NCBI GenBank assembly: GCA_903832665.1
Contig: CAILCG010000022.1
Span: 62,001 to 126,000, forward strand
Direction: 5' to 3'
Origin: an uncultured Methanomicrobiales archaeon
GTDB lineage: Archaea; Halobacteriota; Methanomicrobia; Methanomicrobiales; Methanospirillaceae
Length of the DNA stretch: 64,000 nucleotides
Shown here: piece by piece, positions 1 through 64,000 of the stretch
How the letters are laid out: each line of letters opens with the position of its first letter
Position numbering within the stretch: the stretch's first letter is position 1
Notes under the pieces: model-generated
Database searches by the model: none
Told to the model about the DNA's origin: nothing
What the model saw: the letters and a program-made list of their open reading frames with translations, nothing else
Made by a program: the position numbers and the translations under genes

Positions 1-632
1 ACAGTGCCAATCCCTGTGGTTTGTCCGTACTGGTCTTCCTGTTGATCCCGATGGCAGCAGCCGGAAGCAGGAGGCGTATCCTGCTTATCGGCGGTGCCTA
101 CATCCCCGCGATGTTCTTGTTCCATCTTCTGGTGGGAATGGGACTTTTCTCGGCCATCTCCTCCACCGGGCTTTCACGGGAATTCGCCACTATAGGGGGA
201 GCCATTGCCCTTCTCCTTGGGATCATAACCATTGCCGATGTGCTCTGGAACAAGGAACATTTTATCCTGTCCATACCGGAATCCCAGAAAGGAATGCTCG
301 GGAATTATATCCGCGCCGCATCCATTCCGGCAGCATTTGTGCTGGGGATCCTTGCCGGCATTCTTGGTTTTTCCTGTACCGGGGGGATCTATATCAGCAT
401 CGTTGGTCTTATAAGCCAGAAGATGACGTTCATGACCGGGCTGCCCTGGCTCGTGTTGTATAACCTGATCTATATTCTCCCCCTGGTCCTGATCACCCTC
501 ATTGTTGCGTATGGCATATCCCCGGAACGGGCTGACTGCATGAGGGAAAAGTACAAGCGGCCTGTCCGGATGATCATCGGTTTGATCCTGGTTGCTCTAG
601 GGGCGGTTATCCTGCTCGGGTGGATTGGATAG
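1..632 (+). CDS. CcdA/DsbD-type transmembrane thiol-electron transporter, 5' truncated
   Basis: The reading frame is open from the window edge, so the gene starts outside. The first visible residues read SANPCGLSV, matching the Asn-Pro-Cys motif of the first helix of CcdA/DsbD electron transporters, and a second conserved Cys lies in FSCTGG about 120 residues later. About six hydrophobic segments follow one another. Proteins of this family move reducing equivalents from cytoplasmic thioredoxin across the membrane by a Cys pair. A TTG at 21 could be mistaken for a start but lies inside the NPC motif region. The gene ends in TAG and the next gene follows about 40 bases on. Family assignment is firm; the physiological partner is unknown. 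Confidence 0.8.
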   Translation, partial: SANPCGLSVLVFLLIPMAAAGSRRRILLIGGAYIPAMFLFHLLVGMGLFSAISSTGLSREFATIGGAIALLLGIITIADVLWNKEHFILSIPESQKGMLGNYIRAASIPAAFVLGILAGILGFSCTGGIYISIVGLISQKMTFMTGLPWLVLYNLIYILPLVLITLIVAYGISPERADCMREKYKRPVRMIIGLILVALGAVILLGWIG

Positions 633-675
633 ACAGACAAACAACCATTTAACCCACTACCCCCGACACTTATCC

Positions 676-1532
676 ATGCCTCCGGGCGAACACGTCAATA
701 TCATCAGTGCCGGTGAAAACATCCATACCGCGTACCCGGCCATCTTTCGTATACTTCCGACCATTACCCGGACGTACGTCCTTGCGGACAACTCCGTGTA
801 CGAACTCTCATCCAACCCTGAAGTGGAGAAGGGACGAGCCGCAACCCGTGAGGCGGTCGCGGCGGTGAAGGAGATCTCCGCATCGCTCTCCATCCCATTC
901 TCCCATGAACTCATCTATCAGCCCATGTATCCTTCTGTCCGCGATACGGTCATTAAGATCCATCACGGGTGCCCGGAGCGAGATTTACGTTCGACATCTC
1001 GGGCGGGTCAAAACCCCTCAGCAACGCACTTTTTGCAATCTCATCCTGGCTGGAGGGGGATGTGTATTCTGCCTTTGATCAGAGGACCCCGCGAAGCATC
1101 CCGCTCCCAAAGCGTTCTGTGCGGACCCTGCTTGCCAATCCCAACTACCAGATGATTCTCGCCATCCTGCTCCGGACGGGAAAGAAGAATGCGACGGTTG
1201 TTCCTGCGGAATGGGTATCCCGGCAGTATATTTTCAAACAGCTCTTCACGTTCTATGTCCCATCCCGCACCAAAAAAGCAAAACCGGATGATCCACTGGT
1301 GCAACCCGCGAAGCTCAGGAAAGGCCGCAAGCCGTTTGCCGAGCTCACGCATGGTACATTCTCGGATTTCATGCGGACGCTGGTTGATACAGAGCTGATC
1401 GATGAGGAGGTCTCTCAGGAGGCTGGCCGTGAGAAGATGTTCAGGATCACGGAAAGTGGCGAGATCGCATTCCGGTTCTTTTCCGATCCTTCCACAAATT
1501 CCCTTATCCAGACACTACTGAACAAAGTCTGA
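676..1532 (+). pseudogene. CARF-like/winged-helix regulatory protein, interrupted by a frameshift near 967-969
   Basis: Two overlapping frames make one protein. The first (676 to about 968) carries a Rossmann-like segment with a buried strand (RTYVLADNSVYEL) and ends near KIHH. The second continues with PGARFTFDISGG, a Ser-Gly-Gly turn typical of CARF-like nucleotide-binding domains, and finishes with a C-terminal helix-turn-helix/winged-helix region (THGTFSDFMRTL...ITESGEIAFRFF). Adding one G to the GGG at 967-969 joins them in frame as about 285 residues. CARF-wHTH proteins are ligand-sensing transcription factors, often but not always linked to CRISPR systems; no CRISPR array or cas gene is visible here. 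A consensus error is as likely as real decay. The start ATG at 676 has no obvious ribosome binding site. Confidence 0.6.
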
Positions 1533-1533
1533 A

Positions 1534-1555
1534 CCGGTCCCGGCCGCTTTTTTTA
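1534..1555 (+). terminator. Probable terminator after the CARF-like gene
   Basis: A GC-rich stretch (ccggtcccggccg) directly after the stop codon is followed by a run of seven T. Archaeal termination mainly needs the T tract. Confidence 0.5.
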
Positions 1556-1947
1556 TCAGGGTCCAGCAAAAAGTTCCGGCAAATTTTTTTCAATCGCGCA
1601 CTGGGGTGTCAGTTAACGAACCATGACACGGATAATTATCCGCGGCGCGGATGTACAACTGACACCAGATTTTTTTTACCGACGTGAACGTTTTGACCGG
1701 ATTGCGTTTTCTCCGGAAAAATTGCAACTCGTGCAGAATCGAAAATTTTTCAATCGCGATCGCAGCTCCGGTTTTTTTATTTCAATCGATCCCTGACTTT
1801 CAAAAAATTTCCGGAAATCGATCCGTAACGTGACTCATATTCGCTAAAAAAGCCGGTCTGTATTTTTGGGAAGTGGACCCGGATAAACCGCAGGATGATG
1901 CAAAAACGGTGGGATAGATCGGGTAACGGTCTGAATACCCAGAATAA
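1556..1947. other. Geneless A/T-rich spacer with repeats
   Basis: About 390 bases between the CARF-like gene and the 3' end of chorismate mutase. No reading frame here looks coding. It holds an inverted repeat with a nested palindrome (1601-1668) and two copies of a T-run followed by caatcgcg (1584-1598 and 1745-1758), with a third partial copy (ttcaatcgat) near 1780. Several T runs on both strands could stop transcription from either side. Confidence 0.6.
1601..1668. repeat. Inverted repeat enclosing a 14-bp perfect palindrome
   Basis: Left arm ctggggtgtcagtt (1601-1614) and right arm aactgacaccag (1657-1668) are complementary over 12 bases with two unpaired G. Between them lies the perfect palindrome cggataattatccg (1629-1642). 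The right arm is followed by a T run (1671-1677). It could be a protein-binding site or a structured transcript end. Confidence 0.6.
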
Positions 1948-2232
1948 TCAGGGTAGATTTCCATCCCCGGAACACTCCCGCTGGCGCTCCTCGCTCATGG
2001 TAATGAGCTGCTCGAATATCTTCTGGACAGCGACCGGATCGATCTTGGCCTCAACCGCCTGGTCAAAGACAGAATTCAGCACCTCCGATGCTCGGTGCGC
2101 ATCGTGAACCGGCAGACCCGCGTGAATTTTTATCTGTGCAATCTTGAGCGCAAGTGCCTGCCGGTGTGCAATGAGCCGGATGATCTCGGTGTCTGTCTTG
2201 GTGATCTCTGCCCGTAAGGTCTCCAGGGACAT
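1948..2232 (-). CDS. Chorismate mutase, AroQ type
   Basis: A 94-residue single-domain, all-helical protein that fits the AroQ class, which converts chorismate to prephenate, the branch point towards phenylalanine and tyrosine. It shows the usual first helix with LRAEITKTDTEIIRLIAHR, where the Arg and Lys residues contact substrate, followed by a KIAQIK segment and a last helix with a Gln-rich FEQLITMSEERQ. Length matches stand-alone archaeal mutases. It is transcribed away from the M50 protease gene that begins about 100 bases off. No other aromatic-pathway gene is nearby. Confidence 0.88.
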   Translation of the reverse strand: MSLETLRAEITKTDTEIIRLIAHRQALALKIAQIKIHAGLPVHDAHRASEVLNSVFDQAVEAKIDPVAVQKIFEQLITMSEERQRECSGDGNLP

Positions 2233-2329
2233 AACTATACATCTTTTGATTCTTCACATAAACGTGTTTATCATCGCCTTAACGCTAAAGCAGATATCGC
2301 AGGAGCACCCTATCTGATCCGGTGATTTC

Positions 2330-2974
2330 ATGCTCGAACGCATCTCCCGAAAGGAAGAATTTGATCTTTTTACCGCGTGGATAGCGATATCCATCTCCTT
2401 TGCGATCATCAAGATCGCGCCCTATGGCATAACCGGGCCTGTCCGATCGATCGATCCCGTTGCTGCACTGATCTTTTTCGGTATCGCCCTCCTGACTGCC
2501 GGCATCGGCTTTATCCTGCACGAGATGGCCCACAAGTTTACCGCGATACGATTCGGATACTGGGCAGAATTCCGGAAAGACAACACCATGCTGCTCTTTG
2601 CGGTCCTTCTTGCGGCTCTTGTAGGGTTCGTCTTTGCTGCCCCGGGAGCGACTGTCATCTATAGTAATTCCGGGAGTGGACAGGGCCTGACCAAGCGGGA
2701 GAATGGTATCATCTCGGCATCCGGGCCTATCGTTAACCTCCTGCTGTGTATCCCATTTGCGGGACTGGTGCTGATCGGGGGCACTTCTCCCGGTGGCCTG
2801 CTGACGTATATCGGTATATTCGGAATCCAGATCAATGCGATGATTGCCGCGTTCAACCTGCTCCCGATCAGTGTCCTTGATGGCAGAAAAGTTATGGCCT
2901 GGAATATTCCGATCTTTGCGGTTCTGATTATTGCGTCGTTCGGGACGCTCGTGGCATCGTTCTACATGCTCTGA
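2330..2974 (+). CDS. M50 family (site-2-protease-like) membrane metalloprotease
   Basis: A 214-residue polytopic protein with about six hydrophobic segments. The zinc site HEMAH lies at about residues 64-68 in a membrane helix, and the second M50 motif appears as NLLPISVLDGRKV near residue 180, giving the Asp ligand. This is the compact archaeal M50 form without PDZ or CBS domains. Such enzymes cut substrates within the membrane; the target is unknown. The start ATG follows ggtgat, a weak ribosome binding site. It sits alone between divergent chorismate mutase and a convergent flavoprotein gene. A second, longer M50 paralogue is at 20744. Confidence 0.85.
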   Translation: MLERISRKEEFDLFTAWIAISISFAIIKIAPYGITGPVRSIDPVAALIFFGIALLTAGIGFILHEMAHKFTAIRFGYWAEFRKDNTMLLFAVLLAALVGFVFAAPGATVIYSNSGSGQGLTKRENGIISASGPIVNLLLCIPFAGLVLIGGTSPGGLLTYIGIFGIQINAMIAAFNLLPISVLDGRKVMAWNIPIFAVLIIASFGTLVASFYML

Positions 2975-3029
2975 TTCAATAATTTTTTTTAAAAACAATA
3001 TTTCAAAAAAATGTGGGTGAAACGCCCAT

Positions 3030-3635
3030 TCAATCCACTTTTATCTTTTCAATAACCCCGACTACGTTCTGCCCCTTCTCAAATGCATCCTTAAGCGCAG
3101 TCGGGTGATTTTTGATCCCCTTGAATTCGTCCATATTATTGGCAATGATATTGTCATAATATTCAAATCCGGTGCCGTTGAAGATGGCGGTGATGGCCGG
3201 AAATGCCCCGTCGAAGACATGATCCCAGTTCTGCCCGGCCGTAGAGATGAAGAGCCCCTTGTGACGTTTGATGTGATCATCGGGAAAATAAAGGGTTTTT
3301 AAGATGAACTTCCGGGCCCAGAGATACTGCCCCCGGTCGATCAGCCCCTTGAGTTCTGCAGTGATACCCATCGTATAAATGGGAGAGGCGACCGCAATAC
3401 AATCCGATGCCAGTATTTTTTCAAATACCGCGATGGCATCATCCTTCACCACGCACTGGCCCGTTTTATGGCAGGCATTGCACCCCCGGCAGGGAGCATA
3501 GTTGAGATCCTTGAGTACGATCTTCTCCACTGATGCTCCGGCTGCCCGTGCCCCCTCTAAGAAACTATCGAGCAGGGTTTCTGTATTCCCGTGCCGGTGT
3601 GGGCTTCCGGATATGCCTAGGACGGTTACGGTCAT
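3030..3635 (-). CDS. Iron-sulfur flavoprotein (Isf-like NADPH-dependent FMN reductase family)
   Basis: A 201-residue flavodoxin-fold protein. The N-terminus has the FMN-phosphate loop GSPHRHGNTE, and the cluster motif CRGCNACHKTGQC (about residues 47-59) fits the compact Cx2Cx2Cx5C pattern of methanogen Isf, which binds a 4Fe-4S cluster. Isf proteins accept electrons from ferredoxin and can reduce oxygen or peroxide. The start codon is four bases from the stop of an upstream paralogue (3640-4254) in the same direction, so the two are probably co-transcribed and arose by tandem duplication. Confidence 0.88.
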   Translation of the reverse strand: MTVTVLGISGSPHRHGNTETLLDSFLEGARAAGASVEKIVLKDLNYAPCRGCNACHKTGQCVVKDDAIAVFEKILASDCIAVASPIYTMGITAELKGLIDRGQYLWARKFILKTLYFPDDHIKRHKGLFISTAGQNWDHVFDGAFPAITAIFNGTGFEYYDNIIANNMDEFKGIKNHPTALKDAFEKGQNVVGVIEKIKVD

Positions 3636-3639
3636 ATTT

Positions 3640-4254
3640 TCACGCTGCGAGTCGTTTTTTGATCTCGGTCAGTATGGTTTTACCGAGTTTCTCGGCATCT
3701 GCCCGTGCAGTGGGGTGCTTCTCGATTGCCCCTTTCTCATCCACATTATTGATCATCAGGTAGCTGATGTCTGCGTCCTTTATGTCAATGACATGGTAGA
3801 AGCATTTCACCGAGGGTACGGCAGCATCAAAGACATGGTCCCAGTTCTGCCCGGCAGAAGCAAGGAACACCCCGAGCCTCTTTCCCTTGCGTTCAGGAGG
3901 AACGATGGGAAGTTTGAGCACATATTTTCGTGAGCGGAAGACCTGTGCCCGGTCGATCAGGGCCTTGGCCTGCGAAGCGATACCCATACAGAATATTGGC
4001 GAGGAGAGCAGGATGATGTCAGCCGCGATGATCTTGTCATGATATATTGTCATTCCATCGGGCTGCACACATTTATTCAGTTTCTCGCACGCATTGCATC
4101 CCTTGCAGGGATTGATATTGGCCTCCGTCAGGGCAACTTTCTCGATGACCACGTCCGGGTCAGCGATCATCCCGCCCAGTACCCAGTCCAGCAGCGTCTC
4201 GGAGTTGCCATGCCTGTGGGGACTTCCGGCAAAGGCCAGGACTTTGATCGGCAT
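3640..4254 (-). CDS. Iron-sulfur flavoprotein (Isf-like), tandem paralogue
   Basis: About 204 residues from the chosen start, closely related to the downstream gene: GSPHRHGNSETLLD at the FMN loop and CKGCNACEKLNKC as the 4Fe-4S motif. The open frame extends upstream to 4380, but those 42 residues are unlike the family and the ATG at 4254 opens directly on the beta strand MPIKVLAFAGS, so I prefer the short form. A role in electron transfer or oxygen/peroxide reduction is inferred from the family and from the peroxiredoxin, rubrerythrin and desulforedoxin-like genes nearby. Confidence 0.87.
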   Translation of the reverse strand: MPIKVLAFAGSPHRHGNSETLLDWVLGGMIADPDVVIEKVALTEANINPCKGCNACEKLNKCVQPDGMTIYHDKIIAADIILLSSPIFCMGIASQAKALIDRAQVFRSRKYVLKLPIVPPERKGKRLGVFLASAGQNWDHVFDAAVPSVKCFYHVIDIKDADISYLMINNVDEKGAIEKHPTARADAEKLGKTILTEIKKRLAA

Positions 4255-4468
4255 ATCCGTATCTTTGTCATGTGCCGTAAAAAAGGATTGGATGGTTCCG
4301 GGATGAAGCATACCCCAGTGGCAAACAGGAAGTTGTATCGCGGTTCTCTTGTATCTTTCCTGAGCATCCCGGAAGAACAAATTCTCCGGAAATGGTTGTT
4401 ACATCAAACAAGTGATTGAGCCCGATACCTGCACGCTTTAATTAATAAAAAAAGAGATTTTCCCTGTT

Positions 4469-5113
4469 TCATACTTTTTTGAAACAGAGGTACCAGTCTT
4501 TGCACTCGTACCCTTCGCTTGGGCGCTTGTCCATTTCGGCTGTTGTCTTTGGCGGGGGCACGACTACTTTCTCGCCGGGCTGCCAGTTCGCGGGTGTCGA
4601 GACTTTGAACTTGTCCGTCGTCTGGAGTGCCTTGACCAGCCGGATGATCTCTGGCATGAACCGCCCGTTCTGGAGCGGGTAATAGATCATTGCCCGCATG
4701 ACCCCTTTATCGTCGATGAAAAAGACGCAGCGGACCGCGGCAGTCGAGGACTGTCCCGGGTGGATCATACCGTACTTCTTTGCCACCTTCATGGTGAGAT
4801 CGGCGATGATGGGAAAGGGGATGGTAACTCCCATCTTCTCCTTGATCGCGTGCACCCATGCGAGATGCGCCGATATGCTGTCAACCGACAGGCCTATCAG
4901 CTGGACGTTGAGGGCCTGAAGTTCATCGTAAATCTGTGCAAACGCCATAAATTCCGTGGTGCACACCGGTGTGAAGTCCGCCGGGTGCGAGAAGAGCACA
5001 ACCCATTTCCTTTTCAGGGATGAGAGGGTGATTGGCCCATGGGTTGTTTCCGCTTCGAAATCCGGCGCGGGTTCTCCGAGAACGGGGAACGTGATACAGG
5101 TATCGTCTTCCAT
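4469..5113 (-). CDS. Peroxiredoxin, archaeal Prx6-like with C-terminal Cys pair
   Basis: A 214-residue AhpC/TSA-fold peroxidase. The peroxidatic cysteine is in PADFTPVCTTEF (about residue 50). The C-terminal extension typical of Prx6-type archaeal enzymes carries two more cysteines in ECKDWYLC, spaced by six positions as in the Aeropyrum enzyme, so a resolving Cys is available. It reduces hydrogen peroxide or organic peroxides with thioredoxin-like donors. It is the last gene of a three-gene operon with an AhpD-fold protein and a desulforedoxin-like protein upstream (gaps 21 and 7 bases). Confidence 0.92.
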   Translation of the reverse strand: MEDDTCITFPVLGEPAPDFEAETTHGPITLSSLKRKWVVLFSHPADFTPVCTTEFMAFAQIYDELQALNVQLIGLSVDSISAHLAWVHAIKEKMGVTIPFPIIADLTMKVAKKYGMIHPGQSSTAAVRCVFFIDDKGVMRAMIYYPLQNGRFMPEIIRLVKALQTTDKFKVSTPANWQPGEKVVVPPPKTTAEMDKRPSEGYECKDWYLCFKKV

Positions 5114-5134
5114 GATGTTTCACCCCGGAATGGA

Positions 5135-5554
5135 TTATGGCATTACCTCGTCGAGCTGGGCTTTGCCGTACACATATGCAGGCATACCGGAGAGCAGGAA
5201 GGTGACACGGAGCGCCTCTTCGACCTCTCCTTTCGTAACCCCGATATTTTTGGCCCCGGCCAGCTGGGCGCGGACAGCATGCTGGTCACGCATTGCGGCT
5301 GCAATTGCAATGGCGATCAGTTTCTTGGTCTTACCGGAGATCTTGCCATCGTCCCAGATGTGCTGCTCGAACTTCATGACCAGATTGAACATCTCGGGCT
5401 CCTTCGTGGTCAGTTCCTTGAAAAACTTCGGCACTTTTCCGATCTTCATCTCAAGGGTCTTAAGTTCCTTTGCCGATCCTTTCATTGCAACCGGTTTTTT
5501 TGCGGGTGCTGGTTTGACTGCCGTTTTTTTAGCAACTGCTTTTTTCACTGCCAT
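5135..5554 (-). CDS. Carboxymuconolactone decarboxylase (AhpD-fold) family protein with basic N-terminal tail
   Basis: A 139-residue protein. Residues 1-30 are a Lys/Ala/Pro-rich low-complexity tail (repeated KKxA/PAKK units), followed by a helical AhpD/CMD domain. In AhpD-type peroxidases the CxxC and a following His do the chemistry; here the matching stretch reads DQHAVRAQ, so both cysteines and the His are replaced and classical peroxidase chemistry is unlikely. The tail resembles nucleic-acid-binding or surface-charge tails. It is co-directional with the downstream peroxiredoxin gene and the upstream desulforedoxin-like gene, pointing to a supporting role in oxidant defence. Confidence 0.8.
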   Translation of the reverse strand: MAVKKAVAKKTAVKPAPAKKPVAMKGSAKELKTLEMKIGKVPKFFKELTTKEPEMFNLVMKFEQHIWDDGKISGKTKKLIAIAIAAAMRDQHAVRAQLAGAKNIGVTKGEVEEALRVTFLLSGMPAYVYGKAQLDEVMP

Positions 5555-5561
5555 AACTTAT

Positions 5562-5687
5562 TCACTCCTCTAATTGCATAGGTTCCCCGCAGCAGATCAG
5601 TTCCCCGCCGCCGGACTCTTTTACCACCACTACATTTCCACAGATCTCACACTTAAAGACCTGTCCTTCTTTCGAGACATTTACCAT
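5562..5687 (-). CDS. Desulforedoxin-like FeS4 mini-protein (41 aa)
   Basis: A 41-residue ORF with a good ribosome binding site (gagg about 8 bases before ATG). It reads with CEICGN early and ICCGEPM near the end: four cysteines in the CxxC ... CC order of desulforedoxin and the N-terminal domain of desulfoferrodoxin, which hold a single iron. There is no superoxide-reductase domain after it; the frame stops and the AhpD-like gene begins 7 bases later. It may act as a small electron carrier for peroxide or superoxide reduction in this operon. Confidence 0.82.
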
Positions 5688-5805
5688 GGAGTGTTCCTCG
5701 TTACTGGTTCGGATAAACCTGGGAGCAGGCATTTTGCATGCATGTTTTTTGGGATCTCCCAGAAGTCACATGTGCCGTACTGTACCCGAAAAGAAAAATG
5801 GAAAA

Positions 5806-6057
5806 TTATATGTTGCTCTTGCCGCGCTTTGGCGGGTTCTTCACATCGTCCGCCGTCTTGATGTCCGGGCGGATGTGGGTCATGGGGAAGCACTGGTATT
5901 CTTCACAGGAGCAGGCAGGACATTTCCGAAGATCCTGTTCACTCTTGTCAAGAGCAAGTTCCTTCCCGCAATCTAAGCAGACATATTTGCCGGGCCCGAC
6001 TTTCTGTCCTGCACTGTACGACTTATTTTCGGTCAAATAATTCACCAAAGTTCTCAT
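5806..6057 (-). CDS. Small zinc-ribbon protein
   Basis: An 83-residue protein with two CxxC knuckles, YVCLDCGKEL (about residue 26) and LRKCPACSCEE (about residue 44), the arrangement of a zinc ribbon or rubredoxin-like fold. The remaining C-terminus is Lys/Pro-rich and probably flexible. It is divergent from the flavoprotein gene at 6178. Function is unknown; zinc binding is inferred from the cysteine spacing, and its place among redox genes is suggestive only. Confidence 0.72.
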   Translation of the reverse strand: MRTLVNYLTENKSYSAGQKVGPGKYVCLDCGKELALDKSEQDLRKCPACSCEEYQCFPMTHIRPDIKTADDVKNPPKRGKSNI

Positions 6058-6177
6058 TCACGTCAAAGATATATATGGGTTGTGTTGATGCCTCCGGTTT
6101 TGAAACATCTTTTCCATTTTTTAGACGTGCAGGATCCGATGCAAAGGTATATGCCCCGTTTTCACGTCTACTGTTGT

Positions 6178-6771
6178 ATGGGAAAGAAGGTGATCGGCCT
6201 CCTGGGGAGCCCCTTGTCTGATGGCAATACGGCGAAATTGCTTGAATGGGCGCTCAAGGGTGCTGAGGATGCTGGTTGCATGGTAGAGAAAATTGAAGTC
6301 GCTTCTCTCGATTTCCAGGGCTGCATGGAGATGATGTTCTGCAGAGATCATGAGACCTGCATCATGGATGATGATATGCAGCAGATCTATCCCAAATTCC
6401 GGGAGTTGGACGGCCTCATCATTGCCACACCGGTCATGACGATGGGAATTCCCGGAAAACTCAAGTCCCTTATCGACCGGTTCCAGGTCTTTTTCATGGC
6501 AAAGTATATGCGGAACAAATCCCTCATACCAGTAGAACGGAAAGCGGAACGAAAGGGACTTTTCATCGGTATTTCCGGTATGAAGATCCCTGAAGTTTTT
6601 ATCGGGGCAAAATTTACCGTCGAGGCCTTTTTCGACATCCTCGACTGCCAGTACTTTGGTGAACTGTTGATCAACGATATGGACACGATCCGTGATATTA
6701 CGAAACGGGCGGATCTGCTCGAGGCTGCTTACCAGAAAGGGTACGCCCTTGGAAAATTGCTGACCGGGTAG
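6178..6771 (+). CDS. Isf-like flavodoxin-fold reductase with an altered cluster motif
   Basis: About 197 residues from the ATG at 6178, which opens on MGKKVIGLLGSPLSDGNT, the FMN loop; the open frame reaches back to 6082 but that part is not family-like. It is a third paralogue of the genes at 3030 and 3640. The cluster region reads CMEMMFCRDHETC, that is Cx2MX2Cx5C: the spacing is exactly that of Isf but the second cysteine is Met. It may bind a 3-Cys cluster, a different cofactor, or none. The FMN domain appears intact. Confidence 0.82.
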   Translation: MGKKVIGLLGSPLSDGNTAKLLEWALKGAEDAGCMVEKIEVASLDFQGCMEMMFCRDHETCIMDDDMQQIYPKFRELDGLIIATPVMTMGIPGKLKSLIDRFQVFFMAKYMRNKSLIPVERKAERKGLFIGISGMKIPEVFIGAKFTVEAFFDILDCQYFGELLINDMDTIRDITKRADLLEAAYQKGYALGKLLTG

Positions 6772-6846
6772 ACTTCTGTTTCCAGGCAGTTTTTCTTGCG
6801 CAATCCAATTGTTGGAGGAATACGTTGGATTATTTCCTTCGATTCG

Positions 6847-7518
6847 CTAGAGGAGTCCCAGTTCCTTCATGCTCAGGTAACTGCTCTTTGTCACAATGAT
6901 GTGATCGATCAGCTGGATGCCCAGCAGTAATCCCGCCTCCCTGAGCTGGGTGGTGACGGCAATATCCTGCGGGCTGGGTTCGAGCGAACCGGATGGATGA
7001 TTGTGCACGCAGATGATCGATGCCGTCCGGTCGGTGATCGCTTCTGCATAGACTTCCCGCGGGTGGACAAGGCTGTGGTTGAGCAGGCCGACAGTGATGG
7101 TTCTGCTGACAAGTACCTCTCCCGCGCCATTCAGTGCGATACAGAGGAAACGCTCCTGTTTTTTGTCCCGCATTTCCGCTACCACAGCGATGGTGAGGAT
7201 ATCCTGTGGTCTTGTCACTTTTACCGTGCTGTCATGCGGTGCACAATAGCGGCGTCCCAGCTCAAAACACGCGGTGATCTGGGCTGCCTTTGACGGTCCT
7301 ATCCCCTTGAGGGAGATCAGGTCTTCATACAGGATCGTACCCTGGTGATCCTTTACCAGCCCACAGATCTCTTTTGCCATCTCCCGGACGTCCTTGCCCT
7401 GCGTACCCCGGCCGAGGATCGATTCGATCAGTTCCTGTTCGGTAAGTGATGCCACTCCTTTCTTGGCAATCTTTTCGCGGGGTCTGTCCAGCATGGGGAC
7501 ATCTTTCATCTTTTTCAT
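6847..7518 (-). CDS. radC: RadC/UPF0758 family JAMM-motif protein
   Basis: A 223-residue protein. The N-terminal part has a helix-hairpin-helix (LKGIGPSKAAQI, about residues 69-80) and the C-terminal MPN domain has the metal-site signature HNHPSGSLEPSPQD with His, His, Ser and Asp in canonical spacing. RadC was historically named for DNA repair, but its actual role is unresolved; the family is mainly bacterial and occurs in some methanogens. Length matches the family. It is divergently transcribed from rubrerythrin. Confidence 0.92.
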   Translation of the reverse strand: MKKMKDVPMLDRPREKIAKKGVASLTEQELIESILGRGTQGKDVREMAKEICGLVKDHQGTILYEDLISLKGIGPSKAAQITACFELGRRYCAPHDSTVKVTRPQDILTIAVVAEMRDKKQERFLCIALNGAGEVLVSRTITVGLLNHSLVHPREVYAEAITDRTASIICVHNHPSGSLEPSPQDIAVTTQLREAGLLLGIQLIDHIIVTKSSYLSMKELGLL

Positions 7519-7682
7519 GGTAAAAATCCGTCAGGCAGGAAATGGCAAGCCCGGAACCCTGTGGTGTGTTTGGGGTTCTTGTTTAGAACAGGAAAAATCT
7601 TTCTTATTGGTAGTGGGAATAATCAGTTCCGTTCTGCCCCATGAAGAATCTTTAAGTCAAAAGCTCTCCATATCCTATACTT

Positions 7683-8186
7683 ATGGCAACTATTGAGGAT
7701 GCAAAAGAAGCCTTTGCCGGTGAATCACAGGCAAACCGGAAGTACCTGGCCTTCTCTGAAAAGGCAGCAGAAGAGGGTTTTAAAAATATTGCAACGCTCT
7801 ACAAGGCTGCTTCGGAAGCAGAAGCAATCCATGCAAAGAAACTTTTAAAGGTGTTGGCGGCAGTCGAGCCGACTGCAAAGAACCTTGAAGCGAGCATTGC
7901 CGGCGAGACCCATGAGTTTACTCACATGTATCCCGGGTTTGTCAAAGATGCTGAAGCGGATGGAAGGAGCGATGCGGTGCTCGCGTTTACCCATGCGATG
8001 AAAGCCGAGCAGGTGCATGCAAACCTGTACAAGAAGGCTCTCGATGCGTTGAAGGCAGGAAATGACCTCGGACGGGAAAAGATCTTCCTCTGTCCGATCT
8101 GCGGAAATATCGAGATCGGCATAGTACCCGACAAGTGTCCGATCTGCGGCGTTTTTGGAAAGCAGTTCCGGGAAATCACTCTATAA
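7683..8186 (+). CDS. rbr: Rubrerythrin
   Basis: A 167-residue protein with an N-terminal ferritin-like four-helix bundle carrying the Glu/His di-iron ligands (ESQANRKY, EAEAIHAKK, KAEQVHANLY) and a C-terminal rubredoxin domain with paired knuckles CPICGN and CPICGV. Rubrerythrin reduces hydrogen peroxide to water with electrons from rubredoxin-like carriers, a typical anaerobe defence. The 3' end overlaps the convergent LamG gene by 11 bases. The N-terminus is a short ferritin-like form common in methanogens. Confidence 0.95.
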   Translation: MATIEDAKEAFAGESQANRKYLAFSEKAAEEGFKNIATLYKAASEAEAIHAKKLLKVLAAVEPTAKNLEASIAGETHEFTHMYPGFVKDAEADGRSDAVLAFTHAMKAEQVHANLYKKALDALKAGNDLGREKIFLCPICGNIEIGIVPDKCPICGVFGKQFREITL

Positions 8187-9522
8187 TTTTTTCATCGTCA
8201 TTTTTACTATCACTGTTTTCATTATCCCACGCTTTCCTCCGTTCATTTCTGCGCCGGTGGAGCCACACAACGACAAGGATAAGGGCAATCAGAGTGGCCC
8301 ATGATGCGGAATAGATGATAATGATCGGATTGACAAACACGTTCTGCGGAATAAATGATGGAGGCAGGACCGGGGGGGCGATGCTTTCAAACTTGATGGC
8401 AATCTTTGCAGGGAACCGTTCCTTTCCATCGAAATAGCGAATGGTAACCGTTGCATTACCGGAAGGAATTACCCCTTCTGTGGGAGCGTTGTTGGTGTTG
8501 GGAAATGCGACGGTCCGGGTAATTCTGCCATGTTCATCCCCGATCTCAATATACCATGAATCAGGATATGCCCTTGAGTAAAGATCCCGGGCACTTACGG
8601 CAAGTTTTGAACCCGCGGGAAGCGTGACTTTCCAGATGCCGTTCTCGGTTTTATTTGAGAACGAAAGAATATGATTGACCGGTTGCCCTTGTCCCAAGTG
8701 TAACATACCTGATGTTGGATAACAGAACGAGGATTGGGCCTCTTCTTTTTTACCCGTCATTGGCGGGGATACCGGTTCCTGCGAGCAGCGGAACCGATCA
8801 TCCATCACCTGGCCGTAGGCAAGTGCCCGGGGATAAATCCTCACTTCATCGAGCCCGCCACGCAGATTCTCTGTGCATCCGGTATCCGGCAGGTTCCCGG
8901 TCCCTGCATTTGCCCCGAGTATTACGTAATTGGGATATGCATAGTGGATAGATCCCGTTGCGTTCTGCTGGTTTCTCAACACTCCATCGAGATAGATCTT
9001 TGTGGTCTGCCCGTCATAGGTTCCCGTGACATGATGCCACTGGTTCAATGAGATGCCCTCATGTTGGACGGGGAGGTCGAGATCCCCGAAATTTTCGAGA
9101 TTTACTGTCCACCACAGGTCCCCGCCATCTCCTATCCCCAGCCGATACCCTCCTTCATTGTACGATGAGATCAATGTCTGCGGGCGGAAAGAGTTCGTAT
9201 AAAACCATGTGGAAACAGTGATGGCTTTATCCGGGTGGTTGCGGAGAGAATACGGTACCGCAACATAACTGTTGATCCCGTTGAACAGGAGTGCACCCCC
9301 ACAACCCCCGTTCTCAATCCGGGATGCCCCGTAAATAGTCCCGCTGTTTCCGTGCCCTGAACCATCGAGAACATTTATGCCACTGCCTTCATTGAAACTC
9401 AGATAAAACGAAGGATCAGTTGTTGTATCGGTCTGACCTGAAGCAGTTCCTGCCAGCAGCAGAAAGAACAGGAAAAAAAGTGCCGGTACTCGCAGTTTCT
9501 CTCTGCTCCACATGGGGGTCAT
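8176..9522 (-). CDS. LamG-domain surface protein with signal peptide and C-terminal membrane anchor
   Basis: A 448-residue predicted exported protein. Residues about 1-30 form a signal peptide ending near AGTASGQ. A LamG/concanavalin A-like domain follows (about 40-235), with typical features such as SFNEGSG, VSTWFYT, WHHVTGTYDG and LDGVLRNQ. A second beta-rich region leads to a hydrophobic helix near residue 415 followed by HRRRNERRK, a stop-transfer anchor with a cytoplasmic basic and acidic tail. Likely cell-surface carbohydrate or protein binding; the ligand is unknown. Confidence 0.82.
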   Translation of the reverse strand: MTPMWSREKLRVPALFFLFFLLLAGTASGQTDTTTDPSFYLSFNEGSGINVLDGSGHGNSGTIYGASRIENGGCGGALLFNGINSYVAVPYSLRNHPDKAITVSTWFYTNSFRPQTLISSYNEGGYRLGIGDGGDLWWTVNLENFGDLDLPVQHEGISLNQWHHVTGTYDGQTTKIYLDGVLRNQQNATGSIHYAYPNYVILGANAGTGNLPDTGCTENLRGGLDEVRIYPRALAYGQVMDDRFRCSQEPVSPPMTGKKEEAQSSFCYPTSGMLHLGQGQPVNHILSFSNKTENGIWKVTLPAGSKLAVSARDLYSRAYPDSWYIEIGDEHGRITRTVAFPNTNNAPTEGVIPSGNATVTIRYFDGKERFPAKIAIKFESIAPPVLPPSFIPQNVFVNPIIIIYSASWATLIALILVVVWLHRRRNERRKAWDNENSDSKNDDEKIIE

Positions 9523-9636
9523 GGTATCTGATCAATGCTTTATGGGGGCTCATTAAAAAAGAATATTGCTATCGGCAGGCGCAATGACCGGGTGCTTTCT
9601 TCAATATGTTTATATGACGCCAGCGCGATTCCGGGA

Positions 9637-10797
9637 ATGATGTCACAAGTCACTGTCTACTCTACACAAAACTGTCCGTACTGTCGGATGGCCAAGGCCT
9701 TTCTTGATAAGCATGGTGTCCCGTACGAGAGCATTGATGTCGGTGCGGATACCGAAGCTGCACGGAAGATGATTGATCTCTCCGGTCAGCGCGGTGTGCC
9801 GGTGATCGTAGTCGATAATGAGGTGATTGTTGGTTTTGATTCAGAACGCCTCAATGCGCTTTTCGGGGAGCCACCTACCGGTGACAGTTACGATGTGGTT
9901 ATTGTCGGTGCCGGTCCCGCAGGGCTCACTGCGGGAGTTTACTGTGCCAGAAAGATGTTGAACACGATCATCATCAGCGAAAATATCGGCGGGCAGGCAC
10001 TGGAGTCATGGGCTATCGAGAACTACATGGGGTACCGGATGATCTCCGGTGAGGACCTGATGAAGAAGTTTGAAGAGCAGGTTCGGTTATTCAATATCAG
10101 GCTCGAACTCGATACGGTGACTACTGTTGCAAAGGATGACGGTCTTTTTACCGTAACTACGATTTCGGGAAATACCCTGAAGACGAAGTCCGTGATACTC
10201 GCACAAGGGAATCGTCAGAAAAAGCTGGGAATAGCAAATGAGGAACAGTATCTAGGCCGGGGTCTTTCGATATGCTCCACCTGCGACGGACCGCTATACA
10301 AAGGAAAGAAAGTTGCCATCGTAGGCGGAGGCAACTCTGCACTTCAGACGGCAGTTGAGATGAGCGATATCGCCCAGTCTGTCAGCCTTATCGTTCGCAG
10401 CACAATACGGGCAGATCCGATCTATGCCGACATGCTGAAAACCCGGCCGAATATTACGGTTCATACGGGCACTCACGTGTCATCCCTGCACGGGGAAAAA
10501 TTCCTTTCGGGCATCACGATCAAGGATGATCAGAGCAGGGAGCAGGATATCAGCCTAGACGGTGTTTTTATTGAGATCGGCTGGTTGCCCAATACGGAAA
10601 TGGTAGAAAATCTGGTAACACTTAACGAGAAAAAGGAGATCATCGTGGATATCAATGGCCGCACCAATATCCCCGGTATCTATGCCGCAGGAGACATAAC
10701 CTCAGTGAAGAGCAAACAGATCGTTATTGCGTGCGGTGACGGGGCGAAGGCTGCACTCGAGGTCTTTGAATACCTTTTAAAAACACCCTCTGCATAA
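9637..10797 (+). CDS. trxB: Glutaredoxin-like domain fused to thioredoxin reductase
   Basis: Start chosen at 9637 (a second ATG follows at 9640); the open frame extends upstream without family-like sequence. Residues 1-80 are a glutaredoxin fold with active site NCPYC and a cis-Pro segment RGVPVIVVDN. From about residue 88 follows a low-molecular-weight thioredoxin reductase: GAGPAG FAD loop, CSTC redox centre, GGGNSA NADP loop, and GIYAAGDIT at the end. The enzyme would pass electrons from NADPH (or another reductant) to the Cys pair and on to its own glutaredoxin domain. The thioredoxin gene is at 24717. Confidence 0.9.
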   Translation: MMSQVTVYSTQNCPYCRMAKAFLDKHGVPYESIDVGADTEAARKMIDLSGQRGVPVIVVDNEVIVGFDSERLNALFGEPPTGDSYDVVIVGAGPAGLTAGVYCARKMLNTIIISENIGGQALESWAIENYMGYRMISGEDLMKKFEEQVRLFNIRLELDTVTTVAKDDGLFTVTTISGNTLKTKSVILAQGNRQKKLGIANEEQYLGRGLSICSTCDGPLYKGKKVAIVGGGNSALQTAVEMSDIAQSVSLIVRSTIRADPIYADMLKTRPNITVHTGTHVSSLHGEKFLSGITIKDDQSREQDISLDGVFIEIGWLPNTEMVENLVTLNEKKEIIVDINGRTNIPGIYAAGDITSVKSKQIVIACGDGAKAALEVFEYLLKTPSA

Positions 10798-10844
10798 TTT
10801 TTTAAAAAGGAAAGTCTGGCTCTTTCCTGTCCCGATGTATGAAA

Positions 10845-12311
10845 TCAGATCTTTGGCGGTTTGCCCATCTGACGGTCTTTCTCCCGGTACCCCTCAAGGA
10901 GCACCGAAGCAATATTTTTCACCGGCTTATCCGTATGCCCGGCTATATGGAACTCACAGAACGGACAGGACGTAATAACGATCTCTGCGCCAGTCTTTTT
11001 GATCTCCTCTCCCCTTCGGCTGCCGAGCGCCGCTGCTTCATCCGGGTTCCCCGAGCGGACCCCGCCACCGGATCCACAGCAGATGGAGGGCATTTCCACG
11101 AGCTCCACGACCTGCCGGATCAGTTCCCTCGGCTGGTCACGGATGCCCTGCCCCCGCATAAGGTGGCAGGGATCGTGGTACATGGCTTTGATTGGCAGTC
11201 GTGCGGGGGGTTCAATACCGTACTGCGTGAGCAGCTCATTGATATCGATCACCCTGAACGGCGTTTTATAATCGTTCTTTAACGTGGTGCCGCAACCGGC
11301 GCACATGGTCAGGACCGTGTCGATGCCCCGTGAACGGAATGTTTCAATGTTCCGTTTCTGGAGATCTTCGACAAGTGCGAGCTGCCCGGTCCGGATAAGG
11401 GGAGAGCCACAACAGACCTGCTCCTTGGGGATGATAATGCGGATACCGTTCCTGCGGAGCACTTCCATAGCATCGAGTGCCGACTGCTGCTGGCGGTAGT
11501 TGTACATGCAGCCGACAAAGAACCCGACTGTGGCTCTAACCTGCCCGTACGGTTCGACCGTATCGCTCATTTTCTCAAGGAAAGATTCTGATGTGCGGGG
11601 AACACTTCTACCGGTCTCCCTGATGAGTGCCGCAACCTCCAGGTGCCGGGACAGCGTGAAGCCTCGTTTATTTGCCTGTGCACGGAGTTTCTCGATTGCT
11701 TTTGCCGGGATCTCGATCTCCTTCGGGCAGACTTTCCAGCAGGCCTGGCAGGTTGTGCAGGTGAAGAGACCTTCCCTGACCGCATCGGTTATCCGGTCGC
11801 CGCTGTCACGTGGATCGAGAGCGAGGCGCATTTCCTGCCGCATCGCCGTGGGCCCGAGAAATGTCGTCACGTCAACGGCAGGACAGACTGAGACGCACGC
11901 GAGACACTCGATACAATCCTTGAGTGGTTTCATGGCATCGATCTCGGATTTCTTCGGGAGTACCGCATGTTCGACCGGGAGAATGAATGCAATTGCCTCA
12001 AGGGTGGGAAGCAGGTCAACCACAAGATCTTTTTTTACCGGCAGATTGATAGGCTCAATCGTGATGTTGTCTTTTGCTTCTTCCATGCAGGCGAGCACCG
12101 GTTCACCATTGACGCGGACCGCACAACTTCCACACTGGCCCGAAGCACAGGAGTACCGGAACGATAGGGATGGATCGAGAGTGTCGTGAATTGCATGGAG
12201 CACATTCAGGACGCGGGCACCTTCATTCATACGAACGGTATAACTCTCAAAGTGTGAACCCTCATCCTTTGCCGGGTCGAACCGGCTGATACGGACCGTC
12301 AGGGTCTTCAT
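10845..12311 (-). CDS. tfrB: Thiol:fumarate reductase subunit B (CoM/CoB-dependent)
   Basis: 488 residues. In order: a plant-type 2Fe-2S domain (CASGQCGSC, later AC), two 4Fe-4S motifs (CIECLACVSVCP and CTTCQACWKVCP), and two CCG domains (VCCGSP, MCAGCG; ICCGSGGG) like those of HdrB. This architecture is specific to methanogen TfrB, which oxidises coenzyme M and coenzyme B to the heterodisulfide while TfrA reduces fumarate to succinate. The start overlaps the tfrA stop by four bases (ATGA). It supplies succinate to the biosynthetic part of the incomplete TCA cycle. Confidence 0.93.
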   Translation of the reverse strand: MKTLTVRISRFDPAKDEGSHFESYTVRMNEGARVLNVLHAIHDTLDPSLSFRYSCASGQCGSCAVRVNGEPVLACMEEAKDNITIEPINLPVKKDLVVDLLPTLEAIAFILPVEHAVLPKKSEIDAMKPLKDCIECLACVSVCPAVDVTTFLGPTAMRQEMRLALDPRDSGDRITDAVREGLFTCTTCQACWKVCPKEIEIPAKAIEKLRAQANKRGFTLSRHLEVAALIRETGRSVPRTSESFLEKMSDTVEPYGQVRATVGFFVGCMYNYRQQQSALDAMEVLRRNGIRIIIPKEQVCCGSPLIRTGQLALVEDLQKRNIETFRSRGIDTVLTMCAGCGTTLKNDYKTPFRVIDINELLTQYGIEPPARLPIKAMYHDPCHLMRGQGIRDQPRELIRQVVELVEMPSICCGSGGGVRSGNPDEAAALGSRRGEEIKKTGAEIVITSCPFCEFHIAGHTDKPVKNIASVLLEGYREKDRQMGKPPKI

Positions 12312-13936
12312 GCGCCCGCCTCCTTCTTCTCAATACCTTCGCGGGATTGCGACAGGAACGTATGACCGAATGGCGATGTCTGGGCATCATACTTCTGCTG
12401 TACATCCTTGCGTACGTGGGCTCCCCGCGATTCTTCCCGGATGAGTGCACTACGACAGATAAGCGAGGCGGTCAGGCACATATTCTGGAGGATACAGCAC
12501 TCTGCAAGGTTCTGCGCAGATGCAGCCCGGATATTTGCTTTGGAGAGTTTTGTAACTGTTTTGAGGGTATCCTGCAGTTCAGCAGCAGTCCGGAATATCC
12601 CTGCTCCTTTCCACATCGCCTGCTGGAGCTGTTTCCTTACGTCCGCCGGGTTTTCAGTTCCTGAATGGAATGCGTCAAGACGGTCCTGCTGCTGTTCGAT
12701 CTGCATGAGATCGATAGATGTGTCACGTTTTCCCGCAGTACCGGCCGCCAGCCCCGCGATCCTGCCAAAGACCTGGGTATCGGCAAGTGCATTGCCCCCG
12801 AGACGATTTGCACCATGCACGCCCCCGGCAACCTCTCCGCATGCATAGAGCCCGTGAAGTGCTGTGTGGCATTCCGGTGTGATTCGCAGACCCCCCATGA
12901 TGTGATGGGCAGTGGGTGCAACTTCCATCGGCTGGGTCCGGATATCCACTCCGAATTTGAGGAACTGTTCAAGCATGACGGGCAGCCGGGTCTCGATCTG
13001 TTCCCGGGGAAGATGGGTTACATCGAGATACACGCCGCCGTTTTTAGTCCCTCTTCCGTTCTGGATCTCGGTGGCAATAGCTCTTGCAACCACATCCCGG
13101 GTCGAAAGTTCCATGCGTTCGGGATCGTAATTATCCATGAACCGCTCACCCTTGATGTTCTTCAGTACTCCGCCTTCGCCGCGTACTGCTTCCGTAACGA
13201 GCCTCCCCCGCGCATCGTAGGGGAAAACGGCACCGGTCGGGTGGAACTGGATCATCTCCATATCGATCAGTTCGGCGCCTGCCCGGTACCCGATTGCATA
13301 TCCGTCTCCGGTACCGCTTGAAGAGTTGGTGGAGATGTCATAAACCTTGGTTCCACCGCCAGTAGCGAGAATAGTATTGTCGGCCTTGAGAAGGACAAAC
13401 CGTCCCTTGTCATCCAGGGCCATCGCCCCGCAGACCGTCTCACCATCCATCAGCAGGTCGATAACAGTATATTCCTGCATGAGTGTGACTTTCGTACCGT
13501 CAAGCTTCTCTACGAGAGTGGTCATCATCTCATGGCCGGTCCGATCACCCGCATAACAGGTGCGGGGAAACCGCTGGCCCCCGAACGGGCGTTGGGCGAT
13601 CTCATCTGTATCGGTGACATCGAATACTGCTCCCCATTTAATGAGATCCCCCATCCGTAAGGGAGCTTCATGCGCAAGGATCCGCACGAGCTCGGGATCA
13701 TTGAGATACGCCCCTCCCTTGAGCGTATCTTCGATATGTACCCCGCAGGAATCTGCCTCCCGCATGACAGCATTATACCCCCCTTCTGCCATCGTGGTGC
13801 ACCCGCCTTTACCCACGATGGTCTTTGACACCAGCACTGTATCACCGTAGTGAGAAGCTTCTATGGCCGCCCGAACGCCTGCTCCACCGCTCCCGATCAC
13901 CAGCACATGGCAGTCCACCACGTCATCTGCAAGCAT
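12308..13936 (-). CDS. tfrA: Thiol:fumarate reductase subunit A (FAD flavoprotein)
   Basis: A 542-residue flavoprotein of the succinate dehydrogenase/fumarate reductase family: GSGGAG dinucleotide loop at residue 16, GGCTTMAEGG flavin-attachment region, FHPTG, TEAVRGEGG, and catalytic RDVVARAI and NRLGGNAL motifs. In methanogens TfrA works with TfrB to reduce fumarate using CoM-SH and CoB-SH. The ATG at 13936 lies about 30 bases from an A/T-rich TATA-like element shared with the divergent aspartate kinase, so the transcript may be leaderless. Confidence 0.93.
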   Translation of the reverse strand: MLADDVVDCHVLVIGSGGAGVRAAIEASHYGDTVLVSKTIVGKGGCTTMAEGGYNAVMREADSCGVHIEDTLKGGAYLNDPELVRILAHEAPLRMGDLIKWGAVFDVTDTDEIAQRPFGGQRFPRTCYAGDRTGHEMMTTLVEKLDGTKVTLMQEYTVIDLLMDGETVCGAMALDDKGRFVLLKADNTILATGGGTKVYDISTNSSSGTGDGYAIGYRAGAELIDMEMIQFHPTGAVFPYDARGRLVTEAVRGEGGVLKNIKGERFMDNYDPERMELSTRDVVARAIATEIQNGRGTKNGGVYLDVTHLPREQIETRLPVMLEQFLKFGVDIRTQPMEVAPTAHHIMGGLRITPECHTALHGLYACGEVAGGVHGANRLGGNALADTQVFGRIAGLAAGTAGKRDTSIDLMQIEQQQDRLDAFHSGTENPADVRKQLQQAMWKGAGIFRTAAELQDTLKTVTKLSKANIRAASAQNLAECCILQNMCLTASLICRSALIREESRGAHVRKDVQQKYDAQTSPFGHTFLSQSREGIEKKEAGA

Positions 13937-13961
13937 CTTATTATTCTGTGCGTCGTATAGT

Positions 13962-13974
13962 TACATAAATAAAT
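13962..13974. promoter_or_regulatory. TATA-like element between tfrA and aspartate kinase
   Basis: The stretch tacataaataaat lies 26 bases before the tfrA ATG and 26 before the kinase ATG, the right distance for a near-leaderless start on either strand. Gagagaag before the kinase ATG is a possible ribosome binding site. Confidence 0.5.
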
Positions 13975-13999
13975 AGCACAGCAAAAGCGTGAGAGAAGA

Positions 14000-15400
14000 A
14001 TGAGATTTTTAATGAAATTTGGCGGGACATCCGTTGCCGATGCCCAGTGCATCAAACGCGTTGTTGACATCCTCGAGCAGCACCACAAAGCCGGCGATGA
14101 ACTGGCAGTGGTTGTATCAGCCCAGCGAGGGGTGACGGATCAGCTTATTGAGATTGCCGGAAAACTCCCGACTGCGAAGGATGATACAGCGATCGCACCG
14201 CTGATTCAGGCACTCAGCAAGCGGCACATGGTCACTCTTGAAGGTGCAGCTCCCGCACATATTGCCGAGGTGGGGTCAGCGATCGAAGAGCAGCTGATCA
14301 GTCTCCAGAGCATCCTCTTTGCTATCTATAACCTGCGCGAACTTACTCCCCGTTCACGGGACCATATCATATCGTTTGGTGAACGCCTGCTCGCTCCCAT
14401 TGTCGCTGCCGCTATTCGCGAGCGTGGCATCCCTTCAACAGCAATGGACGGCTGTGAAGCGGGAATTCTTACCTCCCCCCAGCATGGAGAATCCACCGCC
14501 CTGCATGAGAGCGATGACCGGATACAGGCAAAGATTGGACCCCTGCTTGGCAAGCAGATCCCGGTGATTATGGGGTTCATGGGCTGCAGTCGCGAGGGGA
14601 TTCTCACCACACTCGGGAGGAGCGGTTCGGACTATTCGGCATCCATTATCGGTGCCGGTATTGATGCGGATGAGATCTGGATCTGGACCGATGTTGATGG
14701 CATTATGACCTGCGATCCCCGGGTGATCAACGATGCCCGGGTTATGCATTCCCTGTCGTATCTTGAAGTAATGGAACTCTCGTACTTTGGTGCGAAAGTG
14801 ATGCACCCGCGTTCAATCGAACCGGCGATGCGCAAGAATATTCTGGTCCGGGTAAAAAACACCTTCAACCCCGCGCATCCAGGCACCGTGATCGTTCGGA
14901 ATGGCCGGCGGGACAACCGTGTGGTCAAGGCGCTCACATATATCGACAGGGTTGCGGCCATCAATATCAATGGCGCCCAGATGATCGGGCGACCGGGAGT
15001 AGCAAAAGCGATCTTCACCATCCTTGCAGATAACGAGGTGAACGTGATGATGATCTCGCAGGGTTCATCGGAGGCAAACATCTCGTTAATCATCGATGAG
15101 TCCCATCTTGGTGCCGCGGTGAATGCCCTTGCCGTCCTGATTAAACAGGGTATAGTTCGTGAAGTATCCCACAACCACGATGTCTGTGCCGTTGCCGTTG
15201 TAGGAGCCGGTATGGCAGGAGCTCCCGGGACGGGGGGGAGAATCTTTTCTTCCCTTGGCGCAGCGGGAGTCAACGTGATGATGATCTCGCAGGGTTCATC
15301 GGAAGCAAACATATCATTTGTCGTGAGCCAGAACGATGGTCCTCGTGCAGTACGGGTACTGCATGATGAATTCCAGTTATCGGAGGAATCTGATGAGTAA
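14000..15400 (+). CDS. lysC: Aspartate kinase with duplicated ACT domains
   Basis: 466 residues. The N-terminus MRFLMKFGGTSVADA is the kinase signature, with LTTLGRSGSDYSA as the nucleotide/aspartate loop. Two ACT domains follow, each with the motif VNVMMISQGSSEANIS, which is the regulatory amino-acid-binding site; the family is feedback-controlled by lysine or threonine. It makes aspartyl phosphate for threonine, methionine, lysine or related pathways. The two ACT motifs are encoded by a 32-base identical repeat. The stop overlaps purM by eight bases, an unusual pairing of amino-acid and purine genes. Confidence 0.93.
   Translation: MRFLMKFGGTSVADAQCIKRVVDILEQHHKAGDELAVVVSAQRGVTDQLIEIAGKLPTAKDDTAIAPLIQALSKRHMVTLEGAAPAHIAEVGSAIEEQLISLQSILFAIYNLRELTPRSRDHIISFGERLLAPIVAAAIRERGIPSTAMDGCEAGILTSPQHGESTALHESDDRIQAKIGPLLGKQIPVIMGFMGCSREGILTTLGRSGSDYSASIIGAGIDADEIWIWTDVDGIMTCDPRVINDARVMHSLSYLEVMELSYFGAKVMHPRSIEPAMRKNILVRVKNTFNPAHPGTVIVRNGRRDNRVVKALTYIDRVAAININGAQMIGRPGVAKAIFTILADNEVNVMMISQGSSEANISLIIDESHLGAAVNALAVLIKQGIVREVSHNHDVCAVAVVGAGMAGAPGTGGRIFSSLGAAGVNVMMISQGSSEANISFVVSQNDGPRAVRVLHDEFQLSEESDE
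15041..15303 (+). repeat. Exact 32-base direct repeat inside the aspartate kinase gene
   Basis: Copies at 15041-15072 and 15272-15303 are identical and in the same frame (231 bases apart). Each encodes the NVMMISQGSSE segment of one ACT domain. Amino-acid conservation alone does not require identity at third codon positions. Confidence 0.85.
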
Positions 15401-16385
15401 CAATGCCTATAAGGATGCGGGAGTGGACATCGATCTTGAGGCAACTGCCATCAAGTCCCTGATAAAGAATCTCACCTACCGGAGAAAAGGTTCCTGTACC
15501 ATGATGGGTGGTGTAGGACATTTTGCCGGCCTGATTGATTTCGGGGAAAACGCACTTGCCCTGACAACTGATGGCGTAGGCACGAAGATGCTGGTCGCGG
15601 ACCAGATGAAAGACTGGAGCACCGTGGGAATTGACTGTGTGGCAATGAATGTCAACGATCTCTACGTTATGAACGTAGAGCCTATCGCATTCGTGGATTA
15701 CATTGCCACTGACAAACTCTCGATTGAGAAGATGGCCCAGATTGGCATCGGGCTTAATGAAGGTGCAAAGCTGGCAAATATCGATATCGTAGGTGGCGAA
15801 ACCGCATCGCTTCGTGGGCTGGTGAACGGACTCGACCTCGCCGGTACTTGTCTTGGGATGCAGAAGAAGGACAAAATAATCTCGGGAGAAAAAATACGGC
15901 CGGGTGATCTGATCATCGGTATCCCCTCGACCGGGGTCCACAGCAACGGGTTATCCCTTGCCCGCAGTGTTGTGGAGAAGCATGCCGGTTATAACGAGAA
16001 GATGAAGAGTGGTAAGACCTTTGGCGAGGAACTGCTCACACCTACCCGGATCTACCACGAAAGCCTGAAAGTCGCTGCAGCCTGCGCCGTGCATGGCATG
16101 TGCCATGTTACCGGGGGGGGACTTCTTAACTTCAACCGCCTCAGCGAATTCGGGTTCCGGTTCGATACGCCCCTCCCCCCTCCGCAAATATTCTCCTGGA
16201 TACAGGAAGCCGGGGACATTACCGCAGCAGAGATGTACCGCACCTTTAACATGGGCATGGGTTTTGCATACGTTGTACCGGAAACAAGTGCTGCCTGTGT
16301 GCAGAAGATGGTAAATGGTGCCAAGGTTGTGGGAAAAGTAGTAAAAGAGCCCGGTGCGTTTCTTGGTGATTTGGAGATTGTATAG
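15393..16385 (+). CDS. purM: Phosphoribosylformylglycinamidine cyclo-ligase (AIR synthetase)
   Basis: 330 residues from the ATG at 15393, chosen because ggagg precedes it by seven bases and the protein opens NNAYKDAGVDID, the family N-terminus. Later landmarks are DGVGTKMLVADQ, VDCVAMNVNDL, VGGETASL, GIPSTGVHSNG and HVTGGG. It closes the imidazole ring in step five of purine synthesis using ATP. It overlaps the aspartate kinase gene by eight bases and so is probably translationally coupled. purF, an earlier step, lies 2.2 kb downstream. Confidence 0.95.
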   Translation: MSNNAYKDAGVDIDLEATAIKSLIKNLTYRRKGSCTMMGGVGHFAGLIDFGENALALTTDGVGTKMLVADQMKDWSTVGIDCVAMNVNDLYVMNVEPIAFVDYIATDKLSIEKMAQIGIGLNEGAKLANIDIVGGETASLRGLVNGLDLAGTCLGMQKKDKIISGEKIRPGDLIIGIPSTGVHSNGLSLARSVVEKHAGYNEKMKSGKTFGEELLTPTRIYHESLKVAAACAVHGMCHVTGGGLLNFNRLSEFGFRFDTPLPPPQIFSWIQEAGDITAAEMYRTFNMGMGFAYVVPETSAACVQKMVNGAKVVGKVVKEPGAFLGDLEIV

Positions 16386-16456
16386 ATCCCGCATCACACG
16401 CAAATATCGTTCTTTCTTTTTTAGCTTTTTCAGAACTGAAAAACAGGGATTACAAT

Positions 16457-16990
16457 TTAATCGTATGGTTCAGGTTCGACCGTATATGTGCTCCTCTCTG
16501 CATTATCAGCCACGATAACACTATTACCGTGTGGATCTTCAAGAATTACGGTCACTGACAGTTCCCCTCTCTTCACCCGGGCAATCTTATCGAGCAGCAC
16601 GCGGGCATTCTCCCTCTCTTCTGCATCCCCATCAATTATTGCAGATCCGATTGCCTGGATGATGCGGTCCAGGACCCCCTCGATATTGGATACAAATCCC
16701 TGGCAAGTTGGGCCGGGATCGATCCGTACCCCGAGTTCCGGGATCTCGATAGAGGCACTTGTACTCCGCATCACCCGGACAGCGAGGCCCTCTTGTGCAG
16801 TGGTCCGGTATGTGTACCGAACCGGCTCACCGTGTTTGAGCATCTGAGTATCGACGAACTTATAGCCGCATGAAGGGCAGATCGCAGAAATAATAAGAAT
16901 ATCTGAAAAATAAGGAATATTTTCTGTGGTATACAGGTATTCGATTTCAGTATTACACGTTGGGCAGGGACCCGGAACGACCGTCCTCAA
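16457..16990 (-). CDS. ZPR1-type zinc finger protein
   Basis: A 177-residue archaeal single-unit ZPR1 protein. It has the zinc finger CPTCN...CPSCGYK in the first 40 residues, followed by the beta-rich domain containing GVRIDPGPTCQGFVSNIEGVLDRI. The eukaryotic homologue binds elongation factor 1A; the archaeal role is not settled. No ATG is available: TTG at 16990 is the likely start, with ggag ten bases upstream inside the end of sepF. It follows sepF by two bases and is probably translated by coupling. Confidence 0.85.
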   Translation of the reverse strand: MRTVVPGPCPTCNTEIEYLYTTENIPYFSDILIISAICPSCGYKFVDTQMLKHGEPVRYTYRTTAQEGLAVRVMRSTSASIEIPELGVRIDPGPTCQGFVSNIEGVLDRIIQAIGSAIIDGDAEERENARVLLDKIARVKRGELSVTVILEDPHGNSVIVADNAERSTYTVEPEPYD

Positions 16991-16992
16991 CG

Positions 16993-17361
16993 TTATGCTC
17001 CGCCGATCTTATCCCGTGAAATTTTCACGGACATCGGTGTGAGTACAACATAACGCTGATCTCCAAGACCGATGATATCGCCATTGACATCTTTTGCCAC
17101 TTCTTTTAAGTCTTTTAATACCCGCTCGTAAGAGATTTTGTCCATCTTCAACCGGGAGATGTCGACAATAACAATGTTACCGCTGTAGACTTCATCCTTG
17201 ATCCGTGGGGTGTCTTTAATGTCAGTAATTGTTGCAATTTTTACCAGCAGTGCAGGGGATCCAGCTCCATGCTCTTCGTAGGATGCCAGATCGAGTTCCA
17301 TATAATCATCATCCGAACTTCCGGAACTCTTGCCAAGGAGCGTGTCTATGATTTTAACCAT
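16993..17361 (-). CDS. sepF: Archaeal SepF, FtsZ membrane anchor
   Basis: A 122-residue protein. The N-terminal MVKIIDTLLGK is an amphipathic membrane-targeting helix, and the C-terminal SepF core has NIVIVDISRLKMDK and GDIIGLGDQRYVVLTP. In archaea SepF ties FtsZ to the membrane at the division site. A TATA-like attaaataa lies about 25 bases before the ATG, which suggests a leaderless transcript. It is the first gene of a pair with zpr1. Confidence 0.9.
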   Translation of the reverse strand: MVKIIDTLLGKSSGSSDDDYMELDLASYEEHGAGSPALLVKIATITDIKDTPRIKDEVYSGNIVIVDISRLKMDKISYERVLKDLKEVAKDVNGDIIGLGDQRYVVLTPMSVKISRDKIGGA

Positions 17362-17483
17362 AAAAAAACTGTATGAGGAAAATTATTTAATAGTATCTAT
17401 TTTGAAACCGATAATCACGTTTTTGGCAGGAAAAAAAGAGAAAAACGGCCCTTTCCCGCACTCTGCTGTTGCCTGTTGTCCGA

Positions 17484-17981
17484 TCAAATCTCCATGTTCC
17501 AGATCTCATCTCCGACGTGATGGAACTTTTTCACCATTTTTCCTGCTGTACTGGCACGCATAGCGGGCGCATCGAACAGGGCAATTCCAATGGCCAGCGG
17601 CTTACCGTGCCGCTCATCCACGATCTGGACCGGGGCGTTTGCCTTCACATCGTCAGTAACCGCCACAATGCCCGGTCGCATGATATCCGCTCCGTTCACT
17701 ACGTACGGGATCGCACCCGCATCAACGGTTACCCTGCGCTCCGGAAAGGGACATTGAACTGCCCCTTTGAGGGTTGGAAACGTCCAATCGCCGGTATCCA
17801 TCAGGAGGGGTTTTTTATGAACCATGTACAGGGAAACATCAGCGTTGGTCTCCAGCACCTCGATCATATCTCCGCGGAATAGGTCGGATGATGTTCCGAT
17901 CTGCTCTGCAAGGCGGGTGAGAAGTTCCTGTCCCTGGCTTTTCCTGATGGAGTGGCGTTTCTTTACAATAATCTTTTTCAT
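17484..17981 (-). CDS. PUA-domain RNA-binding protein (MCT-1-like archaeal family)
   Basis: 165 residues from the ATG at 17981 (MKKIIVKKRHSIRKS); the 25 preceding residues of the open frame look non-coding. The N-terminal domain carries the pre-PUA part with DLFRGDMIEVLE, and the C-terminal PUA domain shows VDAGAIPYVVNGADIMRPGIV, the typical RNA-binding turn. Related eukaryotic proteins (MCT-1, Tma20) work in translation initiation or ribosome recycling. The archaeal substrate is unknown. Confidence 0.86.
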   Translation of the reverse strand: MKKIIVKKRHSIRKSQGQELLTRLAEQIGTSSDLFRGDMIEVLETNADVSLYMVHKKPLLMDTGDWTFPTLKGAVQCPFPERRVTVDAGAIPYVVNGADIMRPGIVAVTDDVKANAPVQIVDERHGKPLAIGIALFDAPAMRASTAGKMVKKFHHVGDEIWNMEI

Positions 17982-18139
17982 TGTCCTGCTCCTACATTCA
18001 ACCCTCCCGCTAAAAAAAATTTGCGTGATGAAAAGCGGGAATTTCAGTCTGGACAACTGTGCGTTTTCTCCTTCAGGTGCGGGAGAAAAATGTTATGGAT
18101 GATGCCGGTTTACGGTATGTTTAAGTAACCTGCTCGCAC

Positions 18140-18148
18140 ATTTATATT
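18140..18148 (+). promoter_or_regulatory. TATA box of the lsm-rpl37e-purF cluster
   Basis: The stretch atttatatt lies 30 bases before the lsm ATG, within a divergent spacer. Confidence 0.5.
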
Positions 18149-18178
18149 ACTCCAGAGCGATGGTAACAAGGTATTGTT

Positions 18179-18409
18179 ATGACCAAAAGGCCGTTGGATA
18201 TTTTAGATCTGGTGCTGAATCGTCAGCCCGTTATCGTGTCTCTCAAAGGCGGGAGAGAAATCCGTGGAGTACTCCAGGGATATGATGTTCATATGAATCT
18301 CGTGCTTGACAAAGCCGAAGAGACAGAGAACGGACAAATCCAGAAAGTAGGTACACTTATCGTCCGTGGCGATAATGTCATCTATATATCCCCATCATTG
18401 GAACAATAA
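18179..18409 (+). CDS. Sm-like RNA-binding protein (archaeal LSm)
   Basis: A 76-residue protein with both Sm motifs: Sm1 ([31 protein letters not shown]) around residues 16-46 and Sm2 ([13 protein letters not shown]) near the end. It forms heptameric rings that bind U-rich RNA. It lies 11 bases ahead of the L37e ribosomal gene, a pairing conserved across Euryarchaeota. A TATA-like element sits about 30 bases before the start. Confidence 0.95.
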
Positions 18410-18420
18410 GGTGAATTAAC

Positions 18421-18603
18421 ATGACAAAAGGCACTCCATCAATGGGAAAGATGAACAAGAAGACCCATGTCACCTGCCGGAGATGTGGGAAAGTCTCGTT
18501 CCATGCCCAGAAGAAAGAATGCTCTGCCTGTGGTTTTGGCAGAAGCACTAGAATACTCAGCTACAAGTGGCACACCAAGAGACCAAAAATCCCAACGCAT
18601 TAG
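18421..18603 (+). CDS. rpl37e: 50S ribosomal protein L37e
   Basis: A 60-residue zinc-binding ribosomal protein: [16 protein letters not shown] start, CRRCG and CSACG knuckles and a basic C-terminus. It contacts 23S rRNA. It is sandwiched between lsm and purF with gaps of 11 and 9 bases. It ends with TAG, showing that TAG is an ordinary stop codon in this genome. Confidence 0.96.
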
Positions 18604-18612
18604 AGTTGTATT

Positions 18613-20040
18613 ATGTGTGGTATCGTTGGCATCGTTGATGCTGGCGGTGCAGCCATCCAGCTTTATTATGCCCTGTATGCTCTTCAGCACCGTGGGCAGG
18701 AGAGCGCCGGGATTTCAACGTTCGATGGGCTGAACCTCCAGAAATTCAAGGGGCAGGGCCTTGTCGCCGACGTTTTTACCCCCTCCGTTTTATCAGACCT
18801 TAAAGGTTCGGCCGGTATCGGTCATGTCCGGTACCCGACAACCGGGGCAAACCTTCCTGAAAATATCCAGCCGCTCAATTTCCAGTTTAAGGATCATTTC
18901 ATCTCGATCGCTCACAATGGGAATCTGGTAAATACCTGCGAACTGCGATCCGAGTTCGAACAGAGTGGCCAGATCTTCATCACCACTACCGATACCGAGA
19001 TTATCGCAAAGATTCTCATCAATGAGATCAGCAATACGGGATGTGTGGAAGATGCAGTTCACATCTGCATGCGAAAACTCCGGGGCTCGTATTCGATTGT
19101 GGTGATGATCGATGGGATCATCTATGCATTCAGGGATCCCCTGGGTATCAAGCCATTCTGTATTGGAAAGACCGAATGCGGCTACATGGTCGCATCCGAG
19201 AGCGTGGCAATCGATGCGCTGAATGCAAAGTTCGTCCGGGATGTAAAACCCGGAGAACTGATCCGGATAGATGGAGAAGGTGTAAAGTGTACGCAGATCG
19301 CGGTAGCGGGTAAAAGAGCGCACTGCATTTTCGAATACATCTATTTCGCCCGGGCGGATTCAGTTATTGATGGCGTACTGGTATATGCCGTGAGGCGACA
19401 GATCGGCCAGAAACTTTTCGAAGAGGATCCCGTAAAGGCTGATTCCGTCTGTTCAGTTCCCGACTCCGGGACCGCGTATGCGATCGGCTATGCAGAAGCA
19501 TCAAAGATCCCGTTTGTTGAATCGTTAATGAAGAACCGCTACATGGGACGCACGTTCATTATGCCCTCCCAGAAGGAGCGGGAAAAAGCGGTACGGATTA
19601 AGCTTAACCCAATCCCTTCGCACCTGAAAGACAAGTCCATAGTGCTTGTCGATGACAGCATTGTGCGGGGTACTACCTCGAGACGAATCATCGAGATGAT
19701 GCGGGAAGCTGGAGCGCGGGAGATTCACATGTGCATCGGATCACCCGCTATAAAGGCTCCCTGTTATCTTGGCGTCGATATGCCTACCCGTGAGGAGCTG
19801 ATTGCAAGCAACAGGATTGAAGAAGAGGTACGGCATTGCATTACGGCAACCTCTCTTCATCACATCTCCCTTGAAGCGCTTGTAGTGGCGATTGGTATCG
19901 GGCAGGAAGATCTCTGCACTGGCTGTCTCACGGGTTGTTACCCGGTCCAGATCGATGGTGAGCATGCGAAATCCCGGCATATCGATTTCATTGACGGAAC
20001 GTACCAGTCCAAGCTTGGCACATTTGAAGCCGAGATCTAA
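18613..20040 (+). CDS. purF: Amidophosphoribosyltransferase
   Basis: 475 residues. MCGIVG at the start exposes the catalytic Cys after Met removal (Ntn glutaminase). The phosphoribosyltransferase half has VLVDDSIVRGTTSRR, the PRPP loop. A C-terminal CTGCLTGCYPV fits the 4Fe-4S form of the enzyme, which is oxygen sensitive. It transfers ammonia to PRPP in the first step of purine synthesis. Third gene after lsm and rpl37e. Confidence 0.96.
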   Translation: MCGIVGIVDAGGAAIQLYYALYALQHRGQESAGISTFDGLNLQKFKGQGLVADVFTPSVLSDLKGSAGIGHVRYPTTGANLPENIQPLNFQFKDHFISIAHNGNLVNTCELRSEFEQSGQIFITTTDTEIIAKILINEISNTGCVEDAVHICMRKLRGSYSIVVMIDGIIYAFRDPLGIKPFCIGKTECGYMVASESVAIDALNAKFVRDVKPGELIRIDGEGVKCTQIAVAGKRAHCIFEYIYFARADSVIDGVLVYAVRRQIGQKLFEEDPVKADSVCSVPDSGTAYAIGYAEASKIPFVESLMKNRYMGRTFIMPSQKEREKAVRIKLNPIPSHLKDKSIVLVDDSIVRGTTSRRIIEMMREAGAREIHMCIGSPAIKAPCYLGVDMPTREELIASNRIEEEVRHCITATSLHHISLEALVVAIGIGQEDLCTGCLTGCYPVQIDGEHAKSRHIDFIDGTYQSKLGTFEAEI

Positions 20041-20341
20041 AAAAGGTCAAGATTGATGAGGGATTGGTTAAAAAATCCATTACTACATCCTTTTTTTCGA
20101 CCGAGATCTAACCCTACAAGATGTGGGAAATACATGCCGTATCGCTGGGAGTTATGGTCAAAATATAACGAGTCCCCTCAATCAAAGTATTTCTCGCGGG
20201 GTAAGTATTACCGTTGTTTGTAAGATGCCTCACCGATTTTGGAGAAAAATGTTATCTGGCTCTGGACAAAAACTTTTTTTAGTATGGAAATATTATTGAT
20301 TTTTATTTCTTAGAACAACCTTGTAAGGATGTGACTTTCGA
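20041..20341. other. Geneless spacer upstream of a small ORF
   Basis: A 300-base A/T-rich stretch after purF. I see T runs (about 20090 and 20275) that could terminate purF, but no convincing gene or repeat. Confidence 0.5.
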
Positions 20342-20521
20342 ATGGGAAAGAGCGGTCGCTACCATAGGGATCAGACAAGACGAGGCAGAAATGATGAACG
20401 CTCGGATTCGATGAATCCGGACCATGATGCGTACGATGATGTAATGGATATTTATGCAGATCAGTCTGACCTCAGCAGTGAGAATTATGGTTACCTTGAA
20501 GAGGATGAAGATGACCTCTGA
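20342..20521 (+). CDS. Small charge-segregated protein of unknown function (59 aa)
   Basis: An ORF of 59 residues starting MGKSGRYHRD. Residues 1-21 are strongly basic (Arg/Lys/His), while residues 24-59 are acidic, ending GYLEEDEDDL. aaggatgtg about ten bases upstream could be a ribosome binding site. I recognise no family. The clean change from basic to acidic and the absence of hydrophobic stretches fit a disordered nucleic-acid- or protein-binding peptide. It could also be a chance ORF, since it is isolated between two spacers. Confidence 0.5.
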   Translation: MGKSGRYHRDQTRRGRNDERSDSMNPDHDAYDDVMDIYADQSDLSSENYGYLEEDEDDL

Positions 20522-20553
20522 AAAGTGAAGATCTAAAAAAATCCATATTTTAT

Positions 20554-20721
20554 TGTTTGCTGAACAAACAGCCCTGATTATAGCATCTTTTAATCGGGAA
20601 TCGTCTCTTGTTTTGATTAATGATAATTTCGCTCCGTTTCTTGTCTAGTATCCTTTGGTCGACGTAGGGCTGGTCCCTAAATGTTCTAACGTCGATTGGA
20701 TTCGGGTAATGTTCCGAATCC
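20554..20721. other. Run of stem-loops, possible structured RNA or bidirectional terminator
   Basis: Four hairpins in 170 bases: tgtttg/caaaca (20554-20570, 5-base loop); ccctgatta/taatcggg with one bulge (20572-20598); tcgacgt/acgtcga (20659-20695) enclosing aggg/ccct; and ggattcgg/ccgaatcc with 8-base loop (20698-20721). The region lies between the 3' ends of the small ORF and the M50 gene, so a terminator role is the conservative reading. There is no recognised RNA family. Confidence 0.45.
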
Positions 20722-20743
20722 GGGTGTTAACATTATGATATAA

Positions 20744-21565
20744 TCAAATGAGATAAGCAAGGAGATATATCGCAAATATCGGGATAAATACAACTACCCA
20801 TGCTAACCGGCTCCAGGTAAAGACCGGCTGCCCGTCAAGAGGTTTGAGTGGAATGAGTGAGAAGACGACCGACACCAGATTGATCGCGAGGCCGGTTGTT
20901 CCGATCATTGTCCAGATACCTCCCACGGGTATGAGAAGGGCAAATAGTACTGCACAAGCGAGGCTTACCAATGGTCCGGCGAGCATTGCTAATCCCAGCG
21001 TTTTCTTAATCCGGCTGGTATCCTCCGGTATCTTTGTTGTAAGTGGCTGAGAGAAGACGTTGCCAAAGAACCATGCAGAGAAGAACGTCATAAGAAGACC
21101 CGTTGCACTGAACTTCAGTTCAGATTTCATAACGAAATGGCGGGCAACGAAGTAGTGGGCCAGTTCGTGCAGAACAACTACAATTCCTGATACGAGGATG
21201 TACGTTCCGACGACGACCGGCAACATCCCCGCCCGCTCAGCCACCACAAATGCGAGACCATAGAGGGCCGCACCAAAACCGAGAATTAATATCTGCGAAT
21301 TATGCGGGAGAAGCGGGTTCCGAGAAGCATCGAGTGAACGCGAGAGGGGATTGTTCTGTCGCTCCAGTAATTCCGCAGCATGGTCTTCAGCATGACCCGC
21401 AACCCGGTCACTGAAAAAGTCAGTGACGGATTTAAACAGGTGCTGGAAGAATGTGAGGATCTGCCCGAAGAGTGTTCCAAGGAACCCCCCGGATGTCAAG
21501 GCTCCCGCACTTCCTGCGAGTGCGACGACGCTGGCCACCGCGACACCGGCAGCAACCGCTCCCAA
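20744..21565 (-). CDS. M50 family membrane metalloprotease, larger form
   Basis: 273 residues from a TTG start. It has several membrane helices, a helical stretch with FFSDRVAGHAEDHAAELL (about residues 45-65), the zinc motif HELAH at about 145 and the second motif SLIPLKPLDGQPV near 250. The frame is open without ATG or GTG upstream to the TAG at 21653-21655 and still reads like protein (TDERGPLPADAILPP), so the true start is unclear: coupling from the upstream surface-protein gene, or a single longer gene broken by that TAG. Target unknown. Confidence 0.72.
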   Translation of the reverse strand: MGAVAAGVAVASVVALAGSAGALTSGGFLGTLFGQILTFFQHLFKSVTDFFSDRVAGHAEDHAAELLERQNNPLSRSLDASRNPLLPHNSQILILGFGAALYGLAFVVAERAGMLPVVVGTYILVSGIVVVLHELAHYFVARHFVMKSELKFSATGLLMTFFSAWFFGNVFSQPLTTKIPEDTSRIKKTLGLAMLAGPLVSLACAVLFALLIPVGGIWTMIGTTGLAINLVSVVFSLIPLKPLDGQPVFTWSRLAWVVVFIPIFAIYLLAYLI

Positions 21566-21652
21566 TGGTCTTGCACGGGGTGGAAGTATCGCATCAGCGG
21601 GCAGTGGGCCCCTCTCATCTGTTACAAAACCTGCAGCCCTGGCCCCCCCCTC

Positions 21653-23057
21653 CTAAAGTGAAGTTGCAATGATCCCCGCAAACGAAGTACTGACTTCCGG
21701 ATTTACCGGGGGAGATATGGGAGCAACTGGAGCTGGGACGTCTGGGATGCTGACCGGAGGTGCAGCAGGGATCTCCAGGGGTGCGTCGGGTTCCTTCTGC
21801 ACCGGGATTTCCTTTGGAGGTTCTACTTTCGGTACAACCACGGTCTTTGGTTCGACTACAGGTGCTGCTATTACCGCTCCGCCTCCGGAATCAGAGGTCG
21901 CCCCCCCCGTCATTCCCGATAAATATTGTCGGTGAGGAAGTGGGCGTAGGGGTTGGAGTCGAAGCGGGGCTGATGGCGCCAGGTGAGAACCGGGAAAAAC
22001 TGGGGTATGGGGATGTTGCCCAATACGTTGCTGTCGTTGCAGTTGTGGAGTTGAGGGAGGCGTCCAAGACCGAAACACTATACGGGCTGTCATGGATCCT
22101 GAAGAGTCGGATGTTGTCAGTTCCATAGGTTGCAGTCCAACTAAGTGGCACAGTAAAGTAAATGTCAGCATAGTCCAAATTCGGGTACTGGGCCGGTGAA
22201 GCTGAAGTATCGATGTCTATTTCGTAACCCAGAATCTGAAGGGGCCGGATACTTCCTGCGGCTGCCGAGAATGCAGCTGCGTCACTTGAACTGGGTGCAT
22301 CGGACATCAGGACCGTGATTGTATTCCCCAGCGAGTATTGGCTGAGATTCAGGCTCATGAAGACCGTAGTAGGGCCGAAACCCGCGAGATTTGAAATGAA
22401 TGGGGTTGTGTTCAACTGTATACTGCGGATCGCGTCACCTGTGATATTGCCCGCAATATCCGTAAGGGTGAAGTAATCGAAGACAGAACTCGAGAAGAAC
22501 GGGGACGGGTTTGTTACTATCGCCTGGTTACCGCTAACGGTGATAGTGGCTCTGTTGAGGAGAAGGGTGGACTTATTCAGGCGGGGCTCAAGAGTGGAGC
22601 TCGGTGCCGGAGTCATGGAGACTCCGGGGATATTCGTCGAATTGGTCATCCCATTGGACGCAATGTTGATGTACTGCGTCTTTACCATCTGGTTTGATCC
22701 TTCGGTATTATTTGCGATGAGAGTGACGCTGTACCAACCCTTTGTCGTGTACGTGTAGCTTGGATTTTTTTGTGCAACATCCGTTGTGTTAAACCACGTG
22801 CCATCCCCAAATGACCAGTTCCAGCAGTCGGGAAGGTTTGAGGATGTATCGGTGAACCCCACGGCGAGTGGGGAGATACCTTTGGTTACGTTTGACGTGA
22901 AATCTGCGACCGGTATTGCCGCATAAACTGGAGCAACGAGTATTGAGAAAAGAACAATGAAAGAGAGGAAGATGCAGATGCGGTTGTTTCGTTCCTGCCG
23001 GAAGTTCCCGGAGCTCTTGTCTGTGGATCTGATACCATAGTTTTCCGAATGTGACAT
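21653..23057 (-). pseudogene. PKD-domain surface protein with Pro-rich tail, frameshifted in a G8 tract
   Basis: Start ATG at 23057, with aggtg six bases before it. The protein has an N-terminal membrane/signal helix (FLSFIVLFSILVAPVYA), a PKD domain with NWSFGDGTW and YSVTLIANN, a second beta domain resembling PGF-pre-PGF regions (IYFTVPLSW...NIRLFRIHD), and a Thr/Pro linker (TPTPTPTSSP). The frame stops at 21891 right after eight G (plus-strand C run 21901-21908). One G fewer continues into a Pro/Val/Glu-rich tail (APVVEPKTVVVPKVEPP) that ends with TAG at 21653, next to the M50 gene and in the same frame. Either assembly error or slip-strand variation. Confidence 0.65.
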
Positions 23058-23517
23058 CGTACACCTGACGTTCCGGAAAAACCCCGTCCACAAAAACGGA
23101 CATTTTATCTCTTGGGTTCTGTCCGTTCCTGATCGTTAGATATCGGTGATAAAGACTGATAAGAGTTTCCAGTTTTGTAATAATACCCCCACTATATTCA
23201 GGTATCACACGGTTAGGGCTGGAATGTTGTAATATTCTTTTTTATCGGGATCTATCGGTGCTCTGAATTCCTGATTTTTCCTTTTTATGACAACAGTACA
23301 TGACCTTCAACGTGTACCAATTTCCTTGATAAAAGACCTGTTTTGGGTAATCCATTCCATAATTTTATGTTGCTATCATTTCTTCCCGAAAATACCTGAG
23401 ATCGCATTTGACCCCGGAATTTCCCCCGTAATGAAAATCCTCCACAGGAGTGTCTCTCCAGTCTTTGGGGTTGGTTCCTTGCTACGGTTTATACTATCAG
23501 CCGGATATCTTACCGGT
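23058..23517. other. Divergent spacer between surface protein and aldo/keto reductase genes
   Basis: About 460 bases without a convincing gene; the open frame from 23287 that runs into the reductase is not family-like before 23518. A pair of tgataa/actgataag repeats lies near 23147-23165. I see no clear promoter box. Confidence 0.4.
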
Positions 23518-24363
23518 ATGGCAGGAAACAACAGGCTCAGGACACTCATCGGGGCCGGACAGCGAATTGGTCTTGGGGGCAAAGGAGTACTTCGCACGTA
23601 GGGATGGGAACCCGAAGCAATCGCAGTGCTCAGTGCCGCTTACGACTATGGTATTCGTTATTTTGACTCTGCGCCAGCATATGCAGGGAGCGAACATTAC
23701 CAGGGCCTTTTCTGGAAACAATACCCTGAGCGGAAACGCGAGACTTTTCAGGCAGGCAAATCCGCAAAGAGGGATGGTGTCAGTGCCGAAAAAGATCTGG
23801 CCCGGACACTCTCCCGAATGGGACGGGACCATCTCGGACTCTGGCAGATCCATGATGTGCGCGACGAAGACGATATCCAGCGACTGGAGGCGAAAGGAGG
23901 TGCCCTTCGCACATTCTATGATGCCCGTGAAACGGGTGCTGCCCGGGGAGTCGGGGTTACCGGGCATCCTGATCCTGCCTTCCTGCTCCACGCGGTCACG
24001 AACTGGGATGTGGATGCAGTGCTCCTGCCGGTCAACCCTGTGGAAGCGGTGATTGGCGGGTTTCTTGACAAGGTCATTCCTACAGCCCGGGAAAGAGGCA
24101 TCGGGGTCATCGGTATGAAAGTGCTGGGTGCAGGGCAATACCTGGACCGTGATCGTGGCTTCTCAGCGAAGAATCTGATCCGGTTTGCCCTTTCGCAGGA
24201 TGTCGATTTGGTGATTGTTGGGTGTTCAACTCCGGGGGAGGTACAGTCCCTCTCGCAGTTTGGTAAAGAGCATGCGCCTATGGATGATGATGAGCAGGCT
24301 CACATGATTGAGACAGTCCGTCGTTCCGCAGAACGTCTTGCATATTACCGGGGTGTTATATGA
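23518..24363 (+). pseudogene. Aldo/keto reductase family protein with an in-frame TAG at 23599
   Basis: The frame reads GLGGKGVLRT, then TAG, then GWEPEAIAVL...YGIRYFDSAPAYAGSE, which is the standard AKR N-terminus with the catalytic Asp and Tyr; later parts have KVLGAG and VIVGCSTPGEV. The position of the stop usually holds an aromatic or polar residue in related proteins. Both sides of the TAG are in the same frame, so this is a nonsense codon, not an indel. From the ATG at 23518 the product would be about 281 residues. If the gene is read only from 23626 (GTG) it loses the first strands. Could be a point error, decay or recoding. Confidence 0.65.
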
Positions 24364-24530
24364 GCGTAGTGGAGAGGAGGCCGGAGTTCCTCTGTGAAAT
24401 GACTACTAAAACGCACCGTCGCCTTTTCCCTTTTGGAATGATTCGGTAGCGCACTCAGATGCAGAGATTTCGAATCATCCCTGAAACAAGCCCGTGGCTC
24501 CAGGCAATGAGATGCTCAAAAACAGTTCAG

Positions 24531-24605
24531 TAGCGAGGGATGGATTTGAACCATCGGTCTACGGGTTATGAGCCCGTCGGGATATCCTGACTACCCTACC
24601 TCGCT
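24531..24605 (-). tRNA. Initiator tRNA-Met (CAT)
   Basis: A 75-base cloverleaf. The acceptor stem AGCGAGG/CCTCGCT begins with an A1-U72 pair, the anticodon loop is CTCATAA on a stem with three GC pairs (GGG/CCC), and the T loop is GGTTCAAATCC. These are the marks of the archaeal initiator. CCA is not encoded. Confidence 0.93.
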
Positions 24606-24716
24606 TCCTATAAGCAGGGTTATAATGTAGGCAGGACTCGCTGATATACTTACCCGTAGGGGTAATCTCATACTGGCATCGATCAAATTTAATTCCTCAT
24701 TTTCCCACACATCCTT

Positions 24717-25121
24717 ATGGATGACGAGATCATACAGATACGGGAGAAGCGCAAACAGGAGCTGACTGAAAAAATGAGACATCCAGCAAAAGTGCCCGTT
24801 GTTACCGACGTCGAAGAGATCCATTTTGTGGAATTTATCCGAACCAACCAGTATGTCGTAATGGACTTCTGGGCGGAATGGTGCGGACCCTGCCGGAGGA
24901 TCGCGCCGATTATGGAAGAACTCTCCATGGAATTTTCCGACAAAGTCGCGTTTGCCAAGTGTAATACAGACCAGAACCAGAATCTCGCGCGCGAGTTCAA
25001 TATCGACGCCATCCCGGCCATCATGCTCTATGCCAATGGCCAGCTGGTTGACCGGATCATCGGGGCATATCCCAAAGAAGCGATACGGGAAAAGATCGTG
25101 AGTAAATTCAGGATTAGATAA
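24717..25121 (+). CDS. Thioredoxin
   Basis: A 134-residue thioredoxin with an N-terminal helical extension of about 35 residues (MDDEIIQIREKRKQELTEK). The active site is WAEWCGPCRRI and the cis-Pro segment is IDAIPAIMLYANGQ. It would be reduced by the Grx-TrxR fusion at 9637 or by a ferredoxin-dependent reductase and serve peroxiredoxin and other targets. It is divergent from the initiator tRNA gene. Confidence 0.93.
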   Translation: MDDEIIQIREKRKQELTEKMRHPAKVPVVTDVEEIHFVEFIRTNQYVVMDFWAEWCGPCRRIAPIMEELSMEFSDKVAFAKCNTDQNQNLAREFNIDAIPAIMLYANGQLVDRIIGAYPKEAIREKIVSKFRIR

Positions 25122-25303
25122 CCCATTTTTTAATAACGTCTTATTGACTTTAGATCCGGCAAAAAAAGGTAACGCGGTAACGTTCAGTCGGAGCACTTCA
25201 CGTTTTTCGCATCCAAGGATCTTCTGAAAAAATCGATTGATAAACCCATGGCATTTGAGCTCATCCCAATCAGCGGGGTCACCCGGTTACCTGTTTTGAT
25301 CCC

Positions 25304-25341
25304 CGCCAGGAAGTATTCCCGATCTGGGTCACTTCCTGGCG
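25304..25341. repeat. Perfect 11-bp inverted repeat
   Basis: Arms cgccaggaagt (25304-25314) and acttcctggcg (25331-25341) with a 16-base loop. No T run follows on either side, so it is not a simple terminator. Confidence 0.75.
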
Positions 25342-25435
25342 CAAAATCTGACCCGGCATTTTCTCGCATCATTCATCGCTCCTGGAATAAAATTTACGTT
25401 CACGTAGTGTAGGCGGTCCGGCAGTGCCTTCAAAG

Positions 25436-25667
25436 TACACCGCCCGACCCCCCATACCCCACCTTGCGGAACCAACTCAATAATGCACGTCGTAAAATCG
25501 CTGCATTTTAGCCCTCAATCGGATTGGGTATGAGGGGGGTCGGATCACTTTTTGTACAATGATCGTTCCCGCCATTGCCGGAAAAATCGGAATTCTCCGG
25601 TGATGATCTTCTTTACTCCCGCACCATGATGGAAATAAAAATACACCGTCCGACCCCTTCATTACGG
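25436..25667. repeat. Three-copy imperfect C-rich motif, one copy inverted
   Basis: Direct copies start tacaccgcccgacccc (25436) and tacaccgtccgacccc (25642); the copy at 25526-25543 is the complement, gggtatgaggggggtcgg. Spacing is about 70-180 bases. Confidence 0.5.
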
Positions 25668-25963
25668 AGATTTTCGTAAGTGCCATGATTCCGGCTGTTT
25701 CATTGGGAGGCTGAGCCAGATGGAGCGTACGGTTTTTTGCTATCCGGCATCAGCGTTTAAAAAACCAATAAAGGGAAAAAAGCGTTGTGTTACGCTCAGA
25801 CCTGACTGAAGAGTCTCGTTCGCTTCATTATCAGCGCGGAGTAGATCATTGGGTTTTTTTAATGGAACCACGTCGGAGTTCCCGACATAAAAAAACATAT
25901 GATATATGGGTTTAGTATCAATGAGCCCGATAACAGACCCGGGAAAAAATTGTATAAAAAAAG

Positions 25964-26296
25964 TTACTGCGCGTTTTCCTTCGTATTGATCTTTGCCGCC
26001 ATGATAAAATCGTTCAGGGTCAATCCCCCGGCAGGGTACGTGTAGAACTGAACTTCAACATATCGCGACTCTTTTAAGGAGATATCCGGAAAATGACCCT
26101 CCTGGGTTGCGAGATCCATGACCTCGGTAAAAAACGTAATGCAGGCCCCGGCACTCTCCCTCTCAAAGGTCCGCGCCAGGTGACCATTGTCCAGCGACCA
26201 GCCGGGTACCTGTATCAGGAGTTCCATGGTCTCCTTTCTCGTTAACGGCGGAGATCCCGCCTTATAGGTGGTGCATTTGTTCTGCGCGAGTTCCAT
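25964..26296 (-). CDS. Pterin-4a-carbinolamine dehydratase-like protein
   Basis: 110 residues from the ATG at 26296; the open frame starts 27 codons earlier but that part is not family-like. It has the PCD fold landmarks GWSLDNGHLARTF, EGHFPDISL and TLNDFIMAAKIN. The family dehydrates carbinolamine pterins; many archaeal members have unknown physiological substrates. The expected HHP-type active site appears here as GHFP, so one His is Gly. No pterin gene is nearby. Confidence 0.82.
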   Translation of the reverse strand: MELAQNKCTTYKAGSPPLTRKETMELLIQVPGWSLDNGHLARTFERESAGACITFFTEVMDLATQEGHFPDISLKESRYVEVQFYTYPAGGLTLNDFIMAAKINTKENAQ

Positions 26297-26366
26297 GGAT
26301 ATCAGTCGTCGTGCTGGACAAAAAAGTTTCTCCTGATGGGAGGAGAAGAACTCCCCCTTCAGGTTG

Positions 26367-27929
26367 TTAAGCAGCAACTGCTGCCGGCTGCTGCTTGCCG
26401 GACTGCACCTGCATGAGGACCATTACGATAAGCGAGATCGGGAGCGCAATGACTATCGGATCGACAGCAGTCGACGGTGATCCGAGAAGCGTGACCTTTT
26501 CGAAAATTGCCTGGCAAAGGCCAAGAGATTTTGCTTCTGCCGCGTGGATGAAAGCGGTCCAGAGGAACCAGATTACTGCACCGGTTACCATGCTGTAGAG
26601 CGCCGCTTTCGTGGATGGTGCTTTTGCATAGACTCCCACCGCAAAGGCCGGGAGGAATGCGCATGCACAAAGTCCCATGAACATGGCAGTTGCCCGGGCG
26701 ATGATGCTGATTGGCAGCATAAATGCGAGCACCGTTGAAACGACCATCATCAGCACAATGCCGTACTGGTGTGCCCGCATCGACAGGGCACACTCTTTAC
26801 CCCGACCCCAGAGATCGCACACCAGTGCCGTACCCATCGCATAGTAGAGTGCACTGAGGGTGGACATGGCGGCTGCAAGCAGAGTGAGCATGAAGATAAT
26901 GACAAAGAGATCCGGCATTGCCCTGTTAATGAAGAGCGGGATGATGGAATCGACATTTCCCCCTGCAGCATCAAGAGCGATCTTGCCAGTGGTCTGGTAG
27001 AAGTACACATTGGATAGTGCTCCGACCGTGAACGCGACTCCGGTCATCATCAGGATGAACGGCCCGCCAACGAGCACTGCGCGGTTCAGGGTTATTATCC
27101 TTTGCCGTCATGAATCGCACGACCAGCTGGGGCTGGGCAAGCACGCCGATCCCCACTCCCATGACAATTGTCGTGATAAGGGTGAACCACATCGGGGATC
27201 CAAGTACCGGCATGGATGTCCACCCGGTCATTCCCTGATCTGCAAGTGCTTTGGGAACGAGATGTGCCATATTCGTGAGCGCTGCAGAACCTGCGGTAAA
27301 CCTGCCCACTGCAATCAGGGTGAGGGTGAGGAGGACAATCATCCCGATCAGCATGATCGTGCTCTGGAAGGCGTCCGTGTACATCACGGCAATGAGTCCT
27401 CCGAACACTACGTAGACTGCGGTGATCAGGGCAAACAGGATCAGCGATGTGGAGTAAGGAATACCGAGTGTTGGCTCAATGAACCGTGCTCCTCCGATAA
27501 GGATGGCGGCTGTGTAGAGTGGCATCGAGACGACAATGATGAAGCCGGCAATGTATTGCAGGAGCGGGGATTTGTAGAGTTTGCACATCAGGTCCGGAAA
27601 GGTGACTGCGGAAATCGCTGGCCGATCTCCCGGGTCTTCTTGCCGAACAGGACGAATGCCAAGAGGATGCCAAGACCAATGTTTAAGACCGTAAGCCAGA
27701 TGAGTCCCATACCCATGGTCGCCGCCGACCCGCCAAACCCGATGATGGCTGACGTGGATATGAAGGTGGCACCGTACGAAAACGCAATAATGACCGGGTG
27801 ACTGTCGCGGCCTGCAACCAGATAATCTTCGGCGTTCTTCGTCTTTTTGTACCCAATGTAGCCGATGATGAGCGTTGCTGCAAGGTAGATCAGGACCAGT
27901 GCTGCCATGGAGACCGGGTTAACTGCCAT
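26367..27929 (-). pseudogene. Sodium:solute symporter (SSS) family transporter, broken by two frameshifts
   Basis: Three overlapping frames make one transporter of about 520 residues with some 12-13 membrane helices. The N-terminal piece has the SSS feature KNAEDYLVAGRD; the middle piece has GGLIAVMYTDAFQ; the C-terminal piece ends GKQQPAAVAA. Frame changes are near 27612-27614 (one T missing from a TTT, minus strand) and near 27091-27095. Homology on both sides of each break is uninterrupted, which points to consensus errors. aaggaggg precedes the ATG by eight bases. A 41-aa accessory protein overlaps its start. Substrate unknown; could be proline or another organic solute. Confidence 0.8.
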
Positions 27930-28044
27930 CTTCGCTGCCCTCCTTGTTCCAGTTCAGTAATCCGTATATAATACACGCCAGGGCTAAACCAATGGCAAGA
28001 CCATAGCCAATCAATATCTGAGGGTCAGGGATTCCAAGAAGCAT
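27919..28044 (-). CDS. Symporter small accessory protein (41 aa)
   Basis: A 41-residue single-helix membrane protein: MLLGIPDPQIL, then a hydrophobic stretch, then IIYGLLNWNKEG and a polar tail. The pattern (IPDP start, one helix, YGLxNWN) is that of small partners encoded beside SSS symporters in methanogens. Its stop overlaps the symporter start by 11 bases, so translation is probably coupled. Confidence 0.82.
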   Translation of the reverse strand: MLLGIPDPQILIGYGLAIGLALACIIYGLLNWNKEGSEDGS

Positions 28045-28312
28045 ACAAAACCTCTGGTAAACTCTTCATCACGACAATACAATGGGAACCAGGAAAATGC
28101 CGGGTTCCCTATCTAAAGGAGAATGCGTAGCATGGGCTCGATGAGAAACGTGTGAGACAAACCCATGGTGATATCATTGTTTACCGGATAATTATCTGGA
28201 AATCGTGGTATTTATGTGTTGTTAACCGGTCTTTGATGCACACTTATGGTCACTTGTGAACGGCACTGGCCGGAAAGACCATATTGCGCAAAGCAAAACG
28301 CAGTAATGAACT

Positions 28313-30460
28313 ATGTCCTCGGCATTTTCCACGTTGCACGAATCCCTCCAGCAGGTGCTCGCCCAGCGTCTGTACTGGACGGAGCTCCGCGAAGTGCAGG
28401 AGCGTGCATACACCGCTACCGCGGCAGGAAAGGACGTCCTGATCATTGCACCCACGGCCGGGGGAAAGTCGGAAGCTGCCCTGATACCGGTAATGGATGA
28501 TATCTTAAAACACGGCCGTATGGGTGTGGTATGTCTCTACATCTCGCCCCTGAAAGCGCTGATCAATGACCAGGAGGATCGTTTCAGGGAATTTTGTGTT
28601 CCCACATCGCTCACGGTGATGAAATGGCACGGGGATGTGCCCAAAGGGGATCGTGGCTGGAAGGAGGGAGAACCTCCTCATTTCCTGATGATCACTCCTG
28701 AATCCCTTGAGGTGCTCTTACAAGAGAAAGAACTCTCCAGGGATCTCCGGAATGTACGCACGGTCATTATCGACGAGCTCCATGCGTTTGTGGAATCGGA
28801 GCGCGGTGTGCAGCTCAAGGTCCTGCTCGACCAGCTTGACCGGATCACAAAACATCCCGTCCAGCGTGTGGGGCTCTCGGCGACTACAGGAAACCCTGAA
28901 GAGGTGCTCCGCTGGATGTCAGACGACCGGCACGGGAGCGAGCTGGTCGCTATCCCTGCGCCACCAAGAGACAAACAGTTCCGGTTCATTGTTGAAGAGG
29001 ACGAGGAGAAGAGGATCGATGCGCTGGTGGAGATAGTAAAGCGAAGAAAAGCCCTCGTATTCGTCAACAGCAGGAGCATTGCAGAGAGACTGATGAGATC
29101 GGCCTCAGGCAGAATCAGGAACCTTCACATCCACCATTCCTCCCTCTCACTGGCCACCAGGAAGGAGTCAGAAGATGCCTTTACGTCCCCGGATGGTGCC
29201 TGTATCATCTGCACGAGCACCCTTGAGCTGGGTATCGATATCGGGGATCTCGACGTTGTGGTTCAGGTAGGTCCCCCGAATTCGGTCTCATCGTTTCTCC
29301 AGCGGCTGGGACGGAGCGGGAGGCGCGACAAAGCGGCGTACGTGGCGTGGATCCTGAAAGATCCCACTGAATTCCTCTGCAGTGTGGCGATCATCGAATG
29401 CGCAATGAAAAAGGAAGTCGAACCCTTAACGCCGTTAAAAAAACCGTATAATGTATTTGTCCAGCAGCTGTGTCTTTACCTTTTCCGAAATGCCCGGGCC
29501 AGCCGAAGGCAGCTGGTCACTTCGGTGCTCTCGCATTCAGCTTTTGCTGACATAAAACCGGAGGTGCCGGACCGGATTGTCACGTACCTCATTGATCAGG
29601 GATTCCTGACTCCTGATGGCGAGATGGTGATGCTGGGGGAGACTGCGGAAAAGGAGTTCGGGCGCTCGAACTGGAAGGATCTTTATTCGACGATCAGCGG
29701 TGGGGGTGAGTACCGGGCAGTGACTACGGACGGGGAAGTCGTGGGCAAGCTCGATGCCCGTTTCGTCAACAGCCAGAAAGACGGGGAACTCTCTCTCGGA
29801 GGGTTGGGGTGGTCTATCGTCAAGTGCGACGAGGACCATAATCTCGTGGTCGTTGTGCCCTCAGGTTCCGCAACATCAGGAATTTTCTGGACCGGGGGCG
29901 AGAGCGGGTATTCCCCGCTCATCTGCAGGCAGGTACAAGCGATCCGGGCCCGGGGAGAGTCCTTGCTTCCGCTCGCGGATGCTGACAAAGAGATCCTCTG
30001 CACCGCAATCAGCCGGATTCCTGAGGGCCTTAGGGAGACCGGGCTGTTTATCCACGAGGATAAGAGTGAGAGGGGAGTTAGTGTTACTCTCTATTCCTCA
30101 AATGGCATCCAGTTTAACCGGCTTTTAACCCTGCTGCTCCAGAAACAGTTAGGAAGCAAAGCGCTGGTACGGTACAATGATTTTGTGATCAGGATCCTTC
30201 GTGCAGGAAAAGAGGGGGCTGGAGAACGGGTGGCGACTGCGGTTCGGGAGGTTCAGGGAATGGATCCCGAAGAGATACGCCCTTTACTCCCCCTGCCGCC
30301 ATCAGAGGGGTGGAAATTTGCCCGAGCCATCCCGGAATCCCTTTTTCGCGAGATGGTCTTCTCCGATCATTATCGTGTTGAAGAATTCATGGTTTCTTTG
30401 GGGGATATGACGGTAGGGATCCTGCCCGGTCTTCCGTTAAGACCGCCTCGGGAACTCTGA
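28313..30460 (+). CDS. lhr: Lhr-type ATP-dependent superfamily 2 helicase
   Basis: A 715-residue SF2 helicase. Motif I is APTAGGKSEAA, motif II DELH (with FVESERG after it), motif III GLSATTGNPE, motif V STLELGIDIGDLD, and motif VI QRLGRSGRR. A winged-helix and Lhr-specific C-terminal region follow. It is shorter than bacterial Lhr and resembles the Lhr-core forms of archaea, which unwind or anneal DNA/RNA hybrids in repair. It stands alone, divergent from the symporter unit. Confidence 0.9.
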   Translation: MSSAFSTLHESLQQVLAQRLYWTELREVQERAYTATAAGKDVLIIAPTAGGKSEAALIPVMDDILKHGRMGVVCLYISPLKALINDQEDRFREFCVPTSLTVMKWHGDVPKGDRGWKEGEPPHFLMITPESLEVLLQEKELSRDLRNVRTVIIDELHAFVESERGVQLKVLLDQLDRITKHPVQRVGLSATTGNPEEVLRWMSDDRHGSELVAIPAPPRDKQFRFIVEEDEEKRIDALVEIVKRRKALVFVNSRSIAERLMRSASGRIRNLHIHHSSLSLATRKESEDAFTSPDGACIICTSTLELGIDIGDLDVVVQVGPPNSVSSFLQRLGRSGRRDKAAYVAWILKDPTEFLCSVAIIECAMKKEVEPLTPLKKPYNVFVQQLCLYLFRNARASRRQLVTSVLSHSAFADIKPEVPDRIVTYLIDQGFLTPDGEMVMLGETAEKEFGRSNWKDLYSTISGGGEYRAVTTDGEVVGKLDARFVNSQKDGELSLGGLGWSIVKCDEDHNLVVVVPSGSATSGIFWTGGESGYSPLICRQVQAIRARGESLLPLADADKEILCTAISRIPEGLRETGLFIHEDKSERGVSVTLYSSNGIQFNRLLTLLLQKQLGSKALVRYNDFVIRILRAGKEGAGERVATAVREVQGMDPEEIRPLLPLPPSEGWKFARAIPESLFREMVFSDHYRVEEFMVSLGDMTVGILPGLPLRPPREL

Positions 30461-30547
30461 ATTTGCGGGATGGTTACCTTTCATGCCTGTCGGCTACTGA
30501 CTAGTTGCGGGGCATGGTTTATTACGCGGGGCTTAAGAGATCTCATT

Positions 30548-31015
30548 ATGAAAAAAAGTATGGTAATTTTCATTATTACTATCGTGCTGATGTTTGTCTG
30601 TGGTTGTACTCAGCCCGCACCAGTAGTTCAACCCGCAGCAACTCCGGTCCAAACCACGGCACCGACCGTACCGCAAGAAACAGTTGTTACCCCTCAGGCG
30701 ATCCTGACAACCGGAACAGTATCCCCGGCTGTTCCGAATCTTGTATCTGATAACACCGTCAGGATCAACAAAAAAGGATTCAATCCGGCAAACATTACCG
30801 TGAAATCGGGTTCGACCGTACGCTGGGTGAATGAGGACTCGACCTCCGACCCGGGCTTGTATAATCCCACGCACAGGATCGAGTTGGCAAATATTAAAAA
30901 TTCACCTCTGCTTTCTTCAGGACAGAGCTGGAGCTGGATTTTCGATCAGCCGGGAACATATAATTATAATGATATGCTCCATTCTGTCCCAAAGGGTACG
31001 GTTATTGTGGTGTGA
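30548..31015 (+). CDS. Cupredoxin-like lipoprotein with altered copper site
   Basis: 155 residues from the ATG at 30548. The signal sequence ends in the lipobox VCGC, followed by a Thr/Pro-rich linker and a plastocyanin-like domain: FNPANITVKSGSTVRWVNED, then PTHRIEL, then DMLHSVPKGTVIVV. In blue copper proteins the last segment supplies Cys, His and Met (compare HCSIHPSMAGTIVV in the paralogue at 63354). Here the Cys position is Asn and only one His is visible, so a normal type-1 copper site is unlikely. Confidence 0.8.
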   Translation: MKKSMVIFIITIVLMFVCGCTQPAPVVQPAATPVQTTAPTVPQETVVTPQAILTTGTVSPAVPNLVSDNTVRINKKGFNPANITVKSGSTVRWVNEDSTSDPGLYNPTHRIELANIKNSPLLSSGQSWSWIFDQPGTYNYNDMLHSVPKGTVIVV

Positions 31016-31017
31016 CT

Positions 31018-31236
31018 ATGCTTCAGAACGTCAGTTACGCTCTTATTTTTGGAAAACCACTTATCCTGTACCTCGGCGTGCTTACCCTCTTTGCCGTTCT
31101 GCTCATCGTTTCGATCGCTGTACTGAATTTTAAAGGGATACGCACAATACCGTTTAAATGGCATCCGCGAGTGGCTGCAATCGCCATATTTATTGCGCTG
31201 GTTCACGGGGCGCTCGGACTGCTGGCGTATTGGTGA
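31018..31236 (+). CDS. Small two-helix membrane protein
   Basis: About 72 residues with two hydrophobic helices joined by a basic loop (FKGIRTIPFKWHP). A His in the second helix (LVHGALG) and the WHPR segment recall heme-ligand or small cytochrome-like proteins, but no family is recognised. It starts two bases after the stop of the cupredoxin gene and is probably co-transcribed, so it may support the same exported redox function. Confidence 0.6.
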   Translation: MLQNVSYALIFGKPLILYLGVLTLFAVLLIVSIAVLNFKGIRTIPFKWHPRVAAIAIFIALVHGALGLLAYW

Positions 31237-31275
31237 CAGTCTTTGAAACACTTTTTAAAATAGGGTTCTGTTGTA

Positions 31276-31545
31276 TTACGCCCCGGTAAGGTGGTACAGT
31301 ACCGCACCCACAAAAATACCAAACAATGATGAAGATGTGGACAACATCCCTAAAAGGATGTACCCTACTATTGCCCCGATCTTTAATGGGGTGTAGGTCC
31401 GATTAAGGTTTAACCTGCGGATAACACGAAAGGATTTCGTTTCGGGCGATATCTGCGGTTTGTTCTTCTTTATTCGTATCATGGGGATCCACCTGATTAC
31501 CTGGAAAGGCTTTTTTTCTGTCCTTTCGGGCTCGTATTTAAACAT
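31276..31545 (-). CDS. Small membrane protein of unknown function
   Basis: An 89-residue ORF with a basic N-terminal half (RIKKNKPQ, RVIRRLNLNR) and two hydrophobic segments in the C-terminal half (IGAIVGYILLGML and FGIFVGAVLYHL). No family recognised. An internal ATG (MIRIKK) would shorten it by about 21 residues. It is convergent with the two-helix protein gene. Confidence 0.5.
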   Translation of the reverse strand: MFKYEPERTEKKPFQVIRWIPMIRIKKNKPQISPETKSFRVIRRLNLNRTYTPLKIGAIVGYILLGMLSTSSSLFGIFVGAVLYHLTGA

Positions 31546-31546
31546 C

Positions 31547-31861
31547 TACAAGAACCCGTATACACCATAATGGGAATATCTGGTATTAAAGTATTTTCAA
31601 TTTGTCATACCTTTAAATATTAGATAATTTTGAGTTTTTTTTGAAAATAAACCCCAAAATGCTCTTGAATGATGGGCATTTCGAATAGGGCTTTTATTTG
31701 GGTAAAAATGACTCGAATTTAGTCATCATCAGGACTCTTTATTCGATACCCAATCGGTAACGAAAGGTAAGAACCTGAAAGTATTGCTTACAAAAGACAT
31801 CGATTACGGACACGTTAAACGGGAAATTTGGGGATTACGAATCCCTCATCACCTTTTGGGA
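31547..31861. other. A/T-rich spacer
   Basis: About 315 bases; no coding frame. A small hairpin gggatt/aatccc with 3-base loop (31831-31845) lies just past the 3' end of tRNA-Ser and may stop or process its transcript. Confidence 0.5.
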
Positions 31862-31946
31862 CGCCGAGGGGGAGATTTGAACTCCCGAGGCGCGAAGCGC
31901 CAGTAGCTTTCGAGGCTACCGCCTTCCCGGGCTAGACTACCTCGGC
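31862..31946 (-). tRNA. tRNA-Ser (CGA)
   Basis: An 85-base class II tRNA with acceptor stem GCCGAGG/CCTCGGC, anticodon loop CTCGAAA (anticodon CGA), a long variable arm ggcgcttcgcgcc, and T loop AGTTCAAATCT. Discriminator base G; no CCA encoded. Confidence 0.93.
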
Positions 31947-32141
31947 ATATGATCTTCTTATTTTTTCCATCTCAATTGTTCTAATAGTTTTCTGAATGCC
32001 CGCTAGGGAATTTGCTTACCTGTCACAATGGATTACTTGCCGGTATAATGCACAAACGGTCATCGGGGAATATGCGTACGAAATAACCGTGTAGCGACCT
32101 AGGAACTCAGGAAAAAATATTGGGGTATCAAAATGAGAAAA

Positions 32142-33740
32142 TTACATCATGCCCGGCGGCATTGCGCCCGGCCTTGACTGGGTAATCATCATGTCATCGA
32201 CCCGGATGAGCATGACTGCAGTCTCGGATGCACTCTGGATTGACTGACGCTTTGATCTGAGCGGTTCAATGACGCCTTCTGCGAGCATGTCGATGATGGT
32301 GCCATTGTAGACGTTAAGTCCTGCATTCTTCTTACCCTTGGAGTGGACATTCTTGAGCTCGACTAATTTGTCGATTGGGTTGAATCCCGAGTTTTCGGCG
32401 AGGGTGCGGGGAATTGATTCGAATGCCGCTGCATAGGCTTCTATCGCAATCTGGACTCTTCCGCCCATGGTTGCTGCATAGTCCCGGACCTTCATGAGCA
32501 GTTCAGTCTCTACTGCGCCGCCACCGACTACATACGTACCATCTTCCATGGCATCCATGACAACACGGGTTCCATCGACAACAGCGCGTTCGAGTTCTTC
32601 GAGGAGATAATCGCTGGTTCCTCTCAGCAGGATGGTGATTGTCTTGGGGTTCTTGCACCCGGAGATGCGGGTGAGGTTCTCATCATTGTCCTCTTCAACA
32701 AGTTCTGCAACGCCAAGATCCTTTGAGGTCAATGACTCGGGTTTATTGAGGATGGTTGCATGCAATGCCCGTGCTGCGTATTTCATATCCGCTTCGGGAA
32801 CATCTTCGATGGCAAGGATTCCGCTCTTCGCCAGGTAGAACTGGACTGCGTCTGCAATTCCTTTCTGGCAGAGAAGGACGTTTGCACCGCTTTCGATGAC
32901 GGCATCTGCAAGTTTCTTTAGTGTCTCTCTTTCCTGCTCGCTGAATGCAGCGATCTGATCGGCACTTGAGATCTTGATCTTTGCCTTGACCTGTGTCTTG
33001 GTAATCTCTAAGGGGGTGGCAATCATTGCGACCTTTGCCTTGACGATCTTGCGGGGCATCCCGTCGTGAACGCGAACCTTATCAATGACTACTCCGCGAA
33101 TCAGTTCAGCATCGTCCATTGACTTGCCCTTCTGCTTCTTTATCATCACATCGTCTTCATCGATGAGATATTTCGAGCCATTCTTCTCGGCTACTGCCAT
33201 AACGGCATCAACGATGATGGCATCGAGCTTACCTTTGACGCATTCGATCGATTTGCCGGTAATTGCCGTGTCGGCAATTTTTAACAGGGTCTTCCGGTCG
33301 GTCGGGTCAACTTTGTGGGAGAGGCTGTTAACGATCTCGAGTGATTTCTTCATACCGAGACGGTAACCTTCTGCAATGACGGTCGGGTGGATGCCCTGTT
33401 CGAGCATGATCTCTGCCTGTTCCATCATTGCGCCGACAAGGATGACTGCGGTGGTGGTGCCGTCGCCGACTTCATCATCCTGAGTTCTTGCGACTTCAAT
33501 GACCATCTTTGCGCCGGGGTGCTGTACGGCAATCTCACTTAAGATAGTCGCGCCATCATTGGTAATCACGATATCGCCCGTGGAACCGACAAGCATCTTG
33601 TCCATTCCCCGTGGGCCAAGGGTTGTCCTTACAGCTCCTGCTATTGCCTTTGCTGCGGTAATATTCGAGCGCTGGGCTTCTTTGCCGCGATTACGCTCTA
33701 CATTTTCTTTTAGAATGATAATTGGCTGTCCAGATAGCAT
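32142..33740 (-). CDS. Thermosome subunit (group II chaperonin)
   Basis: 532 residues. The N-terminus reads [18 protein letters not shown] and the ATP site has [12 protein letters not shown] and [14 protein letters not shown]. The C-terminal tail is Gly/Met/Pro-rich (GAMPPGMM), the typical disordered end facing the folding chamber. It forms a two-ring ATP-driven folding machine with a built-in lid. A clear TATA box (33781-33790) supplies the promoter. Only one subunit gene occurs in this window; paralogues may exist elsewhere. Confidence 0.96.
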
Positions 33741-33780
33741 AATGGATTCTCCGATGATGTAAAAGGTTGAATTGAACTTC

Positions 33781-33790
33781 TATATATAAT
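33781..33790 (-). promoter_or_regulatory. TATA box of the thermosome gene
   Basis: Minus-strand attatatata lies about 41-50 bases before the ATG, which fits a start about 25 bases downstream and a short leader with ggag before ATG. Confidence 0.7.
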
Positions 33791-33820
33791 TGTTGAGTGT
33801 GTTTCCAAAAAAAGAGGATA

Positions 33821-34480
33821 TTAATCGATCCGGGAAATTTTGAAGAGCGAATATACCGGCACTCCCTCTACATCCTTGATGCCGCGCTTGTCAAAAATAA
33901 CGCAGATGGCAACCGGTGTTGCATTGTGCTTCTTTAGGTATTTCACAACTTCTTTCATGGTGTTGCCCGATGTTATCGTATCGTCGATGATCAAACAACA
34001 CCGGTCTTTCACCGCTGCAAAATTCCCGCTAATCGAACCTGTCGGGTCTTTGTTCTGGCTCTGTTTTGCCGGGAAGTATATTGCGAGATCCGCAGCCTCC
34101 TGATCTGCAATAAGGGTAGCAAGCGGTATTCCTGAGATTGCTATGCCAACAATGACTTCGGCTGCCGGAGATCCGATTTCGGTATCGTTCACCAATTGAT
34201 CTGATCCTTTATCAGGTGACTTTTTACGCATCTCTTCTTCCTGTGCCTGGTAGAACCGGGTCAGGAGCATTTTTGCGGTATCATCAAGCAGGGGCGCATA
34301 ACTCGATACTGCTGACCAGTCAATATGGACATCCTTTGGCGCGGTTGTTCCTTTTGCCTGGGTGAGAAGCCATGTCACGGTTTCCATGGACAGAGAGAGC
34401 TCATCTGCAATCTGACCCGGACTGTGCCCCTCTGCGAGGAGCATCTTTGCTCTGCTAATCAGATCGTCAAGGGAAGACAT
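33821..34480 (-). CDS. Orotate phosphoribosyltransferase-like transcriptional regulator (GfcR-type)
   Basis: 219 residues with an N-terminal helix-turn-helix ([22 protein letters not shown], about residues 18-39) and a C-terminal phosphoribosyltransferase fold with the PRPP loop [12 protein letters not shown]. Such fusions are conserved in Euryarchaeota; the haloarchaeal relative GfcR controls sugar metabolism genes, others are annotated as PyrE-like. Probably a regulator sensing PRPP or a nucleotide. It is followed upstream by nob1 and prs in the same direction, so PRPP synthesis and sensing are neighbours. Confidence 0.87.
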
Positions 34481-34501
34481 ACCAGAGAGGTTCCCCGGTA
34501 T

Positions 34502-34957
34502 CTATTTAAGTTTTCTTTTTATTGCAGAGCCGCAGATGAGGCATTCCCCATCATGATCAAAGTACCTGCCGCATCCTGTACATCGATATTTCCAGTGGAT
34601 TCGTTTGGCTTTTCGCTGAAGGATGGGGTGTATCTGAATATCAAGAATACTTGCAACATTCTGGATGGCAAAATCATCGGTATAGAGAACCGCCCCCGTC
34701 TCTAGCGCAAGAGCAAGCAGCTCGCAATCGGTATCAGAGATAACTCCGGCATCCCGTGTTTTTTTTGCAGCCGCTGTCACTTTTTTCGTGCTCTCCGGTC
34801 CCGGTGACATTACCCGGAGGCCTTCAGCACATAACTTCTCAAATTTCCCCTTTGAGCGGATATCCCGCAGTTCATCGCAAACGGATGGTGTGGTATACAT
34901 CTCCCCCTCTACCGGGCATTCCGAGAAAAAAACACTGGCATCCAGGATGGATTTCAT
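34502..34957 (-). CDS. nob1: NOB1-type endonuclease (18S/16S rRNA maturation)
   Basis: 151 residues. The N-terminal PIN domain has ILDASVFF with the first catalytic Asp, ISDTDCELL and LYTDDFAIQN with the others. The C-terminal zinc ribbon is CTGCGRYFDHDGECLICG. In eukaryotes NOB1 cleaves the 3' end of the small-subunit rRNA; archaeal NOB1 does the same for 16S. Length and order match the archaeal family. Confidence 0.93.
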   Translation of the reverse strand: MKSILDASVFFSECPVEGEMYTTPSVCDELRDIRSKGKFEKLCAEGLRVMSPGPESTKKVTAAAKKTRDAGVISDTDCELLALALETGAVLYTDDFAIQNVASILDIQIHPILQRKAKRIHWKYRCTGCGRYFDHDGECLICGSAIKRKLK

Positions 34958-35011
34958 GGCCGCTCCCGAATAGGAAAAAAAGAAGATGTCTTGTTTATCA
35001 TCAGCATCCGG

Positions 35012-35869
35012 CTATTGTTTTGCACGTGTTTGTAGTGCATGGGCGATCTGGTCCGCTGCAGAGATCTTACTGCACCCTCGTTCAATGGTGTCACTGCAGA
35101 TAACATCCCGTATTCCCGCTTCCATAAGGCGGACGTAAGCGCCCCCTGTCAATACCCCATGCACGCATGCGGCGTGAACATCATGTGCCCCCTGTCCGTA
35201 GAGCATACTTGCGGCGGTTGCTATCGTACCACCGGTTGAGATGATGTCATCAACGATCACCACAGAGCGCGATGCAGCTGACAGCGCCTTGGGTGCCATG
35301 GTCACCTGTTCACCGCTCAGGCGGGTTTTTGCAAGATGATCGTACTCCCACTCTCCAGCGGATGCCACTTCCCCGGCAAAAGCCAGGGCGCCTTCATCCG
35401 GAGCAAGAATGAGCGGATCTTTCAATCCAAGTGTTTTGACATATGCGCCGATATCCGTTGCGAGGGAAATGTTGCGTGCGGGGGCCCCAAAAAACCTGAG
35501 CACATTGGGTTCATGGATATTGACCGTGATGCATTCGGAAACCCCCCTGCTGATTGCCCGGGCAACTGCGCGGGCACTGAGGGGTTCTCCTTTGCGATCC
35601 TGCCTGTCCTGTCGTGCGTACCCCATGTAGGGAATAACGAGGCGAATCTCTGAATCCTCGCAGGCATCGATCAAAAGAAGTAACTGGACGAGGGCATCGT
35701 TGTCCACAACGCTGCTGACGATTATGGTCTCATTGTCCAGCTCTCCGGTCACGAGATAGAGTTCCCCATCAGGAAAGCGGGAGTATTTAACGTCGATAAC
35801 GGTGGTTTTTTGCACTCGTGCGAGGCGTGTAGCAAGTATTTGGGATTTTTCAGTGCAAATCACTTTCAT
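35012..35869 (-). CDS. prs: Ribose-phosphate diphosphokinase (PRPP synthetase), archaeal type
   Basis: 285 residues. It has the catalytic loop PYMGYARQDRQDRKGEPLS, NIHEPN, and the ribose-phosphate loop VVIVDDIISTGGT. It makes PRPP for purines, pyrimidines and methanopterin. Gene order prs-nob1-gfcR-like suggests transcription as one unit; the gaps are 54 and 21 bases. Confidence 0.95.
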   Translation of the reverse strand: MKVICTEKSQILATRLARVQKTTVIDVKYSRFPDGELYLVTGELDNETIIVSSVVDNDALVQLLLLIDACEDSEIRLVIPYMGYARQDRQDRKGEPLSARAVARAISRGVSECITVNIHEPNVLRFFGAPARNISLATDIGAYVKTLGLKDPLILAPDEGALAFAGEVASAGEWEYDHLAKTRLSGEQVTMAPKALSAASRSVVIVDDIISTGGTIATAASMLYGQGAHDVHAACVHGVLTGGAYVRLMEAGIRDVICSDTIERGCSKISAADQIAHALQTRAKQ

Positions 35870-36067
35870 GATATCGTATCCTGATCGCGGAGGAGCAGCA
35901 TTCTTATTCTCTATTATGGTCTATTCGTGATAATAAACACAATCTGGTATTGACTTTTTCCTTTTTTTCGCAAACGTCCCTTTTCAATGATTGATCCTGG
36001 ATGTTCGCAGGACGATGTTTCCGTCCCCGGTGTGATCAGCTGAAAGTACTTAAACTATCATAGGTCA

Positions 36068-36075
36068 AATTATAT
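36068..36075 (+). promoter_or_regulatory. TATA box upstream of lonB
   Basis: aattatat lies 36-43 bases before the lonB ATG, with gaggtc as the ribosome binding site. Confidence 0.5.
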
Positions 36076-36110
36076 GAAAATCTTAAGGCTGAAAAGAGGT
36101 CAAAACCGCA

Positions 36111-38078
36111 ATGGAAATATCTGAGCAAATACCCCCGCAACAGAATGAAATAACCCCCGCATCTCCCGACGCGGTAACTACGGAAAGTGCGGGAGCGATA
36201 TCGTCAACAATTGAGGTCCCTGCTAAACTGATCGATCAGGTCATCGGGCAGGAACATGCAGTTGAAGTGATAAAAAAGGCGGCTATCCAGCGAAGACACG
36301 TCATGATGATCGGCAGTCCCGGTACCGGAAAATCGATGCTGGCAAAAGCAATGGCCGAGTTATTGCCCAAAGAAGAACTCGTCGATATCATGGTCTACCC
36401 GAACTCCGATGACAACAATAACCCAGTGATCAGGACAGTCGCTGCCGGGCGGGGAAAACAGATCGTAGCAGCCCATAAAGCGGAAGCCAAGAAAAAGATC
36501 CAGTTCCGGAACATGCTCCTCTTCCTTGCCATCATTGCGATTGGGGGATATGCACTCATCACAGGCCAGATCCTTATGGGGCTCATCGCCGTTGCTTTTA
36601 TTTTTATGGCATTTCGCTATAGCATTCCCCGGGAGGAGGCGATGGTGCCCAAACTTCTTGTATCGAATGATACCAAGAGTGTCGCCCCCTTTATCGATGC
36701 TACTGGTACTCACGCGGGTGCCCTTTTAGGCGACGTTCGCCACGACCCCTTCCAGAGCGGAGGGCTTGAAACCCCCTCACACGACCGGGTGGAAGCAGGT
36801 GCAATCCACCGTTCGAATGGAGGAGTACTCTTTATCGATGAGATCAACACTCTGGATCCACACTCCCAGCAGAACCTGCTCACGGCATTGCAGGAAGGAG
36901 AATTCCCTATCACCGGCCAGAGCGAGAGGTCGAGCGGTGCGATGGTCCGTACTGAACCGGTACCCTGCAAGTTCGTGATGGTTGCAGCGGGCAACCTTGA
37001 TGCAATCCAGGGAATGCACCCGGCTCTTCGCTCCCGTATTCGTGGATACGGATACGAAGTCTACATGGCAGAGAGTATGGAAGACACTCCTGAAAACCGG
37101 CAGAAATATGTCCGGTTCATTGCCCAGGAAGTAAAAAATGACGGAAAGATCCCCCATTGCGACCAGAGCGCCATTGACGAAATTATCCGTGAATCCAAGC
37201 GCCGGTCGAATCGTAAGGGGCATCTCACCCTCAAGCTGCGTGATATGGGCGGCCTCATCCGCGTTGCAGGAGACATAGCGCGACAGGAGGGTGCGACGAT
37301 CACCACTGCGGCACATGTTATCACCGCGAAGAAAACGGCTCGTTCCATCGAGGATCAGGTATCAGAGGAAGTGACACGCCACCTCCGTGAGTACGAGATG
37401 ACGGTAGTAACAGGTACACGGATTGGACGCGTGAATGGACTCGCAGTCACAGGAAGCGATGCGGGATCCGTGCTACCCATCATGGCAGAGGTAACTCATA
37501 CTCAGGGAGAGGGCGGGCAGATTATCGCTACGGGCATCTCCGGAAGGCGCCAGGAATCCTGGCTGAAAGAAGAAGAATCGATTGCGCAGCAATCCCTCAA
37601 GAATGTCAGTGCGCTCATTAAAAAATTCACCGGCAAGGATATCAAGAATATGGATATCCACATCCAGTTTATTGGTACTTATGGAGCAGAAGGGGATTCT
37701 GCTTCTATCACCATCGCCACCGCAGTCATCAGCGCGATTGAGGGTATACCTGTGCGCCAGGATGTTGCAATGACCGGCTCCCTGTCGGTACGGGGAGATG
37801 TCCTTCCTATTGGTGGAGTCACGTATAAAATTGAAGCGGCAGTAAAAGCCGGAATAACAACAGTCCTTATCCCGAGGATGAATCTGGATGATGTTCTGAT
37901 TGAGGAGAGGTATAAACCTCTCGTAACCCTGATCCCCGTCGATACGATCGAAGAGGTTCTCAAGATCGCATTGGTTCCGGAAAATTCCGAGGGTTTCTTA
38001 ACCAAACTCAGGAAGATGGCTATTCGTTCTACGGCGATGATTGCAGATGGAACCATAATCAACAATCCGGTGGCATGA
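36111..38078 (+). CDS. lonB: Archaeal LonB protease, membrane-anchored
   Basis: 655 residues. The AAA+ module has Walker A GSPGTGKS (about residue 70). Two membrane helices ([28 protein letters not shown]) are inserted between Walker A and Walker B (FIDEIN), as in archaeal LonB. The C-terminal protease domain has the Ser/Lys dyad in EGDSASI and [10 protein letters not shown]. It degrades damaged or regulatory proteins at the inner membrane face. It is followed by a tldD/pmbA pair. Confidence 0.96.
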
Positions 38079-38084
38079 ACGAAC

Positions 38085-39416
38085 ATGCCCGGTATCACTT
38101 ATTTTGATCTGCGTCATGTAACTGGTCAGATTACGCACATCGATATCGATAATGGTGTGTTTGAATCTGCGGGTACAACTTTTTTCAATAAAGCGGTTTT
38201 GAGGGTAATCAGTAACGCGGGATGGGGTATTCTCCAGATCGATAATTATCAGCCCTGTACGGGTAAAAAATTCGATGAGCTGTTGCAAAGAGCCTGCAAA
38301 CTTTCTGCGATAACCCAGGAACTGGTTAGCCTCGGGGATGTCCCCCGGGGGATGCTTACCGTTCCCGCGATGAAAGAGGATCCCCGCTCTGTCAGCATTG
38401 AAGAAAAATCCGCTATTCTTTCAGAGATCGAGAAAGGTGCTGTTCACCCCTCTGTGGTAAATCGTCGCGCAAATTACATCGAACGAATTGAACAGGTGGA
38501 ATTTTCAGACAGCTCGGGAAATGAATATTCCTACGAGATGTGCCGTTCAGGGTTCAATGTGCTGGCTGTTGCATCGCAAAATGGCAATACCCAGATGGGG
38601 TATGAACGGGAACACTCCATTCATGGGTTCAATCTCCGTCATCAGCAGGATCTTGGGAAAAAGGCAGCTGAGATTGCCGTGGCCCTTCTCGGTGCAAAAT
38701 CTGCCCACGGGGGAAAGATGAAGGCAATTCTCGATCCGGAACTGGCAGGTGTGTTTGCCCATGAAGCGGTTGGTCATGCCAGTGAAGGTGACCTCATCCA
38801 GGAAGGGAATTCGGTACTGAAAGGCAAAACAGGGCAGAAGATAGGAAATGATCTGCTCACCATTGTAGACGATCCCGGTATTCACGAGTTCGGGTTTGAT
38901 CCAGTCGATTCGGAAGGTGTAGCGGTTCGCAGGACTGAGATCATTAAGAATGGGGTCGTCAATGCTTTCCTCCACAACCGGGAATCACTGGCTGCAATAG
39001 GTCACGGTGTAGCAGGTCACGCCCGTGCAATGCCCGGTGAACCGCCACTGGTCCGGATGAGTAACACGTTCATTGAAGCGGGTGACGCTACCGATCCCGA
39101 GATTTTTGAAGAGTGTAAAAATGGCATTTACCTCAAAGGGTCCCGTGGTGGACAGGTGGATCCGGGTCGGGGGGTCTTCCAGTTCAATGCCGAATACGGT
39201 TATATCGTTAAGAACGGGGAGTGTACCGGCATGGTGAGGGATGTCTCTATATCCGGAGATATCTTAACAACCCTGCACAATATCGCACTCTGCGGGAAAA
39301 ACCGGAAGATGAGCCCGGGATATTGCGGAAAAGGCGGCCAGAGTGTGCCGGTGAGTGATGGGGCTCCAACAATTCTTCTTTGTGATGCGGTGGTGGGCGG
39401 CAGTGGAATGGATTGA
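38085..39416 (+). CDS. tldD: TldD family metalloprotease subunit
   Basis: 443 residues with the zinc motif HEAVGH (HExxxH, about residue 227) and a typical TldD C-terminus (VVGGSGMD). TldD with PmbA/TldE forms a heterodimeric protease that trims small peptides, for example modified peptide precursors. The gene starts seven bases after lonB and overlaps pmbA by 14 bases, so it is translated with its partner. Confidence 0.93.
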   Translation: MPGITYFDLRHVTGQITHIDIDNGVFESAGTTFFNKAVLRVISNAGWGILQIDNYQPCTGKKFDELLQRACKLSAITQELVSLGDVPRGMLTVPAMKEDPRSVSIEEKSAILSEIEKGAVHPSVVNRRANYIERIEQVEFSDSSGNEYSYEMCRSGFNVLAVASQNGNTQMGYEREHSIHGFNLRHQQDLGKKAAEIAVALLGAKSAHGGKMKAILDPELAGVFAHEAVGHASEGDLIQEGNSVLKGKTGQKIGNDLLTIVDDPGIHEFGFDPVDSEGVAVRRTEIIKNGVVNAFLHNRESLAAIGHGVAGHARAMPGEPPLVRMSNTFIEAGDATDPEIFEECKNGIYLKGSRGGQVDPGRGVFQFNAEYGYIVKNGECTGMVRDVSISGDILTTLHNIALCGKNRKMSPGYCGKGGQSVPVSDGAPTILLCDAVVGGSGMD

Positions 39417-40689
39417 CCAGTTAATAAAAAAAGGATTAAAAAGCGTTGACGAAGTTGAGATCTTTTACGTAGAGGGCAGAAGTGTATCGGCTGACCTGAA
39501 ACAGAAGAAGATCAACCTGGCCTCTGCCTCCGAGGATTGTGGACTTGGGATTCGCACCGTTCATAAGGGCAGAATTGGGTCATCGAGTACAAATGATCCT
39601 CTCAACTGGAGTGAATGCCTGGACGCTGCGATCGCAAGCGGCCATCTCGCTACTTCGCTACCCTGGGAAGTATTACCCGGTACGCAGGCCATCTCTCACA
39701 CCCCCCTCACTTTTGATTCATCAATGAAGATTGAACCCGATTCCGCTCTTGCCCTGCTCGAACAGATGCTCGCCGGAGCAGAAGAGCATAAGGCAGAAGT
39801 GACCGCCGGTTCAGCCGGCCTATCAACGGCATCCGTAACCCTGGCAAACAGCCGGGGAATCCACTACACGGACAACCACACGGGCGTCTCGCTATCTCTC
39901 GAAGCCATTCATAAACAATCTACCGGTTACGAATTCGACCATTCCAGTTTCATGGAAAAGGTAGATCCTTTCCATGTGGGGGAACGGGCCACGTTCTTTG
40001 CCCATGAATCCGCTGAGGGAAAAGAGATCCCAACAGGGAATTACGAGATCCTGCTCTCCCCGCTTGCCTATGCTGAACTACTTGGAGGTACCTTTATCCC
40101 TGCACTGAACGGGCGGAACGTACATGCGGGCAGATCCAAGTTTTCGCAGTCCTTAGGAGAGTCTGTTGCCGATCCAATGATCTCGATGTATGATGATCCA
40201 CTTCTGGTGGGAGCGGATGGCAGTGTGAGTTGGGATGCGGAAGGCATGCCGACACACAGGATAGATTTCATAAAGAATGGTGTCCTGAATGCTTTTGCGT
40301 ACGATCTAAAAACGGCTTACCGGTACGGAAAAACCAGCACGGCGAGCGCAGTTCGGAGCGGCTATGGAGGGTCCCCGGGGATTGGTCACCACAATTTTGT
40401 TGTGGATGGAAAACGCAGCACCATTACTGATGAACGAGTGGTGTACGTCCATAGCGTAGTGGGGGCTCATACGGCAAATCCGATGAGTGGTGAATTCTCT
40501 GTTGAACTTTCCAATGCGTTCTGGATGAATGACGGTGAGTTTGAGGAGCCTATCCGGAGTGCCATGCTTTCAGGAAATGTATTTTCGCTCCATAATGAGG
40601 TTCTCGGTTTAAGTCATGAATCGCGTTCAATCGGCCCGCTGATCCTGCCTTCAGTAAAGATAAATAAACAGCGGATCATTGGAAAGTGA
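39403..40689 (+). CDS. pmbA: PmbA/TldE family protein, partner of TldD
   Basis: About 428 residues from the GTG at 39403 (EWIDQLIKKG); an ATG 24 bases upstream is possible. It has the family organisation but lacks the HExxxH zinc motif, as expected for the non-catalytic TldE partner. Conserved parts include NSRGIHYTDNHTG and GNYEILLSPLAYAELL. It overlaps tldD and so is probably made in equal amounts. Confidence 0.9.
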   Translation: MEWIDQLIKKGLKSVDEVEIFYVEGRSVSADLKQKKINLASASEDCGLGIRTVHKGRIGSSSTNDPLNWSECLDAAIASGHLATSLPWEVLPGTQAISHTPLTFDSSMKIEPDSALALLEQMLAGAEEHKAEVTAGSAGLSTASVTLANSRGIHYTDNHTGVSLSLEAIHKQSTGYEFDHSSFMEKVDPFHVGERATFFAHESAEGKEIPTGNYEILLSPLAYAELLGGTFIPALNGRNVHAGRSKFSQSLGESVADPMISMYDDPLLVGADGSVSWDAEGMPTHRIDFIKNGVLNAFAYDLKTAYRYGKTSTASAVRSGYGGSPGIGHHNFVVDGKRSTITDERVVYVHSVVGAHTANPMSGEFSVELSNAFWMNDGEFEEPIRSAMLSGNVFSLHNEVLGLSHESRSIGPLILPSVKINKQRIIGK

Positions 40690-40759
40690 ATTGAGAGAGA
40701 TAAACCGATAGGTATTGTTAACAGGAATTCATTGGTAAGTAAAGGAAAACAGGTTAATT

Positions 40760-41023
40760 ATGAGCTCAGTACTCATTGCAATACTTCTCGTTGTGGCAAT
40801 TGTAGCGATTGTCTATTACTTAGTAAAAAAGTTCATGGTCCTCGTGATCAATGCCATTCTGGGAATTGTTGTGTTATTTATTCTCAATTTCCTGCATGTG
40901 ATGCAATGGATGGGTAAACCGGATCTTGGGTACGGGTTTGTGACCGTTCTCATCTCCGCAATAGGGGGGCTACCGGGTGTTTGTATCCTCCTCTTGCTGG
41001 ATATCCTCGGAATTACCCTGTAA
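40760..41023 (+). CDS. BofA-like (pro-sigmaK processing inhibitor family) membrane protein
   Basis: 87 residues with three hydrophobic helices. The middle NAILGIVVLFILN and C-terminal AIGGLPGVCILLLLDILGI segments match the BofA-like family, which in Bacillus restrains a membrane-embedded protease (SpoIVFB, an M50 enzyme). Archaea have no sigma K, so the partner here is unknown; two M50 proteases are in the window but far away. Confidence 0.8.
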   Translation: MSSVLIAILLVVAIVAIVYYLVKKFMVLVINAILGIVVLFILNFLHVMQWMGKPDLGYGFVTVLISAIGGLPGVCILLLLDILGITL

Positions 41024-41249
41024 ATGAAATAATATTTTTTTTAAATGATCGTCCAGAGTTCATTTTAGAACTACGGCTTGCTAAACGCTGGAATGTGAGT
41101 TTTTGGGATTCGAAAAAGAGACTTGGAAAAACGAAGGCGCGAAAGAGCTGTGAATCTGATAGAAATAACAAAATCCTGCGAATTTTAAAATGGAAAAGGG
41201 TATTTACTGAGCAGAAAAGGATTTTTTAATTCTGATAAATTGATTTCTC

Positions 41250-41948
41250 TCAGAACACATTTGCTTCTGAATAGACCATGACCTGGTCCTGCTCGATCTC
41301 ATACGGTTTGATCTCGCGTGAGTGTGCTGACATCCGCATCTTGACCACTTCGAGTGCAAGATGCACATCGGTTAGATCAGAAGGCCGGACATACCGGAGC
41401 AGGATTACCGTATCGGACAGGTACTCGATCAGCCCGTGACGACTGGAAAAAACATTGTCCCGGTGAGTCTCTGAGGTCATCATGATGGTGCAGTCACGGT
41501 CACGAAGTCCTTCGATAAACCGGTACATCTCCTGTCTTCGTTCCGAATCGGTATTGAACAGATCTTCAAAGAGGGAGATTGGATCGATCACAACCCGGCT
41601 GGCCTTCACTTCTTCAATAAGTTTTGGCAGTTCGTTTTTGATCCGGTTGTTGGCAACATTGAAGTCTGTGGGATCGAGCTTGATTACGTAGAGGGATTTG
41701 TTCAAATAAGGGGTAATATCCCATCCTTTCAGCTTCATGTAGGAAAGGATTCTCTCTTCGCGTTCCTCGAGGCTGATGTAAATGATCCGCTCCCCTTTTT
41801 TCAGTCCGTCCCAGACGAATTCAAGGGAAAATGTAGTTTTTCCGGTACCGTAAGTACCGATTATTGCGCATATGCTGCCGGGAATAAGTCCCCCTCCAAG
41901 CATATCGTCCAGACCAAGGATTCCCACTTTTACCCGCTCGGGAATCAT
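41250..41948 (-). CDS. KaiC-like RecA-superfamily ATPase
   Basis: 232 residues. Walker A is GTYGTGKT (about residue 31), followed by YISLEE and Walker B VVIDPISLF. This single-domain KaiC-like form occurs in archaeal signalling and in the ArlH protein of the archaellum. It overlaps the next KaiC-like gene by four bases. Both are divergent from the secretion ATPase at 42982. Active ATPase by its motifs; the partner is inferred to be the neighbouring secretion machine or the degenerate paralogue. Confidence 0.9.
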   Translation of the reverse strand: MIPERVKVGILGLDDMLGGGLIPGSICAIIGTYGTGKTTFSLEFVWDGLKKGERIIYISLEEREERILSYMKLKGWDITPYLNKSLYVIKLDPTDFNVANNRIKNELPKLIEEVKASRVVIDPISLFEDLFNTDSERRQEMYRFIEGLRDRDCTIMMTSETHRDNVFSSRHGLIEYLSDTVILLRYVRPSDLTDVHLALEVVKMRMSAHSREIKPYEIEQDQVMVYSEANVF

Positions 41949-42747
41949 ATAACCACCCGGATATTGCTCACTTCAAAACCACTGGTAGTTGAGATACGAA
42001 CTGCAAATTTCACCAGATCGCGCTCTTCAAGGTGTGGCATCACACCCCTGAATTTTTCAAAGTACATTACCCGCTGCCGGCGGGAACCGGTACTCTCTTC
42101 CCACCTGAAAAGCATTACTGCGTCGGCAATATCGGAGAGCTCCTTTTCCTGAGATGAATTCAGGATGCCCTGGGTGAGCAGCAGGTAACAGGTAAGCCCC
42201 CGCTCTTTTGAAACCCGCTGCAAGCCCCTGAAAAATCCCATAAGGTTTGACCAGCTGTTGGGTGTATTGGATTGTGTTGCAATATCGGTGACGGAATCCA
42301 TGACAACAAGACTTTGCGGTTTTGCGGAATTGATCACATTTGAGAGCTGGACAAGAACATTTTCATGACCCGCCCTTTTTTGCATTCTTGTAAGGATATC
42401 GCTGTGGCTGTACCACGCATCGGGTACTACGCTGCTGTCAAAATAAAGTTCAGAGAGGTCATCGAACTGTATTGAATCCACGAGCTGGACTACGTTGTCG
42501 ATACGCAATGAATTTACAATCTCCTGTTTTACGTCATCCTTGTGCCGGGTGAATGTGATGTACCGCAGTTCTTCCGGGGCCAGTTTATCTTTGAGCCCCC
42601 CACGGTTTTTTTCATCCAGCAGATTTACCATTGAACTATACACAAACTCGTTGCTGCCTGCCCCGAGATCCCCCAAAAAAAGAATTACTGATCCTGGAGG
42701 GACCCCCCCTCAAGAATTGGATCAAGTGATGAGATCCCGGTAGGCAT
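41945..42747 (-). CDS. KaiC/ArlH-like RecA-fold protein with lysine-less Walker A; N-terminus frameshifted
   Basis: The intact part begins at an internal TTG (42676). The family N-terminus MPTGISSLDPILEGG starts at 42747 with ATG, and one extra G in the G7 run (42703-42709 on the plus strand) joins it as VPPGSVILFLGDLGAGSNEF. In that loop the Lys and Thr of GKT are replaced (AGSNE), so ATP binding or hydrolysis may be lost. Walker-B-like LVVMDSVTD is present. With the break removed the length is about 267. Likely a structural or regulatory partner of the upstream active paralogue. Confidence 0.8.
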
Positions 42748-42825
42748 TTTTGTACTGGCAAATTCCTGCATAATTCCCCGAAACAAATAGAAAAAATTCT
42801 TTCACAGAATCTGTCATGGGTAGTG

Positions 42826-42836
42826 TTATAAATATA
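42826..42836 (-). promoter_or_regulatory. TATA-like box for the KaiC-like genes
   Basis: ttataaatata on the plus strand (tatatttataa on minus) lies about 80-90 bases before the ATG at 42747, in the divergent spacer. Confidence 0.5.
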
Positions 42837-42926
42837 TCTGATCGGTGGTGACATGAACTCCTAGATACTTGGGAGACCTGGCATCCTCGAATTCCTCGGA
42901 ATGACACATAATTATATAGAATGCTC

Positions 42927-42946
42927 TCCCGAATTATATCTCGGGA
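42927..42946 (+). promoter_or_regulatory. Palindrome over a TATA box upstream of the secretion ATPase
   Basis: tcccga (42927-42932) and tcggga (42941-42946) are a perfect 6-bp inverted repeat with the TATA-like attatat between them. An operator at this place would block the TATA-binding protein. Another taattatat lies at 42909-42917. Confidence 0.5.
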
Positions 42947-42981
42947 ATATCTGAAATTTTACGGTAGGGTGCTTGTGCGGT

Positions 42982-44708
42982 ATGCAGATTTCTGAATTCT
43001 TAAACTCACTAAAAAAGTCTCGTGCGGAACAAGGGGCACAGGAACCCGCGAAGTCGCTCACAGATCCAGGAATCCTCCCCACCGGAAGAGCTGCAGAAAA
43101 AACGCCCGCACCAGGCTCCAAAAAACCCGACGCAAGTTACCGTCACTATTTTCACCTGCTCAAGGGAGCAGGGAAATCTGCCGTGGATGAATACGATTTT
43201 GAACGGGATGGTTCGCTTGTCGATGCAACGATTGATGATACATATGAACAGATTGACCAGTACTGGATTGAAAACGGGCGTTCACTCATCATCATTGCGC
43301 TGAATAAAAAGACCAACCAGCGGGAGTATCTCCTGTTCGAACCCTCTCTTTCCGATTTCGAATATGAACTGCTGGAACGTCTTTATGAAGACCTGCGGGA
43401 TGTTCTCATCCTGACCTCGGATGAGATCAAAAAGGATCGCAAGCGTGTGCTTCTGGAAAAGATGCACGGGCTCATTGATAACTACGGTGTTACGCTTAAA
43501 CGATCCACTCTGTACAAACTCCAGTATTTCCTGATCCGGAATTTTATCGGCTGGTCTCGGATTGATCCCCTGATGAAGGATCCCAACCTGGAGGATATCT
43601 CCTGCGATGGCAATAAAGTCCCGCTCTTTCTTTATCACCGGCACTACCGGAATATCAAAACCAATATTGCTTTTGAATCTGATGTACTCAACTCCCTGGC
43701 AATAACGCTCGCCCAGCGTTCGGGGAAACATATCTCCACGGGCTCACCGATGATCGATGCAACGTTGCCGGATGGTTCACGACTCCAATTGACCCTTGGT
43801 ACGGAAGTGACGACCCGGGGGACTTCCTTTACCATACGGAAATTCCGGGAAGATCCGTTCTCCCCCATCGAACTCATGGAGATCGGTACCTTTAATGCCG
43901 ATTCCCTTGTCTATTTCTGGCTCGCAATTGAGAATAACAAAAGCCTTATTTTTATCGGCGGAACTGCTTCAGGAAAGACGACTTCATTGAATGCAGTCTC
44001 CCTGTTCATCCCCCCGGTTGCCAAGGTAGTCAGTATCGAAGATACTCGTGAGATCACTCTTTACCATGATAACTGGATCGCGAGTGTCACCCGGGAAGCC
44101 TTGTCGGAAGGGGGAAATGCCATCACCATGTTCGACTTGCTTCGTGCAGCAATGCGACAACGTCCCGAGTACATTCTTGTAGGGGAAGTTCGGGGTAGCG
44201 AGGCCCAGACACTCTTCCAGGCCATGAATACCGGTCACACCACGTTCTTCACTATGCATGCAGGGAGTGTCGATGCGGCAATCCATCGGCTTGAGAGCGA
44301 GCCGTTGAATGTGCCAAGGAACATGGTGCAGGCGCTCTCGTCAGCGTTCAGGGTCTCATCTATCATGGAACGGAACGTGTCCGGCGCGTCCAGGAAGTTG
44401 TTGAAATAGCCGGCATTGATCCCTCAACGGGGAATCTGCGGGTTAACAATGTCTTTGTCTATGATCCGATAAAGGACAAGTTCAGTTTTACCGGACGATC
44501 CCAGATCTATTCCGATATCGCTGAAAAACGAGGATGGACCCGCGAACAGCTTGAAGCCGAGATCGCAATCAGGAAAAATCTCTTAGAAGAGATGAGAAAA
44601 CAGGGTATTAAGGATTATATCTCGGTTGCTACCCTCTTCCACGCATACAACATTGATGCCAAGGAAGTGCTGGCCCACATCGCTGATCTCCGCAAGGTAA
44701 TCCGATGA
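42982..44708 (+). pseudogene. Type II/IV secretion system ATPase (GspE/VirB11/ArlI family), frameshifted near 44381
   Basis: The first 475 residues are in one frame: an N-terminal domain and the ATPase core with Walker A GGTASGKTT, Asp box SIEDTREI, and Walker B/His box ILVGEVRG and GHTTFFTMHAG. The normal end continues in another frame from about 44381 (RRVQEVVEIAGIDPSTGN...LADLRKVIR), to the stop at 44708. One missing base near gtgtccggcg explains the break. The stop overlaps the next gene by four bases. It powers assembly of a pilus-like or secretion filament; no pilin or prepilin peptidase is in sight. Confidence 0.85.
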
Positions 44709-46644
44709 TCTTCAGGAAATACCTCTGGAAATGGATCCAGCAGGATCCCGTCCGGTATCATGGCCTGCATGCTGATATGATATCCGCCCGGTCAGGGATC
44801 ACCCTTGAGCAGTATCTCTGGCGTACTGTAAAGATCGCTTTTCTTACCGGCATCCTGTTCGCGGTCATTGGCTATTTTTTAAGTATTTTTCTGACAATCC
44901 AGGTCTATTCCGGGAGGGCGGGTATCTACAATGTTTTCAATCTCCAGCTGCCTGTATTGTTTAACTTTGTATACCCTGCAGAATATCTCCAGGCACTCGC
45001 GGTTATCGCTTCGTTTGTTGTCGGGACGTTTATTGGTTATTCAGTCCTCCTGAGCATGCCCGGGTTCGAGAAGAATAATCGCTCGATCAAGATCAATATG
45101 ACCCTGCACAATGCTGTGGCGTACATGTACGCCATGCGGCGTGGGGGTGCCCAGCTGATGACGATCTTCCGGTCACTTTCCGACCGGGCGAACATTTATG
45201 GTGAAGTTGCCCTTGAGTTCCGCCAGATTGTACGGGATGCTGATTTTTTCGGGTACGATGTGGTCACTGCAATACGACACCTGGCTGAAACAACCCCATC
45301 GGAGAAACTCAAGGATTTTCTGGAAGATCTCCTCTCGGTCATTGAAAGTGGTGGGGACATGGGAGAATTTCTTTCCACAAGGGTCCGGTTGTACCAGGAG
45401 GAAGCGCGGTTCGAGCAGAAACAGTTCCTTAATGTCCTTTCAATTGTTGCAGAATCCTACGTGACCCTGTTTGTTGCCGGGCCGCTTTTTTGATCATCAT
45501 CATGGTCGTCATGTTGATGATGGGCGGCAGTGCGGTCATCCAACTGGCATTGATCACCTACGCAATCATCCCTATCGGTTCACTGGTCTTCATTCTCCTG
45601 ATCGACATCATATCGTTAAAGGCCGAAAAGACCTCCCACTATGTAAGGACGAAGTGGCTTCATACCTATTCCGATGTGATCATCTCCAAAAAGAACAATG
45701 AAGAACCGCTGTTTGAACAATTGAAAAAATATGACCAGCTCCGGCATCTCGTCCATTACCTCCGGCATCCACTCGAGAGTTTTGTCAGTAACGTGAATCA
45801 GACACTCTACGTGACGGTCCCCGTTGCTATCCTGTATGTTGTGATCGTGCTGTTGAGTATCCGCCAATACAATTATACCAACATTGAGACGCTCATCAAC
45901 GTGGTCGATGTTCATATTGTTATCGCTCTCCTTATCGTGCTCGTCCCCTATGCGATATTTTACGAGATCTGGTCTCGTAAAGTGCTGGGGATCCAGACGC
46001 TCATACCGGACTTCCTGGAACGTATGGCGGGCATCAACCAGGTCGGACTCACGATTGCCCAGGCAATTGCCATCATGGTGAATACCAATCTTGGACTCCT
46101 GAGTTATGAGATACGGCAGATAAAGCGGGATATGGAATGGGGTGCAAATTTTACCGAGGCCCTGATGAGGTTTGAAGAGCGTGTCAGCACACCTTCAATT
46201 GCACGGACCGTGACTCTTATCACGAAGGCAAGTGAGATGAGCGGCCAGATCGGTGTTGTACTCTCAATTGCATCCAGCGACGCAAAGATGACCGAAGTGC
46301 TCAAAAGGGAGCGCCTCGCCGAGATGTTCATTTATACGGCGATCGTATATCTCGCGTTCTTTGTCTTCCTTTTTGTCGTGGGTGTACTGACAACCCAGTT
46401 TCTCCCGGTGCTCGCGAAACTCACTACTACCGCATTACCAACCTCGGGGGCTTTTTCATCTATTGGTGCAATACCCATCATGACTATCAACCGGCTCCTG
46501 TTCCATGCGTGTCTAGTTCAGGCTCTCTTCTCCGGATTAATCGCCGGGCAGATGGGTGAATCATCCATAGCAGCAGGAGTGAAACATTCCTGTGTACTCC
46601 TGGTAATCGCATTGATTGCCTTCAAATTCATCCTCGTTATTTGA
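44705..46644 (+). pseudogene. TadC/ArlJ-type secretion platform membrane protein, frameshifted in a T6 run
   Basis: Two frames: 44705-45493 and 45490-46644. The first ends after FVAGPLF at a six-T run (45486-45491); one extra T restores FLIIIMVVMLMMGG. The product would have about 646 residues and two repeated T2SSF domains with MRRGGAQLMTIFRSLSDR and MAGINQVGLTIAQAIAIM, each followed by membrane helices. It forms the inner-membrane core of archaeal type IV filament systems and works with the ATPase directly upstream (ATGA overlap). Confidence 0.85.
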
Positions 46645-46712
46645 GGCAGAAAATCTCATTTTAGATAAGATTAAATAATGCACGAGTGATCTCGTAGTGA
46701 GGTGAATGGGAA

Positions 46713-46868
46713 ATGTGTAGTGTTGGCGGGCCTATGGATATCGATATTCCCCCGGATCGGATAAAACCGAAAAGTTACCGTTGCAATGAATGTAGTGAAC
46801 GATTCAAGGGGATCGGGAAAAATCCTATCTGTCCAAGCTGCCAGTCAGAAGACGTGACAGAGATATGA
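46713..46868 (+). CDS. Small zinc-ribbon protein (51 aa)
   Basis: A 51-residue protein with RCNEC and CPSC knuckles (about residues 24-28 and 40-43), and gaggtg about seven bases before the ATG. The N-terminus MCSVGGPMDIDIPPDR is polar. It ends with ATATGA, overlapping the start of the next gene by four bases. Zinc binding is inferred; function unknown. Confidence 0.75.
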   Translation: MCSVGGPMDIDIPPDRIKPKSYRCNECSERFKGIGKNPICPSCQSEDVTEI

Positions 46869-47338
46869 TCTTTCCCCTTGATGATGAGTTTTTACTCATT
46901 TCAGGGAAGCACTCTTTTTTACTGGTTGCAAAGACCCGTACCCGGTTTGCCCTTTGTTTGGAGATCCCTGCCGATGAGTATGTCCAAAGAGTAGATTCTG
47001 GGGATCTCGTAGTCGTTTCTGCACCGGACGGTGGATCTGTTGAACCGGCAGTGATGCTCATCGAACTCGTAAGAACATATCACATGCCGCTGCTCGTTCT
47101 TAAAAAAGGTCACCCGGGATCAAAACGTATCACTCGCGTGATATCTGTCGCACCGGAGATCTCTACCAGTTGCTCGATTCAGCGGGGTACGCACCCTGAA
47201 CAGCACCTTGTCTGTTCGAGTGACGAACTTGCCGGATTAACCCTTACGAGTATCGATGGCGGGGTCAGGATATCCACGATTCCTTCGGGGGTATCACTTA
47301 AAGCAGTAAAATGCTGGATCACGACCGAATTTTCCTGA
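46865..47338 (+). CDS. Conserved protein of unknown function
   Basis: A 157-residue soluble protein without signal or membrane segment. It contains LVVVSAPDGGSVEPAVMLIELVRTYHMPLLVLKKGHPGSKRI in the middle, which suggests an alpha/beta domain, and a second beta-rich part at the end. I recognise no family. Tight overlap with the zinc ribbon indicates a joint function, and both follow the secretion genes by about 70 bases. Confidence 0.7.
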   Translation: MIFPLDDEFLLISGKHSFLLVAKTRTRFALCLEIPADEYVQRVDSGDLVVVSAPDGGSVEPAVMLIELVRTYHMPLLVLKKGHPGSKRITRVISVAPEISTSCSIQRGTHPEQHLVCSSDELAGLTLTSIDGGVRISTIPSGVSLKAVKCWITTEFS

Positions 47339-47396
47339 TTATCTGATTTTTCCGGGTTTAGAGTACTGGCGGAATAATCCTGATCGTAAATAACAA

Positions 47397-47405
47397 TACA
47401 TATAT
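47397..47405 (+). promoter_or_regulatory. TATA box of the ATP synthase operon
   Basis: tacatatat lies 44-52 bases before the atpH ATG; the leader has aggaggg about five bases before ATG as a strong ribosome binding site. Confidence 0.6.
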
Positions 47406-47448
47406 CTCTTTTTTCCCAACTATTGTACTGCCGTGAGAGGAGGGTTGG

Positions 47449-47778
47449 ATGAAGACTGAGGTCCTACAAGACATCAAGAAAGCTGAAGAAGAGTACCAAT
47501 CGATGATCAGCAAGGCCCAGGAAGAGAAGAAGCATAAGCATTCCCAGGCCGAACTGGAATCTGATAATCTGGTCGCAAAAGCGCAGAGTAATGCTGAACA
47601 ATATAAAAAGCTGAAACTGGAAGAAGCACGGCACCAGGCAGCACTTAAACACGCTGAAATCATAAAAAGTGGCAATCAGCGCGCAGCGGCACTCAAAGTG
47701 AAAGGGGAACAGAACCTTTCAAAAGCAGTGCAGCTGTTGGTTTTGCGGTTTAAGGAGCAGCTGCATGTTAACGCCTAA
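47449..47778 (+). CDS. atpH: A-type ATP synthase subunit H (peripheral stalk)
   Basis: 109 residues, almost entirely a charged coiled coil with heptad-like Ala/Lys/Glu pattern (KKAEEEYQSMISKAQEEKK). Pairs with subunit E to form the outer stalk. First gene of the operon HIKECFABD, with a TATA box and a strong aggagg ribosome binding site before it. Its stop overlaps atpI by 14 bases. Confidence 0.9.
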   Translation: MKTEVLQDIKKAEEEYQSMISKAQEEKKHKHSQAELESDNLVAKAQSNAEQYKKLKLEEARHQAALKHAEIIKSGNQRAAALKVKGEQNLSKAVQLLVLRFKEQLHVNA

Positions 47779-49732
47779 GTGGATGAGCCGGCTGCTCATC
47801 GCCGCTTCCCGGGACCAGATGGCTCCGGTTGTTGCGGAACTTTATCGCCACCACCTGTTTCATATTGAGGAGTTCGTTGAAGCAGGGGCTGAAGGGTACG
47901 AGGGCTTTAAGATCGGTACGCCTCTTTCAGGAGCAAGCGAAGCATCTGTTGATCTCGTCAAGATACGGGCAATAGAAAATGCCACCTCTATCCAGGGGGA
48001 TGACATTGATTCTGCAAAGGTCAGCACCCGGACAGAATTGAGATCCAGAATTGAACGTGACCTTCCGGTTCTTGAAAAAGAAGTAGAGGATCTTACGGTA
48101 CGACGCTCACAGCTGGATGCACGGGTAAAGGAAAACGAGCAGAGAATTGCTGAGATCACACCGTTTCTTACCTTAACGGTGGATTTGGACCTGTACCGCG
48201 GATATGCTGGCTTTTCCGTGTTTGCAGGCTATGTAGATCGTGAAGTAACACTTACTCTACCCTGTGAGATATCGTATACTACGGGGAAGGAAAAAAATTT
48301 CATCGTCATTGTTGCCCCTGTCGGGCAGCGCAATGAGGTGGAACAGGCATTGCAGGCAGCTGCATTTCAGTCTGTACAGATTCCCGAAGAATCAGGGGCT
48401 CCGCAGGCACGAATCGATCATTATACCGCTGAGATCTCCCGGATGAGAACGGAGCTCGGAGAAATTATACAGAAACTGGAGGAAATCCGGACAAAACATA
48501 GCGGATTTCTGGTCGCCTGCGAGGAGTTGTTAAGGGCTGAAGTGGAGCAGACTGAAGCCCCACTGCGGTTTGCAACAACAAAACAGACGTTCGTTGCAGA
48601 GGGCTGGGTACCCTCTGAACGTGTTGATGCGGTAACCGATGCTCTTGTCAAAACGACCGGCGGAAAGATCTATGTCACTGTTCTGCCGATTGACTTTGAA
48701 CATGACAACGTCCCTGTCGAGTACAACAACCCGTCATTTGCAAAACCCACGCAGGTGCTCATCGACGTGTTCAACCGGCCCCGGTATACCGAAATCGACC
48801 CCACGCTGATGGTCTCAATCGTATTTCCCATCTTCTTTGGATTGATCCTCGGGGATGTCGGGTACGGGCTGATTCTCCTTGCGATGGCACTAGGACTCAG
48901 GAAATTCATGAAGGGCGAAGAAGGCCAGCAATTGCTTGCCGTGCTCAGGAATGCGAGCATATCGACCATCATCTTTGGTGTGCTCTATAGCGAATTCCTG
49001 GGTTTTGCCATTCCCGGACTGAAACCAATCATGCCATCCCGTCACCTGATAGCAGAACATGGTGGTCACGGGCCGATGATTCCGGATCTGATGATCCTGT
49101 CCATCTGGATCGGTATACTGCATATTACACTAGGGCGTATTCTTGGCATGATCAATCATGCACGCCAGGATCATGGCGATCACCGTATCAAAGCGGTAAT
49201 GGCGAATCTTGGCTGGCTTGCGGTCATGTGGGGTATCCTGATCGCAATCTGGTCAATTGCCGCATTGCCGCTTATGCCCAACCTGACCGGTCTCCTCTCT
49301 GTCGTATCGATAGTAAATATCGGGGGAGTAATAGGGGCAATTCTCGTAGTGATCGGGGTTGCGTTTATTGCAAGGGACTCAATGCTCGAGGTTGTTGAAA
49401 TCCCGACGATCATTTCGCATGTTTTATCCTATGCCCGTATCGTTGCGGTCGGGCTCTCTTCGGTCGCCATTGCAATGGTCATCAATTTCATTGCGATCGG
49501 TATGTTCATTGAGCCCCAGTTGAAAAATTTTACCCTTTTTAGTATTTTTATCATCCTTGCCGGAATAGTCATCTTCCTTTTGGGACATGCGCTGAACACG
49601 GCACTGGGTATCCTGGGTGGGGGACTCCACTCAATCAGGTTGCATTATGTTGAATTCTTCACCAAGTTTTACAAAGGTGGAGGCGTGAAGTACATTCCGT
49701 TCGGAATGAAAAGAAGATTTACGGAGGACTAA
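47765..49732 (+). CDS. atpI: A-type ATP synthase subunit I (subunit a, ion channel)
   Basis: 655 residues. The N-terminal half (to about residue 330) is a cytoplasmic stalk-binding domain with coiled coils; the C-terminal half has about eight membrane helices, including LGDVGYGLILL and LSYARIVAVGLSSVAIAM, where the Arg is the essential residue facing the rotor. It forms the half-channels for H+ or Na+. The atpK gene follows after three bases. Confidence 0.94.
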   Translation: MLTPKWMSRLLIAASRDQMAPVVAELYRHHLFHIEEFVEAGAEGYEGFKIGTPLSGASEASVDLVKIRAIENATSIQGDDIDSAKVSTRTELRSRIERDLPVLEKEVEDLTVRRSQLDARVKENEQRIAEITPFLTLTVDLDLYRGYAGFSVFAGYVDREVTLTLPCEISYTTGKEKNFIVIVAPVGQRNEVEQALQAAAFQSVQIPEESGAPQARIDHYTAEISRMRTELGEIIQKLEEIRTKHSGFLVACEELLRAEVEQTEAPLRFATTKQTFVAEGWVPSERVDAVTDALVKTTGGKIYVTVLPIDFEHDNVPVEYNNPSFAKPTQVLIDVFNRPRYTEIDPTLMVSIVFPIFFGLILGDVGYGLILLAMALGLRKFMKGEEGQQLLAVLRNASISTIIFGVLYSEFLGFAIPGLKPIMPSRHLIAEHGGHGPMIPDLMILSIWIGILHITLGRILGMINHARQDHGDHRIKAVMANLGWLAVMWGILIAIWSIAALPLMPNLTGLLSVVSIVNIGGVIGAILVVIGVAFIARDSMLEVVEIPTIISHVLSYARIVAVGLSSVAIAMVINFIAIGMFIEPQLKNFTLFSIFIILAGIVIFLLGHALNTALGILGGGLHSIRLHYVEFFTKFYKGGGVKYIPFGMKRRFTED

Positions 49733-49735
49733 ATT

Positions 49736-50008
49736 ATGGCAGCAGAATTAGTAACAGCAGTAGACGTTGGAATGAGCGTAGAAGCAATCAAGGCATCGCA
49801 GATGGGAATGAAGGCACTTGGTGCAGGTATCGCAGTCGGTCTGACCGGTATCGGTACGGGTATTGCAGAAATGGGTATTGGATCAGCCGCAGTCGGTGCA
49901 GTCGCCGAGAACAAGGATATGTTCGGTCTTGCACTGCTCTTTACTGTTATCCCGGAAACCATCGTTATCTTCGGTCTTGTCGTCGGTCTCCTTCTGTTGT
50001 TCTTATAA
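49736..50008 (+). CDS. atpK: A-type ATP synthase subunit K (c-ring proteolipid)
   Basis: 90 residues with a short N-terminal leader and one helical hairpin. Helix one is GAGIAVGLTGIGTGIAEMGIGSAAVG and helix two carries the ion-binding Glu in VIPETIVIFG. The Glu-Thr pair in helix two is seen in Na+-binding rings, but coupling ion cannot be decided from this alone. Single-hairpin form, unlike the duplicated rotors of some methanogens. Confidence 0.93.
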   Translation: MAAELVTAVDVGMSVEAIKASQMGMKALGAGIAVGLTGIGTGIAEMGIGSAAVGAVAENKDMFGLALLFTVIPETIVIFGLVVGLLLLFL

Positions 50009-50021
50009 GCAGGAGCAGACA

Positions 50022-50600
50022 ATGGGACTGGAAGCCGTTGTAGAAGAGATCAGGGAAAAAGGCAGGCGCGAAGCAGAAAGGATTCAGGCAGAGTCAAAGC
50101 AAGACGTTGAGAAGATCCTGGCAGCTGCACACAAGCGGGTTGAAGAGATCAAACTTGTCGCAGAGGCCGAGTCCGAAAAAAAGGCGGTCCACATAGTGGG
50201 CCAGGACATCTCTGCAGCAAACCTGCTTGTCAAACGCGAGATCCTTAATTCGCAAAAAGCGCTTCTGGACGAAGTCTACGAAGCGACACGAAAGGAGATC
50301 GCCGGACTCCCTGAGAGCTTCCATCGAGAAGCCATCAAAAAACTCCTCACCGAGGCAAAAAAGGAGATCCCGAAAGGGAAGATCTACTGCAATGCCCGGG
50401 ATCAAGCCGCAGTAAAAGCAATTATTGCCGAAAATTCCGGTTTAGCAGGATTTACTCTGGGTGACCCGGTCAACATTGACGGCGGGGTTCTCATAGAAGG
50501 TGAAGGAGCGGCGTTGCAGATTGATTACAGTTATCGCACATTCCTCGCACGGGTCTGGGAATCCGGGTTGAAAGATGCATCTGACATCCTGTTTGTATAG
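50022..50600 (+). CDS. atpE: A-type ATP synthase subunit E
   Basis: 192 residues from the ATG at 50022 (gcaggagcag before it). The N-terminal half is coiled coil (EIREKGRREAERIQAESKQDVEK), the C-terminal half a compact domain that caps the catalytic head. With subunit H it forms the peripheral stalk. The open frame runs back to 49863 within atpK but that part is out of family. Confidence 0.92.
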   Translation: MGLEAVVEEIREKGRREAERIQAESKQDVEKILAAAHKRVEEIKLVAEAESEKKAVHIVGQDISAANLLVKREILNSQKALLDEVYEATRKEIAGLPESFHREAIKKLLTEAKKEIPKGKIYCNARDQAAVKAIIAENSGLAGFTLGDPVNIDGGVLIEGEGAALQIDYSYRTFLARVWESGLKDASDILFV

Positions 50601-50612
50601 GGAGGGTAAGAT

Positions 50613-51668
50613 ATGGTTGGGGTGAAGAATATCTCAGCACCGTACATCTATGTATGTACCAGGATGCGGGTGAGAAAGGCAAAGCTTCTCCCAAAGGAGG
50701 AGTATATGCGCATGCTCAATATGAGCCTCCCTGAGATTACCCGTCTCATCGGGGAAACCGAATACAAACAGGAGATCGACGAACTGGCTACCACCTTTAA
50801 AGGCATTGACTTGATTGAAGTCGCCCTTTCCTGGAACTTAGCCAAGGAATACCAGAAGATTCAGGAGATTACCCCGGGAAACCTCAAACAGTTCACTCAG
50901 GCGTATCTCCGTCGTTGGGATATCCAGAATGTTCTGACAATTCTCCGCGGTAAGATGCAGGGTGTCAAGGCCGGCAAGATCAAAGAGATCCTGGTTCCTG
51001 CCGGGAGTCTTGACGCTAATGTGCTCGACCGCCTCTTACCCGAAGAGAGTATTGAGCGGATCATCGATGCACTCAAGGGCCACCGGATGTATCCGGTATT
51101 AGCCCGCGAGTACCCGTACGCAAAGGAGAGTGGATCCTTATCTCGCATGGAAAATGAGCTCTACAAGCAGTTCTATGCGGAGATCCTTGCTGAAGGCGAA
51201 GGAGGAATCAAGGGGGGTAATCTTTTCCTTGATTTCATCAAACTCGATATCGATATCAAGAACATCAAGACACTGTTCCGACTCCGTGCTGACACCTTTA
51301 AGGAGGATGCCCGTGATATGCATATCATCGGGGGAGCACTTTCGGTAACAAATTTTGCCAATCTGAATAATATCGATGATCAGGGTGAATTCATTGACCA
51401 GCTCAAAGCGAAAATCCGCCAGAAGCTGCTGCTTTCTCTCCTTGAAGATATGAGGACTGAAAAAACAATCCGTGATGTTGAAGTAAGGCTCACCCGGGTG
51501 CAGCTGGAACAGATGGAGCGGATGTCAAAGCGCAATCCCATCTCTATTCATCCGATTCTCGTCTATCTCGAGAAGAAGAAGTACGAGGTGTTCAATCTCC
51601 GGGCTCTAGCCAGAGGAAAAGAGTCAAAACTGCCATCTGAAAAGATCGCGGAATACCTGGTGGTGTAA
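50613..51668 (+). CDS. atpC: A-type ATP synthase subunit C
   Basis: 351 residues, an all-helical protein of three similar bundles, as in AtpC/Vma6, which forms the socket between the central stalk and the membrane ring. Landmarks: YIYVCTRMRVRKAKLLP at the start and LVYLEKKKYEVFNLRALARGKE near the end. It precedes atpF with no gap. Confidence 0.92.
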   Translation: MVGVKNISAPYIYVCTRMRVRKAKLLPKEEYMRMLNMSLPEITRLIGETEYKQEIDELATTFKGIDLIEVALSWNLAKEYQKIQEITPGNLKQFTQAYLRRWDIQNVLTILRGKMQGVKAGKIKEILVPAGSLDANVLDRLLPEESIERIIDALKGHRMYPVLAREYPYAKESGSLSRMENELYKQFYAEILAEGEGGIKGGNLFLDFIKLDIDIKNIKTLFRLRADTFKEDARDMHIIGGALSVTNFANLNNIDDQGEFIDQLKAKIRQKLLLSLLEDMRTEKTIRDVEVRLTRVQLEQMERMSKRNPISIHPILVYLEKKKYEVFNLRALARGKESKLPSEKIAEYLVV

Positions 51669-51974
51669 ATGGAGATCGCAGTTATAGGCAACAGTGAGTT
51701 CATCCTCGGCTTCAGGCTTGCGGGTATCCGCAAGACCTATGCTGCCGAGAACGATGAACAACTCAATGAATACATCACCAGCGTGCTGCAGGATGGCGAG
51801 GTTGCTATTCTCGTACTCAACAGCAGCGACATGGAAAAAGTACCCCGCAGGCTTCGTGCAACTCTGGAAAATTCCGTAAAGCCGACCGTGATTGCGATCG
51901 GTGCCGAGGAAGAAGGGGGCCTGACCATGAGAGAGAGAATCAAGAGATCGGTGGGTGTTGATCTGTGGAAGTAA
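51669..51974 (+). CDS. atpF: A-type ATP synthase subunit F
   Basis: 101 residues with a Rossmann-like fold: [20 protein letters not shown] at the start and [23 protein letters not shown] at the end. It is a central-stalk component that binds subunit D. The stop overlaps the GTG start of atpA by ten bases. Confidence 0.93.
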
Positions 51975-53731
51975 CAACCAAACAAGCAAAGGAAAAGAAA
52001 CAAGGGGTTCTGAAAAGAATCGCCGGCCCTGTCGTAACGGCAGTCAACCTTGACGCCCACATGTACGATGTGGTGAAGGTCGGCAAAGAAGAGCTGATGG
52101 GTGAGGTCATCAAGATCCAGGGTGACAGTGTCGTCATCCAGGTCTATGAAGATACCTCGGGCATCAGGCCAGGCGAACCGGTCTCAAACACCGGTCTTTC
52201 GCTTGCGGTTGAACTCGGTCCGGGTCTGCTGACCAGTATCTACGATGGAATCCAGCGTCCTCTGGAAGTCCTCGTGGACAAGATGGGCAACTTCATCCAG
52301 CGTGGTGTAACAGCACCAGGGCTCTCCCATGAAAAGAAATGGACCTTCAAGCCGCTCGTAAAGACCGGTGACAAGGTAGAACCGGGCGCACTTCTTGGAG
52401 AAGTTCAGGAAACCAACATCGTCCACAAGGTCATGCTGCCCCCGAACGTAAAAGCGGGAGTAGTCAAGACTATCAAGAGCGGAGACTACACGATCGACGA
52501 GATCATCTGTGTTCTCGAAGATGGTCGCGAGTACCCGATGATCCAGCGCTGGCCAGTCCGTGTCCCCCGCCCGGTAAAAGAGAAGATGAACCCGACGATT
52601 CCCCTGATCACCGGTCAGCGGATCCTCGACGGTCTCTTCCCGATTGCTAAAGGCGGTACCGCCGCAATTCCCGGACCTTTCGGGAGCGGCAAGACCGTTA
52701 CCCAGCAGCAGCTGGCAAAATGGTCGGATGCCGAGATCGTGGTGTACATCGGCTGCGGAGAACGCGGCAACGAGATGACGGAAGTTCTTACGGAATTCCC
52801 GCACCTTGAAGACCCCAAGAGCGGAAAGCCCCTCATGGAACGGACCGTGCTCATTGCAAATACGTCCAACATGCCGGTGGCAGCCCGTGAAGCATCGGTT
52901 TACACCGGTATCACCATCGCGGAATACTTCCGTGACATGGGTTACGACGTTTCCCTGATGGCTGACTCAACCTCTCGCTGGGCAGAAGCCATGCGTGAGA
53001 TCTCCTCGCGTCTCGAAGAGATGCCCGGTGAAGAAGGGTACCCGGCCTACCTTGCAGCCCGCCTCTCGGAGTTCTACGAGCGAGCCGGTCTTGTCAAGAC
53101 TCTCAGCGGGACCCGCGGTTCCGTCTCGGTTATCGGTGCAGTTTCCCCACCTGGTGGAGACTTCTCAGAACCGGTCACCCAGAATACCCTGCGTATCGTC
53201 AAGGTATTCTGGGCACTGGATGCCAAGCTCTCCCAGCGCCGGCACTTCCCGGCCATCAACTGGCTGAACTCGTACTCCCTGTATCTCGAAGCTCTCCATG
53301 ACTACTATGACAAGGAAGTCTCTCCCGAATGGAACACTATCCGGTCATGGGCCATGGAAATCCTCCAGAAAGAGGCAGAACTTCAGGAGATTGTGCAGCT
53401 TGTCGGTTCCGATGCCCTGCCCGAATCAGAACAGGTGACCATCGAAGTCGCCCGTATGATCCGCGAGATCTTCCTCCAGCAGAACGCGTACGACTCGGTC
53501 GACACTTTCTGTGACATGAAGAAACAGTATGCCATGATGAAGTCTATCAAGACATATGCAGAACTGGCGTACGCAGCCCAGCTTGTCGGTGTCAGCCCTG
53601 CCCAGATCAATGCAGTCAAGGCCAAGAATGAGCTGGCCCAGATCAAGTTCATCAAGGACTACACACCCGAGCTGGCGAAGATTATGAAACAGATGGACGA
53701 TGAGTTCAACACACTGAGGTCGGCAGCATGA
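51965..53731 (+). CDS. atpA: A-type ATP synthase catalytic subunit A
   Basis: 588 residues starting from GTG. The P-loop is GPFGSGKT (about residue 239), preceded by the A-subunit-specific bulge domain (about 110-200). Later [26 protein letters not shown] and [12 protein letters not shown]-like catalytic segments. Hydrolyses or makes ATP with subunit B. Overlaps atpF by ten bases and atpB by four. Confidence 0.97.
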
Positions 53732-55116
53732 AGGAATACAGGACGATAAGTAAGATTGCCGGGCCGCTTGTCTTTGTCGAAAAGACCGAGCCAATCGCCT
53801 ACGGCGAACTCGTTAATATCATTCTTTCCGATGGCACAACCAAGCGTGGCCAAGTGCTTGACACGAGCGACGAACTCGTCGTTGTCCAGATCTTCGAGAC
53901 CACAGCCGGTATCGGAAGAGACAGCGGTGTCCGGTTCACGGGAGAAACCATCAAGATGCCCGTGGGTAGGGAGATGCTCGGACGCATTCTGTCCGGTGGC
54001 GGTAAGCCCATTGATGGAGGCCCGGATCTTGTCCCGGAGAAGCGCCTGGACATCAACGGTGCTGCCATCAACCCGTACGCCCGGGGTATGCCGGCGGATT
54101 TCATCCAGACCGGTATCTCCACCATTGACGGGACCAACACCCTTGTCCGTGGCCAGAAACTCCCGATCTTCTCGGGTGCAGGTCTCCCGCACAACAATGT
54201 TGCGCTGCAGATCGCCCGTCAGGCAAAGGTGCCTGGTTCGACCGAGAAATTCGCGGTAGTCTTTGCTGCAATGGGTATCACCAAAGAAGAAGCGAACTAC
54301 TTCATGCAGGACTTCGAGCGCACCGGTGCGCTGGAACGAGCGGTTGTATTCCTCAACCTTGCAGATGACCCGGCTGTAGAGCGTATCATCACGCCCCGTC
54401 TCGCCCTGACAACTGCTGAATACCTTGCTTTCGAGCTCGGTATGCACGTGCTCGTTATCCTGACGGATATGACCAACTATTGTGAAGCGCTCCGTCAGAT
54501 CGGTGCAGCCCGTGAAGAAGTGCCCGGTCGCCGTGGCTACCCGGGGTACATGTACACGGATCTTGCCAACCTCTACGAGCGTGCCGGTATGATCAAGGGT
54601 CAGAAGGGCTCTGTCACCCAGATCCCGATCCTTACCATGCCCGGTGACGATATCACCCACCCGATCGCCGACCTGACCGGTTACATCACCGAAGGCCAGA
54701 TCGTGGTCAACCGTGATCTCCACCGCAAAGGTATCTACCCCCCCATCAACGTACTCCCATCCCTCTCCCGTCTGATGAATCTCGGTATCGGGAAAGGAAA
54801 GACCCGTGAAGACCACAAGAAGGTCTCTGACCAGATGTATGCAGGGTACGCAGAAGGAAACGATCTCCGTGGACTCGTTGCGATCGTTGGTAAGGATGCA
54901 CTCTCCGAACGTGACCGGCTGCTCTTGGAGTTCGCCGATCTCTTCGAGAACAAGTTTGTCCGCCAGGGATACGATGAAGACCGGACGATCGAGGATACCC
55001 TGAACATCGGCTGGGACCTGCTCTCGACCTTACCGGTAGAACAGCTGACCCGTATCGACCGCGAACTTATCAACAAGTACCACCCGAAGTTCCGCACTGG
55101 TGCAAAGAAGGAGTAA
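53728..55116 (+). CDS. atpB: A-type ATP synthase regulatory subunit B
   Basis: 462 residues. It has [16 protein letters not shown] instead of a P-loop, as expected for the non-catalytic subunit, and the [12 protein letters not shown] segment. It alternates with A in the head. It overlaps atpA by four bases (ATGA). A 385-codon antisense frame under this gene is only a codon-bias shadow. Confidence 0.97.
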
Positions 55117-55123
55117 GAAGTCC

Positions 55124-55753
55124 ATGGCCCTGCGCGATATCAAGCCAACCCGTTCCGAACTGATCGACTTAAAGCGGAAGATCAAGCTTTCGGAGCGTGG
55201 CTACAAGATCCTTAAAATGAAGCGCGATGGACTGATTCTTGAATTTTTCAAGATCCTGGCAAATGCAAAGGATACCCGGGGCGACCTTCTCAGAAAGTAC
55301 GCAACCGCTGTCGAGATGATGGCTCTGGCCAATACTGTTGAAGGTGCAATTGGTGTGAAATCAGCTGCATTCTCGGTCAAAGAGGTGCCCGAGATCACCT
55401 TGAAGAGCAAGAATATCATGGGCGTGGTCGTTCCGCAGATAGAATCATCGAAAGTCAGGAAAAATCTTGTCGACCGCGGGTATGGGGTGCTTGGCACCTC
55501 TACCGTAATCGACGAGACGGCATCTGCGTTTGAGGAACTCGTTGAGTCAATTATCGAGAGTGCCGAGATCGAGACCACGATGAAACGCCTGCTTGACGAG
55601 ATTGAGAAGACCAAACGCCGTGTCAATGCCCTTGAGTTCAAGGTCATCCCTGAACTCACAGAAGCACGGGATTTCATCAAGATGCGTCTTGATGAGATGG
55701 AAAGAGAAGAGCTCTTCCGGATGAAAAAGATCAAATCCCGGAATACCACGTAA
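55124..55753 (+). CDS. atpD: A-type ATP synthase subunit D (central stalk)
   Basis: 209 residues from ATG 55124, with aaggag 11 bases ahead. Long N- and C-terminal coiled coils (DIKPTRSELIDLKRKIKLSERGYKILK and RRVNALEFKVIPELTEARDFI) form the rotating shaft. The open frame begins 24 bases earlier in the atpB end; the family start is at 55124. Confidence 0.94.
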   Translation: MALRDIKPTRSELIDLKRKIKLSERGYKILKMKRDGLILEFFKILANAKDTRGDLLRKYATAVEMMALANTVEGAIGVKSAAFSVKEVPEITLKSKNIMGVVVPQIESSKVRKNLVDRGYGVLGTSTVIDETASAFEELVESIIESAEIETTMKRLLDEIEKTKRRVNALEFKVIPELTEARDFIKMRLDEMEREELFRMKKIKSRNTT

Positions 55754-55767
55754 TTTTTTATGAGGTT

Positions 55768-56985
55768 ATGATGCCGATCGGAACCATCAGGGAACTGGGG
55801 TGTGAGGGTAAGACCGTGCTCCTCCGGCTCGATCTCAACTCTCCCATCGACCCCACTACCAATCTTATTCTTGATGACAAGCGTTTCCGGGAACACCTTC
55901 CCACGATTCGTGCCCTTTCTGAAAGCCGTGTTGTGATAGTCACTCACCAGAGCCGGCCGGGTAAAAAAGATTTCACTCCTCTTGAAGCTCATGCAGAGAA
56001 GCTTGAGCACCTCCTTGGAAAACCGGTTACGTACGTCGATAGTATCTTCGGGAAGCATGCCCGCGAATCCGTTCATGCGATGAAGATCGGGGAAGTGTTG
56101 ATGCTTGAGAATGTCAGGTTCAATGCAGAAGAGAACCTGACCTTGAAACCCGAAGAAGCGAAAAAGACACATCTGGTAAAGAAGCTTGCAGCCATGGCAG
56201 ATGTCTTTGTCAATGATGCGTTTGGAACCGCCCATCGTTCGCAACCAACGGTTGTAGGACTTCCCATGATCATGCGTTCGGCAGGGGGACTTCTCATGGA
56301 AAAGGAAGTGTCTACTCTTTCGAGAGTCTTTTCCGGGGCTCCCCGCCCGGTCTGCATGGTGCTTGGGGGCACCAAGGTTGACGATTCCATTGATGTCGCC
56401 CGGCATGTGCTGGATAATGGCATCGCTGATCAGGTCGTGGTCATTGGCGTTGTAGCGAATGTCTTCCTGATAGCTGCCGGGTACAATATCGGCAAACCCT
56501 CTGCGCAGCTGATCGCCCAGCTCAAGTACCAGCCGGAGATAGAGAAAGCAAAAGAGATCCTTGCCCGACACCGGGACCGGGTCGTGATGCCTGAGTCTGT
56601 CGCTGTAAGGCAGGATAATCACCGCGTGGAATATGCAATAGACAAAATACCTGATGATTCTCCCGTGCTGGATCTCGGTATGGATGCGGTTGCAACCCTT
56701 GTTCACGAGATTCGGAAAGCGGGAACCGTGGTATTCAACGGGCCTGCCGGTGTCTTTGAAGACGCGGATTTTGCTACCGGTACGTACGAACTTCTTAGGG
56801 CCGCCTCAAAAGTAGAATTCTCTGTTGTTGGCGGGGGGCACACCGCAGTAGTAATAGAAAAACTCGGTATCGAGAAAGATTTTACCCATATCTCGACCGG
56901 CGGTGGAGCCTGTATAGAGTTCCTGACCGGGAAGAAGCTCCCTGCAGTCGATGCACTGGAGCAGTCAAAAAAGATTTTTGGGTAA
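55768..56985 (+). CDS. pgk: Phosphoglycerate kinase
   Basis: 405 residues. VLLRLDLNSPID, LTHQSRPG-like VTHQSRPGKKDF, and FVNDAFGTAHRSQPT define the N-domain; the C-domain has VLGGTKVDDSI and GPAGVFED, and TGGGACIEFLTGKKLP. It converts 1,3-bisphosphoglycerate and ADP to 3-phosphoglycerate and ATP, or the reverse in gluconeogenesis. Directly after atpD (14-base gap), so it may share the transcript. Start could be either of two neighbouring ATGs. Confidence 0.95.
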   Translation: MMPIGTIRELGCEGKTVLLRLDLNSPIDPTTNLILDDKRFREHLPTIRALSESRVVIVTHQSRPGKKDFTPLEAHAEKLEHLLGKPVTYVDSIFGKHARESVHAMKIGEVLMLENVRFNAEENLTLKPEEAKKTHLVKKLAAMADVFVNDAFGTAHRSQPTVVGLPMIMRSAGGLLMEKEVSTLSRVFSGAPRPVCMVLGGTKVDDSIDVARHVLDNGIADQVVVIGVVANVFLIAAGYNIGKPSAQLIAQLKYQPEIEKAKEILARHRDRVVMPESVAVRQDNHRVEYAIDKIPDDSPVLDLGMDAVATLVHEIRKAGTVVFNGPAGVFEDADFATGTYELLRAASKVEFSVVGGGHTAVVIEKLGIEKDFTHISTGGGACIEFLTGKKLPAVDALEQSKKIFG

Positions 56986-56987
56986 CC

Positions 56988-57473
56988 TTATTCTTTTTTT
57001 AAGAGTGCGTTGAGCATAAAATCTGATATCGGGTTATGGTATCGTTTCCTGAGTACAAGTGTCGGGGTAACTTGTTCTGGTGCGGGAATTGCGTCTGACA
57101 TTCTTTTGGGAGTGATTTGGAGTATTGGCATTTCAATGTTCAACTGTCGTCCCCGTATGGCATTCAAGACCGCAAACGAGAATACCAGTGCCGTAAACAT
57201 GAAGAGGCAGATCGCAAAGAATGTCGTAATGCCGAGGATGAGCATGAATCGGTTGTCCTGGACAAGAGCCCATGTTCCGATGATAAAAAATATCCAGAAT
57301 ATCGCAACCGATAGCCTTGTGCTCTCGATGGGACTTGAAATACTTCGGGATCGGTTTGTTTCATCCCCCGCCGGAAACTGGTCGATCATCTTTCCAAGTA
57401 CAAGAAGGGCAATGCTGCAACCGATTGCGAAGATCCCCACGATTCCAAGGAGTAACAGAAATATTCCATTCAT
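56988..57473 (-). CDS. Membrane protein of unknown function
   Basis: 161 residues from the ATG at 57473, which has gagaggtaaagag as ribosome binding region. Three hydrophobic helices: residues 3-27, about 57-75, and about 85-110. The C-terminal 50 residues are polar (ITPKRMSDAIPAPEQVTP). No family recognised. It converges on pgk with a two-base gap. Confidence 0.65.
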   Translation of the reverse strand: MNGIFLLLLGIVGIFAIGCSIALLVLGKMIDQFPAGDETNRSRSISSPIESTRLSVAIFWIFFIIGTWALVQDNRFMLILGITTFFAICLFMFTALVFSFAVLNAIRGRQLNIEMPILQITPKRMSDAIPAPEQVTPTLVLRKRYHNPISDFMLNALLKKE

Positions 57474-57683
57474 CTCTTTACCTCTCAACAATCTCCTATT
57501 ACGCGCCGCGCTATAAAAAGTATTCTATAAGTATGCTTTATGGCATACATTTTAAAAAAACGTGATACTTATGTATTATTGTGGGCATTTAACAGGCTAT
57601 TTATAGTATTTAGCCCTAGTTTTTAGGGAATAGCAGAGAGGATACCGGCGACCCGGGGGGAACGATTAGCAATATCCTACAAA

Positions 57684-57944
57684 ATGCCCCCGAATATCTA
57701 CGAGAAGGTCAATAAACTCGTGTACGAGGAAAAGAAGTTCTCAACGGTCTCCGATTGCATAACACAAGCTTTATTAAGCTTCGTCGATTATCACCACGAT
57801 ATGGGACAGTTTAAAGAGCTGTTCAAAGACTACATGTCATCAGATGAGGGCCGGGAACTCATGAAAAGTATGATGAAAGAAGTACTTATTGAAGTGTTAT
57901 CTCGCCAAAAAATCGATCCAAAAGACTATAAGAGTAATCCATAG
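57684..57944 (+). CDS. Ribbon-helix-helix-like small protein
   Basis: 86 residues. The start MPPNIYEKVNKLVYEEKKFSTVSDCITQALLSFVDY resembles the CopG/RHH helix pair of archaeal regulators, and the rest is an acidic helix. The open frame reaches back to about 57621 without an ATG, GTG or TTG; the beta strand expected of RHH proteins (AISYK) lies upstream of the ATG. The start could be missing through an indel in the G6 run at 57656-57661. DNA binding is a guess. Confidence 0.55.
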   Translation: MPPNIYEKVNKLVYEEKKFSTVSDCITQALLSFVDYHHDMGQFKELFKDYMSSDEGRELMKSMMKEVLIEVLSRQKIDPKDYKSNP

Positions 57945-58026
57945 GTAACCTACTTCCACCCCGTCTCCTAATATTCTTTTAGCATGCCGTATGGGTAAAA
58001 TATTTGATTTCTTTGCAGGGTAAACC

Positions 58027-58506
58027 ATGCAGATCCGAATCATTGCTGTGGGTAAGATTAAGGAGAGTTATTTACAGGAAGGTATCGCGGAGTACGAGAA
58101 ACGTCTGCGCCCGTACACAAAGCTGCAGATTCTCGAGATTCCTGATGAAAAACGACCGCTTTCCGCGACCGCATCGGTCGAAGCACGAGCTATGGAAAAA
58201 GAAGGGGAACGGATCATTGCTGCGATTCCCCTAGGTTCTTTTGTCGTGGCCCTCGATCCCCGGGGAATAATCAAATCCAGCGAGGACTTTGCGACGACAT
58301 TCCGGCAATGGGGGCTTGCCGGTAAAAGCCATATCTGCTTTTTGATTGGCGGGGATCTTGGTTTTGCTCCTGCAGTCCTTGCCCGTTCTGACGAACGTCT
58401 CTCGCTCTCGAAGATGACATTCACCCATCCGATCGCCAGGTTTCTTCTGCTTGAGCAGATTTACCGTGCCCAGCGGATCAATCACGGCGAACCGTACCAC
58501 AAATAA
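58027..58506 (+). CDS. rlmH: RlmH-type 23S rRNA pseudouridine-1915 methyltransferase
   Basis: 159 residues. SPOUT-fold landmarks: MQIRIIAVGKIKESYL at the start, ALDPRGI, LIGGDLGF at the SAM-binding knot, and TFTHPIARFLLLEQIYRAQRINHGEPYHK at the end. Bacterial enzymes usually have GGADG where this has GGDLG. It methylates helix 69 of large-subunit RNA in bacteria; the archaeal role is untested. Solitary gene, with a gene in a bacterial family, so horizontal origin is possible. Confidence 0.88.
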   Translation: MQIRIIAVGKIKESYLQEGIAEYEKRLRPYTKLQILEIPDEKRPLSATASVEARAMEKEGERIIAAIPLGSFVVALDPRGIIKSSEDFATTFRQWGLAGKSHICFLIGGDLGFAPAVLARSDERLSLSKMTFTHPIARFLLLEQIYRAQRINHGEPYHK

Positions 58507-58709
58507 TGGTAAGTACTTCATTAGAATTGACTATGCTGGCTTTCGGCGCGATCGTTAACAGGTGAAGGAAATACCATTCCTGAATTTTCAGTAATGTTTA
58601 GCGGTTAATCTCAGAATGAGATCATTGATCGTTTTGAGGTGCATTGTGAAAAACGTGGCTGGGGATGCAAAATCCCCCGTGCTCTATTTTTAAATCGTTA
58701 TTATTTCGT

Positions 58710-59411
58710 TTAATGTTCCACATGACTGCCATCGCAGAACGGCTTATTGCCGGATTTACCGCACCGGCAGAGGGTGACACGGTTCCTGACCGTGTATGAT
58801 TTCCCGTCACCAGATACCACCGGGATACCCCCCCGCACCCAGAGCGGCCCATGCTCGTTCCGGACCGGATATTCTATAACTACGATGGACTTTTCCAGTT
58901 CCGGTTCAATGACTTGACCGTTACCCTTGTCATGGAGAACGAGCCGGCCAGAGGGGCAGTTACATGCCTCCTCGATTGCTGTTTCGCGGGCTTCAGGTAT
59001 ATCCGATTGCCTCGTCAGATTCCAGATCGCCCCAGCCCGCATGCAGAACCGGGCGTGGACGCAGAGGTTCTCAACATCCTCCAGTTTCAGAGTCTTGCCT
59101 TCAACGACCTTTGGATGACGGAGATAGGATTCATTCCCGGCAGTCTCGGTTCCGTTGAACTGTATCTTCTCATGAGTCCCGTCGCAGAACGGCTTGTTCA
59201 TTGAGTGACCGCACCGGCAGAGGGCATACTTCTCCTCTATGGGATACCGGGTTACTTCCTTCCATTTCCTGCAATAGCCCTCGTCATCATTACAGATCTC
59301 TTCCCAGATGAGGGGTACTCCGCCTTCGACCAGATAAGGTCCGTTTTTACTGACAATGATCTTCATACCATCACTTTCAGCTGGTTGCGATTGATTATGG
59401 TTTTTTGTCAT
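58710..59411 (-). CDS. CDGSH iron-sulfur protein with an additional divergent ferredoxin-like domain
   Basis: 233 residues with two CDGSH motifs, CRCGHSMNKPFCDGTH (about 65-80) and CRCGKSGNKPFCDGSH (at the end), each a 2Fe-2S site with three Cys and one His. Between them lies a divergent Fer4-type domain with NLCVHARFCMRAGAIW. The family transfers electrons or clusters. Neighbouring Rieske and SnoaL genes are in the same direction, about 50 and 140 bases apart. Confidence 0.88.
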   Translation of the reverse strand: MTKNHNQSQPAESDGMKIIVSKNGPYLVEGGVPLIWEEICNDDEGYCRKWKEVTRYPIEEKYALCRCGHSMNKPFCDGTHEKIQFNGTETAGNESYLRHPKVVEGKTLKLEDVENLCVHARFCMRAGAIWNLTRQSDIPEARETAIEEACNCPSGRLVLHDKGNGQVIEPELEKSIVVIEYPVRNEHGPLWVRGGIPVVSGDGKSYTVRNRVTLCRCGKSGNKPFCDGSHVEH

Positions 59412-59459
59412 AATGAGGCTCTGTCTTTCCCTTACCGCAATAGTTCCTTTGGCATCGTT

Positions 59460-59851
59460 TTACACCAGTACAAAAATTCGTTTTCCGCCGATTCTCACCG
59501 GAAATGTCTGGAGATCGTGGGTCTTGATATGGGACGTCATCTCACCAATTGCTTTCATTGCATCCTGGAATTCTTTTGGAGCACGATCCATTCCCGGGAG
59601 AGACAGTTCAACCATACCGGAAATCATTTTTCCCGTAGTGACATCGAATTGCGCGTGATAGAGCGGGCAGGTAATGATATTCTCATGCATGTTCCCTTTG
59701 ACAGCGGGGCGTTCTGATGGCCGCACCGTTCACTTACCGCATAGATCGTTCCCTTGACATTCGCAAGAACGATCTCGATTCCTTTTGCCTCGACATGCCT
59801 GATCGTACCGACCGGAACATCATCTACAGATGCTACTTCGACAGAATTCAT
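59460..59851 (-). pseudogene. Small Rieske-type 2Fe-2S protein, frameshifted
   Basis: First frame MNSVEVASVDDVPVGT...VSERCGHQNAPLS, second frame KGNMHENIITCPLYHAQFDVTTG. Together they give the CxH and CxxH ligand pairs of a stand-alone Rieske ferredoxin, about 130 residues. One G missing from a GGG at 59694-59696 explains the break. The C-terminal part (FPVRIGGKRIFVLV) completes the fold. Probably an electron carrier, near the CDGSH gene. Confidence 0.82.
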
Positions 59852-59993
59852 ACACTCACTCTTTGTTGTCTGTTTTCACGATGTTCATCCGTCATCACCG
59901 GATGACTACCGGGAATTCGGATGATAATTTAGCTTTTTTTAGTCTCTTCTCGATCTCTGATGATATTTGGGAAAATAGTTTTGTTTGGGGTTT

Positions 59994-60431
59994 TTACATT
60001 AATCCGACCTGCTGCATCAGGGAGAGTTTGTCATAGAAAAGCTTCTCTTCCACGATCTCCCCGTTCTTCCAGTGGGCGACCGTGCAGAACTCCACTTTGA
60101 ACTTCTTGCCGGTGGGTGGGATAACCTTCCCGTCAGGCGCGGTAATTGTCCCTTTGAATGTGCCGGTGAAATCAGCTACCGAGCAGGTATAGTCCCCCTG
60201 ACCAAAGAATATCTTGTAAGGCCGGTTGCCGACTTTGTTGTCGGGGAATGCTTTGAAGAATGCGATTGCCTCTTCCTTGTGGGACGTGCGACTGTGGGTC
60301 GGTAATGCCTGGCCCGGCCAGAATACATCGACTTCTTTTGCATGACGTTTCTCAAATACTGTCCAGTCCTGGCTGTTCCAGGCATCGTCGAGTGTCTGCA
60401 TGAGACGCATATTTTCTTCTACCGTTGACAA
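59994..60431 (-). CDS. SnoaL-like/ester cyclase family protein
   Basis: 145 residues of NTF2/SnoaL-like fold: DDAWNSQDWTVFEKRHAKEV at the start, HSRTSHKEEAIAFF, GTFKGTITAPDGK and WKNGEIVEEKLFYD. The family has many unrelated substrates, so no reaction can be named. Upstream of it is a 10-base repeat tgaaccaata at 60451 and 60528. Confidence 0.85.
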   Translation of the reverse strand: MSTVEENMRLMQTLDDAWNSQDWTVFEKRHAKEVDVFWPGQALPTHSRTSHKEEAIAFFKAFPDNKVGNRPYKIFFGQGDYTCSVADFTGTFKGTITAPDGKVIPPTGKKFKVEFCTVAHWKNGEIVEEKLFYDKLSLMQQVGLM

Positions 60432-60654
60432 AAGTGATTCTCCTTATGGATGAACCAATAAGAGAGAGCTGGTGGATAAAGATGGTGTGACTTTACAAAA
60501 ATAGAAAGGTTATCGCATTCATCGGATTGAACCAATAGAGTATTTTTTTAAAATTATGGGATAATCCGGAATCCAGTCGTTCCGGGACAGTATTTCATCA
60601 AGCAAAAATTTCAGGTTATTTCCTGCCCATAGGGGAACTGTATCGTTGGTAAAA

Positions 60655-63181
60655 CTATCGCTTGACCAGTTCGACTATGATCAGGTAACCCGCCACGAGC
60701 ACCGCCAGCACTACGAAGAACGAAACCGGCAGTGGGACAAACCCGAACAGGCTGCCAATGATGGTAAATGGCAGGAGACAGGCAATTGCCACGATCGCAA
60801 CTGTACTTGCTACGAGAAGCCGGCTTGGCCTGCTATGATAAAACGGAACAACCCGGGTCCGGATGACAAAGATGACCAGGGTCTGGGTGCAGATCGATTC
60901 CACAAACCACGCTGTCTGGAAGAGTGCAGCATCGGCTGTAAAGACGAATAGCAGGATAAAGAACGTGATAAAATCGAAGACCGAGCTGATGGGGCCAAAG
61001 ATCATGATAAATTTCTTGATGAAATCCATGTCCCATTTCTTCGGTTTGCTGATGTAGGCCTCATCCACATTGTCGGTGGGTATTGTTGACTCCGATATAT
61101 CGTAGAGCAGGTTGTTGAGCAGGATCTGGATCGGGAGCATCGGGAGGAAACGAAGAAAGAGGGAAGCCCCGGCAACAGAGAACATGTTCCCGAAATTGGA
61201 GCTCGTTCCCATCAGGATATATTTCATGGTATTTCCAAACGTTCTCCGTCCTTCAAGCACACCGTCATTGAGGATCCGCAGGTCGTTTTTCAGCAGGATA
61301 ATGTCAGCAGATTCCTTGGCAATATCAACGGCATTTTCAACCGATATGCCAACATCTGCCTCCCGTATTGACGGCGCATCGTTGATCCCATCTCCCATGA
61401 ACCCAACCACATGACCGTTTGTTTTCAGGGCCATCATGACCCGGTTCTTCTGCACCGGGGTCATGCGGGAAAAGATCGTAACGCTCTCGACTACGGGAGA
61501 GCGTTTGCGCGTCCATATGTTCAATATCCTCACTGGTAAGGACTCCCTTTACCACGAGGCCAATCTCTTCGCAGATCTTCTTGGTGACCAGTTCGTTATC
61601 CCCGGTCAGGATCTTCAGTTCAATGCCGGACTGTTCCAGCAGACGGATCGACTCGCGGGCGGTCTCCTTGGGGGGATCGATGAATGTGACAAACCCTGAG
61701 AGGATCATCTCTTTTTCATCGGCAATGGAAAATTTTGTGGTGTCAGCCGGCACAGAACGGTAACATACCGCAAGGGTCCGGAATCCTTCGGCACTCTGGG
61801 CCTGGTAGATCCTGTCGAGTCTTTCCTGCACGATTCCGATCAGCGGCTCGACAGAGCCATTCCTGTCAACGGACGTACAGATCCTGAATATCTCCTCAGG
61901 TGCACCCTTCGACACGATCAGGTTCCGATCCTTATCGGAAACAATGACTGACACCCGTTTCCGGACGAAATCAAAGGGAATTTCGTCGATTTTCCGGAAA
62001 TGATCGATATCGATATGGCGGAACCTGAGAATCGCCTCGTCGAGGGGGCTCTTTAACCCGGTGTCAAAGAAACTGTTGATGAACGAGTACAGCAGGACAC
62101 TCTCGCAGTCGTTTCCCTCGGTATCAAGGTGCTTTACCAGGGCGATCTCGTTTTTGGTGAGCGTGCCGGTCTTGTCCGTGCAGAGCACATCCATGCTCCC
62201 AAAATTCTGGATCGATTCCGGGTGTTTCACGATAGCACCCTTCTTAGACATCGCGATGAAACCCTTGGACAGGTTCAGGGAGAGGATCATCGGCAACAGC
62301 TCCGGTGTCATGCCGACAGCAAGGGCAACGGAGAAGAGCAGGGATTCGAGGATACCGTGCCGGAACATGGCGTTTATGAAAAATACGAAGATGACGAGGA
62401 AGAAGACAAACTTCGACATCAGGTAACTGTATTGTTTAAGTCCCCGCTCGAACTCTGTCTCGGGTGGACGTTCGACAAGGGTTTTTGCCACTTTCCCAAA
62501 TTCTGTTGTAATACCGGTCTTTGTCACCAGGGCAGTGGCCATCCCGCTGACAGCGGACGTTCCCAGGAAAATGTAATTTTCTGCGGCTGTGAGAAGAGTA
62601 CCCGGGTTGGCAGTTCCCGGAAGTTTCTCTACCGGGAAGGGTTCTCCGGTCAGGGACGACTGGTTCACAAAAAAATTACGGGCGGTCAGTATCCGGGCAT
62701 CCGCCGGCACAATGTCTCCCGCAGTAAGCCGGATCAGGTCTCCCGGGACGAGATCTGCAATAGGAAGATCCTGTTCCTTCCCGTCGCGGATGACGGTGGC
62801 CCGGGTAAGGATTTTCTGCCTGAGCAGGTCTGCTGTCTGTTCCGCTTTGTACTCTTGGAAAAAATCCATGGTGACGCTGGCAATAACGATGAAAAAGATA
62901 ATGAGGGCATTGATCAGTTCCCCGACAAACATCGAAATCGCAGCCGCGATGAGCAGGATGATGATGAGCAGGTTTTTGAAATGACCCAGAAACTGGAAGA
63001 TCACCGGGGGTTTCCTGACACGGGAGATGTCATTGTTCCCGTACCGGGTACGGCCTGCCAGTGCCTTTTCCGCAGTCAGTCCTCCCGGGTTGCTGCCAAG
63101 AACAGAGAAGAGTTCTTCTTCAGAAATGATGTGAAACTGCTGCCTGGTCTCGGGTTGTTCCGGCTGTGGTGTGCGTATCAT
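60655..63181 (-). pseudogene. mgtA: MgtA-type magnesium P-type ATPase, frameshifted near 61495
   Basis: About 840 residues over two frames. The first frame has the A-domain motif SLTGEPF, phosphorylation site VLCTDKTGTLTKNE, and a nucleotide domain ending near ILTGDNELV; it loses frame after QTLS at about 61495. The second frame takes over with FSRMTPVQKNRVM, GFMGDGINDAPSIREADVGISVENAVDIAK, and the C-terminal membrane helices. It imports Mg2+ in bacteria (type IIIB P-ATPase). One indel near the gggag run explains the split. Upstream is a cupredoxin gene. Confidence 0.85.
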
Positions 63182-63353
63182 TGTATCCTGGCCCCCCGGG
63201 TAACCTTTTTGGGGATATTGAGTGATTCTACGTTTATCCAGATGATGACTTCGATCGGATCTTTTTACCCGGAGAAGGTGGTCCTGTCATGGGGTTTCTG
63301 CTCCTGGGAAAATATCCTTACAAAATGCCCCGGATTCCCCTTAAAAAAAAGAT

Positions 63354-63761
63354 TTATTGCTGAACTACGATTGTTCCCGCCATCGACGGGTGAATCGAGC
63401 AGTGATAGGTGTATGTTCCCGGCTGGGTGAAGGTAAATTTATAGGAGTTACCCGTTGAGAGCGAATCAGATGTGAAGGCGGCCGGGGAACCCGCGTCAGA
63501 AACAACAGTATGAGGAGCCCCGTCCTGGTTCACCCAAGTGACGGTAGTACCGGTTTTTACGGTCACGGAGCTGGGATCGAACGCAAAATTTTTGATCAGG
63601 ATGGTGTTCGCTCCACCACTGGATGTGGGTGGCGCTGCGTTGGAAAAGGTTGCCCCGGAAGCGGCCGGTGCCTGGGCGGAAGAACAACCAGCCGCTATAC
63701 AGGCAAAGATCAGCAGGGCGATACACGCTGAGCAGAGTACTGCACGGGAATATCTGGACAT
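63354..63761 (-). CDS. Plastocyanin/azurin-like blue copper lipoprotein
   Basis: 135 residues. The signal has lipobox IAAGC at about residue 26. The cupredoxin domain has FDPSSVTVKTGTTVTWVNQDGAPHTV and TYTYHCSIHPSMAGTIVV, giving His, Cys, His and Met copper ligands. It is a likely membrane-anchored electron carrier outside the cell. Compare the paralogue at 30548, which lacks the Cys. Confidence 0.92.
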   Translation of the reverse strand: MSRYSRAVLCSACIALLIFACIAAGCSSAQAPAASGATFSNAAPPTSSGGANTILIKNFAFDPSSVTVKTGTTVTWVNQDGAPHTVVSDAGSPAAFTSDSLSTGNSYKFTFTQPGTYTYHCSIHPSMAGTIVVQQ

Positions 63762-63897
63762 ACTTCCATAATGGACGGTAATGATAAAAAGGTAGTGGAT
63801 GTAGCCAAATTCTTTTCTCTCCCGGCTCGTTGTTCAGGCATCATTGAAATCTTATAATAGTTGAAAAAGCTATTGCACAACCGGGATTAGTTGTATG

Positions 63898-64000
63898 ATG
63901 GATAAAAAAAAGCAGTCGGGCTCTGCCTCTGCAGGATGTGCCCGAGTTTTCTGGACTGCAAGGAGGAGATTGCCTTCTGTCTTGCTGAACCCGGTGTGAG
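63898..64000 (+). pseudogene. DUF2769-like Cys-rich protein, 5' end only, frameshifted
   Basis: An ATG at 63898 starts MDKKK over a run of eight A (63903-63910). In the next frame, as if one more A were present, the text reads KAVGLCLCRMCPSFLDCKEEIAFCLAEPG, a CxC...CPSxxxC pattern of DUF2769-like proteins. Continues past the window end. Confidence 0.6.

Follow-up and report, generated by a model that had tools for sequence, protein, structure and literature searches.

A probable sensor–protease gene interrupted at a G8 tract and at an in-frame TAG in a Methanomicrobiales archaeon

Do a PKD surface protein and the M50 protease that follows it in an uncultured Methanomicrobiales archaeon belong to one gene or to two, and what is the role of the two G8 tracts and the TAG codon found at their junction? 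The locus lies in a stretch of 64,000 nucleotides of contig CAILCG010000022.1 (positions 62,001 to 126,000; assembly GCA_903832665.1), referred to below as the window. A sequence-only reading had offered three options: one long sensor-protease, two translationally coupled genes, or switching by the G tracts. Of these, the first is supported as the normal form of the gene and the other two are not: the locus is very probably a single fused sensor–protease gene that has been interrupted twice, by error or by mutation, rather than one regulated through its interruptions.

Layout of the locus and identity of its pieces

All parts of the gene are on the minus strand. Inspection of the sequence places C8 on the plus strand at 21901-21908 and at 21643-21650, that is, G8 on the minus strand (tracts 1 and 2, respectively, 258 nt apart from start to start). 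The PKD frame runs from an ATG at 23057 through tract 1, the site of the frame break, to a TGA at 21891-21893. The M50 frame is open from tract 1 to a TAG at 21653-21655, a region that encodes a Pro-rich linker (21656..21900), and is then open again to a stop at 20744. The proposal that the Pro-rich tail past tract 1 shares the frame of the protease is confirmed by the frames, and the sequence bears out that the TAG, beside the second G8, is the sole separator. It is also correct that no usual start codon follows before a TTG (21563..21565), the first ATG, GTG or TTG past the TAG in this frame and residue 30 of the M50 piece. The stretch after the TAG had been said to read like protein. Homology supports this, but composition does not: over the 87 nt from TAG to TTG the coding signal in the M50 frame is -3.8. 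The PKD and M50 pieces score +33 and +37, respectively, all other frames are negative, and the Pro-rich linker gives a weak signal (+3.6).

The first piece (21894..23057) has a signal-like start, judged by eye, followed by two ectodomain modules, the first of them a PKD domain. The PKD domain (22665..22916, residues 48-131) matches Pfam PKD_4 (PF18911) with 48.6 bits against a cut-off of 27; an NCBIfam search of the first piece gave no match. The second module (21968..22553) recurs in the G036 relative described below; its presence in G127 and G145 is less clear. It has no match in the libraries, and resembles PGF-pre-PGF domains.

The second piece (20744..21652, 302 aa) begins with the juxtamembrane motif EGGARAAG and continues as a membrane core. 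Its match to the Pfam M50 family (PF02163) scores 23.1 bits, under the gathering cut-off of 27.2, and three fused relatives are also under this cut-off (16.8-21.5 bits). The HExxH motif of site-2 proteases (M50) is present as HELAH (21155..21169, residues 162-166), with His162 and His166 invariant in alignments. The DG of the third zinc ligand is present in PLDG (LDG at 20831..20839), and Asp273-Gly274 are invariant in 17 aligned sequences. A profile of the core searched against the PDB at E <= 0.01 found a single sequence, 3b4r (MJ0392), with E = 0.0038. The predicted model of the core has a mean pLDDT of 72.9. Its best eight structural rows are all SpoIVFB, RseP or 3b4r at Z 7.0-8.5, values that are middling for a helical protein. 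In Foldseek alone, the three best are SpoIVFB and 3b4r (E = 0.036 to 0.082). A second structural comparison placed no other family above the site-2 protease rows, with Z scores middling enough to leave room for other folds. The core is therefore treated as a putative divergent site-2 protease on the strength of its motifs and profile, the fold lending lesser weight.

MJ0392 of Methanocaldococcus jannaschii (PDB 3b4r, M50B) has the same HExxH-type core (fold Z 7.9), but it is a chain of 224 residues and lacks a PKD ectodomain. SpoIVFB and RseP, to which the predicted core aligns best, are bacterial. Instead of PKD ectodomains, RseP has PDZ domains and SpoIVFB has a CBS domain.

Fused relatives and the columns of the two breaks

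Four relatives, drawn from three other families of the order, can be aligned through the break. In three of them, one open frame encodes PKD, linker and M50 core (G036, 1546 aa; G028, 1185 aa; G127/L071, at least 2007 aa), with PKD over the Pfam cut-off in each; these three also bear BNR, beta-helix/NosD or Kelch repeats. The fourth, G145 (513 aa), is cut by a contig end. With X placed at the breaks, the pieces from the window align along the G036 protein, and 235 of the 591 columns of the five-sequence alignment are identical. The alignment of the linker is loose because the nearest relative is 40-48% identical. The G036 protein (G036:C1:2067936-2072573, 1546 aa, same order) shares the PKD domain, the second ectodomain module, the Pro-rich linker and the M50 core. 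The core is 48% identical, and the juxtamembrane motif reads VQEGGARASG. It differs in its longer N-terminal ectodomain, in having no G8 tracts and in being uninterrupted. A more distant type is found in Methanoregula (for example G003/L086, 526 aa; G005/L095, 611 aa), where a signal-like start, PKD repeats and an M50-like core occupy one frame, but the core is 29-30% identical and has HDxxH instead of HExxH. The same replacement is seen in 12 of the 17 M50 cores aligned (L075-L095 alignment), so a large Methanoregula branch may consist of altered or inactive proteases.

A search of 232 genomes of the order for the M50 core gave a match at 1e-25 in 36 genomes. The 46 matches listed include the one in the window; the other 45 sit in open frames that range in length from 250 to 2007 aa, the shortest of which (G146, 250 aa) is cut by a contig end, and none has a stop inside the match. 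Likewise, no internal stop was seen among the M50 matches listed for 40 relatives. Two short M50 proteins of 364 aa (G042 and G043) have a start codon to themselves and lack PKD, and a third short protein (G022, 354 aa) has an ambiguous residue at its start. In G195 (G195:C1, 383 aa), a Methanoregula genome with the M50 relative at G195:C1:1023213-1024037 (L146, G195:C1:1018000-1029000), a TAG lies between a signal-like start and the M50 frame, where G004 has Gln (CAA) in a loose alignment. The sequence-only reading had proposed a search for PKD and M50 in one homologue, and had named clearly separate genes in relatives as the finding that would speak against it. The two are fused in the closest relatives, and a clearly separate pair was not seen among those examined. 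A literature search found no paper on archaeal PKD-M50 fusions.

The column of the TAG in the five-sequence alignment is occupied by Gln, encoded by CAG, in G036, G127 (L071) and G145 (L142), and by Arg, encoded by AGA, in G028. The residues that follow are Glu/Asp-Gly-Gly, giving the motif [VM]Q[ED]GG in three relatives, and in the window they are encoded by the second G8. Tract 2 contributes to the codons of Glu-Gly-Gly-Ala. It needs no change because the frame is identical on both its sides, and it reads as ordinary coding sequence. Since the relatives are fused in one frame and three of the four have CAG at the TAG column, the locus appears originally to have been one sensor–protease gene. 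The first interruption would thus be the length of tract 1, and the second the TAG in place of the CAG of three relatives.

Explanations for the interruptions

The position of the lesions is clear from the frames and alignments; as to their cause, we infer either sequence error or mutation. Our guess is that there is about an even chance of assembly or base-calling errors. The main rival, a real pseudogene left when tract slippage and a nonsense mutation inactivated the fused gene of this strain, is a serious possibility at a little short of even chances. In its favour, two lesions lie within one surface-protein gene. Moreover, the adjoining aldo/keto reductase (23521-24363, plus strand) also has an in-frame TAG (23599-23601), at a position where relatives have E, Y, Y and H. 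The homopolymer spectrum of the genome is normal, no truncation of homopolymers being seen and lengths being like those of other Methanoregula. Against decay, both main pieces keep a strong coding signal, and breaks elsewhere in the genome fall in conserved enzyme motifs such as the LSGGQ of an ABC ATPase, which fits sequence error.

The genome has several further interrupted genes. In-frame TAG codons are found in an aminotransferase (L056:8812, G000:C4), where its relative has Gln, and in an ABC ATPase (L116:8221, G000:C23), at the Gln position of N*LSGGQ. Frame shifts are found in an SSF symporter (window ~27075, minus strand), which is real by Pfam, a T2SSF-domain protein (window ~45491, plus strand), a PLP decarboxylase (L053:1463) and an unnamed protein (L034:9804). 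Two more lie inside the LSGGQ of an ABC ATPase (L117, G000:C3:21817-22274) and in a radical SAM domain (L118, G000:C14:36713-37154). Frame breaks are probable in a cation ATPase (window ~61468, minus strand) and at L067:19233. Of the other places flagged, L034:3055 proved not to be a break when the sequence was read, and the one at window 57478 seems to be an artefact arising from the reference frame.

Whether the genome carries more interruptions than a relative was addressed by several scans, and such an excess is not proven, a result that also speaks for a real pseudogene. When split genes were sought by homology, 25 places were flagged in 915 kb of the genome, compared with 13 in the control (260 kb of G020), so that no excess was seen. 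A filter for long opposite-strand frames left 18 of the 25 and 6 of the 13; this filter also drops the SSF symporter break, which the control place L105:19877 of G020 mirrors. The sequences were read for nine flagged places of the genome and for two breaks from family searches, while those of G020 were counted as flagged. Because antisense frames made a codon-usage scan too noisy, internal stops were counted with a phased Markov scan. This gave nine internal stops without a nearby start in 915 kb (4 TAG, 3 TAA, 2 TGA), none of them in the last 400 kb sampled. Two relatives gave one in 460 kb, and a difference of this size is not firm. These counts are lower bounds because the scan found the TAGs of the aldo/keto reductase and the ABC ATPase but missed the one in the M50 gene and that of the aminotransferase. 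Switches of coding-signal frame showed a mild excess over the controls (103 in 515 kb compared with 62 in 460 kb), ordinary gene overlaps being included in the counts. When the whole genome was searched by family, internal stops were seen in 1 of 49 ABC, 0 of 27 radical SAM, 0 of 12 PKD and 1 of 3 aldo/keto reductase matches. Among the 331 ABC matches listed for seven other Methanoregula genomes there was none.

Phase variation, in which slippage of G8 would toggle between a sensor-only and a sensor-protease form, had been another of the proposals. Bacteria are known to switch surface genes by means of poly-G tracts, and this surface-protein gene contains two rare tracts 258 nt apart. Runs of at least eight G or C number nine in the 515 kb sampled, and the probability that a gene this long would hold two is ~5e-4, a figure calculated post hoc for a site that encodes Gly. 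(A third G8 run of the window is at 16113-16120.) However, the proposal fails on the order of the elements. A contingency gene would yield its full protein or not according to tract length alone. Here, no combination of lengths yields it because the TAG, in the M50 frame, follows tract 1 and precedes tract 2: it remains at any length of tract 1, and slippage in tract 2 cannot pass it. Furthermore, no run of eight G or C occurs in the gene of three relatives checked, where the longest is C7. Phase variation is thus highly improbable.

Translational coupling, with the protease starting after the TAG from an SD sequence at aggagg, deserves equally little confidence. The purine-rich aggagg past the TAG and the short M50 relatives without PKD (G042, G043) might be taken in its favour. 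However, the first in-frame start is the TTG 87 nt past the TAG, and nothing resembling an SD occurs in the preceding 20 nt. The PKD frame stops ~235 nt ahead of the TAG, and the closest relatives are fused. The aggagg itself sits in the codons of the conserved Glu/Asp-Gly-Gly.

Natural read-through, by which this organism would sometimes insert Gln or another residue at TAG, is still less credible. Four homology-supported in-frame stops were read and all are TAG, three of them at Gln positions (the M50 gene, the aminotransferase and the ABC N*LSGGQ), and the G195 relative with TAG opposite the CAA of G004 could be added to these. However, codon usage favours CAG (2.47% of codons, against 0.53% for CAA), which predicts that TAG would make up 64% of stops created by transitions and 43% of those created by any single change. 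This preference goes far to explain why the in-frame stops are TAG. The genome is 98.8% complete, and its best match to PylS scores 27.9 bits against a cut-off of 178.15. The 52 tRNA calls (46 loci) include no CUA anticodon, but tRNA-Trp is missing from them as well, so the list is incomplete. Moreover, TAG is the ordinary terminator of 10 of the 71 genes whose C-termini are conserved, TGA and TAA are likewise found within frames, and the break at tract 1 would be left unexplained. At the site itself, where amber decoding would predict a conserved TAG, CAG is found in three relatives and AGA in the fourth. Hardly any credence can be given, finally, to a mixed scheme in which the TAGs are real, some amber codons are read as Gln by an unrecognised route to give full-length enzymes, and slippage in G8 yields a little full sensor-protease beside the sensor-only form.

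A probable sensor tethered to a putative intramembrane protease

The TAG and the two G8 tracts of the fused gene are most likely a matter of sequence quality or gene decay, and it would be inadvisable to mine this genome for recoding or phase variation without reads.

In the intact chain, the PKD ectodomain would be exported, and a flexible Pro-rich linker and a short conserved juxtamembrane motif would connect it to the site-2-protease-like M50 core in the membrane. The presence of these elements in one chain suggests that the ectodomain could act as a sensor gating intramembrane cleavage, either of a partner or of the protein that carries it. Relatives in which the gene is intact probably function in this way, with the sensor tethered to the protease. 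In several families of Methanomicrobiales, a site-2-protease-like core is joined to long ectodomains (PKD, Kelch, beta-helix, BNR), an architecture of some interest.

Follow-up and report, generated by a model that had tools for sequence, protein, structure and literature searches.

KaiC-like ATPases, one of them a predicted pseudo-ATPase, are the probable dedicated switch of an adjoining pilus motor in Methanomicrobiales

The closest described relatives of the locus presented here are PilB3-PilC3 of Haloferax volcanii and the GspE of A. fulgidus (afGspE, PDB 2OAP), in which a secretion ATPase and a TadC platform are encoded without adjoining pilins, the PilA-type pilins and the peptidase being located elsewhere. 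In its treatment of clade-2 loci, the 2016 census of Makarova et al. had already described loci without pilins, with action in trans established for Haloferax PilB3, and it noted KaiC genes beside such pilus operons in Methanomicrobia, including a possible co-transcription of KaiC-family genes with VirB11/TadC operons (PMC4858521). A further system of this kind is the archaellum, where a RecA/KaiC-fold protein, ArlH, is the partner of the secretion ATPase ArlI and the platform ArlJ.

The present locus lies in a window of 64,000 nucleotides (the whole stretch of DNA that was analyzed) and resembles PilB3-PilC3 and afGspE in its ATPase and platform genes, but adds a divergently transcribed pair of KaiC-like genes, designated KaiC_B and KaiC_A. 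It thus possesses two KaiC partners, as opposed to the single one of ArlHIJ, and one of the two lacks the Walker A lysine. This is the same type of association in Methanomicrobia as that reported for the KaiC-family ATPases of arCOG01171-01175 near archaeal type IV pilus loci, although the passages of the census that deal with these families do not describe a pseudo-ATPase partner, a four-gene unit or the divergent layout (PMC4858521). The features of the locus are as follows:

41250..41948, minus strand: KaiC_A, a single-domain KaiC-like ATPase (TIGR03880, PDB match, motif tally, structure model)
41945..42747, minus strand: KaiC_B, a KaiC paralog and predicted pseudo-ATPase with P-loop GDLGAGSNEF; N-terminus out of frame
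42826..42838, minus strand: TATA-like element, conserved, at the KaiC_B end of the divergent intergenic region (five-genome alignment)
42910..42919, plus strand: TATA-like element, conserved, at the PilB end of that region (five-genome alignment)
42927..42946, no strand assigned: palindrome TCCCGA-N8-TCGGGA, candidate operator ahead of pilB (five-genome alignment and genome search)
42982..44705, plus strand: PilB/GspE-type secretion ATPase, clade 2 (PF00437, 2OAP match, tree; intact in relatives)
44705..46644, plus strand: TadC/PilC-type platform with two T2SSF domains (PF00482 in both halves)
46713..46868, plus strand: 51-aa zinc ribbon, a flanking gene outside the four-gene module
46865..47338, plus strand: 157-aa protein of unknown function, a flanking gene outside the four-gene module

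The tandem KaiC-like genes (open reading frames 41250-41948 and 41945-42676), the stop of KaiC_B overlapping the start of KaiC_A, diverge from the T2SSE ATPase and T2SSF platform genes, and the locus is neighbored by Lon, TldD/PmbA, BofA and an A-type ATPase operon. The original prediction had recognized this divergent arrangement and the two P-loops, GTYGTGKT and AGSNE, and had observed that neither archaellin, pilin nor prepilin peptidase is encoded beside the motor, all of which was confirmed at the locus. The intergenic palindrome recurs in three more exact copies in the genome, none of them at a pilin cluster, and was rejected as the operator of a pilus regulon. Divergent transcription of the KaiC pair and the motor also fits a promoter-level regulator.

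The designation of the motor as ‘ArlI/ArlJ-like’ in that prediction was misleading. An intact ortholog of the ATPase scores 493 bits against afGspE and 287 bits against FlaI, and its separation from true ArlI in the ATPase tree receives 100/100 support. Against the archaellum motor model, which has a cut-off of 550 bits, the two pieces of the ATPase in this genome reach 330 and 57 bits and intact orthologs approximately 387-414 bits, while the true ArlI proteins of the same genomes exceed 700 bits. Furthermore, no arlB-G genes were found beside the ATPase and platform, and membership of an archaellum is consequently ruled out by score, tree and neighbors. The PilB3_C match is borderline in this genome and L035, at 26.5-27.2 bits (cut-off 27), and reaches 42.5 bits in a Methanocella-like ortholog; for the N-terminal part, the PilB3_N match is weak or absent in most members tested, in contrast to PilB3. 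Judged by its sequence, the motor is a clade-2 (euryarchaeal) type IV pilus motor of the PilB3/afGspE type, not an archaellar one.

Ten PF07790 pilins above cut-off are encoded in the genome, and contig C14 carries a prepilin peptidase, a MinD-like ATPase and a second PilB. Genomes bearing the module encode a median of 8.5 such pilins versus 2 in module-less genomes (3.4 versus 1.2 per Mb, p = 7e-4), and the contrast is also seen within the genus (4.0 with the module versus 0.74 without, p = 0.001), although the pilin counts may reflect lifestyle or the size of the genome, and related genomes do not represent independent observations.

KaiC_A retains every catalytic residue, i.e., the GTYGTGKT motif, the EE pair, the Walker B Asp, KMR and the His. 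It matches TIGR03880 (KaiC_arch_3) with 348.5 bits, above the curated cut-off of 249.45, whereas its score against the NCBIfam ArlH model (58.5 bits) falls below the cut-off of 215. Its best PDB match is KaiC with 165 bits, compared to only 28 bits for ArlH, so that its sequence is closer to that of KaiC than to that of ArlH, a difference from the ArlHIJ system. The structure model (pLDDT 86) is predicted to adopt the fold of the KaiC CI domain (Z 28), with ArlH being absent from its best 50 fold matches, although it may rank lower. Across the family, the lysine is present in 92/92 members, KxR in 91-92/92 and the two acidic residues in 91/92 and 90/92. The alignment with cyanobacterial KaiC spans the entire length of KaiC_A and includes Walker A, the EE pair, Walker B and K-x-R...H, but KaiC_A has one domain and not two; no sign of a clock was seen, and neither KaiA nor KaiB was observed at the locus.

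KaiC_B presents a very different residue pattern. The Walker A lysine is gone in 93/98 members and the catalytic glutamates (EE) in nearly all, while the KxR finger, equated with that of KaiC_A by flanking alignment and strand order and not by a solved structure, is retained in about 90/100. In KaiC, the K-x-R finger reaches the site of the neighboring subunit. An intact KaiC_B ortholog contains the KaiC domain PF06745 (38.7 bits, cut-off 26.6), and its model resembles ArlH and KaiC, the two being tied at Z about 20-21. Matches to PAXNEB of Elongator, another RecA-fold family without P-loop residues, are weak and below cut-off. A sequencing fault is ruled out as the source of the Walker A loss, which is conserved phylum-wide, and by its sequence KaiC_B is a member of a phylum-wide pseudo-ATPase family. 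The tandem active and inactive pair originally proposed is thereby borne out among the relatives.

The four genes, KaiC_A, KaiC_B, PilB and TadC, form one unit across Methanomicrobiales. An identical four-gene layout is shared by all 80 Methanomicrobiales KaiC_B loci with enough flanking sequence (80/80), and the association therefore exceeds chance. The survey of these genomes suggested by the original prediction returned KaiC_A, KaiC_B and the ATPase jointly present or absent in 56 of 58 genomes of the family with a completeness of 90% or more, the remaining two being assemblies of 810 and 400 contigs, with the platform adjoining the ATPase throughout the order. In addition, exactly these four genes are missing between BofA and the zinc ribbon/157-aa genes in two genomes (G060 and G054), and in a third (G033) they are cleanly absent from the interval that separates BofA from the 157-aa gene. 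The zinc ribbon and 157-aa protein, correctly placed after the platform gene by the original prediction, are ruled out as components of the module: both are retained where it is absent, the zinc ribbon staying beside the 157-aa gene in two genomes without the four genes, while the 157-aa gene occurs in 92/100 family genomes, module-less ones included, and is placed elsewhere in Methanospirillum-type genomes.

Given the joint presence or absence of the four genes, the KaiC pair probably serves the adjoining pilus motor of Methanomicrobiales as a dedicated switch. From the parts, their association and their residue pattern, all read from sequence, we infer a ring, a contact with PilB and a switching step. 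PilB and TadC would assemble pili from PilA-type pilins that are encoded, as is the prepilin peptidase that would process them, elsewhere in the genome. KaiC_A and KaiC_B would form a mixed ring, in which KaiC_A may hydrolyze ATP or autophosphorylate and the K-x-R finger of KaiC_B may complete the KaiC_A site and lock the interface. Depending on the nucleotide state, this ring would dock on the PilB hexamer or be released from it, thereby deciding the timing of pilus assembly. A precedent exists in ArlH, which binds ArlI in a state-dependent manner (PMC8978795), and by analogy the results suggest a catalytic/non-catalytic KaiC ring whose effect on PilB parallels that of ArlH on ArlI. We give an even chance to this reading as a whole, i.e., a PilB and TadC motor with its own KaiC control pair, whose mixed ring switches PilB. 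More tentatively, an ancient two-subunit KaiC machine, composed of a catalytic member and a GxxGAGxxEF pseudo-ATPase, may exist in the phylum and have acquired an obligate PilB3-type motor partner in Methanomicrobiales and Methanocella-like archaea, with the mixed ring on PilB as assembly switch.

In the genome under study, three of the four genes, those for KaiC_B, the ATPase and the platform, are frame-broken, which the original prediction had missed. A 1-bp deletion at the run of seven G residues at 42703-42709 shifts the N-terminus of KaiC_B to another frame, the conserved N-terminus MPTGISSLDPILEGG placing the start at ATG 42747, or 42771 (MQEF...), and not at 42676. The ATPase is one gene (42982-44705) split by a 4-bp deletion at ~44337 into open reading frames 42982-44409 and 44340-44705, and a single platform gene (44705-46644) is interrupted by the loss of 1 bp at ~45486. 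Relatives possess single intact open reading frames for all three (~645 aa for the platform), and programmed frameshifting is thus unsupported. It is possible, though rather doubtful, that the module is decaying here, with the motor and KaiC partner being pseudogenes at a stage before the clean absence observed in sister species. Consistent with decay, the module contains three deletions in ~5.4 kb, versus three in ~42 kb of other compared sequence within the window, and several relatives of the same genus lack the module entirely. However, dN/dS past the breaks, calculated against G087, is 0.010 for the C-terminal part of PilB, 0.061 for TadC and 0.087 for KaiC_B, values no higher than those among intact relatives, and two further genes of the window, encoding a symporter and a P-type ATPase, are disrupted as well, in every case by small deletions, a pattern compatible with errors in the draft sequence. 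As selection persists beyond them, the breaks are regarded as recent mutations or sequence errors, while module function in this strain is uncertain because three of four genes carry small deletions.

CirA and GvpD are thought to control transcription in haloarchaea. Haloferax CirA, a KaiC-like protein, affects motility and cell shape and shares its regulon with a transcription factor (PMC13286277), and the short conserved divergent intergenic region, with its two TATA-like elements and palindrome, is likewise in keeping with a KaiC pair that controls transcription of the motor or pilins with the aid of a partner that binds DNA at the shared promoter, without touching PilB. We consider this unlikely, as neither KaiC_A nor KaiC_B was found to contain a DNA-binding domain, the palindrome is not situated at pilin clusters, and linkage to the ATPase and platform, but not to pilins, better fits direct action on the motor.

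The motor-linked arrangement assumed in the original prediction holds within Methanomicrobiales and recurs in Methanocella-like genomes; outside these groups, KaiC genes often have no adjoining motor. The KaiC_B/A pair stands without one at a small number of loci, six of them Archaeoglobi-like, two of the Archaeoglobi-like pairs examined adjoining aspartate carbamoyltransferase-like genes, and KaiC_B occurs alone in four haloarchaeal-type genomes. The pair therefore has some role outside the motor locus, and it could be an independent signaling module that merely neighbors the motor in Methanomicrobiales. This is improbable in view of the joint presence and absence, the loss as an exact four-gene block and the recurrence of the linkage in Methanocella-like archaea. 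Least probable by far is a new type of filament system, as originally envisaged, or of secretion system, with a substrate of its own, for although no pilin is encoded alongside, PilA-type pilins abound in the genome, the motor is of a clade-2 type already described in 2016, and the census records trans-acting loci of this pilin-less kind in its account of Haloferax PilB3 (PMC4858521).

Besides the four-gene unit itself, the exclusion of the zinc ribbon and 157-aa genes from it, the KaiC_B pseudo-ATPase family and the catalytic completeness of KaiC_A are new. To our knowledge, the on/off control of archaeal pilus motors is largely unknown outside the archaellum. For such control, the KaiC pair and PilB represent a defined and testable candidate, consisting of a pair of small, soluble proteins together with a single ATPase that has a relative of solved structure, and since the KaiC_B family is phylum-wide, results from a single species would also be informative for haloarchaea and Archaeoglobi. 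The findings suggest that the control of the archaellum by ArlH may be an example of a more general principle by which KaiC proteins act on motors.

The locus lies in a 2.88 Mb Methanomicrobiales genome and is bounded by BofA on one side and an A-type ATPase operon on the other, with the following genes between them:

41945-42747, minus strand, KaiC_B, a pseudo-ATPase KaiC paralog, followed by
41250-41948, minus strand, KaiC_A, a single-domain KaiC-like ATPase
42982-44705, plus strand, PilB-type (T2SSE) ATPase
44705-46644, plus strand, TadC (T2SSF) platform, followed by
46713-46868, plus strand, 51-aa zinc ribbon
46865-47338, plus strand, 157-aa ORF

The gene set and divergent layout of the original prediction are real, while the four core genes are not all intact, three being frame-broken in the assembly. 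The KaiC_B N-terminus (MPTGISSLDPILEGG, ATG at 42747) lies in another frame than the remainder, 1 bp being deleted at a run of seven G; the ATPase gene has lost 4 bp (AACA) at ~44337, and the platform gene has lost 1 bp at ~45486. All three are intact single ORFs in the relatives examined (KaiC_B ~277 aa, ATPase ~560-660 aa, platform ~645 aa). Small deletions number three per 5.4 kb at the module versus approximately three per 42 kb elsewhere in the window. The dN/dS past the breaks is low (0.010-0.087 against the relative G087) and similar between intact relatives, which argues that the breaks represent either recent mutations or sequence errors. Relative to close kin, two further genes of the window are frame-broken: that for a sodium:solute symporter (26370-27929), with one 1-bp and one 2-bp deletion, and that for a P-type cation ATPase (60619-63181), with a 2-bp deletion, reflecting either draft errors or real decay.

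Conservation of the module was surveyed in 100 genomes of the family, scoring KaiC_A over its own cut-off, KaiC_B, and an ATPase ortholog at at least 60% identity. The three genes were concordant in 56 of the 58 genomes that are at least 90% complete, bearing out the proposed co-occurrence; both discordant genomes are fragmented assemblies, G094 (810 contigs) holding the ATPase alone and G026 (400 contigs) a KaiC pair close to a contig start without the ATPase. Similarly, 64 of 80 Methanomicrobiales loci found via KaiC_B carry the complete four-gene set, the absent genes of the other 16 falling past a contig end or short flank. Where the module is absent, exactly these four genes are gone: BofA then borders on the zinc ribbon and 157-aa genes in G060 and G054, which rules these two genes out as module parts; in G033 the 157-aa gene comes next to it. 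The latter gene occurs in 92/100 family genomes irrespective of the module, and sits elsewhere in Methanospirillum-type genomes; therefore, the zinc ribbon gene and this one count only as neighbours of the module. In a large part of the family the two genes (46713-47338) are kept beside the A-type ATPase operon, independent of the module.

The motor had been regarded as an ArlI/ArlJ-like pair, a view that did not hold. The best match of the intact ATPase ortholog among solved structures is A. fulgidus GspE (2OAP; 493 bits, versus 287 bits for FlaI), and an ArlI identity is ruled out by a score below the 550-bit cut-off of the archaellum-motor model, on which true ArlI proteins of the same genomes exceed 700, and by tree separation from ArlI with 100/100 support. 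ArlI occurs without the module motor in G054, G069, G085, G097, G015 and G025, and the module motor without ArlI over cut-off in G081, G086, G056 and G005. Nor is an uncharacterised filament system, as was thought possible, supported, since a 2016 census describes pilin-free ATPase/TadC loci of euryarchaeal clade 2 and reports that Haloferax PilB3 uses PilA pilins encoded elsewhere (PMC4858521). Like PilB3, the module motor lacks adjacent pilins. Elsewhere the source genome encodes a prepilin peptidase and ten pilins that pass the PF07790 cut-off, and several of these pilins have a class III-like start (e.g., KNEAVSPVIG). Module-bearing genomes hold a median of 8.5 such pilins versus 2 in module-free genomes, and more per Mb (p = 7e-4; within genus, p = 0.001), which is support, not proof, for a pilin link because the genomes compared are related and differ in size. 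The peptidase, on contig C14, belongs to a second T4P locus (L056:7114-17063) whose 852-aa PilB has a long extension at its N-terminus and which also includes two separate TadC genes, a roadblock protein and a MinD-like ATPase. Archaellin genes are present on contigs C17 (L197:9056-10332) and C13 (L198:12030-12599), and ArlI over cut-off was not found in this 98.8% complete genome despite them; its archaellum motor may have been lost, or be missing from the assembly.

KaiC_A belongs to TIGR03880 (348 bits); its nearest PDB match is KaiC (165 bits), ArlH being distant (28 bits), and its confident structure model predicts a KaiC CI fold. Aligned to cyanobacterial KaiC, every catalytic position is matched, i.e., Walker A (GTGKT), the EE pair, the Walker B Asp, and K-M-R...H, which corresponds to K-L-R...H of CI. 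In KaiC, these K-x-R...H residues reach the nucleotide of the neighbouring subunit. The KaiC_B model is of moderate quality (pLDDT 75), with the same fold as KaiC_A, and ArlH (Z 20-21) and KaiC (Z ~20) tie as matches. Among 100 KaiC_B proteins the P-loop reads GAGxxEF; its lysine is lost in 93/98, those retaining it that were seen being Methanospirillum-type. No member has the first glutamate and almost none the second, while 99 retain the Walker B Asp, 91 the KxR lysine and 89 its arginine. Loss of its own catalytic residues with retention of the neighbour-acting finger gives KaiC_B the look of a non-catalytic member of a putative mixed ring. The loop is degenerate in the same way in Methanocella-like, Archaeoglobi-like and haloarchaeal-type homologs, which marks it as an ancient trait under constraint and not as decay. 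In Methanocorpusculum-like genomes (L156:6485-7225, L157:6828-7592) KaiC_A is itself degenerate (GTGRT, EE pair absent), and both pair members look inactive.

Of 295 genomes sampled from the phylum, 142 have a KaiC_B homolog, nearly always as a single copy. The four-gene layout recurs in Methanocella-like genomes, at one of two G170 loci and in the Methanocorpusculum-like G221; the pair lacks a nearby motor in six Archaeoglobi-like genomes, at the second G170 locus and in G290, and KaiC_B is solitary in the four haloarchaeal-type genomes examined. These motorless pairs and solitary genes argue that the pair either predates its link to the motor or can be separated from it. The four solitary loci (L158-L161) carry the loop GAGAREF, with neither KaiC_A nor a pilus motor nearby.

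ArlH, which has a KaiC fold, binds ATP and assembles as a hexamer on ArlI, from which it departs upon autophosphorylation (PMC8978795), and binding partners also control bacterial PilB motors (PMC11656802). By analogy with ArlH, docking of the KaiC_A/KaiC_B pair on PilB may depend on the nucleotide state, one state favouring binding and another release. Among rival explanations, transcriptional control via the conserved divergent intergenic region carries the most weight. The 2016 census associates arCOG01172/01173 with VirB11/TadC in Methanomicrobia (PMC4858521), an association that, arCOG membership of the present genes aside, is alike in outline to that of the KaiC pair and motor, and the KaiC-motor link is to that extent already known. 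What appears to be added here is that the four genes behave as a unit, that the zinc ribbon and 157-aa genes stand outside it, and that there is a pseudo-ATPase family in which the loop is conserved and the finger retained.
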